From Fructobacillus sp. CRL 2054 (GTDB lineage: Bacteria; Bacillota; Bacilli; Lactobacillales; Lactobacillaceae), in the NCBI RefSeq assembly GCF_028764065.1, contig NZ_JACOFN010000013.1, forward strand, positions 1 through 46,473: 46,473 nt of DNA, given 5' to 3'. The position numbers and the translations under genes were made by a program. Numbering within the stretch: position 1 is the first letter of the stretch; each line of letters opens with the position of its first letter. The notes below the pieces were generated by a model that was not told the DNA's origin, did not search any database, and saw only the letters and a program-made list of their open reading frames with translations. Shown here piece by piece: positions 1 to 46,473 of this stretch.

Positions 1-611
1 CAACCGTTACCGATGAACCAACTCCTTTGATACGAATAATCATATCGTGATGCTGTCGGTATGGGTCAATGGCTAGGTCGCTCGGATTGTTGACAACAAA
101 TGAGTTAGAAGTGAAATGATAGCTTGGCAAGTTGTCCAAATCTAAGTTCATTCCAAATGATAACTTATCCAAGTTATCGGCCAATTCATCCGAATTAAAC
201 GGCGTGACCTTTGTTCCAGAAATCACGGTAAACGTGAAATTAACAACCGCATCATCGGCCCTATCCAAGGGATTAATGTCGGTCGGATTAGCCAACACCC
301 AGACCGCTTTCCCTGGGTCGTCAGATGAACGAATCCGCATCGTTTTACGGCTATACAATTCGCCCTGTAAGGCGCTCTTAGCAAGATTAAACTCTTGCCG
401 TGTATTTGCCTTAATGAGCATTGAAACGGTCGCTGTGGACGAGTTAAACGCTACTGTCTGTAACAGCTGGCCGTCACTGCCTTGGATAGAATTATAAGCC
501 GGTGTAATCTGTGGCGCACCCACATTCATTTCCAACAAATCAATATTTGGGTACTTGTCTGTTAGACAAAATTCGCTGCCGTCTTTAGGCATGATATATA
601 AATCTGACATG
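1..611 (-). CDS. Phage distal tail protein (Dit-like), partial
   Basis: The frame opens with ATG at 609-611 (MSDLYIMPKDG) and is still open at the left edge, so at least 203 residues are encoded and the C-terminus is missing. The readable part fits the siphovirus tail family (Sipho_tail/Dit): an N-terminal beta-rich domain describing the hub that joins the tail tube to the baseplate. It lies 10 bases downstream of the tape measure gene, the usual place for Dit. An AAAGGGG-type ribosome site precedes the ATG. The family call rests on context plus general sequence character; the order is firm, the exact family moderately so. Confidence 0.75.
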
Positions 612-621
612 TTTCCCCTTT

Positions 622-3600
622 CTAAGTTCGTTGCCAATTACGCATGGCATTATCTTTTGACATTTGCTGATATAGCCCAACCAATGAGCCTGCCTGTCCG
701 CTACCTGCCAATTGTTCCTTATTGACGCCCAAGATGAGTGCCAACAGTGAAATGATTTGGTCAAGTTTTGAGCTGTCAACTGATTGTTGAACTGGTTGCG
801 TTGATCGCGGTTCGCTTGATTGGTTAAGCAAGTTATACCCGTTTGACGCTTGTACGCCAGCGACTGGAATTATTTTGCTTGGGTTGAAATTGTTAATCAC
901 GCTAGACACGTCATATAGCCCATCGTGTGAACCAACAACTCCACCGGTTGCGTACTTCTTAATGCCCTGCTTATCCATGATTCGCTTTGTGTCAGCTCCC
1001 GAATAAATACGAGTTCCGACCGGCAAAGGCATGATGACGTTACGCTGATTAGACATCATCAATTCGCCAGTAGGTAGGTGCATCAACTCTTTCCAGTCGG
1101 GACCAGTTCCATCGTTGACCATAACAATCTGGTTATTTTCCTTGACGATACCACCCATGGCGAAGTGTGGAATCAACTTACCGATTGACTTGCCGACCTT
1201 ACCGATAGTGTCAGAAATGCCCTTAATAATGGATTTGACCTTATTCACGGCCTTTTCTACCGTGGAAGTGATACCGTCCCAGATACTAGTGAACGCACTA
1301 GAAATACCGTTCCAAGCGCCATTCCAGACACTTTCAATGCCATGTACAGCACCAGAAATCACTGACTTCACTAGGTTCATTGCACCACTTGCGACTGATT
1401 TAATTCCACCCCAGATTGAACCGAAGAAAGAAGAAATACCGCCCCAAACAGCGTTCCAAACCACTTGAATACCTTTGACTTCGTTACCGATTAGGGTAGA
1501 CAATGACTTAACAACTGACGACCCAAAGGACTTGATTCCGTTCCAAATACCACTGAAGAATGAGTTAATTCCACCCCATGTGGCGTTCCAAACGTTACCA
1601 ATTGTCTTACATGCGGATGAGATAAACTTACCGATGTTACCCATCACATCGCCAACGAATCCAACAATTCCACCGAACACGCTCTTAATCGTTTTTCCGA
1701 TGTTATTAACTGCATCACGGAATGGCTTAAAGTGCTTGTATGCCTGAACCACAGCCACACCTAATCCGACAACGGCAGCCGCAAACCAAACCATTGGATT
1801 GGCCGCCATAGATACGCCAACTGCTTTAATGGCAACACCTAGCATCTTAAATGCCGGTGCTACCTTTTGCGCGAACATCAGTCCCTTTAAAGCGACAACA
1901 AAACCAGCAATAACACCAGTCAGCACCTTAAAGGTTGTCTTATGGTTCTTAGCCAAGTTGCCAAGTTTATTCAGCAAAGGAATAGCAATTTTAAGGCCAA
2001 CGCCCATGGTTGTTCCTGCTATTTTGGCTGCCGTTCCCATAGCGCTAAAGAAGTTTTGAATATCCTTAGCATGTGCTGCGATGAAATTGGCTAACTTTTC
2101 CACTCCACGGCTTGCTGCATCTGCAAATGTTACAACTGGGTTCTGTCCTTTCTTTCCAAAGGACTTAGAAAATGCACCAAAAATCGTGTTCGCTGCTTTA
2201 TTGACCGAATTACCAAAGCGATTAAAGGCATCATCAACACCTTTACCGTCTAGTGACTTTGACAAGCTGGCAAGCATAGCGTTTGAATTACTAAAGAATC
2301 CCTTAGTAATCTCGCCCGATAACACTTGATAACGGGACTTAAAATGGTTCGTAAAACCATCAAAAGTCTTGTAATAGTTATCCAAGGCCATTGGCTTGGT
2401 CTTGGCTAAGTCGTTCATGGCGTTTTTTACATCGTTCATTGAAATCTTGCCGTTCTTAGCAAAATCATTCAACTGGGTACGTGAAACACCCATCGTCTTA
2501 GCCAATTGGTCACCGAAACCTTTATACTGCTTTTCCATCTTCGTGATAGAACCAGCGTTAATCTTACCGGTTGCGGACATCTGACTAAGCATCTTAACCG
2601 AGTCAGCCATCTGGTCGTCATTCTTTCCGTATGCACGTCCCAAGATTCCCAGTGAGTTTGTCAGCTGTTCAGTCTGCTCCTTGTTTTTCGTGATGCCATA
2701 GGCCGTTTTAGTCATGGCTGCACCGACTGATTCGGTATAACCAGATGTTTCACGAATCTTCTTCACGTTATCCGTCAGTGATGCTGACAGCGCCTTATTT
2801 CCATTGGTAAACGTATCGAAACCGACTTGGATATTTTGCATCGTTTTGTTGTATTCAACACCGGCCGAAACAACCCCTGTGATGTGGCTAGTAACGGTTG
2901 ATAAGGCATTAGTGACGCCACTAGCAACCAAGTTAGCACCCAACATCTTAGCGAATAAATGATTGGTCTTATTGACCTTTTCATTCATCTTATTTAGCTT
3001 TTCGCGTGTCTTGTCGATGCTAGAACTGTTGATTTTAATCCCATGGTTATTCATGGTCTTAATCTCTTTGTTCGCCTCGGCAATCTTGGCTTTCATTTGA
3101 GCAACGCGCAACTCTTGTTTCTTGTACGCCTCCGAGTTTTTATCGCCAGATTCTGACAACTTATTCAACTCGGACTGCTGAATTTTCAAGATGCTGTTTA
3201 AGCTCTCACGGGTCTTTTGCAGACCAGACAACTTAGCCTTATTGGCTTCGTTCGTCTTCCCCTCGGCCTCCAGTGCTTTCACATTGGCATTGGTCATTTC
3301 GGTATTGTGCTGAATGTCGCCATTCAACTTAGACAAACCGGACGACTGATACTTATATGATTCGCTGGCCTTGGATAATTGACCATTGTAGCTATTTAAT
3401 TGCCGTTCAGCTTTCACCAATTCAGCGGTCAAATAGGTCTGCAAGTCCTTACCCTTTTGTGTGTCAGTATTGACATTCCCAAGGGCCGTTTTAAGGCTAT
3501 CGACCTTTTCTTTTTGCTTTGCGACCGTATCAGTCAGTCCATCATACTTGGCCTTAGATGCGCCAACAGCATCCCCTGCTGACTTCATCTGCGCTTCTTG

Positions 3601-3720
3601 CACTTTCCAAGCGTTGTTGGTGGACTTAACTTCATTTCCCAACTCTTTCAGTGACGACTTAGCTTGTGTCACATCAAGGGTTAGGTTGGTCGCCATTTCT
3701 GTTGCAATTTTATTAGCCAT
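622..3720 (-). CDS. Phage tape measure protein
   Basis: 1032 residues. The protein sets siphovirus tail length, fills the tail tube and is thought to enter the host envelope at DNA ejection. Residues about 10-260 are charged, Lys/Glu-rich and coiled-coil like. The middle (about 570-710) has several hydrophobic segments. Residues about 710-860 hold recurring Trp motifs of the kind WNAxWGGIxSFF and IWxGIKS, typical of tape measures. The start ATG at 3718-3720 has a perfect AGGAGG seven bases upstream. That ribosome site overlaps the stop region of the frameshifted tail chaperone (TGA at 3733-3735), so the two are coupled. It lies between the tail chaperones and Dit, as expected. Confidence 0.95.
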   Translation of the reverse strand: MANKIATEMATNLTLDVTQAKSSLKELGNEVKSTNNAWKVQEAQMKSAGDAVGASKAKYDGLTDTVAKQKEKVDSLKTALGNVNTDTQKGKDLQTYLTAELVKAERQLNSYNGQLSKASESYKYQSSGLSKLNGDIQHNTEMTNANVKALEAEGKTNEANKAKLSGLQKTRESLNSILKIQQSELNKLSESGDKNSEAYKKQELRVAQMKAKIAEANKEIKTMNNHGIKINSSSIDKTREKLNKMNEKVNKTNHLFAKMLGANLVASGVTNALSTVTSHITGVVSAGVEYNKTMQNIQVGFDTFTNGNKALSASLTDNVKKIRETSGYTESVGAAMTKTAYGITKNKEQTEQLTNSLGILGRAYGKNDDQMADSVKMLSQMSATGKINAGSITKMEKQYKGFGDQLAKTMGVSRTQLNDFAKNGKISMNDVKNAMNDLAKTKPMALDNYYKTFDGFTNHFKSRYQVLSGEITKGFFSNSNAMLASLSKSLDGKGVDDAFNRFGNSVNKAANTIFGAFSKSFGKKGQNPVVTFADAASRGVEKLANFIAAHAKDIQNFFSAMGTAAKIAGTTMGVGLKIAIPLLNKLGNLAKNHKTTFKVLTGVIAGFVVALKGLMFAQKVAPAFKMLGVAIKAVGVSMAANPMVWFAAAVVGLGVAVVQAYKHFKPFRDAVNNIGKTIKSVFGGIVGFVGDVMGNIGKFISSACKTIGNVWNATWGGINSFFSGIWNGIKSFGSSVVKSLSTLIGNEVKGIQVVWNAVWGGISSFFGSIWGGIKSVASGAMNLVKSVISGAVHGIESVWNGAWNGISSAFTSIWDGITSTVEKAVNKVKSIIKGISDTIGKVGKSIGKLIPHFAMGGIVKENNQIVMVNDGTGPDWKELMHLPTGELMMSNQRNVIMPLPVGTRIYSGADTKRIMDKQGIKKYATGGVVGSHDGLYDVSSVINNFNPSKIIPVAGVQASNGYNLLNQSSEPRSTQPVQQSVDSSKLDQIISLLALILGVNKEQLAGSGQAGSLVGLYQQMSKDNAMRNWQRT

Positions 3721-3732
3721 TTATACCTCCTT

Positions 3733-4355
3733 TCATATTTTCTGTGCAGTCTTGCCGTCCGAGTTAAGGCCCATTGAACGCAAGAAAGCACCCGTTGATA
3801 ATGGTCGGTCTTTCTTTTCTTTAGCGTTCATGATTTCGGCCATTCGGTAATAGTCTTGTTGATCAAAGTCACTGGGCAAGATGTGTAATTCAGACAATGC
3901 CTGTTGGTAGGTATAATCGAAATCTTTTAGCGCTTCATCAAAGAAATCAAAACGCTGGGTTAGGCTTTTAAATCGTCCACCTCTCCCGTGTTTTCTTCGG
4001 GTTCTACCTTTAAGATGGCTGATGTAATCTTAGTGGACAAATCAATGGTTTCATTAAAGTCAAGATTATCGAGCTTTTCTTGATGCTCTTCATCCAAACC
4101 AAGCATGTCAGTGATGTATTCTTGCGTGTTGACCATGTTTTCCAACATTGAAGTGAACATCGTGTCCACGCCTTTGGCGGCGCTAGTATCATCAGACGCC
4201 TTTTCCATTTGCTTTTGCATCTGGGCTTGCTTGACCTGCAAACGAGCCTGTCCACGCTGAAATTCAAAGGTCTTGCGCATGTTTGCGTTAGTTTCTTTGA
4301 TTTCAATCTTCTTGCGAATACCTAATTCTTGTAAAACACTAATTTTAACTGTCAT
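3733..4355 (-). CDS. Tail assembly chaperone, GT-like fusion made by -1 ribosomal frameshift
   Basis: Slipping -1 at TTTAAAA (3966-3972) bypasses the TAA at 3960-3962 and joins the G-like protein to a second open frame that ends with TGA at 3733-3735. The added part is about 78 residues, beginning SLTQRFDFFDEALKDF and containing QDYYRMAEIMNAKEKK. That downstream frame has no good start of its own: its first ATG is internal and without a ribosome site. This is the arrangement known for lambda gpG/gpGT and for many siphoviruses. The fusion would be about 206 residues. The sequence shows the heptamer and frames directly; the actual frameshift rate is unknown. Confidence 0.85.
3960..4355 (-). CDS. 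Tail assembly chaperone, G-like (zero-frame product)
   Basis: 131 residues, acidic towards the C-terminus (ends EVDDLKA). Position between major tail protein and tape measure, size, and the overlapping downstream frame identify it as the gpG-type tail assembly chaperone, which coats the tape measure during tail assembly. The ATG at 4353-4355 follows GGAGAAATT. A canonical slippery heptamer lies two codons before its stop (3966-3972), so most ribosomes should make this short form and a fraction the longer GT-like form. The residue sequence itself is not one I can place in a named family. Confidence 0.85.
   Translation of the reverse strand: MTVKISVLQELGIRKKIEIKETNANMRKTFEFQRGQARLQVKQAQMQKQMEKASDDTSAAKGVDTMFTSMLENMVNTQEYITDMLGLDEEHQEKLDNLDFNETIDLSTKITSAILKVEPEENTGEVDDLKA
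3966..3972 (-). promoter_or_regulatory. Slippery heptamer TTTAAAA for programmed -1 frameshift
   Basis: On the minus strand the zero-frame codons read GAT TTA AAA GCC TAA. This gives X XXY YYZ = T TTA AAA, a textbook -1 slip site, only two codons before the zero-frame stop. The -1 frame stays open for about 80 codons. Confidence 0.88.
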
Positions 4356-4396
4356 AATTTCTCCTTAACGATATTTTGGCGGCCTAGAAAGACCAT

Positions 4397-4422
4397 AATA
4401 AAAAGCCGACCGTTAGGCCGAC
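4397..4422 (-). terminator. Rho-independent terminator after the major tail protein gene
   Basis: On the minus strand a 7-bp stem (GTCGGCC / GGTCGGC, two G-U pairs, loop TAAC) is followed by TTTTTATT. It lies just beyond the TGA of the major tail gene. A partial terminator here would lower expression of tail chaperones and tape measure relative to the abundant tube protein. Confidence 0.7.
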
Positions 4423-4433
4423 CTGTAAAAAAA

Positions 4434-5069
4434 TCACTTGGATGGAACAACCGTTGCAGATGATGCAGTTGCTGGGAAGATTTCGCCGAACATCTTGTCC
4501 TTGTCGAAACCTTGTGCTTCAGAGAAGTAATACTTACCAAAGCCATCGTCCCCACGTTCGATGTGTCCGAATGTCAACGCATCAGTTGTGCGCTTTTCAG
4601 CTGCATCGTTCGTTGCCATATTTTGGCTTGGTTCAGTAACAACGGCTGCGTAGAAACCAACGTAAACAGGTTGTGTTTCATCAAAGGCGTCTGCTGATTC
4701 AACCAACAAGGCAATGCGGTTGTTTGAGTTAGACTTACCAGTGATGCCATAACCACCCTTACCATCTGATTGGTTACCAATCATGCGCTGCTTGATTTCT
4801 GCTGGCAAGTGGTTGACCGTCAAAACAGTCTGCACGTTACCCTTAGCGGCTGACTTGTAGACAATCTTGTTTGAACCATAGATGTCAGATAAAGCACCTT
4901 GTAGGTTGGTCATGTTAGCAGATGCCAAACCATAAGAAGTTGATTCATCAATTAAGAACTTACCGTCCTTATCGTTGACGTCACCGTTAATACCGTCAAC
5001 GCCCGTGATAACTTTGAAATTGCTATCAACACGAGCAACCCATGCTCGCTTAATACCTAATGTGGCCAT
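4434..5069 (-). CDS. Phage major tail (tube) protein
   Basis: 211 residues, beginning MATLGIKRAW. Size, neutral composition, Ala/Gly/Thr-rich character and position match phi13-type major tail proteins, which polymerise into the tail tube. The ATG at 5067-5069 overlaps the stop of the preceding gene as TAATG, with AGAGGT upstream. A terminator hairpin follows directly. The family name is recalled from similar lactic and staphylococcal phages and was not searched. Confidence 0.85.
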   Translation of the reverse strand: MATLGIKRAWVARVDSNFKVITGVDGINGDVNDKDGKFLIDESTSYGLASANMTNLQGALSDIYGSNKIVYKSAAKGNVQTVLTVNHLPAEIKQRMIGNQSDGKGGYGITGKSNSNNRIALLVESADAFDETQPVYVGFYAAVVTEPSQNMATNDAAEKRTTDALTFGHIERGDDGFGKYYFSEAQGFDKDKMFGEIFPATASSATVVPSK

Positions 5070-5434
5070 TAAATACCTCTTTCTGTCTTACCGACGATTA
5101 TTGTTTGATAGTCTTGAGCGGTGTCTGGGTCTTGAATGCGACCACGGACGTTTTCCACGACATATCCTTTTGAAATTAAAAAGCGCATCAGATCTAACTC
5201 AACTGAGTCGTAATCTAATTCGCTTTCTGTTGAATAATAAATTTGAATTTCTAGGTCGTACTGCATGCTTCGAAAAGCATTCGACCCGAAGTCCTTTAGT
5301 TGTTGCGTGCTGTCACGCATAAAAATGAACGTGCTGTTGCTTTTAGCTGTATCTGGTACCGACTTGATGTAGACATCGTCCGCCCAATCAAAGTGGCCAG
5401 ATAACAGACCGTATAAATTACTAAGTGCTGTCAT
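5069..5434 (-). CDS. DUF806-like tail completion protein
   Basis: 121 residues. Resembles the DUF806 proteins of lactic acid bacterial phages (N-terminal segment with LSNLYGLLSGHFDWADDVYI, C-terminal acidic helices). It occupies the slot of the tail terminator/completion protein, between an HK97 gp10-like gene and the major tail gene. It starts with ATG at 5432-5434, overlapping the upstream TGA as ATGA, and ends in a TAATG overlap with the next gene. The role as tail terminator is inferred from position. Confidence 0.75.
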   Translation of the reverse strand: MTALSNLYGLLSGHFDWADDVYIKSVPDTAKSNSTFIFMRDSTQQLKDFGSNAFRSMQYDLEIQIYYSTESELDYDSVELDLMRFLISKGYVVENVRGRIQDPDTAQDYQTIIVGKTERGI

Positions 5435-5850
5435 TTACTCTTCCTTTGCTGAACTTCCGTCAGTGCCTTTTGAATAGCGTTTCCGGTCTTTTCTTGAGCA
5501 GCAATCACACCCTTATCCAAGAATGAATCACCTTTCATTTTGACCGTACCATCGTTCAAAAAACGGGCAATACGAGCATGATTAGCATCAGATTTGCTAA
5601 AGCCAACCGCCGTATTCCCATTTTCTTTTTCACCATCTAATCGGCCAATCTCGAATGAATCAGCTAAGTGCTTCATCTTTCCTTGACGGCGACTCGCATT
5701 GTAGTGATTAGAACGAGTTGTTGCTGCCAAACTGTCTTTCAACTCTTCGGCACCCTTACCAGTAATCTCTTCACGCTCTTCCACTGTTAGATTGACCAGC
5801 CCACCTACCTTGTTTAACCATCCCCCTAATTGACTTTCAAAATCGCTCAT
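5431..5850 (-). CDS. HK97 gp10-like head-tail joining/tail component
   Basis: 139 residues, basic C-terminus. It shows features of the HK97-gp10 family: an N-terminal helix, a region with SRRQGKMKHLADS, and a HARIARFLNDGT motif in the middle. Members help connect head and tail. The ATG at 5848-5850 and its stop both overlap the neighbours as ATGA, so it is translated as part of a tightly coupled series. Confidence 0.8.
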   Translation of the reverse strand: MSDFESQLGGWLNKVGGLVNLTVEEREEITGKGAEELKDSLAATTRSNHYNASRRQGKMKHLADSFEIGRLDGEKENGNTAVGFSKSDANHARIARFLNDGTVKMKGDSFLDKGVIAAQEKTGNAIQKALTEVQQRKSK

Positions 5851-6185
5851 GGCTTGGTTACCACCTTGAGTGTTAATAGGTCAAAGGTTTCACGCATAGA
5901 ACGGTTATCTGGACTGAACAAAACAAACTGATAGACCACGTCTTTGATACGAACCCGTAAGTCGGGCGTAATCGCACCATCATGACGAACAGCAATCTGC
6001 TTTGTGTCTGTATCAGTAACACCAAGCAACTGATATTGCTGGTTAAAGGTCTGATTTCGCCAACCAAACCATCGTGAAAACTTAGGTGTAAATGTCGGAA
6101 CAGGGTTTCCATTCTTGGGGTTTGGCTTTGTGGTGTACGTTCCAAACTCGCACCGGTCTGTGAACTCAAGTGGATTTATTTGCAT
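5847..6185 (-). CDS. Phage head closure (head-tail adaptor) protein
   Basis: 112 residues, starting MQINPLEFTDR. The longer open frame starts further upstream, but ATG at 6183-6185 has GAGGAGG upstream and gives the length normal for SPP1 gp16/HK97 gp7-type stoppers. It contains the family-like stretch around DLRVRIKDVVYQF, where such proteins describe the coordinate of the connector interface. It overlaps the upstream connector gene by 20 bases. Confidence 0.75.
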   Translation of the reverse strand: MQINPLEFTDRCEFGTYTTKPNPKNGNPVPTFTPKFSRWFGWRNQTFNQQYQLLGVTDTDTKQIAVRHDGAITPDLRVRIKDVVYQFVLFSPDNRSMRETFDLLTLKVVTKP

Positions 6186-6507
6186 CGGTATTCTCCTCCT
6201 CAAATCGCGCATACTCGCCCTGCAATTGACTGACAATCGAATCAACTGCCAGTTCAATTGGATAGGACTGAACGAGCGACAAGGCCGTTCGGTATGAGTA
6301 ATAAGCACTCGCTTGAGCGATAACTGCCACCCTAATCAACTCGACGACATTGTCTTGCTGATAAAAGGCTGGCTTATCGTTTCCAACAGCGTTTTTGATG
6401 TAGTTTTCGGCAGCAATTGCATAGCCATGTAACAACGTATCATCTGCGTTCGTGTCAACACGCAAGGACAGTTTCAAATCATCAATTGATACTAGTGGTT
6501 CAATCAT
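6166..6507 (-). CDS. Phage head-tail connector (gp6-like)
   Basis: 113 residues from ATG at 6505-6507, which has GGAGG at correct spacing; a TTG start five codons upstream would run through that site and is rejected. The protein is mostly helical, with IDDLKLSLRVDTNADD near the start, the hallmark of gp6/DNA-packaging connectors that bind below the portal. Confidence 0.82.
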   Translation of the reverse strand: MIEPLVSIDDLKLSLRVDTNADDTLLHGYAIAAENYIKNAVGNDKPAFYQQDNVVELIRVAVIAQASAYYSYRTALSLVQSYPIELAVDSIVSQLQGEYARFEEENTDANKST

Positions 6508-6576
6508 CTGTCCTCCTTTCAAGCCGCCCCAATCTCTTTGGGTACTGTGTATTTATTCGGCGACAAGGTAGCGCGC

Positions 6577-7785
6577 TTACTTAGAAGCGTCAGCGGTTTG
6601 CTTAGGCAAGTTGAACACTTGGTCAGCAATCTTAGTAAAGCCACCAGCGATGTAGGCGTCGCCATCCGTTGGCTGTACATCAAAGCGGTCAATAACACGC
6701 AACTTAGTCGTGTCAGTCGTGAATGAGTTGCCACCCACGTTAGTCGTGGCAATTGACATGTTCTCACGGTCGAACAACGTGATTGCTTGTGTGAAGTCTC
6801 CGAAGTAGATAATGTTCTTGCCGTTTTCAAGCGTTGGCATCCACTTGTCAGAAACAACCTTGACTGGGAATCCCAAGATGGTATCGACCGCACCTTGAGT
6901 AACATCCTTTTGGATGAGGTATTGACCAGTTCCCGTCTTGACCTTTGACAATGTGTTAAATCCAGACTGGTTAACGACGAACTTAGCCGTTGCCTTAAGC
7001 GCTGGGTCAAGTTCATTGATGAGGTCGTGCAAGTCGTCGAACTTTGCAACATCAACGGAGTGATCAGGTGATGCCATTACCTTCAAGATTTCAGCGTTGC
7101 GAGTAACAACGACCTTCTTGGCAACCCAGCCAGTCAACCAACCCATGATGTTTTCGGCAGTATCCTTGAGCAATGAGTTAGTGACGGTTTGGATTCCTGC
7201 ATAGCGCTTGATGAGGTACTTAACCAACGTCAACTTTGGTTCGTCGATTTCACCAATTTCACCATCTTCTGCGTCCAAGTTGACAAGTGGCGTAACATCA
7301 GACCACTTTTCGTAGACACGTTGACCGTTAGTAGTACCAACGTGTTCAACACGAACCAATTCTTGCAATGAATCGTATTGGCGAACCAACTTGTTAATGG
7401 TTGTTTGGATGTCCTTTGGAATCGTCAGTCCAGCATTTACGCCAGAGTCATCAGTCGTTGAATTGACAGAGTTCTTGAAAGACATGTCGCCCATGACCAT
7501 CTTCTTAAAGTCGTCAATGAAGGTTGCCTTCTTCTTTTCTTCCGACTTAGTCAATGGCTTAACATCTGCCTTAACAGCTTGCGTTGCCATTTCATCAGTG
7601 AAAGCGTCCAGGTTTTCCTCAGCCAAATCGCGCTTAGCAACAGCGTTTTCAACTTCTGCCTTCTTAGCTTGGATTTGTTCAACTGTCACATCATCGTTGA
7701 CAGCCATGGCTTGCATTTCGGAACGCAAATCAGAAACCTTGTTTCCAGCGTCTGCGTAAACCTTTTGTAGTTCGTTTAAGTTCAT
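6577..7785 (-). CDS. Phage major capsid protein, HK97 fold
   Basis: 402 residues. Residues 1 to about 115 form a charged, coiled-coil scaffold-like segment with many Glu/Lys/Ala. The rest has HK97-type features such as GLTIPKDIQTTINKLVRQYDSL, the E-loop/N-arm start, and a later GFPVKVVSDKWMP. The upstream ClpP-like protease probably removes the N-terminal part during maturation. The ATG at 7783-7785 follows AAAAGGAGAAG. Just after its stop another frame stays open to 6519 (see findings). Confidence 0.93.
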   Translation of the reverse strand: MNLNELQKVYADAGNKVSDLRSEMQAMAVNDDVTVEQIQAKKAEVENAVAKRDLAEENLDAFTDEMATQAVKADVKPLTKSEEKKKATFIDDFKKMVMGDMSFKNSVNSTTDDSGVNAGLTIPKDIQTTINKLVRQYDSLQELVRVEHVGTTNGQRVYEKWSDVTPLVNLDAEDGEIGEIDEPKLTLVKYLIKRYAGIQTVTNSLLKDTAENIMGWLTGWVAKKVVVTRNAEILKVMASPDHSVDVAKFDDLHDLINELDPALKATAKFVVNQSGFNTLSKVKTGTGQYLIQKDVTQGAVDTILGFPVKVVSDKWMPTLENGKNIIYFGDFTQAITLFDRENMSIATTNVGGNSFTTDTTKLRVIDRFDVQPTDGDAYIAGGFTKIADQVFNLPKQTADASK

Positions 7786-7799
7786 GTATCTTCTCCTTT

Positions 7800-8540
7800 T
7801 TAGTTAAATGAGGCTAACAAAATAGCCGCCTTCTGATTTCGCAAATCAGTAAGACGACTTTCGTTCGTTACTTCTTCAGTTTTTGATTTTTCCGTCTTGT
7901 CTGACGTGGGCTTTTCTTCCCGTTCTTCCAACTCGGCTTTTGCCTTTAAGTTCAAAAACTTCTCAACAACAGACTTTGGAATAACTCCTGCTGCTGCATT
8001 AACCAACTGTGGCGCTTCTTGGAACATGATGTTGTCAGCAAATCCCTTATCAACAGCATCCTTAGCTCCTAGCCAAGTTTCGTTGCTCATCATGTTCAGC
8101 AACTGTCCCTGATCAATACCAGTCTTCTGCTCATAAGCACTGGCGATTGATTCGTCAATACCTTGCAAAGCGTTAATGGTCTTGGCCATATCATCTTGGT
8201 TCCCCTCCGCCATTGTTGACGCTTGGTGAATCATGATTTGACCAGTTGGACTGATGTTGACTTGGTCCCCAGCCATTGCAATCACGGAAGCGGCACTTGC
8301 TGCCAAACCTTGAATGTTGACCACCACGTTTCGGTCACTGTCTCGCAACATCGTGTAAATCTCGGATGCTGCAAAGACGTCCCCTCCGTTTGACGCAATG
8401 TTCAAAACAAGGTCATCTGTGTTTCCGTCCTGTACCTTCTTACATACATTGGATGGATTAACGCAAGTTAAGTCCAACCAGCTGTACATCAAAGCCGTTT
8501 GGTCGTCGACAACGGGACCCTTAATATCAATTACTGTCAT
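7800..8540 (-). CDS. Prohead protease, ClpP-like (S14)
   Basis: 246 residues. Contains SNGGDVFAASEIY, then GLAASAASVIAMAG with the likely nucleophile Ser82, and MIHQAS with the likely catalytic His105, matching ClpP. The C-terminal 70 residues are charged and not part of the protease fold. It should process capsid and portal proteins during head maturation. The ATG at 8538-8540 has AAAGGAGG upstream and overlaps the portal gene by 14 bases. Confidence 0.93.
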   Translation of the reverse strand: MTVIDIKGPVVDDQTALMYSWLDLTCVNPSNVCKKVQDGNTDDLVLNIASNGGDVFAASEIYTMLRDSDRNVVVNIQGLAASAASVIAMAGDQVNISPTGQIMIHQASTMAEGNQDDMAKTINALQGIDESIASAYEQKTGIDQGQLLNMMSNETWLGAKDAVDKGFADNIMFQEAPQLVNAAAGVIPKSVVEKFLNLKAKAELEEREEKPTSDKTEKSKTEEVTNESRLTDLRNQKAAILLASFN

Positions 8541-9693
8541 TCTTTTCCTCCTTTCCTACTAGTTCACTCTGAAAATCTGGCATGTTATCTGGCAAATATC
8601 CAGAGTTCTTCAACAACCATTGCGCCTGTTTAGGGTCAATCATGCCGTTCTTGGCAAAATCAGCAATGTTCTTCGTGTAATCAGTATTAACCGGGTCAAT
8701 CGCCGGCTTAATATCAATCGTGACGTTCGTTCCTAATTTGTTCTTTAGCTCCGAGACAACCGAGTTAGCAAAGCGCATTAGCGACTTAGCATACTCGCCA
8801 GACATCATCTGGACGGACGACTGTTGGTCTCCTGTTCCGTTGATAATTGAATCTGGAACGCCATAAACCTTGGCAATCTGCTTTCCCGTCCAATCAGTCT
8901 GTGACAAGATACCCATCACATCACTTTTGATTTCCAAAGGTGTGTAATCAGACAACTTATCAAGTACAATTGGTCCGCCGTTTGAATTGTCAACTTGTGC
9001 TTTGAAACCACGAGAGACGGCCGCCTTAGTTTTAGCGTTCAGACCAGCCGTATCCATTTTCAAGACACCACTGTTAGTGACTGATTGCGCCAATGCTTTC
9101 AACGTCAACTTGTTTGACCCGTCTTTAATCTGGAACTCGCTAGCCAATGCACGCAAAGGGCTAACTCCAGTTGCTCCACCGTTCTGGCTAAGCAATCGAA
9201 AGTGAATCATGTCTTCCATGGGGATGACTGGCATATAGCCAACCGTTGGACTATCAAAAGTTGCACTGTAATACAGGCCGGAATAATCTTGCTCGGCATA
9301 GACACCAACTTGACTTGGTCGCAAATACTCCCAGCGCATGTCGTTACTGTTCACGTTCCGCCATCGGTAGATGAACGCTTCGCCACCCAACAACAACTGA
9401 GCGAAAACACCCTGCCAAAAGCTATGCGCGTTCGACCAGTTATTTGTTGGGTTGTCAATCATTGCCTGTGCTTGCTTCTTATCAGCATTCAAAACCGATG
9501 AAGCCAAGTCAGAAGACAGTTGAAAGACGACTGAATAAACATCCGAATTACGTAACGCTTTATCAGCTGTCACATAATCGTTATTCTGACCATCGACGTT
9601 CAGAAAGCTAACAACATCTGCATTGTCAAAGCCAATCTCTTGACCATTAGAAACTACTAAGCCGTTCATGATTTTTGGCTTAAATAGTGGCAC
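8527..9693 (-). CDS. Phage portal protein, HK97 type
   Basis: 388 residues. Starts at GTG (9691-9693; MPLFKPK), with AGGAGG nine bases upstream and TAGTG overlap with the preceding gene. Motifs common in HK97-family portals are visible: DVYSVVFQLSSDLAS, the WQGVFAQLLLGGEAFIYR region, LSQNGGATGVSPLRAL and a late YGVPDSIING. It forms the dodecameric DNA entry ring. Confidence 0.93.
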   Translation of the reverse strand: MPLFKPKIMNGLVVSNGQEIGFDNADVVSFLNVDGQNNDYVTADKALRNSDVYSVVFQLSSDLASSVLNADKKQAQAMIDNPTNNWSNAHSFWQGVFAQLLLGGEAFIYRWRNVNSNDMRWEYLRPSQVGVYAEQDYSGLYYSATFDSPTVGYMPVIPMEDMIHFRLLSQNGGATGVSPLRALASEFQIKDGSNKLTLKALAQSVTNSGVLKMDTAGLNAKTKAAVSRGFKAQVDNSNGGPIVLDKLSDYTPLEIKSDVMGILSQTDWTGKQIAKVYGVPDSIINGTGDQQSSVQMMSGEYAKSLMRFANSVVSELKNKLGTNVTIDIKPAIDPVNTDYTKNIADFAKNGMIDPKQAQWLLKNSGYLPDNMPDFQSELVGKEEKNDSN

Positions 9694-9887
9694 TAGTTTT
9701 TACCTCCTTCATTTACTGACGCCAGCATTTCACTTGCCAGCGCGATCAGAATTGATGTGATTGCAAAGGACAACCAAAACCAACGGATTCCAAAGGAATA
9801 AGCGAATAAATTGCCAAAAATAAGGAAAAATCCGAAGAAAATCACATCAAAATATCCCCAAATAAGGGTCAATAATTGCTTAACCAT
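9693..9887 (-). CDS. Small phage membrane protein, DUF1056-like
   Basis: 64 residues with two hydrophobic segments (about 7-30 and 33-52). It fits DUF1056, a small membrane protein often found between large terminase and portal in lactic phages; its function is unknown. The ATG lies inside the end of the terminase gene (8-base overlap), with GGAG upstream, and its stop overlaps the portal GTG. Confidence 0.75.
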   Translation of the reverse strand: MVKQLLTLIWGYFDVIFFGFFLIFGNLFAYSFGIRWFWLSFAITSILIALASEMLASVNEGGKN

Positions 9888-11766
9888 TGTTCAAAAACTC
9901 CTCTGGGATGCCCCATTGTTCTAATAGTTGCTTATTTTTTTCGTCATCAGACATATAGTCATACGCCTTGTTCGGGTCGTTAACAGGCGAATAGCTCTCG
10001 AAATGGAACATCGCTTGGTACATGGCATCAATAATGGCATCGACAACATCAATCTTTAGCGTTGCTTTAGCCTTATCGACCTGTATGCCAATCTTGTCTT
10101 CTACTACACGAGCATTAACCAGCGCTTTTTCCATGATTTTGTCGTCAAAGCGTGTTAGCGAACCCTCAACCAATGACGACTGTAAGAACTTAGTTGGGTC
10201 TTTTAGCTCACTCGTCCTTTGTCGAACCGCAAGCAAGGGCCACGAACTGTTGTTCTCCAACTGCTTAATCGCTGCTGTTGCGCCCCATGCGTCATAACCA
10301 AAAAAGACCACTTTCAATTCGTGGTCTTCGACAAATTCTCGTATCCATTGATACACTTGGTCGTCATTGATCAGACCTTGCGGGTGGCTTGTTACAGTAC
10401 AATATCCGAGCGCTTCCAAATGTCGGTATTCGATACCGTCTTGCTTTTCTTTTGCTTCAATCGAACCTGCCTTTTCCCAAGGGATAAACGAGTGTTGGTA
10501 AATATGCCAACGCTTTTCGCCATCTTGCATATATGGGAAGACGAACGCGATTGCCGTATTGTCAGAGAACATTGAGTAATCAAAACCGATGTATACTTGG
10601 CGACCGTCAATATTGAACTGTTCGTCTGGAATAATTGACCGTTCAATATCAGCAAGTTTCAAAAAAGCGTTAGTTGATTCTTGTAGCCACATGTTCAAGT
10701 TCTTGTTTTGGAAGTCAGATATTGTTCCAGACAACGCGTCAGAGTCTCGTTTATCAGTAAGTCCACTTATTAAGTTGTCTCGTTGACTGTCAAGACCTAG
10801 TAACGGGTTTGACTTGTTCCAAGTTTCTGGTTGGAACGTTTCTTCGAGGCTATCTTGTGCCCAAATAAGTCCGAGATAAGTGTCAGCATCACGCTTCCAA
10901 TCTTGCTCCATTGCCTGTTGAACCATGCGTTGGTCATCATGGAATGGCACGTTTGGATTCGGATAGGCAGTCGATATTTGCACGAACTGTCGGTTCTTTA
11001 CTTTGACTTGACCAGAGACAATCTTTGATATTCGTTCTCGGCTTGTGATTTCACCAATCTCATCAACAATCGCTGTAGTAAAGTGGTACGAATCATATTG
11101 CCCGGACTCATAACTGATTGCTCGAATCACGTTGTTTGTTTTCTTCATGATGACTTGGTCGCTCTGTACAGCCAGTTCAACGTTTTCTGCTAAACCTTTA
11201 AACAGTTTCGATTTAGCTAGCGACTTCAACATCGTACTGACATAGCCAAACAACTTCTTCGTCTGCTTGTAATTGATTGAAGAAACTAAAAAGTCCTGGT
11301 TCTCAAGACCAAGACTTTCGATTAAGAATGAGTACGCCATCAAGATAGCCATCAAGTAAGTTTTCCCTTGACCACGTGCGACCGAAACAATGGCACGACT
11401 AAATCGTTTACCTCCGTTTAGATCACGCCAAGCAATCAACTGAGTCATGATGAAACGTTGCCATGCCATTAACTCGGTTGGTTCTCCAGTATCAACGTTC
11501 GGACACAAGGCAGCAAACTTTAATATCTGGTCAGCCTTTTTCAAGTCATAAACGAATGGAAAGTCGTCTTGACCTTGGCGTTGCAAGTCACGAATATGTC
11601 GGAAGCAAGCCAACCTCATTAAGTAGCCAGCTTGTTCATATCCATCGAGAACGCTTAACGCATACTTTGTACCTTCGTCAGTGTACTTACTACGTATATC
11701 CTCTATATTCAATTGTTCAAACGCGCCAACCACATCATGGCTGACGGTTAAATCAATCTTTGTCAT
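9880..11766 (-). CDS. Terminase large subunit
   Basis: 628 residues. The ATPase domain has Walker A at about 129-137 (VARGQGKTY) and Walker B with acidic pair Asp235-Glu236 (AIVDEIGEI). The nuclease domain begins near GFDYSMFSDNTAIAF, whose Asp is a candidate metal ligand. It packages DNA into proheads through the portal. The ATG overlaps the small subunit stop as ATGA. Length and order match HK97/P27-linked terminases. Confidence 0.96.
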   Translation of the reverse strand: MTKIDLTVSHDVVGAFEQLNIEDIRSKYTDEGTKYALSVLDGYEQAGYLMRLACFRHIRDLQRQGQDDFPFVYDLKKADQILKFAALCPNVDTGEPTELMAWQRFIMTQLIAWRDLNGGKRFSRAIVSVARGQGKTYLMAILMAYSFLIESLGLENQDFLVSSINYKQTKKLFGYVSTMLKSLAKSKLFKGLAENVELAVQSDQVIMKKTNNVIRAISYESGQYDSYHFTTAIVDEIGEITSRERISKIVSGQVKVKNRQFVQISTAYPNPNVPFHDDQRMVQQAMEQDWKRDADTYLGLIWAQDSLEETFQPETWNKSNPLLGLDSQRDNLISGLTDKRDSDALSGTISDFQNKNLNMWLQESTNAFLKLADIERSIIPDEQFNIDGRQVYIGFDYSMFSDNTAIAFVFPYMQDGEKRWHIYQHSFIPWEKAGSIEAKEKQDGIEYRHLEALGYCTVTSHPQGLINDDQVYQWIREFVEDHELKVVFFGYDAWGATAAIKQLENNSSWPLLAVRQRTSELKDPTKFLQSSLVEGSLTRFDDKIMEKALVNARVVEDKIGIQVDKAKATLKIDVVDAIIDAMYQAMFHFESYSPVNDPNKAYDYMSDDEKNKQLLEQWGIPEEFLNNG

Positions 11767-12212
11767 TTGAACATTTCCTTAACAATAGCCAACGAATCTT
11801 CCTTGCCGTCATTTAAGCCATCGAACAATTCTTTGCGACTTTTAGGGGACAATCCAAGCTCACGACCGATGTTATTCAAGTTCTTAATCGAATCAGAATA
11901 AATCTGGGTCATGGGGTTTCGTTTATACCCTTTGAAGTCTTTTTCAAGAATTTCTCCAGCGGCGTTCTGCACTGATTCATAGATTGGTTGGACTTCTCCG
12001 TTTTCTTGGATATGTTGATAGGCATTCCGGTACATTTCGTACTGGGTGCAATACATTTCAACCAGTCCGCTATCCACTCGGACAATCTCTTTATTATCGT
12101 TTAAAAAATCGACAACCTTACGCCAGGCATTACCTGCTAATCGACCAAAATAGTCCGGTGGGTCTTTGCGTAGCCTCCCACCGTTTACGTTTTTATCCGA
12201 TTTTTTAGGCAT
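11763..12212 (-). CDS. Terminase small subunit, P27-like
   Basis: 149 residues from ATG at 12210-12212 (MPKKSDKN), chosen because AAAGGAGG stands upstream; the longer open frame begins without a ribosome site. The sequence has the basic N-terminus and a P27-like body (AGNAWRKVVDFLNDN, then GRELGLSPKSRKELF near the end). It recognises the packaging start on phage DNA. Confidence 0.88.
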   Translation of the reverse strand: MPKKSDKNVNGGRLRKDPPDYFGRLAGNAWRKVVDFLNDNKEIVRVDSGLVEMYCTQYEMYRNAYQHIQENGEVQPIYESVQNAAGEILEKDFKGYKRNPMTQIYSDSIKNLNNIGRELGLSPKSRKELFDGLNDGKEDSLAIVKEMFK

Positions 12213-12372
12213 TGCGCGACCTCCTTTCTGTTCGGTTGACCCCCCTACCCTAAAATTTTTGAAAATCAAACTTTTACATAAGATGACGATATGTGTGCGC
12301 TCTCTTCGTCAGACGAACAGGGGCGGGGGTTGTTTACATTTTTAATTATTTTTAGTGCAGTTACACCGCTAC
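12213..12372. other. Intergenic region, candidate cos site
   Basis: The gap between HNH endonuclease and small terminase genes is non-coding on both strands. It holds a short GC-rich island (12291-12335) in an AT-rich setting, with a small inverted repeat TTCGT-CAG-ACGAA and a GGGGCGGGGG run. In HK97-type phages with HNH next to terminase, the cohesive end site commonly lies here. No overhang can be defined from sequence alone. Confidence 0.35.
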
Positions 12373-12413
12373 AAAATAAAAACGCTTAAATCGTCTTATA
12401 TGACGTTTAAACG
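12371..12413 (-). terminator. Terminator after the HNH endonuclease gene
   Basis: On the minus strand, a 12-bp stem with one bulged A, loop ATATAA, spans the HNH stop codon (TAA 12407-12409) and is followed by TTTTTATTTT. It separates HNH from the packaging genes. Confidence 0.7.
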
Positions 12414-12889
12414 CTATTCATTAGTTTGTTGATTAAAGTGAGGTCGTTAATCGGTCGCACAGGTTTTAAATCCCGACCATTTCCGGTTCCGTACCAGCTC
12501 TGTTCCCAACGTGTCTTCTTCGTGTGACAAGACGGACAGACGACTGCTAGGTTGTTTAACTTGGTTGCCATTCCTTGGTCAGCTTCCACAGGTACGATGT
12601 GATCCACCGTCTTAGCAGGCGTAACCAAACCAGACAACTGACAGTATCGACAGATGTAGTGGTCGCGTTCCAATGCCTGCTGTCTTAGATGAACCCATTG
12701 CCTTGTCCGATAGAACGCATACTGGTTGGACTTGTTCTCGTCCTTATGCCGCTCTATCTGGTTGTACCTTGAGTAGTCACGCTTCGGTTTGTCTTCCTTG
12801 GCTAGGTATTCGTGTTGCTTACAGTAACGTGACTCATATGCCACCATCTTGTGACAGCCATTCGCTCTACACCGTTTTACTCTTGGCAT
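12407..12889 (-). CDS. Phage HNH endonuclease
   Basis: 160 residues from ATG at 12887-12889 (MPRVKRC), with GGGTGG upstream; the longer frame lacks a start signal. It has an N-terminal Cys-rich knuckle (C7, C12, C23), then the HNH core: CRYC (80-83), DHIVPV (96-101) and VVCPSCHTKK (116-125). Such HNH proteins next to terminase stimulate cos cleavage in HK97-like phages. It is followed by a terminator and the candidate cos region. Confidence 0.92.
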   Translation of the reverse strand: MPRVKRCRANGCHKMVAYESRYCKQHEYLAKEDKPKRDYSRYNQIERHKDENKSNQYAFYRTRQWVHLRQQALERDHYICRYCQLSGLVTPAKTVDHIVPVEADQGMATKLNNLAVVCPSCHTKKTRWEQSWYGTGNGRDLKPVRPINDLTLINKLMNSV

Positions 12890-13056
12890 TTGTACCACCC
12901 GAACAGAACTAGTAGTACAGCTAACGTGATGATAAAGCCAACACCACCGAACAAACAATAAGCGAGTATCAGCAACGCTACGACCGCGATAAACAAGAAT
13001 TCAAAGAATGAGATGACGAGATAGATCCCGGCTAACGCAATCAGTAATAGAATCAT
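12877..13056 (-). CDS. Small phage membrane protein, 59 residues
   Basis: Starts with MILLLIALAGIYLVIS and is almost wholly hydrophobic, with two likely membrane segments, ending WYKCQE. The ATG (13054-13056) overlaps the stop of the preceding gene as ATGA. Its end overlaps the HNH start by 13 bases, so it is wedged into a translationally coupled chain, good evidence that it is real. No function known to me. Confidence 0.65.
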   Translation of the reverse strand: MILLLIALAGIYLVISFFEFLFIAVVALLILAYCLFGGVGFIITLAVLLVLFGWYKCQE

Positions 13057-13454
13057 TTTTGTTTCTCACTTTCTCTGTATGCAATTAACGCCCATAGCGC
13101 ATCGTTAAAGTCTTTCTTTTCAACAACAATCTCATCACCACCGTCTTCAATAAATCGAACCAAGCAGTCTGCAACGTCTTCATCAGACATATCTCGAATG
13201 TCTTCGCGCCAGTCATACCGTTCAACTAGTAGCGCCAGTAATTCTAATGGTGTATCAATTGGACCAAGAGGCCAATCACTATCACCACATGTTTCACAAT
13301 AATAAGGGTCATCATATAAATCGAATGAATAATTATCGTATACATCTAGATCAACATCGTCAAAGAAAACACTACCCATGTGACTTTCGACCGCATACAA
13401 AGTTTCAGGTAGTTGGTTGTTCATTGTTTCTTTTTTGAAAACGATTTTGTCCAT
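13053..13454 (-). CDS. Acidic phage protein with CxxC motif, unknown
   Basis: 133 residues from ATG at 13452-13454 (MDKIVFKK), with GGAGG directly upstream; a TTG four codons earlier overlaps that site and is rejected. Very acidic. A YYCETCGD motif may be half of a metal site. The C-terminal half is helical and Asp-rich (MSDEDVADCLVRFIEDGG). I do not recognise a family. A strong terminator hairpin sits right before its ribosome site. Confidence 0.75.
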   Translation of the reverse strand: MDKIVFKKETMNNQLPETLYAVESHMGSVFFDDVDLDVYDNYSFDLYDDPYYCETCGDSDWPLGPIDTPLELLALLVERYDWREDIRDMSDEDVADCLVRFIEDGGDEIVVEKKDFNDALWALIAYRESEKQK

Positions 13455-13463
13455 AACTTCCTC

Positions 13464-13498
13464 CAAATAAAAAGACTATTCCCACACTGGAAACAGTC
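13464..13498 (-). terminator. Intrinsic terminator upstream of the CxxC protein gene
   Basis: On the minus strand, a 10-bp stem (GACTGTTTCC / GGGAATAGTC with G-U pairs, 5-base loop) is followed by TTTTTATTT. The next ribosome site begins within the following bases, so transcription entering the packaging genes must read through it or start after it. Confidence 0.75.
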
Positions 13499-13578
13499 AT
13501 ATGTACACAAAGCAGAGCGCAAAGATTGCTAAATTAACTAAGACGATTGATGGAGGTGCTGCTATGAAGATGAACCAA

Positions 13579-13683
13579 TCAATTACTACCTATCATTCCT
13601 ATCGTTGCTTTGCTTTTGTTTTGACTGTAAAGGTCACAGTCGGGACAGTTTCCAATGTACAAGGCCCGTTGGTAGGCACGCAT
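13579..13683 (-). CDS. 34-residue phage peptide with CPDC motif
   Basis: Begins MRAYQRALYIGNCPDC. The ATG (13681-13683) follows the upstream stop within a few bases, with GAAGG as ribosome site. Too short for a firm call; the CxxC pair and its coupled position support it. No family known. Confidence 0.4.
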   Translation of the reverse strand: MRAYQRALYIGNCPDCDLYSQNKSKATIGMIGSN

Positions 13684-13685
13684 AT

Positions 13686-13892
13686 TTAATCCTTCAGCCA
13701 CGACATGTGTTGCGAGTAATCAACACCACCGTGTTTTAAGTCACGGCGCATTTGATTTCGTCGACGTTGCTTTTGAACGTCACTTTGTCGACTCGACTTA
13801 ATCTCACGTCGATTAACTTCGCTCGACTTCTTCGCACGAATCTGTGATCGTTGGTGCTTGTCTAAATAGATGCCTTCGTATTCTTCGTACAT
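13686..13892 (-). CDS. Small very basic phage protein
   Basis: 68 residues from ATG at 13890-13892 (MYEEYEGIYLD), with AGGAG seven bases upstream. The middle is rich in Arg, Lys, Gln and Ser (SSRQSDVQKQRRRNQMRRD), suggesting nucleic acid binding, but no domain is recognisable. It sits between the ArpU regulator and the HNH/packaging block. Confidence 0.6.
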   Translation of the reverse strand: MYEEYEGIYLDKHQRSQIRAKKSSEVNRREIKSSRQSDVQKQRRRNQMRRDLKHGGVDYSQHMSWLKD

Positions 13893-13910
13893 TCTTGTTC
13901 TCCTATGTAT

Positions 13911-13983
13911 GAACAAGGCAACCCGTCGACTAAGTAAAATAAATAAAGAGTTCGATTGGGTGCTTGTGACGTTTGCCTTGTTC
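13911..13983. repeat. 11-bp perfect inverted repeat with 51-bp spacer, leader of the late region
   Basis: GAACAAGGCAA at 13911-13921 is matched by its exact reverse complement at 13973-13983. The repeat lies between the ArpU gene and the next gene, where an ArpU-driven late promoter would be expected. It could fold a long leader stem or be a binding site. Confidence 0.5.
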
Positions 13984-14072
13984 TTTGTTGTATTTATATA
14001 AAATACTACTCTACTAATTTAACACGGTTTTTAGGGTCATTCGGGCATTAAAAGTGCCAAAAAAGTGACGCT

Positions 14073-14522
14073 CTAAACGTTTCTGCTATAAGTGTACTTG
14101 GTAACCAGCTCGCGTGTGTACCAAACAGACTGCTTGAACATCTGCTTGATGTTGTGCATTTGTCGCTTGCATTGCCGTTCTGATTTACACATTCGGTTCG
14201 CCACTTCATACCACGGATAGCAATTTCTTTTGTCATATCGGTAGTGCAATAGTGACAACGAACCTTCGTCTAGCGTTAAACAAAAGTCAGTCATTGACCG
14301 TTGCTTGCGTTCTAATGATTGAATCAGTGGGTTTGATTCTTCACGGATAAGGTTACCTTCAACCAAATCACGTTGCCCGTTCCGCCGACTTCCTCGACTA
14401 CCACCGATGTTCTCGTCACCGTTTCCGACACGTTGCCGTATTTCCCATTTCAAGTAGGCTAACTGGCGTTCAGTCAGACCGGTAAAAAATTCTGAAAACA
14501 GGCGGTCTACTTCGTCTGCCAT
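14073..14522 (-). CDS. ArpU/RinA-like late transcription regulator
   Basis: 149 residues. The C-terminal half (DEGSLSLLHYRYDKRNCYPW, then VANRMCKSERQCKRQMHNI) resembles the sigma-70 region 4-like helix-turn-helix of ArpU/RinA proteins that turn on packaging and structural genes. The ATG at 14520-14522 has AGGAGG upstream. It stands at the end of the early region, before HNH and terminase, as usual. The 180-base gap after it probably holds the late promoter. Confidence 0.82.
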   Translation of the reverse strand: MADEVDRLFSEFFTGLTERQLAYLKWEIRQRVGNGDENIGGSRGSRRNGQRDLVEGNLIREESNPLIQSLERKQRSMTDFCLTLDEGSLSLLHYRYDKRNCYPWYEVANRMCKSERQCKRQMHNIKQMFKQSVWYTRELVTKYTYSRNV

Positions 14523-14537
14523 TGTTACCTCCTATGT

Positions 14538-14648
14538 TTATTCTTCTTCCGGCCTAAACCAAGACCAATTCTTGTCAATGTGATGAGCGATTCCGTCTGA
14601 AACGAAGAACATCAGCGCACCGAAGAAGTATCCAAACCAAAACATCAT
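14538..14648 (-). CDS. 36-residue phage membrane peptide
   Basis: Starts MMFWFGYFFGALMFFVSDG, a single membrane segment, with a charged tail ending RPEEE. The ATG overlaps the preceding stop as ATGA, with GGGAGAAAG upstream. Coupling and an excellent ribosome site support it. Function unknown. Confidence 0.55.
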   Translation of the reverse strand: MMFWFGYFFGALMFFVSDGIAHHIDKNWSWFRPEEE

Positions 14649-14824
14649 ACTTTCTCCCACTTTCGTACTTCTCTTAATCCGTGTTCGCCGATGTACTTAA
14701 TCATTCCATCGAAATCAGTTGATAGATAAGTACCTAACAGCATATCTTCAATCCGCCAAACGTTCTCTTTATACTGGCCAATCAGATATCGGCAACCATC
14801 TCGGTCTTCATATACCTTCATCAT
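14645..14824 (-). CDS. Small phage protein, 59 residues, unknown
   Basis: Starts MMKVYEDRDGCRYLIGQY, ends EVRKWEKV. ATG at 14822-14824 overlaps the stop of the DUF3310 gene, with GAGG seven bases upstream. Compact soluble protein of mixed charge; no family recognised. Its stop overlaps the start of the 36-residue membrane peptide. Confidence 0.6.
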   Translation of the reverse strand: MMKVYEDRDGCRYLIGQYKENVWRIEDMLLGTYLSTDFDGMIKYIGEHGLREVRKWEKV

Positions 14825-15162
14825 TTACGTGCCTCGTCCAACGGAATAACCTTGACTCGATAACTGTTTTTCAACGCTCGCATCTCTTCCGGTTTATTTT
14901 CCATACTAAGAACAGGATTGTACGCATCCCAATCGACAATGCGTGCTGTGTATTCTTTCGCTGTTTGTCCCCCCTCAATCATGTAATCAAGATAGACACG
15001 CGCTTTCTTCAAATCTGTTAGTCCGTTTTTCTTCTTGTGTCGGATAACGTACTTAACTACGTTCGCTTCATACGGGTCCAAGTCAAACTCGTCCCAAATG
15101 TCGAACACCTGCATACCAGATTTACCAGTGTAGCGGTCAGGCTTTTTAAGTTGCTCACTCAT
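14821..15162 (-). CDS. DUF3310 family phage protein
   Basis: 113 residues from ATG at 15160-15162; the GTG just before it overlaps the PnuC stop. The N-terminal half carries the family pattern PDRYTGKSGMQVFDIWDEF followed by NVVKYVIRHKKKNG and LKKARVYLDYMIEGG, as in DUF3310 (found in SPO1-type and many lactic phages, sometimes fused to nucleotide kinases). Biochemical role not established to my knowledge. Confidence 0.88.
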   Translation of the reverse strand: MSEQLKKPDRYTGKSGMQVFDIWDEFDLDPYEANVVKYVIRHKKKNGLTDLKKARVYLDYMIEGGQTAKEYTARIVDWDAYNPVLSMENKPEEMRALKNSYRVKVIPLDEARK

Positions 15163-15854
15163 CACTTACTCCAAACTGACTTAAATCGTCCATACAAAGC
15201 CGTCATTAAGTAGAAGGCCATCGTTAGTAACATAGGCAATGAACTAGCAGAATAACCAGTAGTCAAAGCCGTAAACCACAGTTCGATGTTCACGAAGTCC
15301 GCCATTAGCCACAATGTGTAACTGTCACCATAGCCACGGAAGACATACAGTGAAGCTGTTGCCCCAATAATCAAAGTCAATGAGTCCCATAGCGGATTCG
15401 TGTCACCGATGTGTTGATAGATAATGAACGCAACGGCCCAACCTGCCAACATCAAGGCAAAGGTTGCAGACCAACCAGCGACAGACAAATGCTTTACGCC
15501 GTTTTCAATACGATGCCCCCAATTCTTCCAAGTGACAATTAAGGGGATGTCAATCAGTGTCACAAAGACTAACTGATCTAGAACGCTAGCATAGTGTCCT
15601 GCCGTCCAGTTGACGTAGATAAAGCCGACAGCACTAATCAGACCAAGCAGTCCGTTAATCGGCTTCCCAATCATCATGTAGACCGTACATGCCGAACCAA
15701 GTAGTGTTGCCAATAATGTGACAGTTGATAACACTGTGATTTCGTTCAATAAATAGAACATCAACTGTGCGCCTGTCATGAATGCCAACATCACAGCACC
15801 CGTTGTGTTCAATGACTTCAATTCATCTTTAAGCCATGTAAAGTAATTTTTCAT
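15162..15854 (-). CDS. pnuC: Phage-encoded nicotinamide riboside transporter PnuC
   Basis: 230 residues with about seven membrane segments. The PnuC pattern is visible: VYMMIGKPINGLLGLISA, the mid-protein VTLIDIPLIVTWKNWG (residues about 97-112) and GDSYTLWLMADFVNIELWF near 175-195. It imports nicotinamide riboside (or a related vitamin B3 form) for NAD synthesis. Ribosome site AGGAA. Its stop overlaps the DUF3310 start, so it belongs to the phage operon rather than being a host insert. No NadR or NadV partner is visible in the window. Confidence 0.88.
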   Translation of the reverse strand: MKNYFTWLKDELKSLNTTGAVMLAFMTGAQLMFYLLNEITVLSTVTLLATLLGSACTVYMMIGKPINGLLGLISAVGFIYVNWTAGHYASVLDQLVFVTLIDIPLIVTWKNWGHRIENGVKHLSVAGWSATFALMLAGWAVAFIIYQHIGDTNPLWDSLTLIIGATASLYVFRGYGDSYTLWLMADFVNIELWFTALTTGYSASSLPMLLTMAFYLMTALYGRFKSVWSK

Positions 15855-15866
15855 ATTTTTATATTC

Positions 15867-16031
15867 CTATTCTTTTTCATACTGGTCACGCAATTCTAAA
15901 ATTTTGCGGACAGCACGCTTACGACTACGTTCAATCGAGCATTTTTCAGTCAATAACCAAAGAATGTTTCCAACAATCACGCCAATAATGGTGAATATCA
16001 CTATTCGTAAAGTTTCTATATCTTTCATCAT
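15867..16031 (-). CDS. Small phage protein with one membrane segment
   Basis: 54 residues. A membrane segment (IVIFTIIGVIVGNILWLL) is followed by a very basic tail (ERSRKRAVRKI). ATG at 16029-16031 overlaps the stop of the coiled-coil gene as ATGA, with AGGG upstream. Unknown function; topology suggests a tail in the cytoplasm. Confidence 0.6.
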   Translation of the reverse strand: MMKDIETLRIVIFTIIGVIVGNILWLLTEKCSIERSRKRAVRKILELRDQYEKE

Positions 16032-16219
16032 TCAAAGAACCCTATCAAACGTCCAATTTTGATTTCTGATACAATCGATGCTTCTTCCGAGGTCATATCA
16101 TCTGATTCATACTTTGCTTTCAAATCAAAATACTTGAATGATGTCCGAACAAGTTCATCCTCTAATTCTTCATTTTGGCGTTCTAAAAACTTAATTCGCT
16201 TTTGCTTTTTATTAAACAT
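16028..16219 (-). CDS. Small coiled-coil phage protein
   Basis: 63 residues, starting MFNKKQKRIKFLERQNEEL; the first 40 residues form a likely coiled coil. GGAG stands before the ATG. First gene after the origin-like region, coupled to the following small membrane protein. No family known to me. Confidence 0.65.
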   Translation of the reverse strand: MFNKKQKRIKFLERQNEELEDELVRTSFKYFDLKAKYESDDMTSEEASIVSEIKIGRLIGFFE

Positions 16220-16538
16220 TTTTACTCCAATTTTGCATCTGTCTACAAGTTACAAAACTTTTCGCACATATTCCGTATATATACCCCTATACCTATATAA
16301 AATATATATATATATATATATATTTACTTGTAACTTGTAGAAGAGTAGAAACTAGCCTTAGAACCGCAACGGTTTGAACCGTCTACAGAAAAGCTACAAA
16401 TTTTTTTTAAATTGTAGCTTTCCCATTCTAATGCGGTTTGTTTTCTACACTTTCTACAAGTTCAGTTGGTAATTAGTTTGTACTTTTAAGAATAACAAGA
16501 ATAGTTTTGTAGCTTTTTCGACCTTTTCTACAATTTAT
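16220..16538. other. Origin-like region with TTGTAG/CTACAA iterons
   Basis: No gene fits this 319-base AT-rich gap between the VapE gene and the small coiled-coil gene. It holds seven copies of the hexamer TTGTAG or its complement (16243, 16335, 16394, 16412, 16454, 16507, 16528). A 13-bp perfect inverted repeat (16243-16255 / 16328-16340) brackets a (TA)n tract (about 16301-16322). A further hairpin is at 16390-16421, and a 6-bp inverted repeat ACGGTT-TG-AACCGT lies near 16369. Iterons beside an AT-rich melt region next to primase and VapE genes suggest a replication origin; a regulatory region is the alternative. Confidence 0.55.
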
Positions 16539-17756
16539 CTACTGTTTCTGTAGACTGCTAAAAATCTCTTTCGCCTTAGTCGTATCAACGGTTTTAGCGT
16601 TGTCGTCGACCATTACACGAATTGACTTGCCGTTTCGTTTTGTAACCCGTTCTCGATAGCCCATTGACGATAAAACATCAACGATTTTCTTATTCAAGAA
16701 ACGTACCGAGTTACCTTCTAGCAAGTTCGGGTCGTTCGATGTTAAGAACTGCAAGACTTCCTTTTTCGTAAAGGACTCGTTTTGCAACTCAACGAACTTC
16801 CGAACTCGGTCGACAAAATCACCATCGCTTGATAGCTCTTCAATTGTTTCGGCCATCACTTCGCCAATTTGTCTATCAAACTTGCGTGATTCACCCATTA
16901 ACTCGTCCCAGTCGTATTCGTGGACTGCTTCGCCAATAATCTTTTCCGCTTCCAGTTCAGTGATAGAAGCTGGGTGTCGTTTTCGTTCGTTTTCATAGAC
17001 GATAATCGGCACGATACGACGATTACCAGTTAAGTCCTTAATGTAACTAAAATCGTTAGTCGTTCTTGCGATAACGAAACGCCTGCGGTGCGTCTGCGAT
17101 ACATAGCCATATGATGCACGAAATGTCAGCTTGGTTGATGAAACAAACTTCTTAAACTCAATCGCTGACTTACCAGATGAAACCAACATTTCATCATCGT
17201 TGACTAGTAAGCTGCCAGACATCACTTCCAGACTGTCTTTGTCACGGAACGACGTTATCTGATCCGTGTAATACTCACCACCGATTTTCTTCAAGAATTG
17301 GGTCTTACCAGTTCCTTGACGGCCGATAAAGTCTAACGTGTATTGCCAGTTGACTGTGGCCCCATAAGCACCTGCAACCATATACAGCAACATCAATCGA
17401 ATGGCCTCGTTAGCGTTTGGGTTTCCGAAGAAAACTGTTCCAAGCGTGTCTAATCGATGAACGCCATCCCACTTCTTCTCATAGCTATCAAAGCGCTTAG
17501 CTGGTTCGTTGAACTTCTCTTCAACAGCTATCATGTTGAGTGCTTCTCGAATCTTGTTAATCGAAAACGGCTTGTCGTACTTGCGTTCCAAGTGCATCTG
17601 TAAGGTTGAGAATAACGGGTCAGTGATTGGCCCCTCTTCAACCCAGATATTCTGGATAAGTTGTCGTTTCCGGTTAATCACTTTTCCGGAAAATTCATCC
17701 ATGGCGAAATCAAGACCAGTTTTCTTAATCAATTCTGCTATTTCAACTGATTTCAT
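16539..17756 (-). CDS. VapE-like replication ATPase
   Basis: 405 residues. Walker A GRQGTGKT (145-152), a Walker B-like LLVNDDEM, and later RRRFVIARTTND and LTGNRRIVPI, the pattern of virulence-associated E/D5-like phage ATPases. It should act as the replicative helicase, paired with the primase-polymerase just upstream, which overlaps it as TAATG. The C-terminal part after about 320 resembles a DNA-binding extension. It lies directly next to the origin-like region. Confidence 0.9.
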   Translation of the reverse strand: MKSVEIAELIKKTGLDFAMDEFSGKVINRKRQLIQNIWVEEGPITDPLFSTLQMHLERKYDKPFSINKIREALNMIAVEEKFNEPAKRFDSYEKKWDGVHRLDTLGTVFFGNPNANEAIRLMLLYMVAGAYGATVNWQYTLDFIGRQGTGKTQFLKKIGGEYYTDQITSFRDKDSLEVMSGSLLVNDDEMLVSSGKSAIEFKKFVSSTKLTFRASYGYVSQTHRRRFVIARTTNDFSYIKDLTGNRRIVPIIVYENERKRHPASITELEAEKIIGEAVHEYDWDELMGESRKFDRQIGEVMAETIEELSSDGDFVDRVRKFVELQNESFTKKEVLQFLTSNDPNLLEGNSVRFLNKKIVDVLSSMGYRERVTKRNGKSIRVMVDDNAKTVDTTKAKEIFSSLQKQ

Positions 17757-18460
17757 TAACTACTCCATTTCTGCCATGCGTAATCGACTTTCTTGGCTAA
17801 TTCTTCCTTTTTGTAAGTTGATGTAGGAGTCATGGCATCGGCCAGTAAGACCATGTGTAAGACCGTTTCTGGACTAACACCGGTCATTAGTAATAACCAG
17901 ATGTAATCCTTGATAGTATCATCGTGCGTGCCAACTTCTCCCCAACCGTTCTTAATTACATCAAACAATGGCTGATGCAAGAAATTGATTTCGCCATCAC
18001 TGCTCATCGTCTGCTTGTGTTCTGGTTCGGTGTTTTCAATAAAGGCTAACAACTCATCCCCTGCATCGGGTAGGTCGTCCAATTCTGGCAATTCGGAATG
18101 GATAACGACATAGTTATTTTTACTGGCCTTAATGTCCACATCGTGAACTAGTCCGATTTTTTGTGTCAGTGGTTCATCTGGCTGTTTGAAATAAGCGTGA
18201 TAACCACGTTTTGACTGTTCAATGTGACCACCGACAACTAATGGCGCTAGTTTTTCGTAGACGTCTTTATTATCGAAATCGACAGCGAACCAATCGTCAC
18301 CACCACAGACAATGGCAATGTCATAGTTTGGCTTCCAGTTTCGCAAGACCCACTTCTTGTCACACTCAACTGTTGCAAAAGGCAAAATTGGCTTTTTATC
18401 GACGACCGGTGTAATGCGATAGCCTTTATTTAAAACGTTAATTGCCTCTATTTTTTTCAT
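17756..18460 (-). CDS. Primase-polymerase (bifunctional DNA primase/polymerase domain)
   Basis: 234 residues. Prim-Pol signature: WFAVDFDN with Asp61 and Asp63 as metal ligands, then SKRGYHAYF with His88. The C-terminal region is a small helical domain. It should make primers for phage replication together with VapE. Both ends overlap neighbours as TAATG. Confidence 0.9.
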   Translation of the reverse strand: MKKIEAINVLNKGYRITPVVDKKPILPFATVECDKKWVLRNWKPNYDIAIVCGGDDWFAVDFDNKDVYEKLAPLVVGGHIEQSKRGYHAYFKQPDEPLTQKIGLVHDVDIKASKNNYVVIHSELPELDDLPDAGDELLAFIENTEPEHKQTMSSDGEINFLHQPLFDVIKNGWGEVGTHDDTIKDYIWLLLMTGVSPETVLHMVLLADAMTPTSTYKKEELAKKVDYAWQKWSS

Positions 18461-18936
18461 TAGTCAATTGGGTTCTTTTCGTGAGTGAAGTTGACGTTGA
18501 TACCCTCGGAACCGTCTTGCTTTTCGTAAGTGCGGTGGGTAACAGTTGAATAGAACTTCAAGTCAACGATTGGTAGTAATGCTTCGGACACTTTTTCATC
18601 CCCTTGCATGAAATCAGATTCGGTCAAGATACCGGCCATTTCAACCGCAACAATCAAGGCGTTCAAACGGTTCACATTGTTGACCAAACGACTTTCCTTA
18701 ACATCAACACCAGATGCGTCCTTTGTGTTGATTGAGAAAATCTCGCCACCTTGCTGGCCATCGTTCGTTTCGTAGTCAACTGAGAATGAGTGACCTTTCT
18801 TGAACGGATCAAAGCGAACATCAGTAATGGTCAATTCATAAGTTCCCTCCTTGACTGGTTCAAAGCCACCCTCCTTGATAACTGTTTCATTAGTCACTTG
18901 TGCGGCTTGCTTGAAAATATCATTATAGTTAGTCAT
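18460..18936 (-). CDS. DUF669 family phage replication protein
   Basis: 158 residues. The pattern EGGFEPVKEGTYELTITDV, then the GEIFSINTKD area and RLNALIVAVEM, fits DUF669, commonly found next to RecA-like ATPases in lactic phages and suspected to bind single-stranded DNA. GAGGAG precedes the ATG. Ends TAATG into the primase. Confidence 0.85.
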   Translation of the reverse strand: MTNYNDIFKQAAQVTNETVIKEGGFEPVKEGTYELTITDVRFDPFKKGHSFSVDYETNDGQQGGEIFSINTKDASGVDVKESRLVNNVNRLNALIVAVEMAGILTESDFMQGDEKVSEALLPIVDLKFYSTVTHRTYEKQDGSEGINVNFTHEKNPID

Positions 18937-18950
18937 TGGTTAATCTCCTC

Positions 18951-19643
18951 TTAATTCTTCTTTTCTGCTGCTTGCTTTAAAATTTCTTCACGTCGTTTAA
19001 GTGCTGCTTCCTTGCGTTCCTGTCCCTCACGTTCTGGGTCAGCAACATCTTTCAAGTGGTCTGGCAATTCGTCTTGTTTCCAGTAGCCACGATGCGCACG
19101 CCATTCGGCTGTGTGGTCTTTGTTGATAAAAATCTCCCCATCAATACGACCTTTTAGCCATGAGTAATTCTTCTCACGGGCATCGGACTTGATGTTCCCG
19201 TCTGCATCAATGGTTGTACGAGCGATGAAAACGGTAATCAACTTGCTATCATCAATGGCTGTTACCAACTTCTTAAATCGTCCGTTGAGCTTGGCCCAAC
19301 CGTTAAATGAGTTGGTCATGTCCGTAATCGACCCACCATTCGCCACACCGCGTTCAATACCGTCTAGCATATCTTCAATCGTGTCAACGACAATAGTCTT
19401 GTAACCTGCCTTAACGATTTCTGGGATGGCGTTAATCACATCTTGGTAATCGAATGCTCCACGTAGGTCTACACCATCGCGACCCTCCTTAATGGCGTTA
19501 CCGTCAAATGATAGGAAGAACGGTGTTGGAAACTTCCCGACAAAAGTTGTCTTACCTGCCATTGCTTCACCAGACACAATCATCTTAGTTGGCAATGGGC
19601 TTTTTAGTTGAATGTTGCCACTTGGCTTTTTAATCGTAATCAT
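18951..19643 (-). CDS. RecA-like phage ATPase (AAA_24-type nucleotide-binding protein)
   Basis: 230 residues. Walker A GEAMAGKT (25-32), a likely Walker B IVVDTIED near residue 85-92, and a Lys/Glu-rich tail. Such proteins in Sak4-like systems act in single-strand annealing or replication-linked recombination together with an SSB-like partner (here probably DUF669). GGATAATGA lies upstream of the ATG. Confidence 0.85.
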   Translation of the reverse strand: MITIKKPSGNIQLKSPLPTKMIVSGEAMAGKTTFVGKFPTPFFLSFDGNAIKEGRDGVDLRGAFDYQDVINAIPEIVKAGYKTIVVDTIEDMLDGIERGVANGGSITDMTNSFNGWAKLNGRFKKLVTAIDDSKLITVFIARTTIDADGNIKSDAREKNYSWLKGRIDGEIFINKDHTAEWRAHRGYWKQDELPDHLKDVADPEREGQERKEAALKRREEILKQAAEKKN

Positions 19644-19646
19644 TCA

Positions 19647-19859
19647 TTATCCTTTCTTTTGTGTTCGTGAAAAATGAAAATTCTTCAATTCATTCAGATT
19701 GAAATATTCTCTAATCAAAATAATTTCATCATCTGCATATTCAACGTTATGTTCAAAAATAAGTAATCCATTTTCGATTTCAAAGTTTTTCACGTTACTG
19801 ATATTTTTAACTTTCCCGTCAACAAACGTGGCGCTTAGGAATAATTTATTGTCACTCAT
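19647..19859 (-). CDS. Small phage protein, unknown
   Basis: 70 residues (MSDNKLFLSATFVDGK), beta-rich by pattern. Of two adjacent ATGs the second has better spacing to GGGAG. It overlaps the end of the preceding gene and stops three bases before the ATPase gene. No family recognised. Confidence 0.6.
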   Translation of the reverse strand: MSDNKLFLSATFVDGKVKNISNVKNFEIENGLLIFEHNVEYADDEIILIREYFNLNELKNFHFSRTQKKG

Positions 19860-20046
19860 CATCCGCTCCCAACTTCACTCTGATTAGCTCTGGGTACTCA
19901 TACGCTTTCTTCATCGCATGGAATAACTCGCTATCAATATCTGGGTTATATCCCGCCTTGAACATCTTGATTTGCAAAGCGTTTAGATCAACTGACTGCT
20001 CGACCATTCGTTTCTGGTCACGTGTTAAGTAAATGTAGTTAATCAT
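19852..20046 (-). CDS. Small phage protein, unknown
   Basis: 64 residues, starting MINYIYLTRDQKRMVEQ, helical. It overlaps both neighbours by 8 bases. Unknown family; coupling supports that it is translated. Confidence 0.6.
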   Translation of the reverse strand: MINYIYLTRDQKRMVEQSVDLNALQIKMFKAGYNPDIDSELFHAMKKAYEYPELIRVKLGADDE

Positions 20047-20788
20047 TTGTAATCACACCCCCGAAATAGCCAAACGCCCATTTGCTCCCATCATTCACGG
20101 CTGGAATGTTGTCTGGGTCGTTAATGTAGTTCACTGCCTGTTCAATCTCATCACCCATCTCATCGGCATAGCGCTTAATCTCATCACTATCCATTTTGTA
20201 ATCGTAGATGAATGGCTTGTCAGGGTTTTTTGCTACATATAATAGATGTGCTTCTTCCTTTTCAAAGATAAAAGCGTACCAAGCAATTTGTTTTTTATAC
20301 TCTTCTTGACGATTGTCCCTAAAATACTGATAATCATTTTCTCGGAAATGATTAAAGTCCATTGGCGCTACTGTTTTGAAATCGAATACTGCATTTTCAG
20401 TCAGCATATCCGCTCGACCAGTGGCAGTGAATTGAATACCGTTACCAGTTTCGCTTTCTTCATCGAAAGGTACTTCGTATTCTGCTTGACCAAATTGGCT
20501 AGCGTAGTCACGCAAGTGCTTCCCGATAATCTCGGCATCTTGATACTGCTTTTTTAGTTGGCCCTTGGTCTTGCCAGTTTTACTGATGAGTAAGTCCTTT
20601 TCTTCATCAGACAGACCTGTTAATAAGTCCATCCCCTCGGCTACGTTGTGAACAAGAGTCCCGAATAGGACAGCATCCTTACTTCCCTCCCACCAGTCGA
20701 TTTGACCGATGTAGTCTTGATAGGCTCGCAATGGGTTTTTGCTAAACTTGAACGCCCGAGTTGGTGACATGTGTATTTGGTCAGTCAT
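20039..20788 (-). CDS. PD-(D/E)XK nuclease-like protein (DUF3799-like)
   Basis: 249 residues. Features: FGTLVHNVAEG (42-52), then GRADML (124-129) and VFDFKTV (134-140), the D...DxK core of PD-(D/E)XK nucleases, with an EYKKQIAWYAFIF motif further on. Similar to DUF3799/exonuclease VIII-like phage proteins used in recombination. It lies in the same operon as the RecA-like ATPase, so a recombination pair is likely. Confidence 0.82.
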   Translation of the reverse strand: MTDQIHMSPTRAFKFSKNPLRAYQDYIGQIDWWEGSKDAVLFGTLVHNVAEGMDLLTGLSDEEKDLLISKTGKTKGQLKKQYQDAEIIGKHLRDYASQFGQAEYEVPFDEESETGNGIQFTATGRADMLTENAVFDFKTVAPMDFNHFRENDYQYFRDNRQEEYKKQIAWYAFIFEKEEAHLLYVAKNPDKPFIYDYKMDSDEIKRYADEMGDEIEQAVNYINDPDNIPAVNDGSKWAFGYFGGVITND

Positions 20789-21194
20789 TGTCTACCTCTT
20801 CCTTACGGAACTTATGTGGGTTATAACCTGCCAGATATACTTCTTTTTCAGTCAATGGTGCTTTTTGATTTTCACCGTAAAAGTCACCTGAACAAGATGT
20901 TGTGATAATTCCGTATTTATTAGTTAAATACCAACTTTCACCATCATCATCTAATTGCTTGTACCACCAATAAAATTTTTTGTCTTTCTTTATATATTCT
21001 TCGTATGCCCAACTCCTAGTCAGCGGGTTAGCTATTGCAAGAATCTTTTGCCAGTCGCGTGAGAATAGATAGTTTCCATATAATCTGGCTTTGAAATTGC
21101 AGACGGTTTCAACGTCTATCAAACCATTTCCGGTTTCTTCATTTGCTTTTTCAAAGGCGTCGATAATTTCAAAAAAATCTTTTTCACTTATCAT
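20781..21194 (-). CDS. DUF1642-like phage protein, tandem copy B
   Basis: 137 residues. The second half, from ILAIANPLTRSWAYEEY through the Trp/Tyr-rich stretch to LTEKEVYLAGYNPHKF, is clearly homologous to the same part of the preceding gene product, while the N-terminal 50 residues differ. The C-terminal LTEKEV...GYNP pattern recalls DUF1642 proteins of lactic phages. Its start overlaps the end of its sister. Function unknown. Confidence 0.7.
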   Translation of the reverse strand: MISEKDFFEIIDAFEKANEETGNGLIDVETVCNFKARLYGNYLFSRDWQKILAIANPLTRSWAYEEYIKKDKKFYWWYKQLDDDGESWYLTNKYGIITTSCSGDFYGENQKAPLTEKEVYLAGYNPHKFRKEEVDND

Positions 21195-21597
21195 TGTCTA
21201 CCTCGATGCGTTCAAACATATCTGGGTTATACCCTGCATCAATCACTTCTTTTTCAGTGAAAGGACTACCAAATATTGTGCAATTAAGAGCTATTACACC
21301 AAAATTATTAGACAATCGATACTCATCCCCATCACTGTCTTGCTTTTTATATTTCCACTTGTATATCTTTTCTTTCTCAACAAATTGTTCATGCGCCCAT
21401 TCACAGGTAAGTGGATTAGCAACAGCCATAGCCAATCTGTTGCTTATTTTTTCTATTTCATCAATAGATAAATCTTCGTTGATATAGCTTTTGAATTTAC
21501 TTTCGAGTTTCCATCCTTTTTCAGTGATATTTTTATAGTTCGAAAAAGTAAAACTTTCAATAATAGACTGGTATTGTTCTTCTGTAATTTTTTCCAT
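21184..21597 (-). CDS. DUF1642-like phage protein, tandem copy A
   Basis: 137 residues. Shares with copy B the blocks VANPLTCEWAHEQFVEKEK, DGDEYRLSNNFGVI and FTEKEVIDAGYNPDMF. Both genes end in VDND, encoded by a stretch that also serves as ribosome site (GAGGTAGACA) and start of the next gene. The N-terminal half is unrelated to that of copy B. ATG directly follows the helicase-side TAG with GAGG upstream. Confidence 0.7.
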   Translation of the reverse strand: MEKITEEQYQSIIESFTFSNYKNITEKGWKLESKFKSYINEDLSIDEIEKISNRLAMAVANPLTCEWAHEQFVEKEKIYKWKYKKQDSDGDEYRLSNNFGVIALNCTIFGSPFTEKEVIDAGYNPDMFERIEVDNDK

Positions 21598-22755
21598 CTA
21601 ATCCTCAAACCTTTCTTCATTAAAATCTTGCTTAGCCATTAGCGATGCTAGAATGGCATCATCAATTGTTCTGTTGACTACTAAGTAATCACGGGTCACT
21701 TTGCTGTCTTGTCCAATTCGGTAGTTACGATATTTAGACTGGTCAAAGTCGATGAAACTGTCTGGCAAGGACCACCAAATGGCGTGCTTGTAGTCGTTCA
21801 AAGTCATCCCTGAACCAGCCGACATCTGGATGAGAATAAAGTCGCCAGTCGCGTTAAATTCTGACCCGTTGACATGTCCAACATCGTAGTCTTTCAACGC
21901 CTCGTCCAGTAGTTCCAGTTCAACGTTATAGGTGTAGAAGATAATTGTTTTATCTTGCGCGTATTCTTCCTTTACACTGTCCAGCCATTCGACCTTGGCT
22001 TTGTTATTCTGGTTCTGTCGTTGATAAACACGGCGAGCAGACGGATTAGGGAAGATAATCTTGTCGTCCTTTTTGTAAGACATTTTCGTCTTGCGATAAT
22101 CTCGGTCTGGCTCAAATGTAACTGTGTTTTCAACTACTGGTGGCAGTTCGGCTATATCGTCCAATGTGACCACATCAGATGAGATGGTCTTAAACCACTT
22201 CCCCAATTGCTCGGTATTCTTACCAACTTTCCAGATAGGAAATTTTGACCAGTAAGGTGTTTCGGCTATCTTGTACAAGTCCTTAAATTGTTTCTTGTTC
22301 TTGACGTGTCCGAAGTACAAGGCGTACATTTCGAAATCATCCCATTTACCATTGCTAGGTGTTCCAGACAAGAACACAAATCCTGTACAACACTTGAGTA
22401 GTGTAAGTAATTTCTTTGATCGTGCCGAAGTGTTCTTAAACTTGTGAGCTTCATCGACAATCAAAACCTTACCGACAACATCGGCATTGTTTAACTTCTT
22501 CACTCCGTCTGTGGTAATCACTTGCAGACCGTTTTTAAAGCCAACTAAGTCCGCATCTTTTTTCCACGACTTCGATTTAACAACCTGCCGTGGCGCTATA
22601 ACTATCACATCTGATAATGGGAAGTGTTTCATAACGTGGCTAAGACCAACAACGGTTTTTCCAGTTCCCATTTTCATAACGTAATAGTAATTAGGTTTTG
22701 ACTTAGCAACCTGCTTGGCTTGTGCATCGTAAAGGCTAAAATAGCTGTTCGACAT
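21598..22755 (-). CDS. SF2 (DEAD/SNF2-like) helicase
   Basis: 385 residues. Walker A MKMGTGKT (27-34), DEAH box (101-104), SGTP near 130-135 (motif III), and late helicase motifs around IQMSAGSGMTLNDY and YRNYRIGQDSKVTRDY (motif VI). It should remodel DNA at replication or recombination. The ATG lies inside the VRR-NUC gene end, with GGAGG upstream. Confidence 0.92.
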   Translation of the reverse strand: MSNSYFSLYDAQAKQVAKSKPNYYYVMKMGTGKTVVGLSHVMKHFPLSDVIVIAPRQVVKSKSWKKDADLVGFKNGLQVITTDGVKKLNNADVVGKVLIVDEAHKFKNTSARSKKLLTLLKCCTGFVFLSGTPSNGKWDDFEMYALYFGHVKNKKQFKDLYKIAETPYWSKFPIWKVGKNTEQLGKWFKTISSDVVTLDDIAELPPVVENTVTFEPDRDYRKTKMSYKKDDKIIFPNPSARRVYQRQNQNNKAKVEWLDSVKEEYAQDKTIIFYTYNVELELLDEALKDYDVGHVNGSEFNATGDFILIQMSAGSGMTLNDYKHAIWWSLPDSFIDFDQSKYRNYRIGQDSKVTRDYLVVNRTIDDAILASLMAKQDFNEERFED

Positions 22756-23035
22756 CTGTCATAACCTCCAAAAATTTGGTCATGCTGTCAATCACTTCCC
22801 ATCGGCCACCGTTGCGTTTAATTTGATTACCAACCGCTTTCTGCTCGACCGAAACTGTTCCCTTACCGTCTGGCCTTTTAATCTCCAGCCCTAAGAATCG
22901 GCCGTGCTTATCAATCGTGATAATGTCTGGCGTGCCAATGTCAGTACCCGGCCCTGCTTGGGTCTTGTTGATAAAATGGTCATTCTGGCGTAGATAAGCC
23001 GTGATTTGTGACTGTAAACGTTGTTCAGGCTTCAT
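22736..23035 (-). CDS. VRR-NUC domain nuclease
   Basis: 99 residues from ATG at 23033-23035 (MKPEQRLQSQ), preceded by GGAGG; the longer frame starts without one. Core motifs GTPDIITID (34-42) and GLEIKR (49-54) supply the D...ExK metal site. Likely a Holliday junction or flap resolving nuclease acting with the adjacent SF2 helicase, a common phage pair. Confidence 0.9.
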   Translation of the reverse strand: MKPEQRLQSQITAYLRQNDHFINKTQAGPGTDIGTPDIITIDKHGRFLGLEIKRPDGKGTVSVEQKAVGNQIKRNGGRWEVIDSMTKFLEVMTDVEQLF

Positions 23036-23108
23036 CGAACGCCTCCAATGTGTAGCTATCTGCCACACTTCCGTTGTCTAAAATCTGACTTAAATGTTGA
23101 TACTCCAT
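23025..23108 (-). CDS. 27-residue phage peptide
   Basis: MEYQHLSQILDNGSV, ending AFDEA. ATG at 23106-23108 follows GGGAGG at good spacing, and it overlaps both the HTH gene end and the VRR-NUC start. It may be a translated coupler rather than a functional protein. Confidence 0.35.
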   Translation of the reverse strand: MEYQHLSQILDNGSVADSYTLEAFDEA

Positions 23109-23308
23109 GGATTCCTCCCAACCAAGTCGTCCAGTGACACTTGAAAATAATCCGCAAAATCAATTAGCGTGTAATAATTCGGAAGTGATATGCCGGCCTC
23201 AATGTTCCCGATAGTGCCTTGTGACAAGTTAGAATGATGAGCCATTTGACGCTGGGTCACGCCCTCTTTTTCACGTAACGCTTTAATGCGCTTACCAATT
23301 TCACTCAT
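23090..23308 (-). CDS. XRE-family helix-turn-helix protein
   Basis: 72 residues from ATG at 23306-23308 (MSEIGKRIKALRE), chosen for spacing to GGGGG; the open frame extends further without a start signal. Classical XRE helix-turn-helix: VTQRQMAHHSNLSQGTIGNIEAG, then PNYYTLIDFADYF and VSLDDLVGR. It is inside the early operon, away from the switch, so it may regulate a later step rather than being Cro or CI. Confidence 0.85.
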   Translation of the reverse strand: MSEIGKRIKALREKEGVTQRQMAHHSNLSQGTIGNIEAGISLPNYYTLIDFADYFQVSLDDLVGRNPWSINI

Positions 23309-23402
23309 CTTCATCCCCCACACAGCACTCATCGATGTATCCAATACCTTTGGCATTCAACTCGTCCTGTTCCGTTACCATGTGATTTTCAATATCTGGC
23401 AT
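23301..23402 (-). CDS. 33-residue acidic phage peptide
   Basis: MPDIENHMVTEQDELNAKG, ending CCVGDEDE. ATG at 23400-23402 overlaps the preceding stop as TAATG; GGGGATG lies upstream. Overlaps the XRE gene start. Short, so moderate support only. Confidence 0.4.
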   Translation of the reverse strand: MPDIENHMVTEQDELNAKGIGYIDECCVGDEDE

Positions 23403-23593
23403 TACGCATCCCCTTTCAATTTGTCGGTCGCATCGAACACTCTGATTTCTTCCAGATGCGCACGATAATATGGCTTTAGACGACCGTCTGCTTTAGCATC
23501 TTCAAACTGCTTGAACAGGTTGTCTTTGTCGTCCGCCACGAACGTGTCCATAACGACACCTTCCATGGTTATCGTTAATAATCGGTAATACAT
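23402..23593 (-). CDS. Small phage protein, unknown
   Basis: 63 residues, starting MYYRLLTITMEGVVMDTF. It has a very good AAAGGGAG ribosome site. Middle is charged and helical (DKDNLFKQFEDAKADGR). Unknown family. The candidate antisense RNA promoter lies just upstream of its ribosome site on the opposite strand. Confidence 0.6.
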   Translation of the reverse strand: MYYRLLTITMEGVVMDTFVADDKDNLFKQFEDAKADGRLKPYYRAHLEEIRVFDATDKLKGDA

Positions 23594-23610
23594 GTTCTTG
23601 CTCCCTTTCG

Positions 23611-23688
23611 TGTTAGAATGGAAACATAAATATTTGTAGTGGAATATTTATGCCCTAGCTCACTTTGCGAAGTGGGCTTTTTCTTTTT
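23611..23688 (+). ncRNA. Candidate antisense small RNA with two hairpins
   Basis: On the plus strand, an extended -10 (TGTTAGAAT, 23611-23619) would start RNA near 23625. The RNA would begin with a perfect 10-bp hairpin (CATAAATATT at 23625-23634 / AATATTTATG at 23643-23652, loop containing TTGTAG or TGTAGTGG). After CCCT comes a 9-bp hairpin with TGCG loop (23657-23678) and TTTTCTTTTT, a strong intrinsic terminator. All neighbouring genes run on the other strand, so this terminator serves no plus-strand gene. The RNA would be about 64 nt. No -35 match is visible. Confidence 0.5.
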
Positions 23689-23848
23689 GCAACAATTCGT
23701 GCAAATCGTTATTCATCGCATCACACTTTACATCGTTGTAGGTCCAAGATGGCTTGAGCGCTTTTTTGATGAAAATAACTAGTCCAATAGTTGCTGCGAT
23801 CAAACACGTTCCAACTACTAAATAATTACTAATCATGATGTCGTTCAT
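23660..23848 (-). CDS. Small phage protein with one membrane segment
   Basis: 62 residues. Membrane segment at about 8-27 (LVVGTCLIAATIGLVIFI), then a basic and helical tail ending KEKAHFAK. AAAGGA precedes the ATG. The last codons coincide with the terminator hairpin of the candidate antisense RNA on the other strand. Unknown function. Confidence 0.6.
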   Translation of the reverse strand: MNDIMISNYLVVGTCLIAATIGLVIFIKKALKPSWTYNDVKCDAMNNDLHELLQKEKAHFAK

Positions 23849-23861
23849 TTACTTGTCCTTT

Positions 23862-24068
23862 CTATGCGTACTTATTGGCCTTTTTAAAGAAGTAATTATG
23901 CAAAGCTAACCCGTCCCATAACGGGTGGGTCTTACTATCCATAATCGGCTTTGGAAAATCTCGTCTGCTTTTGAAATGTCGTCTAAATGTGGCATACGAC
24001 TTGATTTCCAAAGTTTTCATTATTTCGGCCTGCGTGTAGTGCTTGGTGATGTCGAATTTGCGATTCAT
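23862..24068 (-). CDS. Excisionase/DUF771-like small DNA-binding protein
   Basis: 68 residues from ATG at 24066-24068 with AAGGAG upstream; a GTG two codons earlier is less well placed. TQAEIMKTLEIKSYATFRRHF looks like a winged helix or MerR-like helix-turn-helix as in DUF771/Xis-type proteins, then RRDFPKPIMDSKTHPLWDG. Second gene of the leftward operon after the Cro-like gene. Could be excisionase or a regulator. Confidence 0.6.
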   Translation of the reverse strand: MNRKFDITKHYTQAEIMKTLEIKSYATFRRHFKSRRDFPKPIMDSKTHPLWDGLALHNYFFKKANKYA

Positions 24069-24077
24069 AATCACTCC

Positions 24078-24302
24078 TTAAAACCAAATTTCACCGTGGT
24101 ATCCGGTAAAATCAAACAACTTTTTCAGATGCTCGCGAGCTGCAGGGCCACTTGCCGCACCAGACAATAATTGACGAACATAAGTAGTTGAACGGCCAAT
24201 TACTGGCGCTAGCATATCCGGCTTCATACCTTTTTGTTTTAGGTAGAATTGAAACTTGAATCGTGCTTCTTCCAAAACTGTCTTTGCTTCTTGAACAGAC
24301 AT
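24078..24302 (-). CDS. Cro-like helix-turn-helix regulator
   Basis: 74 residues from ATG at 24300-24302, with AAAGGAG upstream; the longer open frame has no signal and runs through the operator. LAPVIGRSTTYVRQLLSG forms a helix-turn-helix. First gene of the leftward lytic operon, divergent from the repressor, so it takes the Cro position. Confidence 0.75.
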   Translation of the reverse strand: MSVQEAKTVLEEARFKFQFYLKQKGMKPDMLAPVIGRSTTYVRQLLSGAASGPAAREHLKKLFDFTGYHGEIWF

Positions 24303-24360
24303 ATGGTTTCTCCTTTCTATAAAAGTTTGTAAGTTTAACTTTACTTTCTGAAAGTTTAGT

Positions 24361-24388
24361 ACTATAATTCTAAACAAAAGCAACACAA
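24361..24388 (-). promoter_or_regulatory. Second leftward promoter overlapping an operator
   Basis: Minus strand TTGTGT (24383-24388), 16-base spacer, TATAGT (24361-24366). The predicted start at about 24354 lies inside the TCTGAAAGTTT motif, which would allow steric repression. Weaker than the upstream promoter. Confidence 0.4.
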
Positions 24389-24473
24389 AACAAGTTAGCT
24401 ATTACATTAGACGCCCGCCAAGACAACTTTTGTTTTAACTGTTTTTTGTTTGCGTAAATAACTTACAAGACAT

Positions 24474-24502
24474 ATATTATCTGATAGTTTAATAACTGTC
24501 AA
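24474..24502 (-). promoter_or_regulatory. Leftward lytic promoter
   Basis: Minus strand TTGACA (24497-24502), 17-base spacer, TAATAT (24474-24479). Near-consensus. RNA would start about 24467 and run into the Cro-like gene. Confidence 0.7.
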
Positions 24503-24558
24503 CATTAAATCATCAAACTTTCAGATAAATATTGTCTAAGAAAGCGAGAAACATTGAT

Positions 24559-24921
24559 ATGACGCTGTTAGACAACGCTAAAAGAATTTCCAAATTAAGG
24601 GGAATTTCTTTAAAAGAGGTCGCCGTAAAGGCCGGATTAGGCGAAAATTCTATTTATTCATGGGATAGAAGTAGCCCAAAAGCTGAAAACTTACAGAAAG
24701 TTGCTGATGTCCTAAATGTATCGACTGATTACTTATTAGGTCGCACAACAGATATGAATAAGTTTGATTCTGATAACAAGACCACTGACATATTGGACGA
24801 AAACGTTATTCTTGCCTTTAATGGAATGGAAATTCCCGACGAGGACCGTCAAAAGCTTTTGCAATACGCGCAATATGTTATGGATCAACGCCAGCAAGGA
24901 AAGAAAGGAAAAATCAATTAA
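24559..24921 (+). CDS. CI-like phage repressor
   Basis: 120 residues from ATG at 24559 (MTLLDNAKRISKLRG), the usual start of this repressor type. A TTG nine codons earlier (24532) stays open but has no ribosome site; the ATG has only a weak GCGAG. XRE helix-turn-helix: ISLKEVAVKAGLGENSIYSW, then ENLQKVADVLNVSTDYLLGR. No LexA-like peptidase domain is present, so inactivation probably needs the ImmA-type protease encoded next (TAATG overlap), as in ICEBs1-type systems. Confidence 0.85.
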   Translation: MTLLDNAKRISKLRGISLKEVAVKAGLGENSIYSWDRSSPKAENLQKVADVLNVSTDYLLGRTTDMNKFDSDNKTTDILDENVILAFNGMEIPDEDRQKLLQYAQYVMDQRQQGKKGKIN

Positions 24922-25328
24922 TGGAAAAAACCTACGAAATTGAAGATGTTATTCAAGCGCTAAATAACTTAGCTTGGGAGAATGATATTACAATTTTAGA
25001 TATTTTTGATTTAGACCCAACCACATCTGATACATCCATCGTTATTATGCGTTCGGTTTTTATGAATCGTAATTATAACCGAGTAGCGTACCCATTCCGT
25101 TTAGCACACGAAATCAGCCATATCTTGTATGGCGACCCAAGCGCACAAAGCGTTTATCATTTTAGTGAATTTGGAAAACGTGGTGAAGAATTACAAGCAC
25201 ATAAACATGCTATTTCTTTATTGATGAAAATAAAGAAACCAGCTTCTCCACTTTCATTCATGGAATGTTACAAGGTTCCGGCTTGGCTTGATGGTTATGT
25301 TTCTGAAACTTTCAAACAGTTAGCGTGA
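24921..25328 (+). CDS. ImmA/IrrE-type metallopeptidase
   Basis: 135 residues. The zinc motif HEISH (63-67, LAHEISHILYGD) identifies the family; the usual downstream acidic ligand is probably Glu in GEELQAHKHA. In ICEBs1 and related prophages ImmA cleaves the repressor ImmR after DNA damage; here the repressor is the overlapping upstream gene. The length is on the short side for the family but full for the catalytic domain. Confidence 0.9.
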   Translation: MEKTYEIEDVIQALNNLAWENDITILDIFDLDPTTSDTSIVIMRSVFMNRNYNRVAYPFRLAHEISHILYGDPSAQSVYHFSEFGKRGEELQAHKHAISLLMKIKKPASPLSFMECYKVPAWLDGYVSETFKQLA

Positions 25329-25332
25329 TTAA

Positions 25333-26028
25333 ATGAAGCAACTTTATTATGCAGCAGTTTTCACATTTGCTATTGTTTCGGTTGCTCTAGCTGGATTAGA
25401 TATAGGCGGATTAATATCAATTAGTAAAGAACCTTATTTCTTAATTGATAAGTTTATCCTTATATTCTTTTGGGTTGATTACATCGCACGATTTACTAAA
25501 TCTGATAACAAGTGGAAGTTCTTTAAATCGAACATTTTTGATTTACTAGCAATCATCCCCTTTGATTCAATGTTTTCGATGTTCCGGATTGCTAGAACTA
25601 TTCGATTGCTAAAGTTATTGCGCTTTGTCCGTATTGTCGGATTTGCTGGACGATTTAAAAGGAATTTAGCTAAGTTCATCAACACAAATGGCTTTATTTA
25701 TTTGATGAGTTTTGCGGTTGTTCTGATTCTGATTTCTGCTGGTGTATATTCACTGGCTGAAAATATTAGTTATGCTAATTCGCTCTGGTGGGCTATCGTG
25801 ACCGCCACGACTGTTGGATATGGAGATATATCCCCCACTACTGAATTAGGGCGTGGCATCGCCGTAGTGCTAATGTTTGTGGGTATTGGTTTAATTGGAA
25901 CAATAACAAGTACTGTGACTTCCTTTTTCACGCAACAGCAATCAGAAGAATCTGACACCGAATTAAAAGAACGCTTAAACAAAATGGACGAAAAATTAGA
26001 CAGAATTGAAAGGATGTTATCCAAATGA
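25333..26028 (+). CDS. Voltage-gated potassium channel in the lysogeny operon
   Basis: 231 residues with six membrane segments. The selectivity filter TVGYGD (160-165) is exact for K+. The S4-like helix has basic residues every third position: R85, R88, R91, K94, R97, R100, so a voltage sensor is likely. The last 30 residues form a short coiled coil (LKERLNKMDEKLDRIERML), typical for tetramers. The gene starts 4 bases after the ImmA stop and overlaps the next gene as ATGA, so it belongs to the repressor operon and should be made in the lysogen. Role there is unknown. Confidence 0.9.
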   Translation: MKQLYYAAVFTFAIVSVALAGLDIGGLISISKEPYFLIDKFILIFFWVDYIARFTKSDNKWKFFKSNIFDLLAIIPFDSMFSMFRIARTIRLLKLLRFVRIVGFAGRFKRNLAKFINTNGFIYLMSFAVVLILISAGVYSLAENISYANSLWWAIVTATTVGYGDISPTTELGRGIAVVLMFVGIGLIGTITSTVTSFFTQQQSEESDTELKERLNKMDEKLDRIERMLSK

Positions 26029-26171
26029 AAATGAACAGCAAACAAAAATGGCTTATCGCTATTTCAGTAATTGTATATGTGGCTATTATCGGGCTACACA
26101 TTATTGATGCTAATGACCCTAGCAGTGTCAACTACAAGGGCGGTCAGACGGCTAAGAAAGGAAGTAACTAA
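26025..26171 (+). CDS. Small membrane protein after the channel gene
   Basis: 48 residues: MKMNSKQKWLIAISVIVYV, one membrane segment (about 8-25), then a polar tail ending TAKKGSN. Starts within the channel stop (ATGA) and ends within the next start (TAATG), hence fully coupled. It could be a channel subunit or an exclusion peptide. No family known. Confidence 0.65.
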   Translation: MKMNSKQKWLIAISVIVYVAIIGLHIIDANDPSSVNYKGGQTAKKGSN

Positions 26172-26416
26172 TGGTATTGCTTGGTTTCTTATTTATTGCC
26201 TTTGGTGGTATTTATTTCATGTTCTGGGCGAGTTATAAAATATTTACTTGGATACCATGGCTATTATTGGCTACAGGTATCTTTATGATTATTGATTTTG
26301 TGTTAGATCATTGGATAATCACATTGATTTTGTACACAATCTTCGCTGTTCTTTTGTATTTTGGACTAAGTGATGAGGCCCAAAACAATATTAAAAAAGA
26401 AGAATCTAACGACTAA
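26171..26416 (+). CDS. Membrane protein, last gene of the repressor operon
   Basis: 81 residues with two to three membrane segments (about 2-18, 24-42, 47-66) and a charged tail NNIKKEESND. AGGAAG precedes the ATG, which overlaps the preceding stop. Followed by a terminator. Superinfection exclusion proteins are often of this kind and position, but there is no direct evidence. Confidence 0.75.
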   Translation: MVLLGFLFIAFGGIYFMFWASYKIFTWIPWLLLATGIFMIIDFVLDHWIITLILYTIFAVLLYFGLSDEAQNNIKKEESND

Positions 26417-26432
26417 GCCGACAGGCTTTTTT
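26414..26432 (+). terminator. Terminator of the repressor operon
   Basis: AAGCC-GACA-GGCTT stem (5 bp, tetraloop) with six T from 26427. It begins at the stop codon of the last membrane protein. Short but well placed. Confidence 0.6.
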
Positions 26433-26444
26433 GTTAAACCCATT

Positions 26445-26472
26445 TTTACTGAACTTAATAAATCAATATAAA
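26445..26472 (+). promoter_or_regulatory. Putative integrase promoter
   Basis: TTTACT (26445-26450), 16-base spacer, TATAAA (26467-26472), about 25 bases before the integrase ATG. Confidence 0.45.
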
Positions 26473-26496
26473 AAAGTATGAAAGTGAATAATCAAA

Positions 26497-27573
26497 ATGG
26501 CTAGTATATACAAACGTTCTAACAGTTGGACAGCAAGTGTTTCGATAAAGTTAAATGGACAATACCGCAAGAAAACGAAGTCTGGTTTTCCAACTAAAAA
26601 AGAGGCCGAACAATGGGCTAATGAAAACGAAGTAGCTAAGGCTAAGGGTGTTTTTAACAAGAAAAAACTACTCTTCTACCCCACTATGAAGAAGTGGTAC
26701 GAAGTCTTTAAAGAACCAAAAGTCGCCCGTGCAACTAAAAAATGGTTTGAGGCAGTTTTAAAAATAGTAGAACGCGAATGGCCCAACAAACCAATTGAAG
26801 ATGTCCGAAGTTCAGATTTTCAAGAGTTATTGAACAACTATGCTAAAACCCACGTTAAGGTATCAACTAAGCGTGTTAAAAACATCATCTCGGAGTTTTG
26901 TCGCTATGCCATGGATGAGGAGTATATTACCCGTGATTTTTCACGTAACGTCTACATTAGTGGTATGAAAAAAAGCAAATCAGCTGACATGAAATTTCTT
27001 GAAAGTAAGGAATTAAAGAAACTATTGGCCCGTGCAAAAGCTGGACAAGGTGTTTCATCACGAATGATTGTGACGGCTTGTTACACGGGGATGCGTTATG
27101 CTGAAATAGCTGGACTAACACCAGATGATGTTGATCTAAAAGAACAGACAATATCCATCGAAAAAACATGGGACATGGTCGTCCATCAGTTTAAGCCAAC
27201 TAAAACAACTGGTTCAGTTCGTACAATCTATATTCCAGATGAATTAGTAGATTTGTTCAAAAAGTGGCGATTTGGAAAACGGTTTGTTTTTGAGGGTCAA
27301 GATGGTTTCCCACCGACTAACAATGCCTGCAATAAAACATTGGCTAACTATTTGAAGAAAGATGATTCAAAGCAAGTCACATTTCACGCTCTAAGACACA
27401 CACACGCTAGTTATTTACTTGCGCATAATATATCCGTCCAATACGTTTCCGAGCGTCTAGGACATGCTAACGTGAATATTACGCTAGGTATTTACGCCCA
27501 CCTTTTGGAAGATAAACGAAAGGCCGAAAATCAGCGTGTAATGAATAATTTGAATAATTTGAATAAGTTGTAG
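26497..27573 (+). CDS. int: Phage tyrosine integrase
   Basis: 358 residues. An N-terminal AP2-like arm-binding region (MASIYKRSNSWTASVSI) is followed by a SAM-like core-binding domain (about 60-155) and the catalytic domain with R200 (TGMRYAEI), H297-x-x-R300 (HALRHTHASYLL), H323 (LGHANVNIT) and nucleophile Y333. All five are present, so it should be active. Ribosome site GAAAGTGA. Its att region lies directly downstream. Confidence 0.96.
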   Translation: MASIYKRSNSWTASVSIKLNGQYRKKTKSGFPTKKEAEQWANENEVAKAKGVFNKKKLLFYPTMKKWYEVFKEPKVARATKKWFEAVLKIVEREWPNKPIEDVRSSDFQELLNNYAKTHVKVSTKRVKNIISEFCRYAMDEEYITRDFSRNVYISGMKKSKSADMKFLESKELKKLLARAKAGQGVSSRMIVTACYTGMRYAEIAGLTPDDVDLKEQTISIEKTWDMVVHQFKPTKTTGSVRTIYIPDELVDLFKKWRFGKRFVFEGQDGFPPTNNACNKTLANYLKKDDSKQVTFHALRHTHASYLLAHNISVQYVSERLGHANVNITLGIYAHLLEDKRKAENQRVMNNLNNLNKL

Positions 27574-27807
27574 CAAATTTGTAGCAAACGGTAGAAAATA
27601 AATGTTCAAAACGTTTCAAAACATGACAAAACATTACACAATAACAGTGTATTTAAGCCCTTTTATATTAACGTTTGCAGCGTATTAGCTCCACAAACAG
27701 CGATATATCAACATTTGTAGCAAATATACTAAAAATGCCCCCTCAGCGCATTGAATGTACTGATGTATCAGCATTTAATAGGTATTTACAGTATTTTTAC
27801 AGTATTT
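27568..27807 (+). repeat. Integrase arm-type repeats near the att site
   Basis: Three copies of TTGTAGCAAA (27568-27577, overlapping the integrase stop; 27579-27588; 27715-27724) and a tandem TTTACAGTATTT pair (27785-27796, 27796-27807) lie in the AT-rich gap after int. Their number, orientation and place fit arm sites. The att core cannot be named because the other prophage end is outside the window. Confidence 0.5.
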
Positions 27808-27812
27808 TATAA

Positions 27813-27856
27813 ACAAAAAAAGCACCCCAACCGATTAAGGCTAGGGTGTTTTCTTA
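27813..27856. terminator. Bidirectional terminator after the integrase region
   Basis: Twelve-base arms at 27821-27832 and 27839-27850 with two mismatches (core CACCCC / GGGTG). T-rich on both sides: TTTTCTT on the plus strand, TTTTTTTG on the minus strand. Probably at or near the phage-host border. Confidence 0.6.
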
Positions 27857-27883
27857 TGGAAGTTCTTTATCTATTTTTTAGAC

Positions 27884-27913
27884 ACAAAAAAGACCCGTCA
27901 CAATTGACGAGCC
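27884..27913 (-). terminator. Minus-strand terminator at the phage-host border
   Basis: Minus strand 9-bp stem (GGCTCGTCA-ATTG-TGACGGGTC, with G-U pairs) followed by TTTTTTG. There is no minus-strand gene immediately before it, so it may belong to host sequence separated from its gene by integration, or serve transcripts reading through from trmB. Confidence 0.6.
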
Positions 27914-27939
27914 TGTAATAAACAACGTTCCGAAACAGA

Positions 27940-28044
27940 AATAGGAACAGTTTAAATTCTATCATAGTCGACCGATGAAATCAGTGACCGCTTTTTTTAT
28001 TCTGAACTGGATGGAATAGTTCGATTCTTTGACTGTTTCCTATT
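27940..28044. repeat. 12-bp inverted repeat in the gene-free border region
   Basis: AATAGGAACAGT (27940-27951) is matched by ACTGTTTCCTATT (28032-28044, one extra T). The 80 bases between contain CTTTTTTT. The gap from 27574 to 28179 holds no gene; besides this repeat it contains the arm sites and two terminators listed here. Confidence 0.4.
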
Positions 28045-28179
28045 AAATAAAACTCCCTCAATTTTCTATCCTTCATTTGCATTTTCACACCAAATCAATA
28101 CAATGGAGGTGTCTAATTCTTTTAGAATCAACCCACTTAAAAGATAATCAAACACAACCTATATTTGAAAGGCTTTCTA

Positions 28180-28437
28180 ATGGTTAAATATAACTTTATT
28201 GTCGCTTCGGCCCGTATTGAAACAGAGATTTCACTCCCAGTTCGTCCACAAATTGGCGACGTGATTTCTCTTTCACTCGGTGTTTCCAGCCCCCACTATC
28301 TCGTCCACCGTGTCGAGCTCTTTGCCAATTCTGATATTGTCAACGTTCACGTTCAACGTTTCCCTGATCAACTATCAGCAAAGCTTGCCATTGACGGTTT
28401 CCGAAACACCCGTAACTTTTTACGCGAAGAAGACTAA
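28180..28437 (+). CDS. Small host protein, unknown
   Basis: 85 residues from ATG at 28180 (MVKYNFIVASARIETE), with GAAAGG upstream; a TTG five codons earlier has none. Beta-rich pattern (GDVISLSLGV, HRVELFANSDIVNVHVQRF) recalls a small barrel. I do not recognise it. Host gene next to the prophage; followed by a bidirectional terminator shared with trmB. Confidence 0.7.
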   Translation: MVKYNFIVASARIETEISLPVRPQIGDVISLSLGVSSPHYLVHRVELFANSDIVNVHVQRFPDQLSAKLAIDGFRNTRNFLREED

Positions 28438-28444
28438 GTCAAAG

Positions 28445-28482
28445 AAAAACACCGCTCAAATCAAATGAGCGGTGCTTTTTTT
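28445..28482. terminator. Bidirectional terminator between the small host gene and trmB
   Basis: Perfect 9-bp stem CACCGCTCA / TGAGCGGTG (28450-28458 / 28466-28474), with CTTTTTTT on the plus side and TTTTTCTTT on the minus side. Confidence 0.85.
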
Positions 28483-28485
28483 CAA

Positions 28486-29145
28486 TTAAAAGTGTGCCTT
28501 AATCTTATAGATTGGCTGACCCTTTGCCAGGAACTTTTCCTCGTATTCGGTCTTTACATTGCCTTCGACTTTATCAGCGTCGGCATGCAAGTCCATCGTG
28601 TAGTCTTCGGCTGTCCAACGCATACCAAAGTTCATGAATGAAACCAGTGAATATTCAAATAAGTGACGGTTGTCCGTCTTAAATTCTACTTCACCACCAT
28701 CAGGCAACACGGCCTTATAAGAGGCCAAGAATGACTTATAAGTCAAACGACGTGCTTCATGACGGGTCTTTGGCCATGGATCAGAGAAGTTCAAGTAAAT
28801 CTTTTGGATTTCGGCCTTCTCAAAGTATGTTTCAACACCAGAACCGTTTCCATAAAGGTAGCGCAAGTTAGGCAAGATACCCACTTGGTCAAAGGACTTA
28901 CGAGCGGCAATAGCCACGGCAGTCTCTTGAATTTCCATTCCGATGTAGTTGATTTCAGGGTGAGCCAAGGCCATCCCAAGAATAAACTGTCCCTTACCAG
29001 AACCAATTTCAACGTGGATTGGCTGTTCCTTATCGAACAGTTCCTGCCAGTGACCCTTTTGTTCTTGGGCACGGGTCTGGTCGATAACAAGGTCTGTATG
29101 TTCCTCAAGCCAAGGCTTTGCCCATGGTTTTGAACGTAAATGCAT
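28486..29145 (-). CDS. trmB: tRNA (guanine-N7-)-methyltransferase
   Basis: 219 residues, full length. The SAM-binding motif VEIGSGKGQF (about 45-54) and the TrmB signature NFSDPWPKTRHEARRLT are both present. It methylates G46 of tRNAs at N7 using S-adenosylmethionine. It lies 15 bases after ecsB with TAGGAG upstream, so it is the last gene of an ecsA-ecsB-trmB transcript. Confidence 0.96.
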   Translation of the reverse strand: MHLRSKPWAKPWLEEHTDLVIDQTRAQEQKGHWQELFDKEQPIHVEIGSGKGQFILGMALAHPEINYIGMEIQETAVAIAARKSFDQVGILPNLRYLYGNGSGVETYFEKAEIQKIYLNFSDPWPKTRHEARRLTYKSFLASYKAVLPDGGEVEFKTDNRHLFEYSLVSFMNFGMRWTAEDYTMDLHADADKVEGNVKTEYEEKFLAKGQPIYKIKAHF

Positions 29146-29160
29146 AATGAATCTCCTAAA

Positions 29161-30264
29161 CTATTTTGTTTTTTTAGATGTTGTTTGTGATTGAAAGATA
29201 AGAAGCATCAACAGGGTTGAAAGTAAGGCTACTCCCCCTGCCTGAATCCCAGAAAAAATGCTAATTAAAATAATAAGCAGGATGGCAAAGGACATTAAGA
29301 AAGTCTGAACCGCCCCATTGAAACTTCGCCTTCTATCAGCCAAGTTGGCGGATAGCAAGCTATTCCACAAAACACGTTCTGACTGGTCAAAGACCGGCCA
29401 TAGTTGACGGTTTGCAATGTATAGAAAAGCGACAATCAAAGCAGCCTGCAAATACCAGGCCTGATTCCGTATAGTATACAGTAAAACAGCGACCAATAGA
29501 AACTGACGAACAATCAAATTTAAAGCCGATTGGTTTCGAATCAACTGTCGCATTGCCAGCGCCTTCATCGGATGCTTTGAAAACGGTACTTTTTTCAGCA
29601 CTGGGTCGAGGTAAGCCCGTCGCTTGATCACAACACCCTGTCCTGGAACCTGAGCAAAAAGTGCAAAGAAACGGTAACGACGGTTACTCATTCGTTCTGC
29701 CTGACTGATTGCCCATTCCCAATTGACTGTTGGTTCCTGTTTAGAAGGATTAAAGCGAACTTGAGAATACTCGAACCGAAGCTGGCCATACTTAATGGTC
29801 AACACTACCAAGAGAACCAAAATAATCCAACCATTCTCTAGGCCCGTTTCTTTCAAAATCGGTAGGGCCAAAAGAAAGAATATCAGCTGAATGCTGCTTC
29901 CAACGAAGAGAGATTGTCGGTAGGCTTTAGGCAAATAGTCCTTAATTAAGTACTGGTCCGCCCCAAGCAGGAAAATCCGGTCTGCTGGCTTTAGATTAGT
30001 CTGTAAATGTCCTAAAAAAAGTCCACTAACAAGAAAAACAAGAGCCAACAACTGCCAAGCAGTAACAGCAGTTCCAAAAAGTGCTAAGGTGTGACCATGT
30101 AAATTACGGTAAGCCAAGACAAGCGCACCAAAGGCAATCATCAAGAAAACCAGAAAGTGGTCGTTGAACAAAAGCTTCAGGTAACGCTTTGTTTCGATTT
30201 GCTTTTGCTCGGCCCGAATCGAATAAAGATTCCTTAATTGAATTTTTTGTTTTTCTTGACTCAT
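29161..30264 (-). CDS. ecsB: ABC transporter permease EcsB
   Basis: 367 residues with about eight hydrophobic segments, in the EcsB family by pattern and by its tie to EcsA (ATGA overlap). In Bacillus, EcsAB affects protein secretion, regulated proteolysis and competence; the exported substrate is not settled. The gene sits opposite hit and prsA, the classical neighbourhood. Confidence 0.92.
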   Translation of the reverse strand: MSQEKQKIQLRNLYSIRAEQKQIETKRYLKLLFNDHFLVFLMIAFGALVLAYRNLHGHTLALFGTAVTAWQLLALVFLVSGLFLGHLQTNLKPADRIFLLGADQYLIKDYLPKAYRQSLFVGSSIQLIFFLLALPILKETGLENGWIILVLLVVLTIKYGQLRFEYSQVRFNPSKQEPTVNWEWAISQAERMSNRRYRFFALFAQVPGQGVVIKRRAYLDPVLKKVPFSKHPMKALAMRQLIRNQSALNLIVRQFLLVAVLLYTIRNQAWYLQAALIVAFLYIANRQLWPVFDQSERVLWNSLLSANLADRRRSFNGAVQTFLMSFAILLIILISIFSGIQAGGVALLSTLLMLLIFQSQTTSKKTK

Positions 30265-30971
30265 GAGAACAAATCATCCAAACGATCAACTGTTAAATGA
30301 CGTGATTCGGCTAATTTCTCAGGGGTACCGAAGTAGGTCATTTCCCCGTCTTCCAGAAGTGCAAAATCATCAACATAGTCAGCCGCTTGCGCTAGCAAAT
30401 GCGTCGTCAGCAAAACCGCCGTCCCCTTGATAGCCTTTTCTTTCATCAAATCAATCAGCTGCTTTTGAGCTAAGACATCCAATCCAAGGAAGGGCTCATC
30501 AATTACCAATAAAGGCGTATCCAGTGCAAAGGCCGCCACTAGCATGACCTTCTGTTTCATCCCTTTCGAAAAATGCTGAGGAAGCCAGTGCCCCTTGCCG
30601 TCCAAACGGAAAAGTGCCAATAATTCCTGGACCTTATCCCAGTGCGAAGCATCGTCTTGCCGATGAGCTGCCAAAACAAGGTGTAGGTGTTCGTCCAAGG
30701 TTAGCTCATCATAAAGAACGGGTTGTTCTGGAATATAAGCCAAGTTTTCTTTATAAGAAGCTGGATTTTCTGTCAAAGTCTGTCCGTCAAGCACCAGCGA
30801 ACCGGCTAAGGGCTGCTTTAATCCAATCACCTGTTTTAGAGTCGTAGACTTCCCGGCACCGTTTAGACCAATCAAGGCCACAATCTGTCCCGATTCAACT
30901 GAGAAGGTTAAATTTTTAACAACTGCCTGGCCTGCATAGCCGGCAGAAAGGTTCTTTATTTCTAATCCCAT
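30261..30971 (-). CDS. ecsA: ABC transporter ATPase EcsA
   Basis: 236 residues. Walker A GLNGAGKS (35-42), signature-like FSKGMKQK (134-141) and Walker B LLVIDEP (154-160) are intact. It drives EcsB. The promoter lies so close that RNA would begin at the ATG (30969-30971), and no good ribosome site precedes it (see findings). Confidence 0.95.
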   Translation of the reverse strand: MGLEIKNLSAGYAGQAVVKNLTFSVESGQIVALIGLNGAGKSTTLKQVIGLKQPLAGSLVLDGQTLTENPASYKENLAYIPEQPVLYDELTLDEHLHLVLAAHRQDDASHWDKVQELLALFRLDGKGHWLPQHFSKGMKQKVMLVAAFALDTPLLVIDEPFLGLDVLAQKQLIDLMKEKAIKGTAVLLTTHLLAQAADYVDDFALLEDGEMTYFGTPEKLAESRHLTVDRLDDLFS

Positions 30972-30977
30972 GTCTTT

Positions 30978-31009
30978 ATTATACCAGGCCCCCTTCGCTT
31001 TGATATAAT
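30978..31009. promoter_or_regulatory. Divergent extended -10 promoters for ecsA and hit
   Basis: Minus strand TGGTATAAT (TATAAT at 30978-30983) for ecsA, plus strand TGATATAAT (31001-31009) for hit. Both match TGnTATAAT exactly and lie about 20 bases apart. Confidence 0.75.
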
Positions 31010-31043
31010 AATAAGTAGAAAAAACGATAAAGGAGTTCTTCTA

Positions 31044-31472
31044 ATGGCAGATATTTTTGACAAGATTATTGCAGGTGAGATTCCATCCTACAAGGTCTAC
31101 GAGGATGAATACGTTTTGGCCTTTTTGGACATTTCACAAGTTACCCCAGGGCACACACTCTTGGTGCCAAAGAACCACGTTGACAACATCTTTGATTACG
31201 ACGAAGAAACGGCAGAACACGTCCTTTTGACTTTACCAAAGTTAGCCCGTGCCATCCGTGCAACCAACCCTAAGATTACGGGAATGAACATCTGTTCCAA
31301 CAACGGTGTCTCAGCTGGTCAAACCGTTATCCACTCACACTGGCACTTGATTCCCCGCTACGACGATGACAACTTGAACGATACGCTTGCTCCAACCATT
31401 GATCACTCTTCTGAATACACAGAAGCCCGTTATCAAGAAATCGCAGATGATATCAAGAAAGCGTTATCTTAA
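31044..31472 (+). CDS. hit: HIT family nucleotide-binding hydrolase
   Basis: 142 residues. The histidine triad HSHWH (97-101) with following LIPRY is intact. HIT proteins hydrolyse dinucleotides or nucleotide phosphoramidates. GGAG stands before the ATG, its own extended -10 promoter lies 35 bases upstream. It overlaps the next gene as TAATG. Confidence 0.95.
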   Translation: MADIFDKIIAGEIPSYKVYEDEYVLAFLDISQVTPGHTLLVPKNHVDNIFDYDEETAEHVLLTLPKLARAIRATNPKITGMNICSNNGVSAGQTVIHSHWHLIPRYDDDNLNDTLAPTIDHSSEYTEARYQEIADDIKKALS

Positions 31473-31687
31473 TGGCAATGACAGGAATGAAGCGCATGAT
31501 TGCCCGTTTTAAGGAAATTAACACCCTTCAAAAACGTGCCAAATTTCAAACGGCTGTCCTCAAAAAAGCAGTAGAAGGTAGCAAAAAAGACGTCGCAGAC
31601 ATTCAACGGGATGTAAAACGTTTTACCTTTAAGAACCAAGCTCAAATTGATCGTATCAACGAGACTTTAGCTAAGCACAAGAAGTAA
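31472..31687 (+). CDS. Small coiled-coil protein between hit and prsA
   Basis: 71 residues, starting MAMTGMKRMIARFKEINT. Highly basic, helical throughout, ending LAKHKK. The start overlaps the hit stop. A small protein of this sort is common at this place in lactic acid bacteria; function unknown. Confidence 0.75.
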   Translation: MAMTGMKRMIARFKEINTLQKRAKFQTAVLKKAVEGSKKDVADIQRDVKRFTFKNQAQIDRINETLAKHKK

Positions 31688-31734
31688 TTCAAAATACTCT
31701 TTGAATTATCATAAATAAGAAAGGACCGACCCAC

Positions 31735-32631
31735 ATGTTTCGTAAAGTAATCTGGGTGGTCATTGCCCTTGTCTTTGTTTCAGGACTAACCTACTTAGCT
31801 GTTAGTGGAAGCAAGACTTTGGTAACGACCGATAACGGAAAAATCACACAGTCTGAATACTACGATGAAGTCAAGCAATCTTCTGCTGGACGCCAAGTCT
31901 TTGCTCAGATGGTCATCAACAAGGTCTTGGACAAGAAGTACGGTAAGGAAGTCACTACTTCATCTGTTAACACACAGTACAATACACTTCGTGCCCAGTA
32001 CGGTGACAGCAAGTTTAAGCAGTACCTTTCACAGTCTGGCATGACCGAAAAGCAGTACAAGCAATCACTCCGTGATAAGCAAGTCATGCAAGCTGCCGTT
32101 AAGGCCAACTACACGATTTCATCAGATAAGTTAAAGGAAGCCTACGAGAACTACGTACCCGACACTAAGATTTCTTTGATCACTGCTAAGAGCGAAGATG
32201 ACGCCCAAGCCGCCATCGATGCCTTGGATTCTGGCGAATCATGGGATGACGTCTACAAGCAGTACTCACAGACTAACTCAGCAGTTTCTGGAACTGGTCA
32301 AATGGCCGCCTTTGATTCAACCAACACCAACGTTGATTCAGAGATTCGAAAGGCCGCCTTCAACCAGGACAATGGCGTTTACTCTTCCGCACCTGTTAAG
32401 GGTTCTAACGGAACTTACTACGTTGTCCGTACCGATTCAATGGCCGACAAGCCAGCGCAATCAAAGGTTGAACAGAAGTTGAAGGACAAGTTAACCAACG
32501 ACTTCATCAACGATACCAACAACCAGGATGCCATGAAGAAGATCATTGGTAAGTTGCTCAAGAAGGCCAATGTCAATGTGAAGGATTCTGATTTGAAATC
32601 TGCCCTTTCTGGCTACTACACTGCAAGTTAA
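31735..32631 (+). CDS. prsA: PrsA-like foldase without lipobox cysteine
   Basis: 298 residues. An N-terminal hydrophobic segment (about 5-24) is followed by SurA-like helices (QSEYYDEVKQSSAGRQ, MVINKVLDKKYG), a parvulin-like region (about 140-240) and the C-terminal chaperone helix. It helps secreted proteins fold outside the membrane. Unlike most PrsA, the whole protein has no cysteine, so it cannot be a lipoprotein; it is probably held by an uncleaved N-terminal segment or released. The rotamase region also lacks the usual early His. AAAGGA precedes the ATG. Confidence 0.85.
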   Translation: MFRKVIWVVIALVFVSGLTYLAVSGSKTLVTTDNGKITQSEYYDEVKQSSAGRQVFAQMVINKVLDKKYGKEVTTSSVNTQYNTLRAQYGDSKFKQYLSQSGMTEKQYKQSLRDKQVMQAAVKANYTISSDKLKEAYENYVPDTKISLITAKSEDDAQAAIDALDSGESWDDVYKQYSQTNSAVSGTGQMAAFDSTNTNVDSEIRKAAFNQDNGVYSSAPVKGSNGTYYVVRTDSMADKPAQSKVEQKLKDKLTNDFINDTNNQDAMKKIIGKLLKKANVNVKDSDLKSALSGYYTAS

Positions 32632-32640
32632 TGCAACAAA

Positions 32641-32682
32641 ATAAAAAGCGGTTCGATTGTCTTAATCGAACTGCTTTTTTAG
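32641..32682. terminator. Bidirectional terminator between prsA and yhaN
   Basis: AGCGGTTCGATT (32647-32658) pairs with AATCGAACTGCT (32664-32675) with one G-U or mismatch. T runs on both sides: CTTTTTTA on plus, TTTTTAT on minus. Confidence 0.88.
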
Positions 32683-35090
32683 TACTCTAATAAATTAATC
32701 GCTTGACCGGTATTCAACTTTTCATCAAAAGTCCAAAAGAGAACTTGCTGATCAAGTGCGACTTCTTGTAGCAATGCCAAAGTCGCTTCGCGCCGTTCCG
32801 CATCCAAATGAACTAAAGCATCGTCAATCAAGATTGGCAAAGGCTCTTCTTCATGGAGTGTATTAGCTAATGCTAGGCGAAGAGATAGGAAGAGTAAGTC
32901 CCTGGTTCCTGCAGATAATTCAGCTGTTTGAAAAGTCTGCTTCGAATCAGCCATCTTCGTTTCATCGGCAGCTTCACTCAAGAACAGATGCCCCTTTTCC
33001 AACTTTAGTTCCTGATAACGCCCCCTTGTTAACTGGGCGATGTAAGCAGAAGCCTGCTCTAAGACCTGCTCGGATAGGGAATCTTCCTGTCCTAGAAAGG
33101 CTTGGTTAACAACATCTTTAGCCAAGACCTTTGCTAAATAACGAGTATAGGCGACTTCTAAATCGCTTTCTTGGTTCGCCAACTGCTGTTCCAACTGAGC
33201 TAAGCCACCATCTGCAATTAGCCGGTTCATTTCTGACTGATGGTTAGCCAATTGTTGCTGTTTTGAACGTTCTTCTTCTCGGATTGCTTGTAAGTGCTGA
33301 CGGAGATTCTTTAATTTTCCCTCAAGCTGGAAAGCGCTCTGCTCACCATACTTTTGAAAAAGCGTTTGCAAGCGGTCATATCGTTTTTGGCCAATCTGTT
33401 CATGAATCAACTGGCGCTTTTCTTGAGCCGTTTCATCCGCCTTCTTCTCATCAACCAACTGGTAGAAATCCACTAATTGGCTAACCCCATACTGCGACAG
33501 TACCTGGTTCAAAGACTGCTTTTGGTCTGCCAGCTTTTTCGCCAAAGTCTGACCCGCCGTAAGCAACTCATTCAAGACTTGCTCTGTCTTGTCAGCGCTC
33601 GCACTTTCCTGACTTTGTAACCAGTTATTGGTCCATTCAACTAGTCTATCTGATGACCAATTAGTAAAATCCCCTTGATCAATAATCTGATAAAAAAGCA
33701 AGCTATCAGACAATTGCTTTTTCGCTAATGTTTCTTCTTTGTCCAGCGCCTGTATTTTTGCCTGCTTTTGCCAAGCTAAGGCAACATCATCCTGCTTCTC
33801 GATGGCTTCTGCCAAATTAAAGGGTTGGTAGCGGTCAAAAATCACTTGCCTTGCCTGATAATCACGGTAGGCCTTAGCCAAGAGAACGGCTGCCACCAGC
33901 CCAATGCCAAGTCCAAGTGGTGCTGAAAACGTGGCGACAACAATAATGGCCAAAACAAGAGCCATGCCACCCAAAGAAGTTGTCAAAACAGAGGACTTAT
34001 TCGCCCTTTCCTGTTCTTGAACAGACAAGGTTTTCGGTAAACCATGATCAAATTGTGCAGCGAAGTTCGTCAATTGTTGAACGAATTCCTGTTTCTTAGT
34101 TCGAATCGCCATTAACTCTTCCAAGAAATCCGCAATCATTAACTGATCTTGATTCTTTTCCTTTGGCTCATCAAGAACCGCTCGTAACTGGTTAACTTTC
34201 TCCTGATTCGCCTCTTGCTGCTCAGACAACCATTTTTCAGACTGTTCGAAGCGCTGCACTTGCTGAACAATTTCTGGTTGAATTTCCTGGTCAACAGTTT
34301 TTGAACCACCATCGTTCTGTAACTTCAAGCTTTGTTCAAACAGCGGCCAGGCTTTGGCCAAACTTTCCTGCTCACTAATTTGATTAAGAAGCTCCTGTTC
34401 TGACTGCTTTACCTGCTCTAAATCATCATTCAGAGACTTTTGTTCTTTTAAAAGCCTTTGATAGCGACTGTACTTTTCCTGTTCCACCGGCCGCTGCGCC
34501 AACAACTCCTGGTATTCCCGGTTAGCAAGGTTGAGTGGCCGTTTGCCGTTCTTTCCCTGAGCAAAAAGCGCCTGCCCCTCTTCCTGCCTGTCGCTCGCCC
34601 ATTTCAAAAAGCGCTGCGCCTGAGGGCGGGTGTAAGATAGTAATACTTGGTCAAAGTCATCCGCGGTTAAGTCCGCCACGGCACTCAATTCTGACTCATC
34701 AAAGGAATAAACTTGTCTGAAATCACTTTCTTCCAAGGGCGCAATTAAATCAGCCAACCACTTTTCGGGATTCGGCATTTCCAAGTCGCTATCAAGAGCA
34801 GTCACGGTCAACGATGATTTCGTTCGTCCCAACCGTTCTACCCTGAATCGACCCTTTTTAGTAGATAAAACAAGGGAGCCACCATACTGAGCCCCAGAAC
34901 GAGGAACATACAATTGATTTCCCGCCTTACGCCCCTTTGGAAAGCCAAAGAGAACACCTAAAATAAAGGCCTTTACGGTCGACTTTCCAGCCTCGTTTGG
35001 TCCAAAAACCACCTGCCATTGGTCATTTAAATCAAAAGTCACATCGGACCATTTTCCAAAACCGGAAATATGAATGGATTCGATTTTCAT
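32679..35090 (-). CDS. yhaN: YhaN-like SMC/SbcC-type ATPase
   Basis: 803 residues. Walker A FGPNEAGKST (29-38) at the N-terminus, long Gln/Leu/Glu-rich coiled coils, and a C-terminal head with ELSAGTRDLLFLSLRLALA (signature) and PILIDDAL (Walker B). Two membrane-like segments in the middle (about 372-405) are typical of YhaN. It partners with the YhaO nuclease, overlapping as ATGA, in a system like SbcCD for processing DNA ends. Confidence 0.9.
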   Translation of the reverse strand: MKIESIHISGFGKWSDVTFDLNDQWQVVFGPNEAGKSTVKAFILGVLFGFPKGRKAGNQLYVPRSGAQYGGSLVLSTKKGRFRVERLGRTKSSLTVTALDSDLEMPNPEKWLADLIAPLEESDFRQVYSFDESELSAVADLTADDFDQVLLSYTRPQAQRFLKWASDRQEEGQALFAQGKNGKRPLNLANREYQELLAQRPVEQEKYSRYQRLLKEQKSLNDDLEQVKQSEQELLNQISEQESLAKAWPLFEQSLKLQNDGGSKTVDQEIQPEIVQQVQRFEQSEKWLSEQQEANQEKVNQLRAVLDEPKEKNQDQLMIADFLEELMAIRTKKQEFVQQLTNFAAQFDHGLPKTLSVQEQERANKSSVLTTSLGGMALVLAIIVVATFSAPLGLGIGLVAAVLLAKAYRDYQARQVIFDRYQPFNLAEAIEKQDDVALAWQKQAKIQALDKEETLAKKQLSDSLLFYQIIDQGDFTNWSSDRLVEWTNNWLQSQESASADKTEQVLNELLTAGQTLAKKLADQKQSLNQVLSQYGVSQLVDFYQLVDEKKADETAQEKRQLIHEQIGQKRYDRLQTLFQKYGEQSAFQLEGKLKNLRQHLQAIREEERSKQQQLANHQSEMNRLIADGGLAQLEQQLANQESDLEVAYTRYLAKVLAKDVVNQAFLGQEDSLSEQVLEQASAYIAQLTRGRYQELKLEKGHLFLSEAADETKMADSKQTFQTAELSAGTRDLLFLSLRLALANTLHEEEPLPILIDDALVHLDAERREATLALLQEVALDQQVLFWTFDEKLNTGQAINLLEY

Positions 35091-36256
35091 GCTTCCCCTC
35101 CTTCAGAAAATAGTTCTTTCAAAGCTTCCTGAACGGCTGTCCGACCTTCTTCACGAGCAAAGTACTCTCGGATTGAAAGGGGCACCTCATCGGATAAAGA
35201 GTCTGTCAACGATTGCCCAGCAACGGTTTGCTGTATCGCTTGCTCAAAATCCATTTGTGCAAAGGCCGGTTTAACTAACTGCTGACTCGTCGTCAAGTTA
35301 ACATAAATTGGCCAAACGGTGTCACTATCAGATAATGACAACTGAATTTTATCGAGCAAACGCCCACTTGCCTGATCTGCTTGTAGATCAGCTGGAATCG
35401 TTCCCTTTAATTCAACAGATAACAGTGTCTGACCATCATACTTTTCTTGCTTTAACTGCTCCATCAAATCTAAAAAGGATAGGCAATCCGCGATTTCAAC
35501 GGTTTGAAATCGGACCGGTGCCAAATCCAGGAATGTTGGCTCTAAACCCTGTCCTCTGTCTTCTACTAATAAAGCCCCCTTGGGACCCGTCTCTTTCCGA
35601 TTTAACCCCTGTAAGTTACCAGAATAAGCAATCACCGGTTGCTCATGCATAATCTCTCGAATATGAATGTGCCCAAGGGCCCAATAGTCATAATTCTTCT
35701 GCAGCATCCCCTCAATCGAGAAGGCGGCATAATCATCCCCAACTTGACCAACTGCCCCATGATACAGGCCAACTTCATAATCGACCGACTCGTTTCGAAC
35801 TGGAAAGTCCGCTAAACGGTCTCGTCGCTCAGACCGGTCAGCATATGAAAAGCCAACAAAGGCCACTCGCTCACCAGAACGAGTCATCAGGACTTTTTCT
35901 TGAACCTCGTGGCTGAAAATATGGACGTTATCCGGCCAGGCATTTTGCACCGTTTCATAAGCCTGATAATCATGGTTTCCAAAGGAAAGAAGAACCTGAA
36001 TGCCAGCCTCTTTCAACGCTAAAAAGCCCTTTACCAGGGTTGCCTGTAAACGGGCGGTCTGACCTGCACCGTGCAAAAGATCACCAGGGAAAAGAACAAA
36101 GTCCACCTGTTTCTGGATGGCTTGCTGAATTAAGCGGTCAAAGGCAACGTAGCCAGCATCCGCCACGGCCTCCTGAAAAGACTTTGGTAAGTTTTTTGAT
36201 AGGCCAGTAAAGGGATTGCCTAAGTGGACATCCCCCGCGTGAATAAATGACAACAT
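35087..36256 (-). CDS. yhaO: YhaO-like metallophosphoesterase nuclease
   Basis: 389 residues. Phosphoesterase motifs: AGDVHLG (Asp9, His11), FPGDLLHG, FGNHDY, and later LGHIHIRE. SbcD/Mre11-like subunit that works with the YhaN ATPase. GAAGGAG precedes the ATG; promoter TTGAAA-16-TATAAT upstream. Confidence 0.92.
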   Translation of the reverse strand: MLSFIHAGDVHLGNPFTGLSKNLPKSFQEAVADAGYVAFDRLIQQAIQKQVDFVLFPGDLLHGAGQTARLQATLVKGFLALKEAGIQVLLSFGNHDYQAYETVQNAWPDNVHIFSHEVQEKVLMTRSGERVAFVGFSYADRSERRDRLADFPVRNESVDYEVGLYHGAVGQVGDDYAAFSIEGMLQKNYDYWALGHIHIREIMHEQPVIAYSGNLQGLNRKETGPKGALLVEDRGQGLEPTFLDLAPVRFQTVEIADCLSFLDLMEQLKQEKYDGQTLLSVELKGTIPADLQADQASGRLLDKIQLSLSDSDTVWPIYVNLTTSQQLVKPAFAQMDFEQAIQQTVAGQSLTDSLSDEVPLSIREYFAREEGRTAVQEALKELFSEGGEA

Positions 36257-36291
36257 AAGCTCGCTCCTTCCAAACAGATGTTCGTATCATT

Positions 36292-36319
36292 ATTATACAA
36301 GAGCCAGCACGCTTTTCAA
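36292..36319 (-). promoter_or_regulatory. Promoter of yhaO-yhaN
   Basis: Minus strand TTGAAA (36314-36319), 16-base spacer, TATAAT (36292-36297); start near 36285, 30 bases before the ATG. Confidence 0.7.
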
Positions 36320-36330
36320 AAGACTGCACT

Positions 36331-36362
36331 AAAAAAGTCCCAGAAAATTTCTAAGACTTTTT
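36331..36362. terminator. Terminator of the pyrR-carA-carB operon
   Basis: Nine-base arms 36337-36345 / 36349-36357 (G-U pairs on the minus strand) with T runs on both sides (TTTTTT minus, TTTTTG plus). It ends the leftward operon and protects the yhaO promoter. Confidence 0.75.
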
Positions 36363-36392
36363 GTTCAATATAATCTTTTATTACTAGACTAA

Positions 36393-36659
36393 TCAGTCTA
36401 GAACGTCCTTTGTAAAACGCCCCATTGGCTGATAATCATGACGGTCCTTAAACGATAGCGGTGCCGTTTTAACCAAACGCACCTTTTGGTTCTGCTCGGT
36501 TAAAAATACTTGACCTGGACCGATTAACTTACCTTTTGTGTGCTTACCAATCCGCCAGGGATGCTCTTTCTCACCTTCAGCAACATAAAGCTTACCAGAG
36601 GCATCTTCTGTCAAAGGCTGTCCGTATAGAATCGCCGTGTCGTACTTTCCCTTTGCCAT
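36393..36659 (-). CDS. 88-residue protein linked to the CarB-like gene, unknown
   Basis: Begins MAKGKYDTAILYGQPLTED, rich in Lys and Gly, beta-type pattern with WRIGKHTKGKLIGPGQVFL. ATG follows the carB-like TAG after one base, with AGGAG inside the carB end, so it is co-translated. A 7-bp hairpin CTAGACT-AATC-AGTCTAG covers its stop. I do not recognise a family; its constant partner, if any, would be the altered CarAB pair. Confidence 0.7.
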   Translation of the reverse strand: MAKGKYDTAILYGQPLTEDASGKLYVAEGEKEHPWRIGKHTKGKLIGPGQVFLTEQNQKVRLVKTAPLSFKDRHDYQPMGRFTKDVLD

Positions 36660-36660
36660 C

Positions 36661-39177
36661 CTAATTCTCCTGTAAACGAATCATCTTTGCACCCATTTCA
36701 AAACGGGTTGAGTCGATTGGCGAATCAGGCTTCAAATGCAAGTTGAAATCCGTTCGGTCAGAGACCATGGCAAAGTCCGATCCACGCAAAGCTGGCATAT
36801 GCGCAACTAAGGCTTCCAAATCACTGCCATCCAAGCCACCCTTCCAAGAGCGAACAACCAATCGAATCAAAGACAGTTGCAAAATCTTTGACAGGAAGGC
36901 AATTTCACCAAATGGCATTGGCCGTAACCAAGTATCTACGGCAAAATTAGGCAGTGCCACTTCCTTTGGCCAATCCGTCCGCTTCTCACGCCAGATTAAT
37001 TGATAGACGCCAGAGTAAGGTAGCTTAATGCCAGATAAATCAGCATCGAAGACGTCCTGGTCAATCAAACGGACCTCGCCTTCCTGGTGCTGCGTTAGTA
37101 CCAGTGGATAGGCTGCTTCGCCATCGTAAAAGATGTTCAAAGCAAACTCGGATTCATCCGACTCAGGACCGGCTGGCTGATGCTTTTCCTTTGGTAGCAC
37201 AATGACTTTTTGCCCTAAGGCCACTAGAGCTTCAATCAACTTCCGTCGATTACCAGCTACCACGATGGCCTCCGGATGTTCCTGATCAACAACGGCCATC
37301 ACGTCAGAAACTTCCAATGGTTCCAAATACTGCTTATCAGACAAGTGTGGTAACAAGGAGGCATCGGCTGCATTGTTGTTCATAATCACCGTCTTATAAC
37401 CAAGCTTACGTAACTCGGACAAAACAACCGAAGTCACATAACCCGCGGCGGCTCCATCCCCCATTCGGAAGGCCCCTGCCCCAACAAGCAAAATCGACTT
37501 ATCCGAAACGGGCTCGGACTCATTTTCCTCTTCAAAAGTCGCAAAGAACTGGTGGGCGTTTTCAGGAAACTCACCGGCTGATGGCTCCAAGGCTTTATAA
37601 GTCGGAACAACACCAGATTGCTTTGCCATCGCGCGAATCGATTGAAAGTCTGACTGCCAAAAACGAGCCAACAAGCCGTCTGAAAGGCCGGATTGCTTAG
37701 CAACTGAAAGCAATTCCTGGCTGGCTTCGCCATCCACAATCTGACTCTCAATCTTCAACAATTGCTTTAATTGGTAGAAATAGAATTCATCAATCTTAGT
37801 TAATTCAGCCAATTCATCAACTTCGTAACCCCGTCGAAGTGCTTCAACAAGCAAGAGCACACGGTTATCGTGGGGATGAATTAACTGTTGAATTAGCTCA
37901 TCATCTGACACGTTCTTCATGTACTTTGGTGAGAAAGAACGGTTGTTAAAGTGGGCCGCACGAATCGCCTTTTCCATGGCTTCAATAAATGTTCGACCAA
38001 ATCCAAGGGCTGAACCGACGGACTTTTGAATCGAATTCAACTGACGGTTAACTTCAACCCCTGCCGCCTTCAAATCACCAAAAGAGAAAACTGGTAACTT
38101 AACAACAATATGGTCCATTACCGGTTCCATCATCGCTGTTTTAGCGTGATAAGAATCTGGTAATTCTACATCCTGCAGGACACGACCAGCAGCCAACTGG
38201 GCAGCCACCAGCATGACCGGATACCCGGTCATCAAGGCCATTCGATTAGTCAGATTATCCAAGTAAGGCGAAACCTTAATGATGTATAACTGGTTGGTCT
38301 TTTCGTTCAAAGCCAATTGAACGTGAACAGGACCCTGAATGTTCAAAATATTAGCGACTAAGAAAGCCTGCGAGCGCATTTCTTGGAGCACTTGATCAGA
38401 AATCGTTAACACGGGTGCCACGGAGAGTGAATCCGCCGTGTGAATACCGACCGGATCCATATCCTCTGTGGCCCCAACTTGCATACAGTTTCCATTACTA
38501 TCGCGAAGAACCAGAATGGAAATTTCCTTCAACCCATTAATGGCTTTCGAAATCACCACTTCCCCAGTCAAAGACTGAGACATCACCTGATCAATTGCAT
38601 CTTCAAAGTCGTCCAAGCGCCGGACAATTTTCCGTGTCGTCCCTGCCGCTGGGTTGTGTGCACGCACCAGCAATGGCAGCTCTAAATCACGTAAGAGTTC
38701 ATTGGCTTCGGCCTGATTACGAACAATTGTTGCCCTTGGCATTGATAATCCAGCAGACTCCAGGCGTTCAAAAAGTGCCGCAGAATCGTTTAACAATTCA
38801 ACAGTGGAATCAGGCATCCCCAATCCAACTGGACGAGCGCCATCCTCTTCACGCCATTCGGAAATAATCTGCTGCCAGAGCCGTAGCCCACGAATACCAG
38901 CAAATCCAGGAAAAACCGCGTCAATTTGCTTTTCTTTAATGATGGACTTAATGTTTTGAACCGTCAGCGTTGAAACAATGGTCTCCGCCTCTGAGGATTC
39001 CAACGCCATCGAATAAGGGTTATCATCCACCAAAAAGAGACGGTACCCCTGCGACTTTAAAATGGGCAAAACCTGATAAATGGCTGCATCGTTTTCACCC
39101 TGCATACCAAAGTCAGTTTCACCAGCACCCAAGAACAGGATGCGCTTTAAGTTTTCATCAGTTGTTCTTTTGTACAT
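36661..39177 (-). CDS. CarB-like protein, truncated and missing catalytic residues
   Basis: 838 residues; normal CarB has about 1060. The first half is recognisable CarB (CMQVGATEDMDPVGIHTADS at 231-250, GPVHVQLALN at 282-291), but its ATP-grasp ligands are changed: the Glu-Asn-Arg of VIEVNPRxSRSS is Lys301-Ser303-Tyr305, the glycine-rich LGGxGGG loop is PAAGTTRK, and the acidic residue before GWKE is Lys211. Arg172, Glu218 and Gln287 remain. The second half keeps the Rossmann start (LLVGAGAFRMGDG, 564-576) but almost no second ATP-grasp and no methylglyoxal synthase-like domain. No frameshift is present. It overlaps carA by 20 bases. Catalysis of carbamoyl phosphate synthesis looks impossible; regulatory or structural use is inferred. 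Confidence 0.82.
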   Translation of the reverse strand: MYKRTTDENLKRILFLGAGETDFGMQGENDAAIYQVLPILKSQGYRLFLVDDNPYSMALESSEAETIVSTLTVQNIKSIIKEKQIDAVFPGFAGIRGLRLWQQIISEWREEDGARPVGLGMPDSTVELLNDSAALFERLESAGLSMPRATIVRNQAEANELLRDLELPLLVRAHNPAAGTTRKIVRRLDDFEDAIDQVMSQSLTGEVVISKAINGLKEISILVLRDSNGNCMQVGATEDMDPVGIHTADSLSVAPVLTISDQVLQEMRSQAFLVANILNIQGPVHVQLALNEKTNQLYIIKVSPYLDNLTNRMALMTGYPVMLVAAQLAAGRVLQDVELPDSYHAKTAMMEPVMDHIVVKLPVFSFGDLKAAGVEVNRQLNSIQKSVGSALGFGRTFIEAMEKAIRAAHFNNRSFSPKYMKNVSDDELIQQLIHPHDNRVLLLVEALRRGYEVDELAELTKIDEFYFYQLKQLLKIESQIVDGEASQELLSVAKQSGLSDGLLARFWQSDFQSIRAMAKQSGVVPTYKALEPSAGEFPENAHQFFATFEEENESEPVSDKSILLVGAGAFRMGDGAAAGYVTSVVLSELRKLGYKTVIMNNNAADASLLPHLSDKQYLEPLEVSDVMAVVDQEHPEAIVVAGNRRKLIEALVALGQKVIVLPKEKHQPAGPESDESEFALNIFYDGEAAYPLVLTQHQEGEVRLIDQDVFDADLSGIKLPYSGVYQLIWREKRTDWPKEVALPNFAVDTWLRPMPFGEIAFLSKILQLSLIRLVVRSWKGGLDGSDLEALVAHMPALRGSDFAMVSDRTDFNLHLKPDSPIDSTRFEMGAKMIRLQEN

Positions 39178-40237
39178 AATCTACTACCGTTTCGAAGAAG
39201 TCCGCAAAAACCCGCTTTGCTTCAAGTGGCCCTGGTGCCCCGTCGGGGAAAAACTGAACCGAAAAGGCTGGGAAGTCACGGTGACGCAACCCTTGAATCG
39301 AGTTATCCACCATGTCCCGGTGAGTTACGAAAAGCTTCTTTGTGTCCAAAGCGTCTGGGTCAACCACGTATCCACGTCCCTGTCGGGCATAAATCATTTC
39401 TTGCGAAATAATTTCCTGAATCGGATGGTTCATCCCGTGATATTCAGCTGGCAAAGTCGTCAACTCCGAGTTGTTTGCCAGTGCAAAGAGCTCGTGTCCC
39501 AAACCAATACCGAGCATTGGCACCTTTGACTGCAAGACACGAATCAAAGTCAACACTGACTCTGGCAAATCCTCGGGGTTTCCTGGTCCAGTCGACAAGA
39601 TAATACCGTCAGGATCCAAGGTCAATACTTCGTCCACCGAGGTCGTGTATGGCAAAACAGTTACGTTCGCATCATAATCGCCAAGGACACGCAGAATGCC
39701 ATTCTTCAATCCAAAGTCAATTACGACAATGTGGAAACCACGTCCCGGGTTTGAATAGGCCTTCGTCGTTGCTGTATTCTGCACTTGCTTATTAGTCAGA
39801 ACAGTCGCCTGCAACTGATCACGAGCATGGTCATCAACCACGTCGACAATCGTCGCCTTCTGTGAACCGGTTTCACGAAGGTGCCGAATCAACTTACGGG
39901 TGTCCACCTGGTAGAGCCCCGGAATATTGTGCTGCTTCAAAAAACGGTCCAGGTTCATTCGTCGTTGACGGTTAGTCGAAACCTCGGCCAAATCGTGAAC
40001 AATCATGCCTCGAATTTTAGGATTAATGGACTCGTAGGCCTCGGCGTGAATCCCATCAGCTCCAACAACGGGCATGGCAAAAACAATCATCTGCCCATCG
40101 TAAATTGGGTTCGTGATTGTTTCCTGGTAACCAGAGGTCGCCGTATCAAATATAATCTCACCAAAGGTTGTCGCTGGTGCGCCAAATCCTTGGCCTGAAA
40201 AAACTGTCCCGTCTTCTAGAATCAGATGCCGTTCCAT
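39158..40237 (-). CDS. CarA-like protein with lost glutaminase triad
   Basis: 359 residues, normal length for carbamoyl phosphate synthetase small subunit, with typical N-terminal domain (SGYQETITNPIYDGQ at 35-49, VDTRKLIRHLRETG at 111-124) and STGPGNPEDLP (215-225). The GATase active site is destroyed: GICLGHQ reads GIGLGHE (Cys to Gly245) and QYHPE reads QFFPD (His to Phe330, Glu to Asp332). All three triad positions are altered, yet the frame is open and well preserved. GGGG precedes the ATG, 35 bases after pyrR. Not able to hydrolyse glutamine by the known mechanism. Confidence 0.88.
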   Translation of the reverse strand: MERHLILEDGTVFSGQGFGAPATTFGEIIFDTATSGYQETITNPIYDGQMIVFAMPVVGADGIHAEAYESINPKIRGMIVHDLAEVSTNRQRRMNLDRFLKQHNIPGLYQVDTRKLIRHLRETGSQKATIVDVVDDHARDQLQATVLTNKQVQNTATTKAYSNPGRGFHIVVIDFGLKNGILRVLGDYDANVTVLPYTTSVDEVLTLDPDGIILSTGPGNPEDLPESVLTLIRVLQSKVPMLGIGLGHELFALANNSELTTLPAEYHGMNHPIQEIISQEMIYARQGRGYVVDPDALDTKKLFVTHRDMVDNSIQGLRHRDFPAFSVQFFPDGAPGPLEAKRVFADFFETVVDYVQKNN

Positions 40238-40272
40238 TTTGTCCCCTGTTTTATCGCAGCAAGTTCAATGAA

Positions 40273-40800
40273 TTAGTGAACGATTTCAACTTCGTCCACG
40301 TCATCAATCTCCTTCACACGCACTTGAATCTTTTCGTTTTGCGCAGTTGGAATGTTCTTCCCAACAAAGTCGGCGCGAATTGGTAATTCACGGTGTCCAC
40401 GGTCAATCAAAACCGCCAATGAAATCGTCTTTGGACGGCCGATTTGAATCAAAGCATCCAAAGCCGCACGAGTTGTACGTCCGGTAAAGAGCACGTCATC
40501 AACAAGAACAATGTTCTTATCGATGATGTTGACACGGTCGTCTTCGTCCAATCCCAACTTGGTATGGTTACTCAATCGGTCATCTCGGTAGTCGGAAATA
40601 TCAATGGCCATCACCGGAATCTTAACGCCTTCCAGTTGTTCCAAACGGTCAGCAATTCGGTGTGCCAAATACTCACCACGGGTTTTTACACCGACCAAAA
40701 TCAAGTTCTGGCCACCCTTGTTGTGTTCCAAAATTTCATAAGTAATTCGCGTTAGTGCGCGTTGCATGGAAGCTTGGTCTAAAACGATTTTGTTAACCAT
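40273..40800 (-). CDS. pyrR: PyrR, bifunctional pyrimidine operon attenuator/UPRTase
   Basis: 175 residues, full length. The PRPP motif [14 protein letters not shown] (97-110) is exact, and the RNA-binding [10 protein letters not shown] region (70-79) is present. PyrR binds pyr mRNA when UMP is high. No PyrR binding loop with terminator is visible before carA in this window, so its target is probably elsewhere. AAAGGAG before the ATG; 30 bases after rluD. Confidence 0.95.
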
Positions 40801-40830
40801 CTTTCACTCCTTTTTATAAGTTTGCTTGTA

Positions 40831-41745
40831 TTATTGTTCTTTACGTAATGCTTTTAATACTCGTTCGAATGTTGCGGGTAATTCTGAATCAAAAGTCATC
40901 TTTTCGCCCGTGCTTGGCTGTGTTAATACCAAAGTCTTAGCGTGTAATAACTGGCCCTTCAGTTTAATATCGGCAATTACCTGCTGGTGACCATAGGTTG
41001 AATCACCAACTACTGGGTGTCCAATATATTGCATGTGGACACGAATTTGATGTGTTCGCCCAGTTTCCAAGGCTAGCTTCAAAAGTGTATAACCATTGAA
41101 ACGTTCCAAGACTTCAAAATGAGTCACCGCATCACGGCCACCAGGAACAACCGCTTGTTTCTTACGGTCCTTTGGATGGCGACCAATTGGTGCATCCACC
41201 GTTCCCTTATCTTCCTTGAATTCACCACGCACCAAAGCGTAGTAATAACGTTCCGTTTTGTGGGCTTTCAATTCGGCAGCCAGTGCTTGATGAGCCTTGT
41301 CATTTTTGGCAACCATTAGTAAGCCCGACGTATCCCGATCAATCCGGTGTACAATTCCTGGACGGAACTCCCCGTTAATCGTTGACAGTGGTGCATGGTA
41401 GAGCAAGGCGTTCACCAAGGTCCCAGTCGCGTGCCCAGCAGCAGGATGTACAACCATTCCCTGTGGTTTATTCACCACAATTAGGTCATCATCTTCATAA
41501 ACAATATCAAGCGGAATGTTCTCCGCTTCGATGGCTGTCTCCTTCGTTTCAGGCACCGTAATGGTTATCTCGTCACCAGCCTTGGCCTTATAAGAGGACT
41601 TCACTTGCTTCCCGTTAACTAAAACGGCTCCTTCTTTAATCCAGGTTGCCAAAGTCGAGCGTGAATGGTCAAGACCAGCGTTTACCAATGCCGCATCCAG
41701 ACGCTTACCGCCCTCCTTAATTGTGATTTGCTTACTGTTGCTCAT
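40831..41745 (-). CDS. rluD: RluD-like 23S rRNA pseudouridine synthase
   Basis: 304 residues. An N-terminal S4 domain (KRLDAALVNAGLDHSRS) and the catalytic HRIDRDTSGLL motif with Asp138 are intact. Acts on helix 69 or a related rRNA site in this family. Overlaps the EbsA gene by 14 bases; pyrR follows. Confidence 0.93.
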   Translation of the reverse strand: MSNSKQITIKEGGKRLDAALVNAGLDHSRSTLATWIKEGAVLVNGKQVKSSYKAKAGDEITITVPETKETAIEAENIPLDIVYEDDDLIVVNKPQGMVVHPAAGHATGTLVNALLYHAPLSTINGEFRPGIVHRIDRDTSGLLMVAKNDKAHQALAAELKAHKTERYYYALVRGEFKEDKGTVDAPIGRHPKDRKKQAVVPGGRDAVTHFEVLERFNGYTLLKLALETGRTHQIRVHMQYIGHPVVGDSTYGHQQVIADIKLKGQLLHAKTLVLTQPSTGEKMTFDSELPATFERVLKALRKEQ

Positions 41746-42124
41746 TCAGTTCATCCTTTATTTTACGGCAGGAGCGTCGTGTCAAACGATAGCGCTTTTC
41801 TTTGCCGTTTTCATCTTTAATCGTTAGTGTACGACCATCAACTTCGGCTGATTGTCCTTCTTCACCAAGTTCGATAATCTTCATTTTCCAGAAACGTAAC
41901 TGCAAAATCTGAATGTATTTCTTATCAAAGACTAGCCGCCGCATTCCAAATCGGTAGATACCAACTAAGACAATGAAGACGGTATAAGCCAGCCAAAGAC
42001 CATCAACCTTATAAAAGAGTTCTGACGCCCAAATTGGGCTAACTGCCAAAAAGCAGCCCCAAATCAACCAGCAAATTGCAGCCCAATCAGAGGCCGGCTG
42101 ATAATATGCTTTAATTTTCGTCAT
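41732..42124 (-). CDS. ebsA: EbsA-like membrane protein
   Basis: 130 residues with two membrane segments (about 15-35, 43-60), then a cytoplasmic PH-like region rich in charged residues. Fits the EbsA family of Lactobacillales, first named near enterococcal aggregation substance genes; function unclear. AAGGAG upstream. Confidence 0.75.
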   Translation of the reverse strand: MTKIKAYYQPASDWAAICWLIWGCFLAVSPIWASELFYKVDGLWLAYTVFIVLVGIYRFGMRRLVFDKKYIQILQLRFWKMKIIELGEEGQSAEVDGRTLTIKDENGKEKRYRLTRRSCRKIKDELNEQQ

Positions 42125-42156
42125 GATAACTCCTTAAAGTGAAATATACTGGTTCT

Positions 42157-42165
42157 ATTTTACCA
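42157..42165 (-). promoter_or_regulatory. Extended -10 for the ebsA-rluD-pyrR-carA operon
   Basis: Minus strand TGGTAAAAT, one base off TGnTATAAT, 33 bases before the ebsA ATG. The only promoter-like element seen upstream of the cluster. Confidence 0.5.
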
Positions 42166-42218
42166 TTTTCTACCCGCTTCTGTTATTGTAAGACTGGTAA
42201 ATATGAGGAGAAAGTTGC

Positions 42219-42608
42219 ATGATTCAAATCCAAACTGATGCCGCCTTCCGACAATCCACAAAGGAAGCTGCAGCCGGCATTGTTTTTGTCAAAAATAAAG
42301 AGCAAATGCCACTGAAGGGTTCATTAAATAATTGCCAAAGCAACCAGGAAGCAGAGTTTCAAGCCCTCATCTGGGGACTTAAACAAATTCAAGCTGAATT
42401 GAACGAAAATGAAATGATCCAGATTCAATCAGACTCTGAAATCCTGGTCAATTCTCTTCAAAAGAAGTACGCTAAACACTATCAAAAAGAGGTCGACGAG
42501 ATTCTTAGCCTGTTCCCAAATCCCGACATGGTTTTCGTTATCTGGGTACCAGATAGTAAAAATAAGGGTCCCCACCAGCTTGCCTGGCAGGTTTTAAATC
42601 AAGACTAA
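42219..42608 (+). CDS. RNase HI-like protein
   Basis: 129 residues. Metal ligands Asp7 (QTDAAF), Glu44/46 (NQEAEFQAL) and Asp72 (QSDSEILV) are seen. The final acidic residue of the family (usually NxxADxLA) is replaced by His119 in GPHQLA, so activity may be changed. GAGGAGAAAG precedes the ATG. Divergent to ebsA, as in other lactic bacteria. Confidence 0.85.
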   Translation: MIQIQTDAAFRQSTKEAAAGIVFVKNKEQMPLKGSLNNCQSNQEAEFQALIWGLKQIQAELNENEMIQIQSDSEILVNSLQKKYAKHYQKEVDEILSLFPNPDMVFVIWVPDSKNKGPHQLAWQVLNQD

Positions 42609-42711
42609 ACAACTTGAATGCCAACATAACAATCCAGTTCACACCCTTGATACAAATCCCTTTCTCTGGTTAAATCTTATGCAAGAGAGAATTAGTATTA
42701 TCGGAGGTTCA

Positions 42712-42972
42712 ATGTTAGCAGTACAACTCGCCATCTTTCCCCTTATCCTATTGGCTTATAGACAGTCAAATGAATATAAAACGAAGCCCAAAATTACCAT
42801 TGCAGTCGCCTGCTTTGCCCTTTGGATTTCACTCATGTCTATCTATTCATCTGCCCAGTTGGCATTGCAGGAACATAATTTAACTTTTCTATTAGATATC
42901 AACATCATTCCCTCGATACTCTACTTCATTTTGGGAATCTGGTTAATCCACATGGTTGTAAAAAGTCAATAA
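42712..42972 (+). CDS. Small membrane protein, unknown
   Basis: 86 residues with three membrane segments (about 2-15, 29-45, 62-82). ATG at 42712 is chosen because GGAGG stands five bases upstream; an ATG at 42679 is also in frame but has no ribosome site. Followed by a very strong bidirectional terminator. No family recognised. Confidence 0.65.
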   Translation: MLAVQLAIFPLILLAYRQSNEYKTKPKITIAVACFALWISLMSIYSSAQLALQEHNLTFLLDINIIPSILYFILGIWLIHMVVKSQ

Positions 42973-42975
42973 ACA

Positions 42976-43013
42976 CAAAAAGTCGTTTAGGAAAAATCCT
43001 AAACGACTTTTTA
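42976..43013. terminator. Strong bidirectional terminator
   Basis: Perfect 14-bp stem (AAAGTCGTTTAGGA and its complement, loop AAAA) with T runs on both sides. Serves the membrane protein gene (+) and the GNAT gene (-). Confidence 0.92.
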
Positions 43014-43019
43014 TTAAAT

Positions 43020-43565
43020 TTAAGCTTCAGTTTCGTCTTCAATCAACAATTGGTAAGCCCAACGTGCTGTTGAAACGTGAGGCGCTTCTTGCATGTGAAC
43101 CGTTCCACGCTGCTCAAAACCATTGTTCTTAATAACCTTTTGCATTGGTAAGTTACCTGGGTGCGTATCAATTCGAAAATCACGTGCCCCTTGTGCATAG
43201 AAGTATGAAATCAAGGCAGTGATGAAACGTGGTGTCAAACGTTGTCCACGGAACTTATCTGACATAGCAACACGGTGAAGTGAGGCGTAATCATGCCCTT
43301 CCTTCAACCATGAACCGTCTTCCAAGGCTGTGTAAAGTGGATCTTCACCTTCAAAGGCAGCTGCATATCCTGCAACTTGGTTATCAACCATCAACACAAA
43401 GGCTTGGTGCTTATCCATATCAGTTTGAATTGTATCTGCGTTTGGGTAATCTCCCTGCCATTGATCCAATCCTTGTTCTTTCAAATAAGCTTTGGCCGTT
43501 TGTAAAATTTCGACAATGGCGTCAATGTCGCGAGCCTTGGCCCGCCGCATGTATACTGCTGGCAT
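43020..43565 (-). CDS. GNAT family acetyltransferase
   Basis: 181 residues from ATG at 43563-43565 (MPAVYMRRAKARD). Motif A-like SLHRVAMSDKFRGQRLTPRF and the C-terminal NLPMQKVIKNNGFEQRG are typical of GNAT. Substrate unknown. The AGGAG site lies 37 bases upstream with a 7-bp hairpin in between; no closer ribosome site and no other ATG exist, so either the hairpin is bridged or a non-ATG start is used. Confidence 0.85.
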   Translation of the reverse strand: MPAVYMRRAKARDIDAIVEILQTAKAYLKEQGLDQWQGDYPNADTIQTDMDKHQAFVLMVDNQVAGYAAAFEGEDPLYTALEDGSWLKEGHDYASLHRVAMSDKFRGQRLTPRFITALISYFYAQGARDFRIDTHPGNLPMQKVIKNNGFEQRGTVHMQEAPHVSTARWAYQLLIEDETEA

Positions 43566-43576
43566 ATTATTTGTTT

Positions 43577-43638
43577 GCACGTTCAATGAGTCAAACGTGC
43601 GGCTCCTTTCTCTCAATCATCAGAAGAATATTATAGCA
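43577..43638 (-). promoter_or_regulatory. Promoter and hairpin leader of the GNAT gene
   Basis: Minus strand TGCTATAAT (43630-43638) is a perfect extended -10. The leader then has AGGAG (43603-43607) followed by GCACGTT/AACGTGC arms (43594-43600 / 43577-43583, 10-base loop) before the ATG. Confidence 0.6.
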
Positions 43639-43653
43639 CAAAGAATTCGATGA

Positions 43654-43684
43654 CAAAAAGCCTAGTTCAAATTGAACTAGACTT
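43654..43684 (-). terminator. Terminator after the surface protein gene
   Basis: Minus strand CTAGTTCA-ATT-TGAACTAG (43662-43669 / 43673-43680) followed by GCTTTTTG. Confidence 0.8.
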
Positions 43685-43709
43685 CCTGCAGTTATTTAAC
43701 TATTTTCAA

Positions 43710-46354
43710 CTACTTTTGCTTCCGCTTCTTAGTTTTTACAAATCCAAAAGCAGCTGCTGCCATTGCGGAAAGTGCCACCATCGCACGGTTTCCACTGACA
43801 TTATCTTGCTTAGCCGTTGCAGGTGAAGCAGCAGATGAATCTGCACCACCCCGCTTCTTCATTGCTTCAAGAGCTGCCAATTCTGCTTCCCGCTTTGCAC
43901 GTTCAGCATCTTCAGCCGCCCGTCGGGCAGCATTGGCATCAGCATCTGAACCACCAGAGTGGTCGCCACCATTACCGTCATCGTTACCGCCACGGTTGTC
44001 CGGATTATCTCCGCCACCACCGTTATCGTTATCACCACCGCCACCTGATGGATTGTCACCAGACTTTGGTAATGGTAATTGTGCAATCTTATCCAAAGCT
44101 TCTTGAACCGCTGCGTCAATTTTATCGTGTGTATCAGCCGCATCAATCTTAGCATCCGCGTCTTCAACGATTGCCGCTAGGTCCTTTTCAATTTCATCTC
44201 GTTCACCAGCATTCGCATTTGGAACAGCATCGATAGCAGCCTTCTTTTCTTTGGCCGCCTCAGCAACTTCCGCCTTTGCCTTTTCCTTATCGTCATTAAC
44301 GACTGGAAGACGGTCAGGGTCATCAACCGCTTGAATAACGAAGATAATAACGTTCTTCACTCGAGTTAATTCACCAAGAGTCTTTGAGGCATCCAGAGCA
44401 GATAGGTTATCGTTAATAATCTTATCAACCTTTTGCTTCTGACGTTCCAAGCTTTCTGGATCAACATGGTCAATCTTATCGAAAGACTGCTTCTTTTCGT
44501 CCCCAGCTTGCTGTACAGCTGTATTTGCTTCCGCAAGGTCCTGCGCTGTTGCCGGGCGATGGTCACGGTCCAGCTTTGGAGACTCAACCGCATTAATTGC
44601 TTCTTCACCTGCCAAGAGTACTTGGTTCAAACCAGCAATGGTTTGCGCTCCAGCAATCTTTTCTTGGTAAAGAACCACCGTTTGGTCAACTTCAAGCTTT
44701 TGAGCAGCTAAGGAATCACTTTGTGTACCAATAATGTTATCGAAGTCAGACTTCTTCGTTTCAGCAACACGCTTCAGCTGCTCAATAGCCTGATCGCGAT
44801 CCTGCTGGCTTGGCGTCTGGTAGTCACGACTCAATGCTGGCTTTTCGACCGCCATAATTTCGGCACGGGCAACCTTCATTGCTGGTGCCAATTCTTGTCG
44901 TTGTACCAATGCCATAATCGTCGTCTTAACTCGACCGAATGTATCCTGTAAAAGTTGCTTTTGCTTAGCCAGTGAATCAGGATCAACACCAAGAAGGTGT
45001 TCAAATTCATCAGTCCGCTCACTAACCAGCTTTTCCAACTCGGATACAGCCTGCTCTTTTTCAGCATCCGTCAAAGATTGGTAACCATCTTCAACATCTG
45101 GTCGAGCCACTGCTTGGATAGCAGATAAGGCATCAACCAAGTTCTTCTGTAAATCAGATTGGGTTTGACTATCTTGAATAATCGACTTTTGCTTTCTCAA
45201 CGTCTCAGTTAATACCTTGATTTGACGGTCTAATGACTGAGCATCAACGTGGACAATTGATTCGAAGTCAGCACGCTTATTTTCTGCTGCCTTTTCTAGA
45301 GATGAAATAGCCATTGCAATCTCTTCCTTACTTGGATGGTCATCCTTTGGCAATACATCTGGGAATGGAATGTTATAGAGGTCTTGAACAGCCTTATTCA
45401 CGATGGCGTTTAGCACCAAATGTGTCTTTGCTTGACTAAACAATGGAATTCGTTCCTTAACTAACTGATCAACTTCCGCCTTTCGCTGAGCCAAACTATC
45501 TGGATTTACCCGTGCCATATGGTTGAAGATATACTTACGGTTATCACCATCCCAAGTCAAACGGTTTGTCGCTGCCTTAATATCCAAACTTGTTGGTGTC
45601 TGGTAGTCATATTCCAGCTCAGGAGTTGGAACTGTGTCAATCAAACCAATGTATTGACGATACTGGAAGATAACGAACCAATTCGTATCTGCCTTTTGAA
45701 TAGCATTTTGACCCTTAGTTAAAATATCCTGCATAATGTCAAGTTCTTCTTTTAGACTAACTTGGCTAACATGTTCAATGGCCTCAAACTTCTGCTTCTT
45801 TTCATCAGCATAGCGCTGGAGCATTGCCTTGTAGATATCCTTCATCTCTTGGCTAGCCGGTTGGTCAGCTGGCTTAGCCTTTGGTGCAGGCACTTGAGAA
45901 ATATCCATAATTGCCTTACTAATCAAGCCATCTAATTCACTCTTCGTGTTTGCATTATTAATATCTTCCGTGGCTTTATCTACGATTGCATCAACACGGT
46001 CCATCTGTTGCTTCAATGAACCCTGGTCAACATAAGGAATTAGTGTAAACTCTTCTTTCTTAGTTCGACCAGCAACAACAACCTGACTAGTTGCTGATCG
46101 CTTGTCTTCAGGTGTAATTGGTTCGAATCCTGCGGATAAGGCTGGCTCCTTAACGGCATTAATTGATTGGATAGCCGATGTCAAAGTCTGATCAACACTA
46201 CCACGTGTTGCAGAAGCTTGAATATCATCCGCTGCCTTTCCTTCAATCGTCCGAACCTCTTCTGTTTGCTTCTTCAAGCTAACAGGGTCAACGTGTTCAA
46301 TGGCCTCGAAACGCTTAATCCGTTGGTCAGCAGCTTGATACAGTAGTGCTCGTA
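43710..46354 (-). pseudogene. Repeat-rich surface protein (DUF1542-like), 5' part removed by an insertion sequence
   Basis: The open frame runs from the IS end (46354) to 43710, about 880 residues, without a proper start or signal peptide. It holds eight helical repeats of about 85-95 residues, each marked by a FxxIxHVDPxSLxxQ-like block (for example FDKIDHVDPESLERQ) and YQTPS/DDK...A linkers, as in DUF1542/Ebh-type surface proteins. A Gly/Asp/Asn-rich wall-spanning segment follows (about 44130-43930 in DNA). The C-terminus has a hydrophobic stretch and KTKKRKQK tail like a sortase substrate, but LPxTG is replaced by SPATA. The N-terminal part must lie beyond the IS, outside the window. Confidence 0.8.
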
Positions 46355-46473
46355 TGTCAATAAGTTAGACACTTTTTTTACATCACTAGGTTCGATTCAT
46401 AGGTATGAATCCGTTCATGATTATATCGATGGATATAGCGTGATATTCGCGTAACCAGCTCAAATTTACTCTT
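46355..46473 (-). mobile_element. Insertion sequence end, IS3-like, partial
   Basis: The surface protein reading frame stops matching at about 46355, where TGTCAATAAGTTAGACAC begins, a TG-ended terminal repeat-like sequence common in IS3-type elements of lactic bacteria. Inside it a transposase C-terminus ends 24 bases from the edge. The element continues past the window. Confidence 0.65.
46378..46473 (-). CDS. Transposase C-terminus, partial (IS3-like)
   Basis: The last 31 residues, including ISRYIHRYNHERIHTYES, end with TAA at 46378-46380. The YIxxYNxxRIH pattern is seen in IS3-family (and some related) integrase-core transposases after the catalytic Glu. Only the tail is visible, so the family is tentative. 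Confidence 0.6.
   Translation of the reverse strand, partial: KSKFELVTRISRYIHRYNHERIHTYESNLVM

Follow-up and report, generated by a model that had tools for sequence, protein, structure and literature searches.

Why would a bacterium keep open the frame of a carbamoyl-phosphate synthetase (CPSase) small subunit whose glutaminase residues have been replaced? The question is raised by the 46,473-nucleotide stretch of Fructobacillus sp. CRL 2054 that we analysed (the window; contig NZ_JACOFN010000013.1), for which an earlier note had claimed an intact CarA frame, loss of all three residues of the glutaminase triad, and selection rather than decay. The features of the small subunit that concern us first are:

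39158..40237, minus strand: pCarA, a catalytically dead CarA-like protein of 359 aa (ORF, family models, alignment, structure model)
39503..39505, minus strand: Gly245 codon, replacing the nucleophile Cys269, in GIGLGHE (alignment)
39248..39250, minus strand: Phe330 codon, replacing the catalytic His353, in QFFPD (alignment)

All 359 codons of this ORF are indeed open, and the single chain carries both PF00988 and PF00117 over the Pfam cut-off, the domain content of a CarA; it also passes the NCBIfam models TIGR01368 (345 bits, cut-off 307) and NF009475. In structure it resembles E. coli CarA chains (1cs0_B, TM 0.90 by query; pLDDT of the model 79.6), and alignment to E. coli CarA (L046) places Gly245 at Cys269, Phe330 at His353, Asp332 at Glu355 and Glu249 at Gln273. 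The dead CarAs that we read make up 47 rows and 46 distinct loci, L010 and L081 being one locus. At the Cys269 position every distinct dead CarA has Gly (46 of 46) and every functional-type CarA has Cys (46 of 46); of the latter, 36 had been picked via a Cys-containing motif (E. coli apart) and 10 had been missed by that motif, all ten having Cys and His. At the His353 position the 47 dead rows hold Phe (36), Ser (9, one of them the duplicate row), Leu (1) or Asn (1), and none holds His; both the nucleophile and the catalytic His are thus missing from the window's protein, and likewise from all 46 distinct loci. Because Cys→Gly recurs in every one of these loci, an assembly error is ruled out. 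The third replacement is of another kind, Asp being the norm at the Glu355 position (39 of 46 functional-type CarAs, that is 30/36 and 9/10, the one from the same genome included), so that two of the three named changes count as losses, not three; the Cys and His losses are common to the whole clade, a point that the note had raised as a question for all three substitutions, and Asp for Glu is no loss. Further changes in pCarA are S47→I, N240→T and N311→G, at what we take to be glutamine-site residues, and H312→R beside them.

The large-subunit gene alongside contributes two more features:

36661..39177, minus strand: pCarB, a dead, truncated CarB-like protein of 838 aa whose gene shares 20 bp with that of pCarA (ORF, family models, alignment, structure model)
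38275..38277, minus strand: Lys301 codon of pCarB, replacing Glu299 (alignment)

The two genes are adjacent or overlapping in 47 of 47 rows (–158 to +11 bp, first-start ORFs). The AlphaFold model of pCarB (pLDDT 83.9, pTM 0.87) has the overall fold of E. coli CarB (Foldseek TM 0.84–0.85 by query), and the protein scores below the full-length CarB models (TIGR01369, 423 vs. 1027 bits; NF003671, 421 vs. 599). We judged its active sites by CarB residues that we take to be the metal and phosphate positions of both ATP-grasp sites, and both sites have lost such residues. Glu299, presumably a Mg ligand, has become Lys (43) or Arg (4) in the 47 rows and is Glu in 24 of 24 working CarBs; Arg is found at position 303 in 0 of 47 rows and at position 129 in one; Arg675 and Arg715 lie within deletions in all 47, the second ATP-grasp being shortened; Gln829 and Asn843 are changed in all 47, and Glu841 is Glu in one. 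Glu761 was left uncounted, as its state depends on the alignment (Glu in 0 of 29 rows in one, 19 of 47 in another). The C-terminal allosteric (MGS) domain is absent, with at most 19 of its 137 positions aligning in any of the 47 rows. Remnants of the first ATP-grasp site persist: the Arg169 position is basic in 47 rows, and His243 is kept in 44, Glu215 in 43 and Gln285 in 41. Because the CarB partner is dead too, the pair is better described as a pseudo-complex than as a CPSase merely lacking glutaminase.

That description bears on the reading of the pair as an ammonia-using CPSase, with a dead glutaminase and a working synthetase, for which mammalian CPS1 is the precedent. Animal CPS1 is ammonia-dependent, its amidotransferase-like domain lacking the catalytic Cys and its synthetase being active, and CPS1 chains are among the structural matches of pCarA. 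The likeness extends to the Cys-less amidotransferase; the synthetase half is dead in the pair only. Judged by residues and domains only, pCarB is not an active synthetase, and in five pair-bearing genomes the PyrB family model finds nothing even at E ≤ 0.001. With the sequence contradicting it, we consider this reading extremely improbable.

Two neighbours place the pair on the chromosome:

40273..40800, minus strand: pyrR (NCBIfam NF003548 over cut-off)
40831..41745, minus strand: rluD-like pseudouridine synthase, the conserved upstream neighbour (ORF; motif match in other loci)

The ancestral lspA-rluD-pyrR locus holds the pair in at least 21 of the 40 Lactobacillaceae genus bins, which rules out a Fructobacillus-only oddity; the CarA change is ancient rather than local. 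From other Lactobacillales families 103 genomes were sampled, and none has the pair. In the tree the 46 distinct dead CarAs form a single clade (support 100/100), and the dead pair descends from the pyr-type Lactobacillales branch. Most simply, catalysis would have been lost in both subunits once, early in Lactobacillaceae. From sequence, synteny, tree and substitution rates, we propose that in an ancestral Lactobacillales pyr operon the genes separating pyrR from carA (permease, pyrB and pyrC) were lost, leaving a pyrR-linked carA-carB in the ancestral operon position from which the other pyr genes are gone, and that both subunits became catalytically dead, after which the pair was retained as a pseudoenzyme complex. 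On this view an entire biosynthetic enzyme of two subunits apparently turned non-catalytic once and was retained across much of Lactobacillaceae.

A gene stranded in its old operon position, with its former companions gone, could also be a neutral relic or a decaying pseudogene. The substitution data contradict this, and bear out the earlier claim of selection: in the Fructobacillus genus bin, dN/dS of pCarA is 0.002–0.059 in the 26 of 55 genome pairs with unsaturated dS, and 54 of the 55 pairs show higher conservation in the dead CarA than in the live one, the dead protein changing more slowly than the working enzyme of the same cell. The frame is also intact in relatives, with no internal stops in pCarA in 13 of 13 genomes of that bin and none in pCarB among the 150 matches listed. 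Decay is therefore scarcely credible, and we are nearly certain that the dead CPSase has been retained by selection. Within Fructobacillus, pCarB changes faster than PyrR and pCarA.

The search for a second, normal carA in the window's genome succeeded (G000:C23:60139-61194), the gene lying within a pyrB-pyrC-carA-carB-pyrD-pyrF-pyrE-like operon (names by ORF reading). Dead and normal CPSases co-occur in many genomes, and the retained folds could permit mixed complexes, as would suit a role beside the cell's normal CPSase, either as its regulatory subunit or as a decoy. Against this, dead CarA is intact with no normal CarA found in 17 of the 30 genomes checked, 27 of which had been pre-selected as lacking the normal motif, and the pCarB profile has only a single match each in G007 and G009. 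The 17 genomes, 16 of which also lack a PyrB over cut-off, rule out a strict helper of normal CPSase and leave the broader subunit or decoy reading very improbable.

Enzyme homology, loss of catalytic residues and selection at the protein level, the marks of a pseudoenzyme, are all indicated by these comparisons, and pCarAB is probably a pseudoenzyme complex with a non-catalytic role as regulator or scaffold. In the likeliest mechanism pCarA and pCarB would still associate through the CPSase interfaces and the oligomerisation domain, a vestigial pocket would hold a small molecule, and the signal might be relayed to a partner through a segment of pCarA:

39746..39850, minus strand: pCarA linker segment, residues 130-164, newly conserved in the dead clade (35 of the protein's 359 residues, holding 12 of the 23 sites with gained conservation)

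The enrichment of gained sites has P = 7e–8 for a segment chosen post hoc, after inspection of the data, and the linker has low confidence in the structure model. Conservation of the oligomerisation domain is 0.57 in pCarB vs. 0.64 in live CarB, and that of the first ATP-grasp falls from 0.83 in live CarB to 0.54; because the second pre-ATP-grasp domain of pCarB equals the oligomerisation domain in absolute terms (both 0.57), the argument for assembly is a relative one. The same figures bear on a new enzyme, in which the ATP-grasp and amidotransferase folds would be reused for a different reaction at a new active site. Strong purifying selection, the first ATP-grasp remnants and the retention of CarA Gly241, Pro242 and Gly243 in at least 95% of rows are consistent with it, but the basic residue at Glu299 in 47 of 47 rows, the loss of Arg129 and Arg303, the truncated second site and an ATP-grasp conservation far below that of live CarB make it distinctly unlikely.

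In most lineages the best candidate for a partner of the pseudoenzyme complex would be the co-encoded PyrR, which acts through RNA attenuation on the uptake or synthesis of pyrimidines. pyrR lies directly upstream of the pair in 36 of 46 distinct loci, and that of the window is the single PyrR match in its genome (91.8% complete) at E ≤ 1e–20. In genus bins g2 and g5 there is no pyrR between rluD and pCarA (10 of 10 loci); it is therefore not an obligate neighbour, and the universal link that we had expected is ruled out. Persistence of the pair where pyrR has left the locus, and the relatively conserved oligomerisation domain, would suit a pure structural scaffold or chaperone with neither ligand nor PyrR link; the frequency of pyrR adjacency elsewhere, and kept GATase loops that could form a pocket, speak against it, and we think it rather improbable. 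PyrR as partner of pCarAB is a tentative assignment, possible without being the expected outcome.

PyrR sites over cut-off were found in four genomes without a pyrB over cut-off; a site precedes a putative uracil permease ORF (by reading), over cut-off in one such genome and below it in another. Convincing sites were not found in Fructobacillus, and the best in G070 scored 33 bits. At the pCarAB locus itself the Rfam leader RF00515 had no match at gathering score in the window, L227, L010 or L009, and none at E ≤ 1 in L227, L010 or L003; a whole-genome search gave one weak hit in G259, a short way upstream of pyrR2 (E 0.376, 25.3 bits), which we treat as noise.

PyrR2 of Lactiplantibacillus plantarum is described in PMC3582564, which cites other work for it, as an inorganic-carbon responsive regulator. 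In G259, which we take as L. plantarum, there are two PyrR genes, and the second, outside the pyr operon, sits directly upstream of pCarAB. It is conceivable, if unlikely, that lactic acid bacteria have their missing inorganic-carbon sensor in pCarAB, which would still detect bicarbonate (or a related ligand of CPSases) and relay it to PyrR2; this would explain how PyrR2 tunes pyrimidine genes to carbon dioxide in L. plantarum. The loss of Arg303 and the basic residue at Glu299, in 47 of 47 rows, weigh against use of the original bicarbonate pocket. With a candidate partner beside PyrR2, inorganic-carbon sensing in L. plantarum is open to a single-deletion test. In the open-licence literature we found no published role for the pair downstream of pyrR2 and no account of a catalytically dead CPSase from lactobacilli; earlier L. 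plantarum PyrR2 work might contain one. The authors of the PyrR2 paper reportedly call the working genes pyrAa1 and pyrAb1, names which suggest that they were aware of a second CPSase pair.

Compared with CarAB/PyrAA-PyrAB (E. coli 1JDB, 1C30), pCarAB shares the folds, the carA-carB order, pyr-type descent and the ancestral pyr locus; it differs in lacking the CarA Cys and His, CarB Glu299, a full second ATP-grasp and the allosteric domain, and in persisting also in genomes that yielded neither a normal CarA nor PyrB. Fungal CAD-type proteins likewise retain a non-catalytic pyrimidine enzyme, a dihydroorotase-like domain, for its part in assembly, but there the dead domain supports active neighbours, whereas pCarAB persists in genomes without a detected normal CarA. 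Because pCarA passes curated CPSase small-subunit models, the annotations of pair-bearing genomes are likely to list one carbamoyl-phosphate synthetase too many, and metabolic models built on them would be misled about auxotrophy for pyrimidines and arginine. The remaining neighbour of the pair is a short ORF:

36393..36659, minus strand: DUF7671 protein, 88 aa, directly downstream of pCarB (Pfam PF24710)

Short DUF7671-like ORFs were also seen, by reading, in the Leuconostoc-like loci L077-L080.

A dead CarA-like protein (pCarA) and a dead CarB-like protein (pCarB) are encoded as a pair, pCarAB, among the following features of the window:

622-27573: prophage-like run of phage-like ORFs, by reading
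36393-36659: DUF7671 (PF24710) protein, directly after pCarB
36661-39177, minus strand: pCarB, CarB-type, 838 aa, with a 20 bp overlap with pCarA
39158-40237, minus strand: pCarA, intact CarA of 359 aa with both CarA domains
40273-40800, minus strand: pyrR
40831-41745, minus strand: rluD-like gene
43710-46277: 855-aa surface-protein-like protein, by reading

The earlier note had claimed an intact CarA frame that had lost its catalytic Cys, His and Glu. The frame is indeed intact, and pCarA scores above cut-off for TIGR01368 and NF009475, two models of the CPSase small subunit. Residue roles are those of E. coli CarA and CarB, and the substitutions themselves come from alignments: relative to E. 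coli CarA, pCarA has Gly245 for the nucleophile Cys269, Phe330 for His353 and Asp332 for Glu355. The loss of Cys and His stands, but that of Glu does not, since Asp occupies the 355 position in 30 of 36 functional-type CarAs and nine of 10 additional ones and is therefore normal there. The Cys and His substitutions are common to a clade: across 47 aligned dead CarA rows (9, 20, and 18 of 20 regions from three sets; 46 distinct loci, as L010 and L081 are one locus), the Cys269 position is always Gly, and the His353 position is Phe in 36, Ser in nine, Leu in one and Asn in one. The other two regions of the third set, L161 and L162, encode a normal CarA and were placed in the comparison set. The 36 comparison CarAs were chosen by a Cys-containing motif (except E. 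coli); 10 fetched normal-type CarAs that this motif missed all have both Cys and His, making the dead vs. normal contrast 46 vs. 46.

Judged by its sequence, pCarB is dead like pCarA. It falls under the large-subunit model cut-offs (423 vs. 1027 bits; 421 vs. 599 bits), and its residues were compared in 47 rows (46 distinct loci) with those of 24 working CarBs. The Glu299 position is Lys in 43 dead rows and Arg in four; Arg is found at the Arg303 position in none of the 47 and at the Arg129 position in one; in all 47, Arg675 and Arg715 lie within deletions and Gln829 and Asn843 are changed; and at most 19 of the 137 allosteric-domain positions align. Alignment of the second ATP-grasp is difficult: Glu is found at the Glu841 position in one of 47 rows, and the Glu761 position was left uncounted because this part aligns poorly and two alignments disagree (Glu in 0 of 29 vs. 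19 of 47). In the first ATP-grasp site, position 169 is basic in all 47 rows, and His243, Glu215 and Gln285 are retained in 44, 43 and 41; structure models of pCarA and pCarB both match the E. coli CPSase subunits.

That the dead CPSase is kept by selection is well supported. Among the signs of simple decay, the earlier note had named frameshifts in sister strains and dN/dS near 1; dead CarA is intact in all 13 genomes of the window's genus bin, and its dN/dS (Nei-Gojobori) is 0.002-0.059 in the 26 computable pairs of 55 (11 genus-bin genomes with both CarAs; dS saturated in the other 29). In 54 of the 55 pairs dead CarA is more conserved than live CarA, at mean identities of 0.897 vs. 0.719. 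Among Fructobacillus loci, pCarA has a mean identity of 0.917, followed by PyrR (0.893), RluD (0.789), pCarB (0.775) and the DUF7671 protein (0.687). Newly conserved relative to working CarAs are 23 sites at least 90% conserved in dead CarAs, 12 of them within pCarA residues 130-164, a linker variable in working CarA (P = 7e-8, for a segment picked post hoc, after data inspection). Dead CarB keeps 46 of 385 near-invariant columns; its conservation vs. that of live CarB is 0.57 vs. 0.64 in the oligomerisation domain and 0.54 vs. 0.83 in the first ATP-grasp, and its second pre-ATP-grasp domain, at 0.57, equals the oligomerisation domain in absolute terms.

The window is Fructobacillus DNA: the closest named match of its pCarB is from F. 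durionis (98%), and another genome, G004, encodes an identical pCarA. When 397 Lactobacillaceae genomes were searched with a profile built on the C-terminal portion of pCarB, at least 150 matches came up, across at least 15 of 40 genus bins; each of the 150 listed aligns over 263 or more of the 315 profile positions and lies in a stop-free open frame of 763-906 aa, and part of these loci were read in detail. A second profile search, in 40 genomes from the remaining 25 bins, added 19 genomes in six more bins; in bins g4, g28 and g38 profile coverage was partial and the pair was confirmed from loci of each. The pair is present in at least 21 of the 40 bins and was not found in the other 19, sampled at one or two genomes per bin. 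Among the best matches listed for 103 sampled Lactobacillales genomes outside Lactobacillaceae (G397-G499), nothing went past normal CarB's 113-position match.

The pair is not tied to carbamoyl phosphate. Thirty pair-bearing genomes were checked, 27 picked for absence of the normal CarA motif and three with it: 17 have pCarA alone, 12 have pCarA and normal CarA, and in one (G031) pCarA is accompanied by a partial normal CarA. PyrB was above cut-off in one of the 17 pCarA-only genomes (G223). The PyrB model also catches weaker relatives elsewhere; it had no match at E ≤ 0.001 in five of the 17 (G007, G009, G220, G070 and G035). By the tables these genomes are 93-100% complete, so that single absences of normal CarA or PyrB are not proof.

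In a CarA tree rooted by midpoint only, the 47 dead rows form a single, fully supported clade among pyr-type CarAs of other Lactobacillales, apart from arginine-type and Fructobacillus working CarAs. Eight regions around normal CarA were taken from genomes without the pair: four keep the order rluD-pyrR-permease-pyrB-pyrC-carA-carB (three from other families and one, G036, from Lactobacillaceae; lspA called in three; permeases and the G036 pyrC identified by eye), and four have a normal operon with different neighbours or are contig-cut. The dead pair stands at the ancestral pyr place, with the middle genes gone.

A link between PyrR and pCarAB is suggestive. A script places pyrR immediately upstream of the pair in 36 of 47 rows; L087, whose PyrR was recovered with a longer start, brings this to 37 (36 of 46 distinct loci). 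The 10 loci without it are all ten of bins g2 and g5, which weakens the link; PyrR is encoded elsewhere in all four g2/g5 genomes searched (G052, G086, G313 and G160), G086 and G313 having an additional one close to normal carB, ~8-15 kb upstream of the pair. A search of four Fructobacillus genomes and of G070 gave no convincing PyrR site. Sites above cut-off occur in four genomes without pyrB above cut-off (G045, G220, G035 and G026); next after the site in G035 is an ORF that reads as uracil permease-like, as in G318, where the site is under cut-off.

Genome G259 has two PyrR genes, 64% identical: one belongs to the pyr operon, where a PyrR site is present, and the other lies directly upstream of pCarAB. 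We regard G259 as L. plantarum on the strength of its pyruvate oxidase, which has one visible difference over 603 residues from PDB 4fee, the L. plantarum enzyme; with one PyrR in the pyr operon, the other should, by elimination, be PyrR2. PyrR2 of L. plantarum responds to inorganic carbon, according to PMC3582564. A non-catalytic role for pCarAB is the best inference, and one in carbon sensing would be a bold extension. The literature searched, of incomplete coverage and including PMC7911632, PMC3582564 and PMC3250461, yielded no prior description of a dead CPSase pair.

Several further observations were made at these loci, mostly by reading. The prophage-like run includes tape-measure-like (1032 aa), terminase-like, protease- and capsid-like, helicase-like and integrase-like ORFs, the last at 26497-27573, and the 855-aa protein contains numerous repeats that resemble one another and ends in a basic tail. 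An ORF similar to the DUF7671 protein occupies the same place in loci L077-L080, and an FbpA/RqcH-like gene follows the pair in most of the other loci read. In L161 and L162 the normal-type CarA is accompanied by CarB as two ORFs (853 + 207 aa; 903 + 148 aa), possibly through frameshift or sequencing error. Close to the normal pyr operon, locus L041 has at 2696-3229 a tRNA and then a T-box leader (under gathering score), both 5' of an ORF resembling an amino-acid permease. In L233 and L236 (genomes G045 and G210), PyrR sites above cut-off lie 5' of MFS-transporter-like ORFs, a hint of an unrecognised PyrR-controlled transporter.
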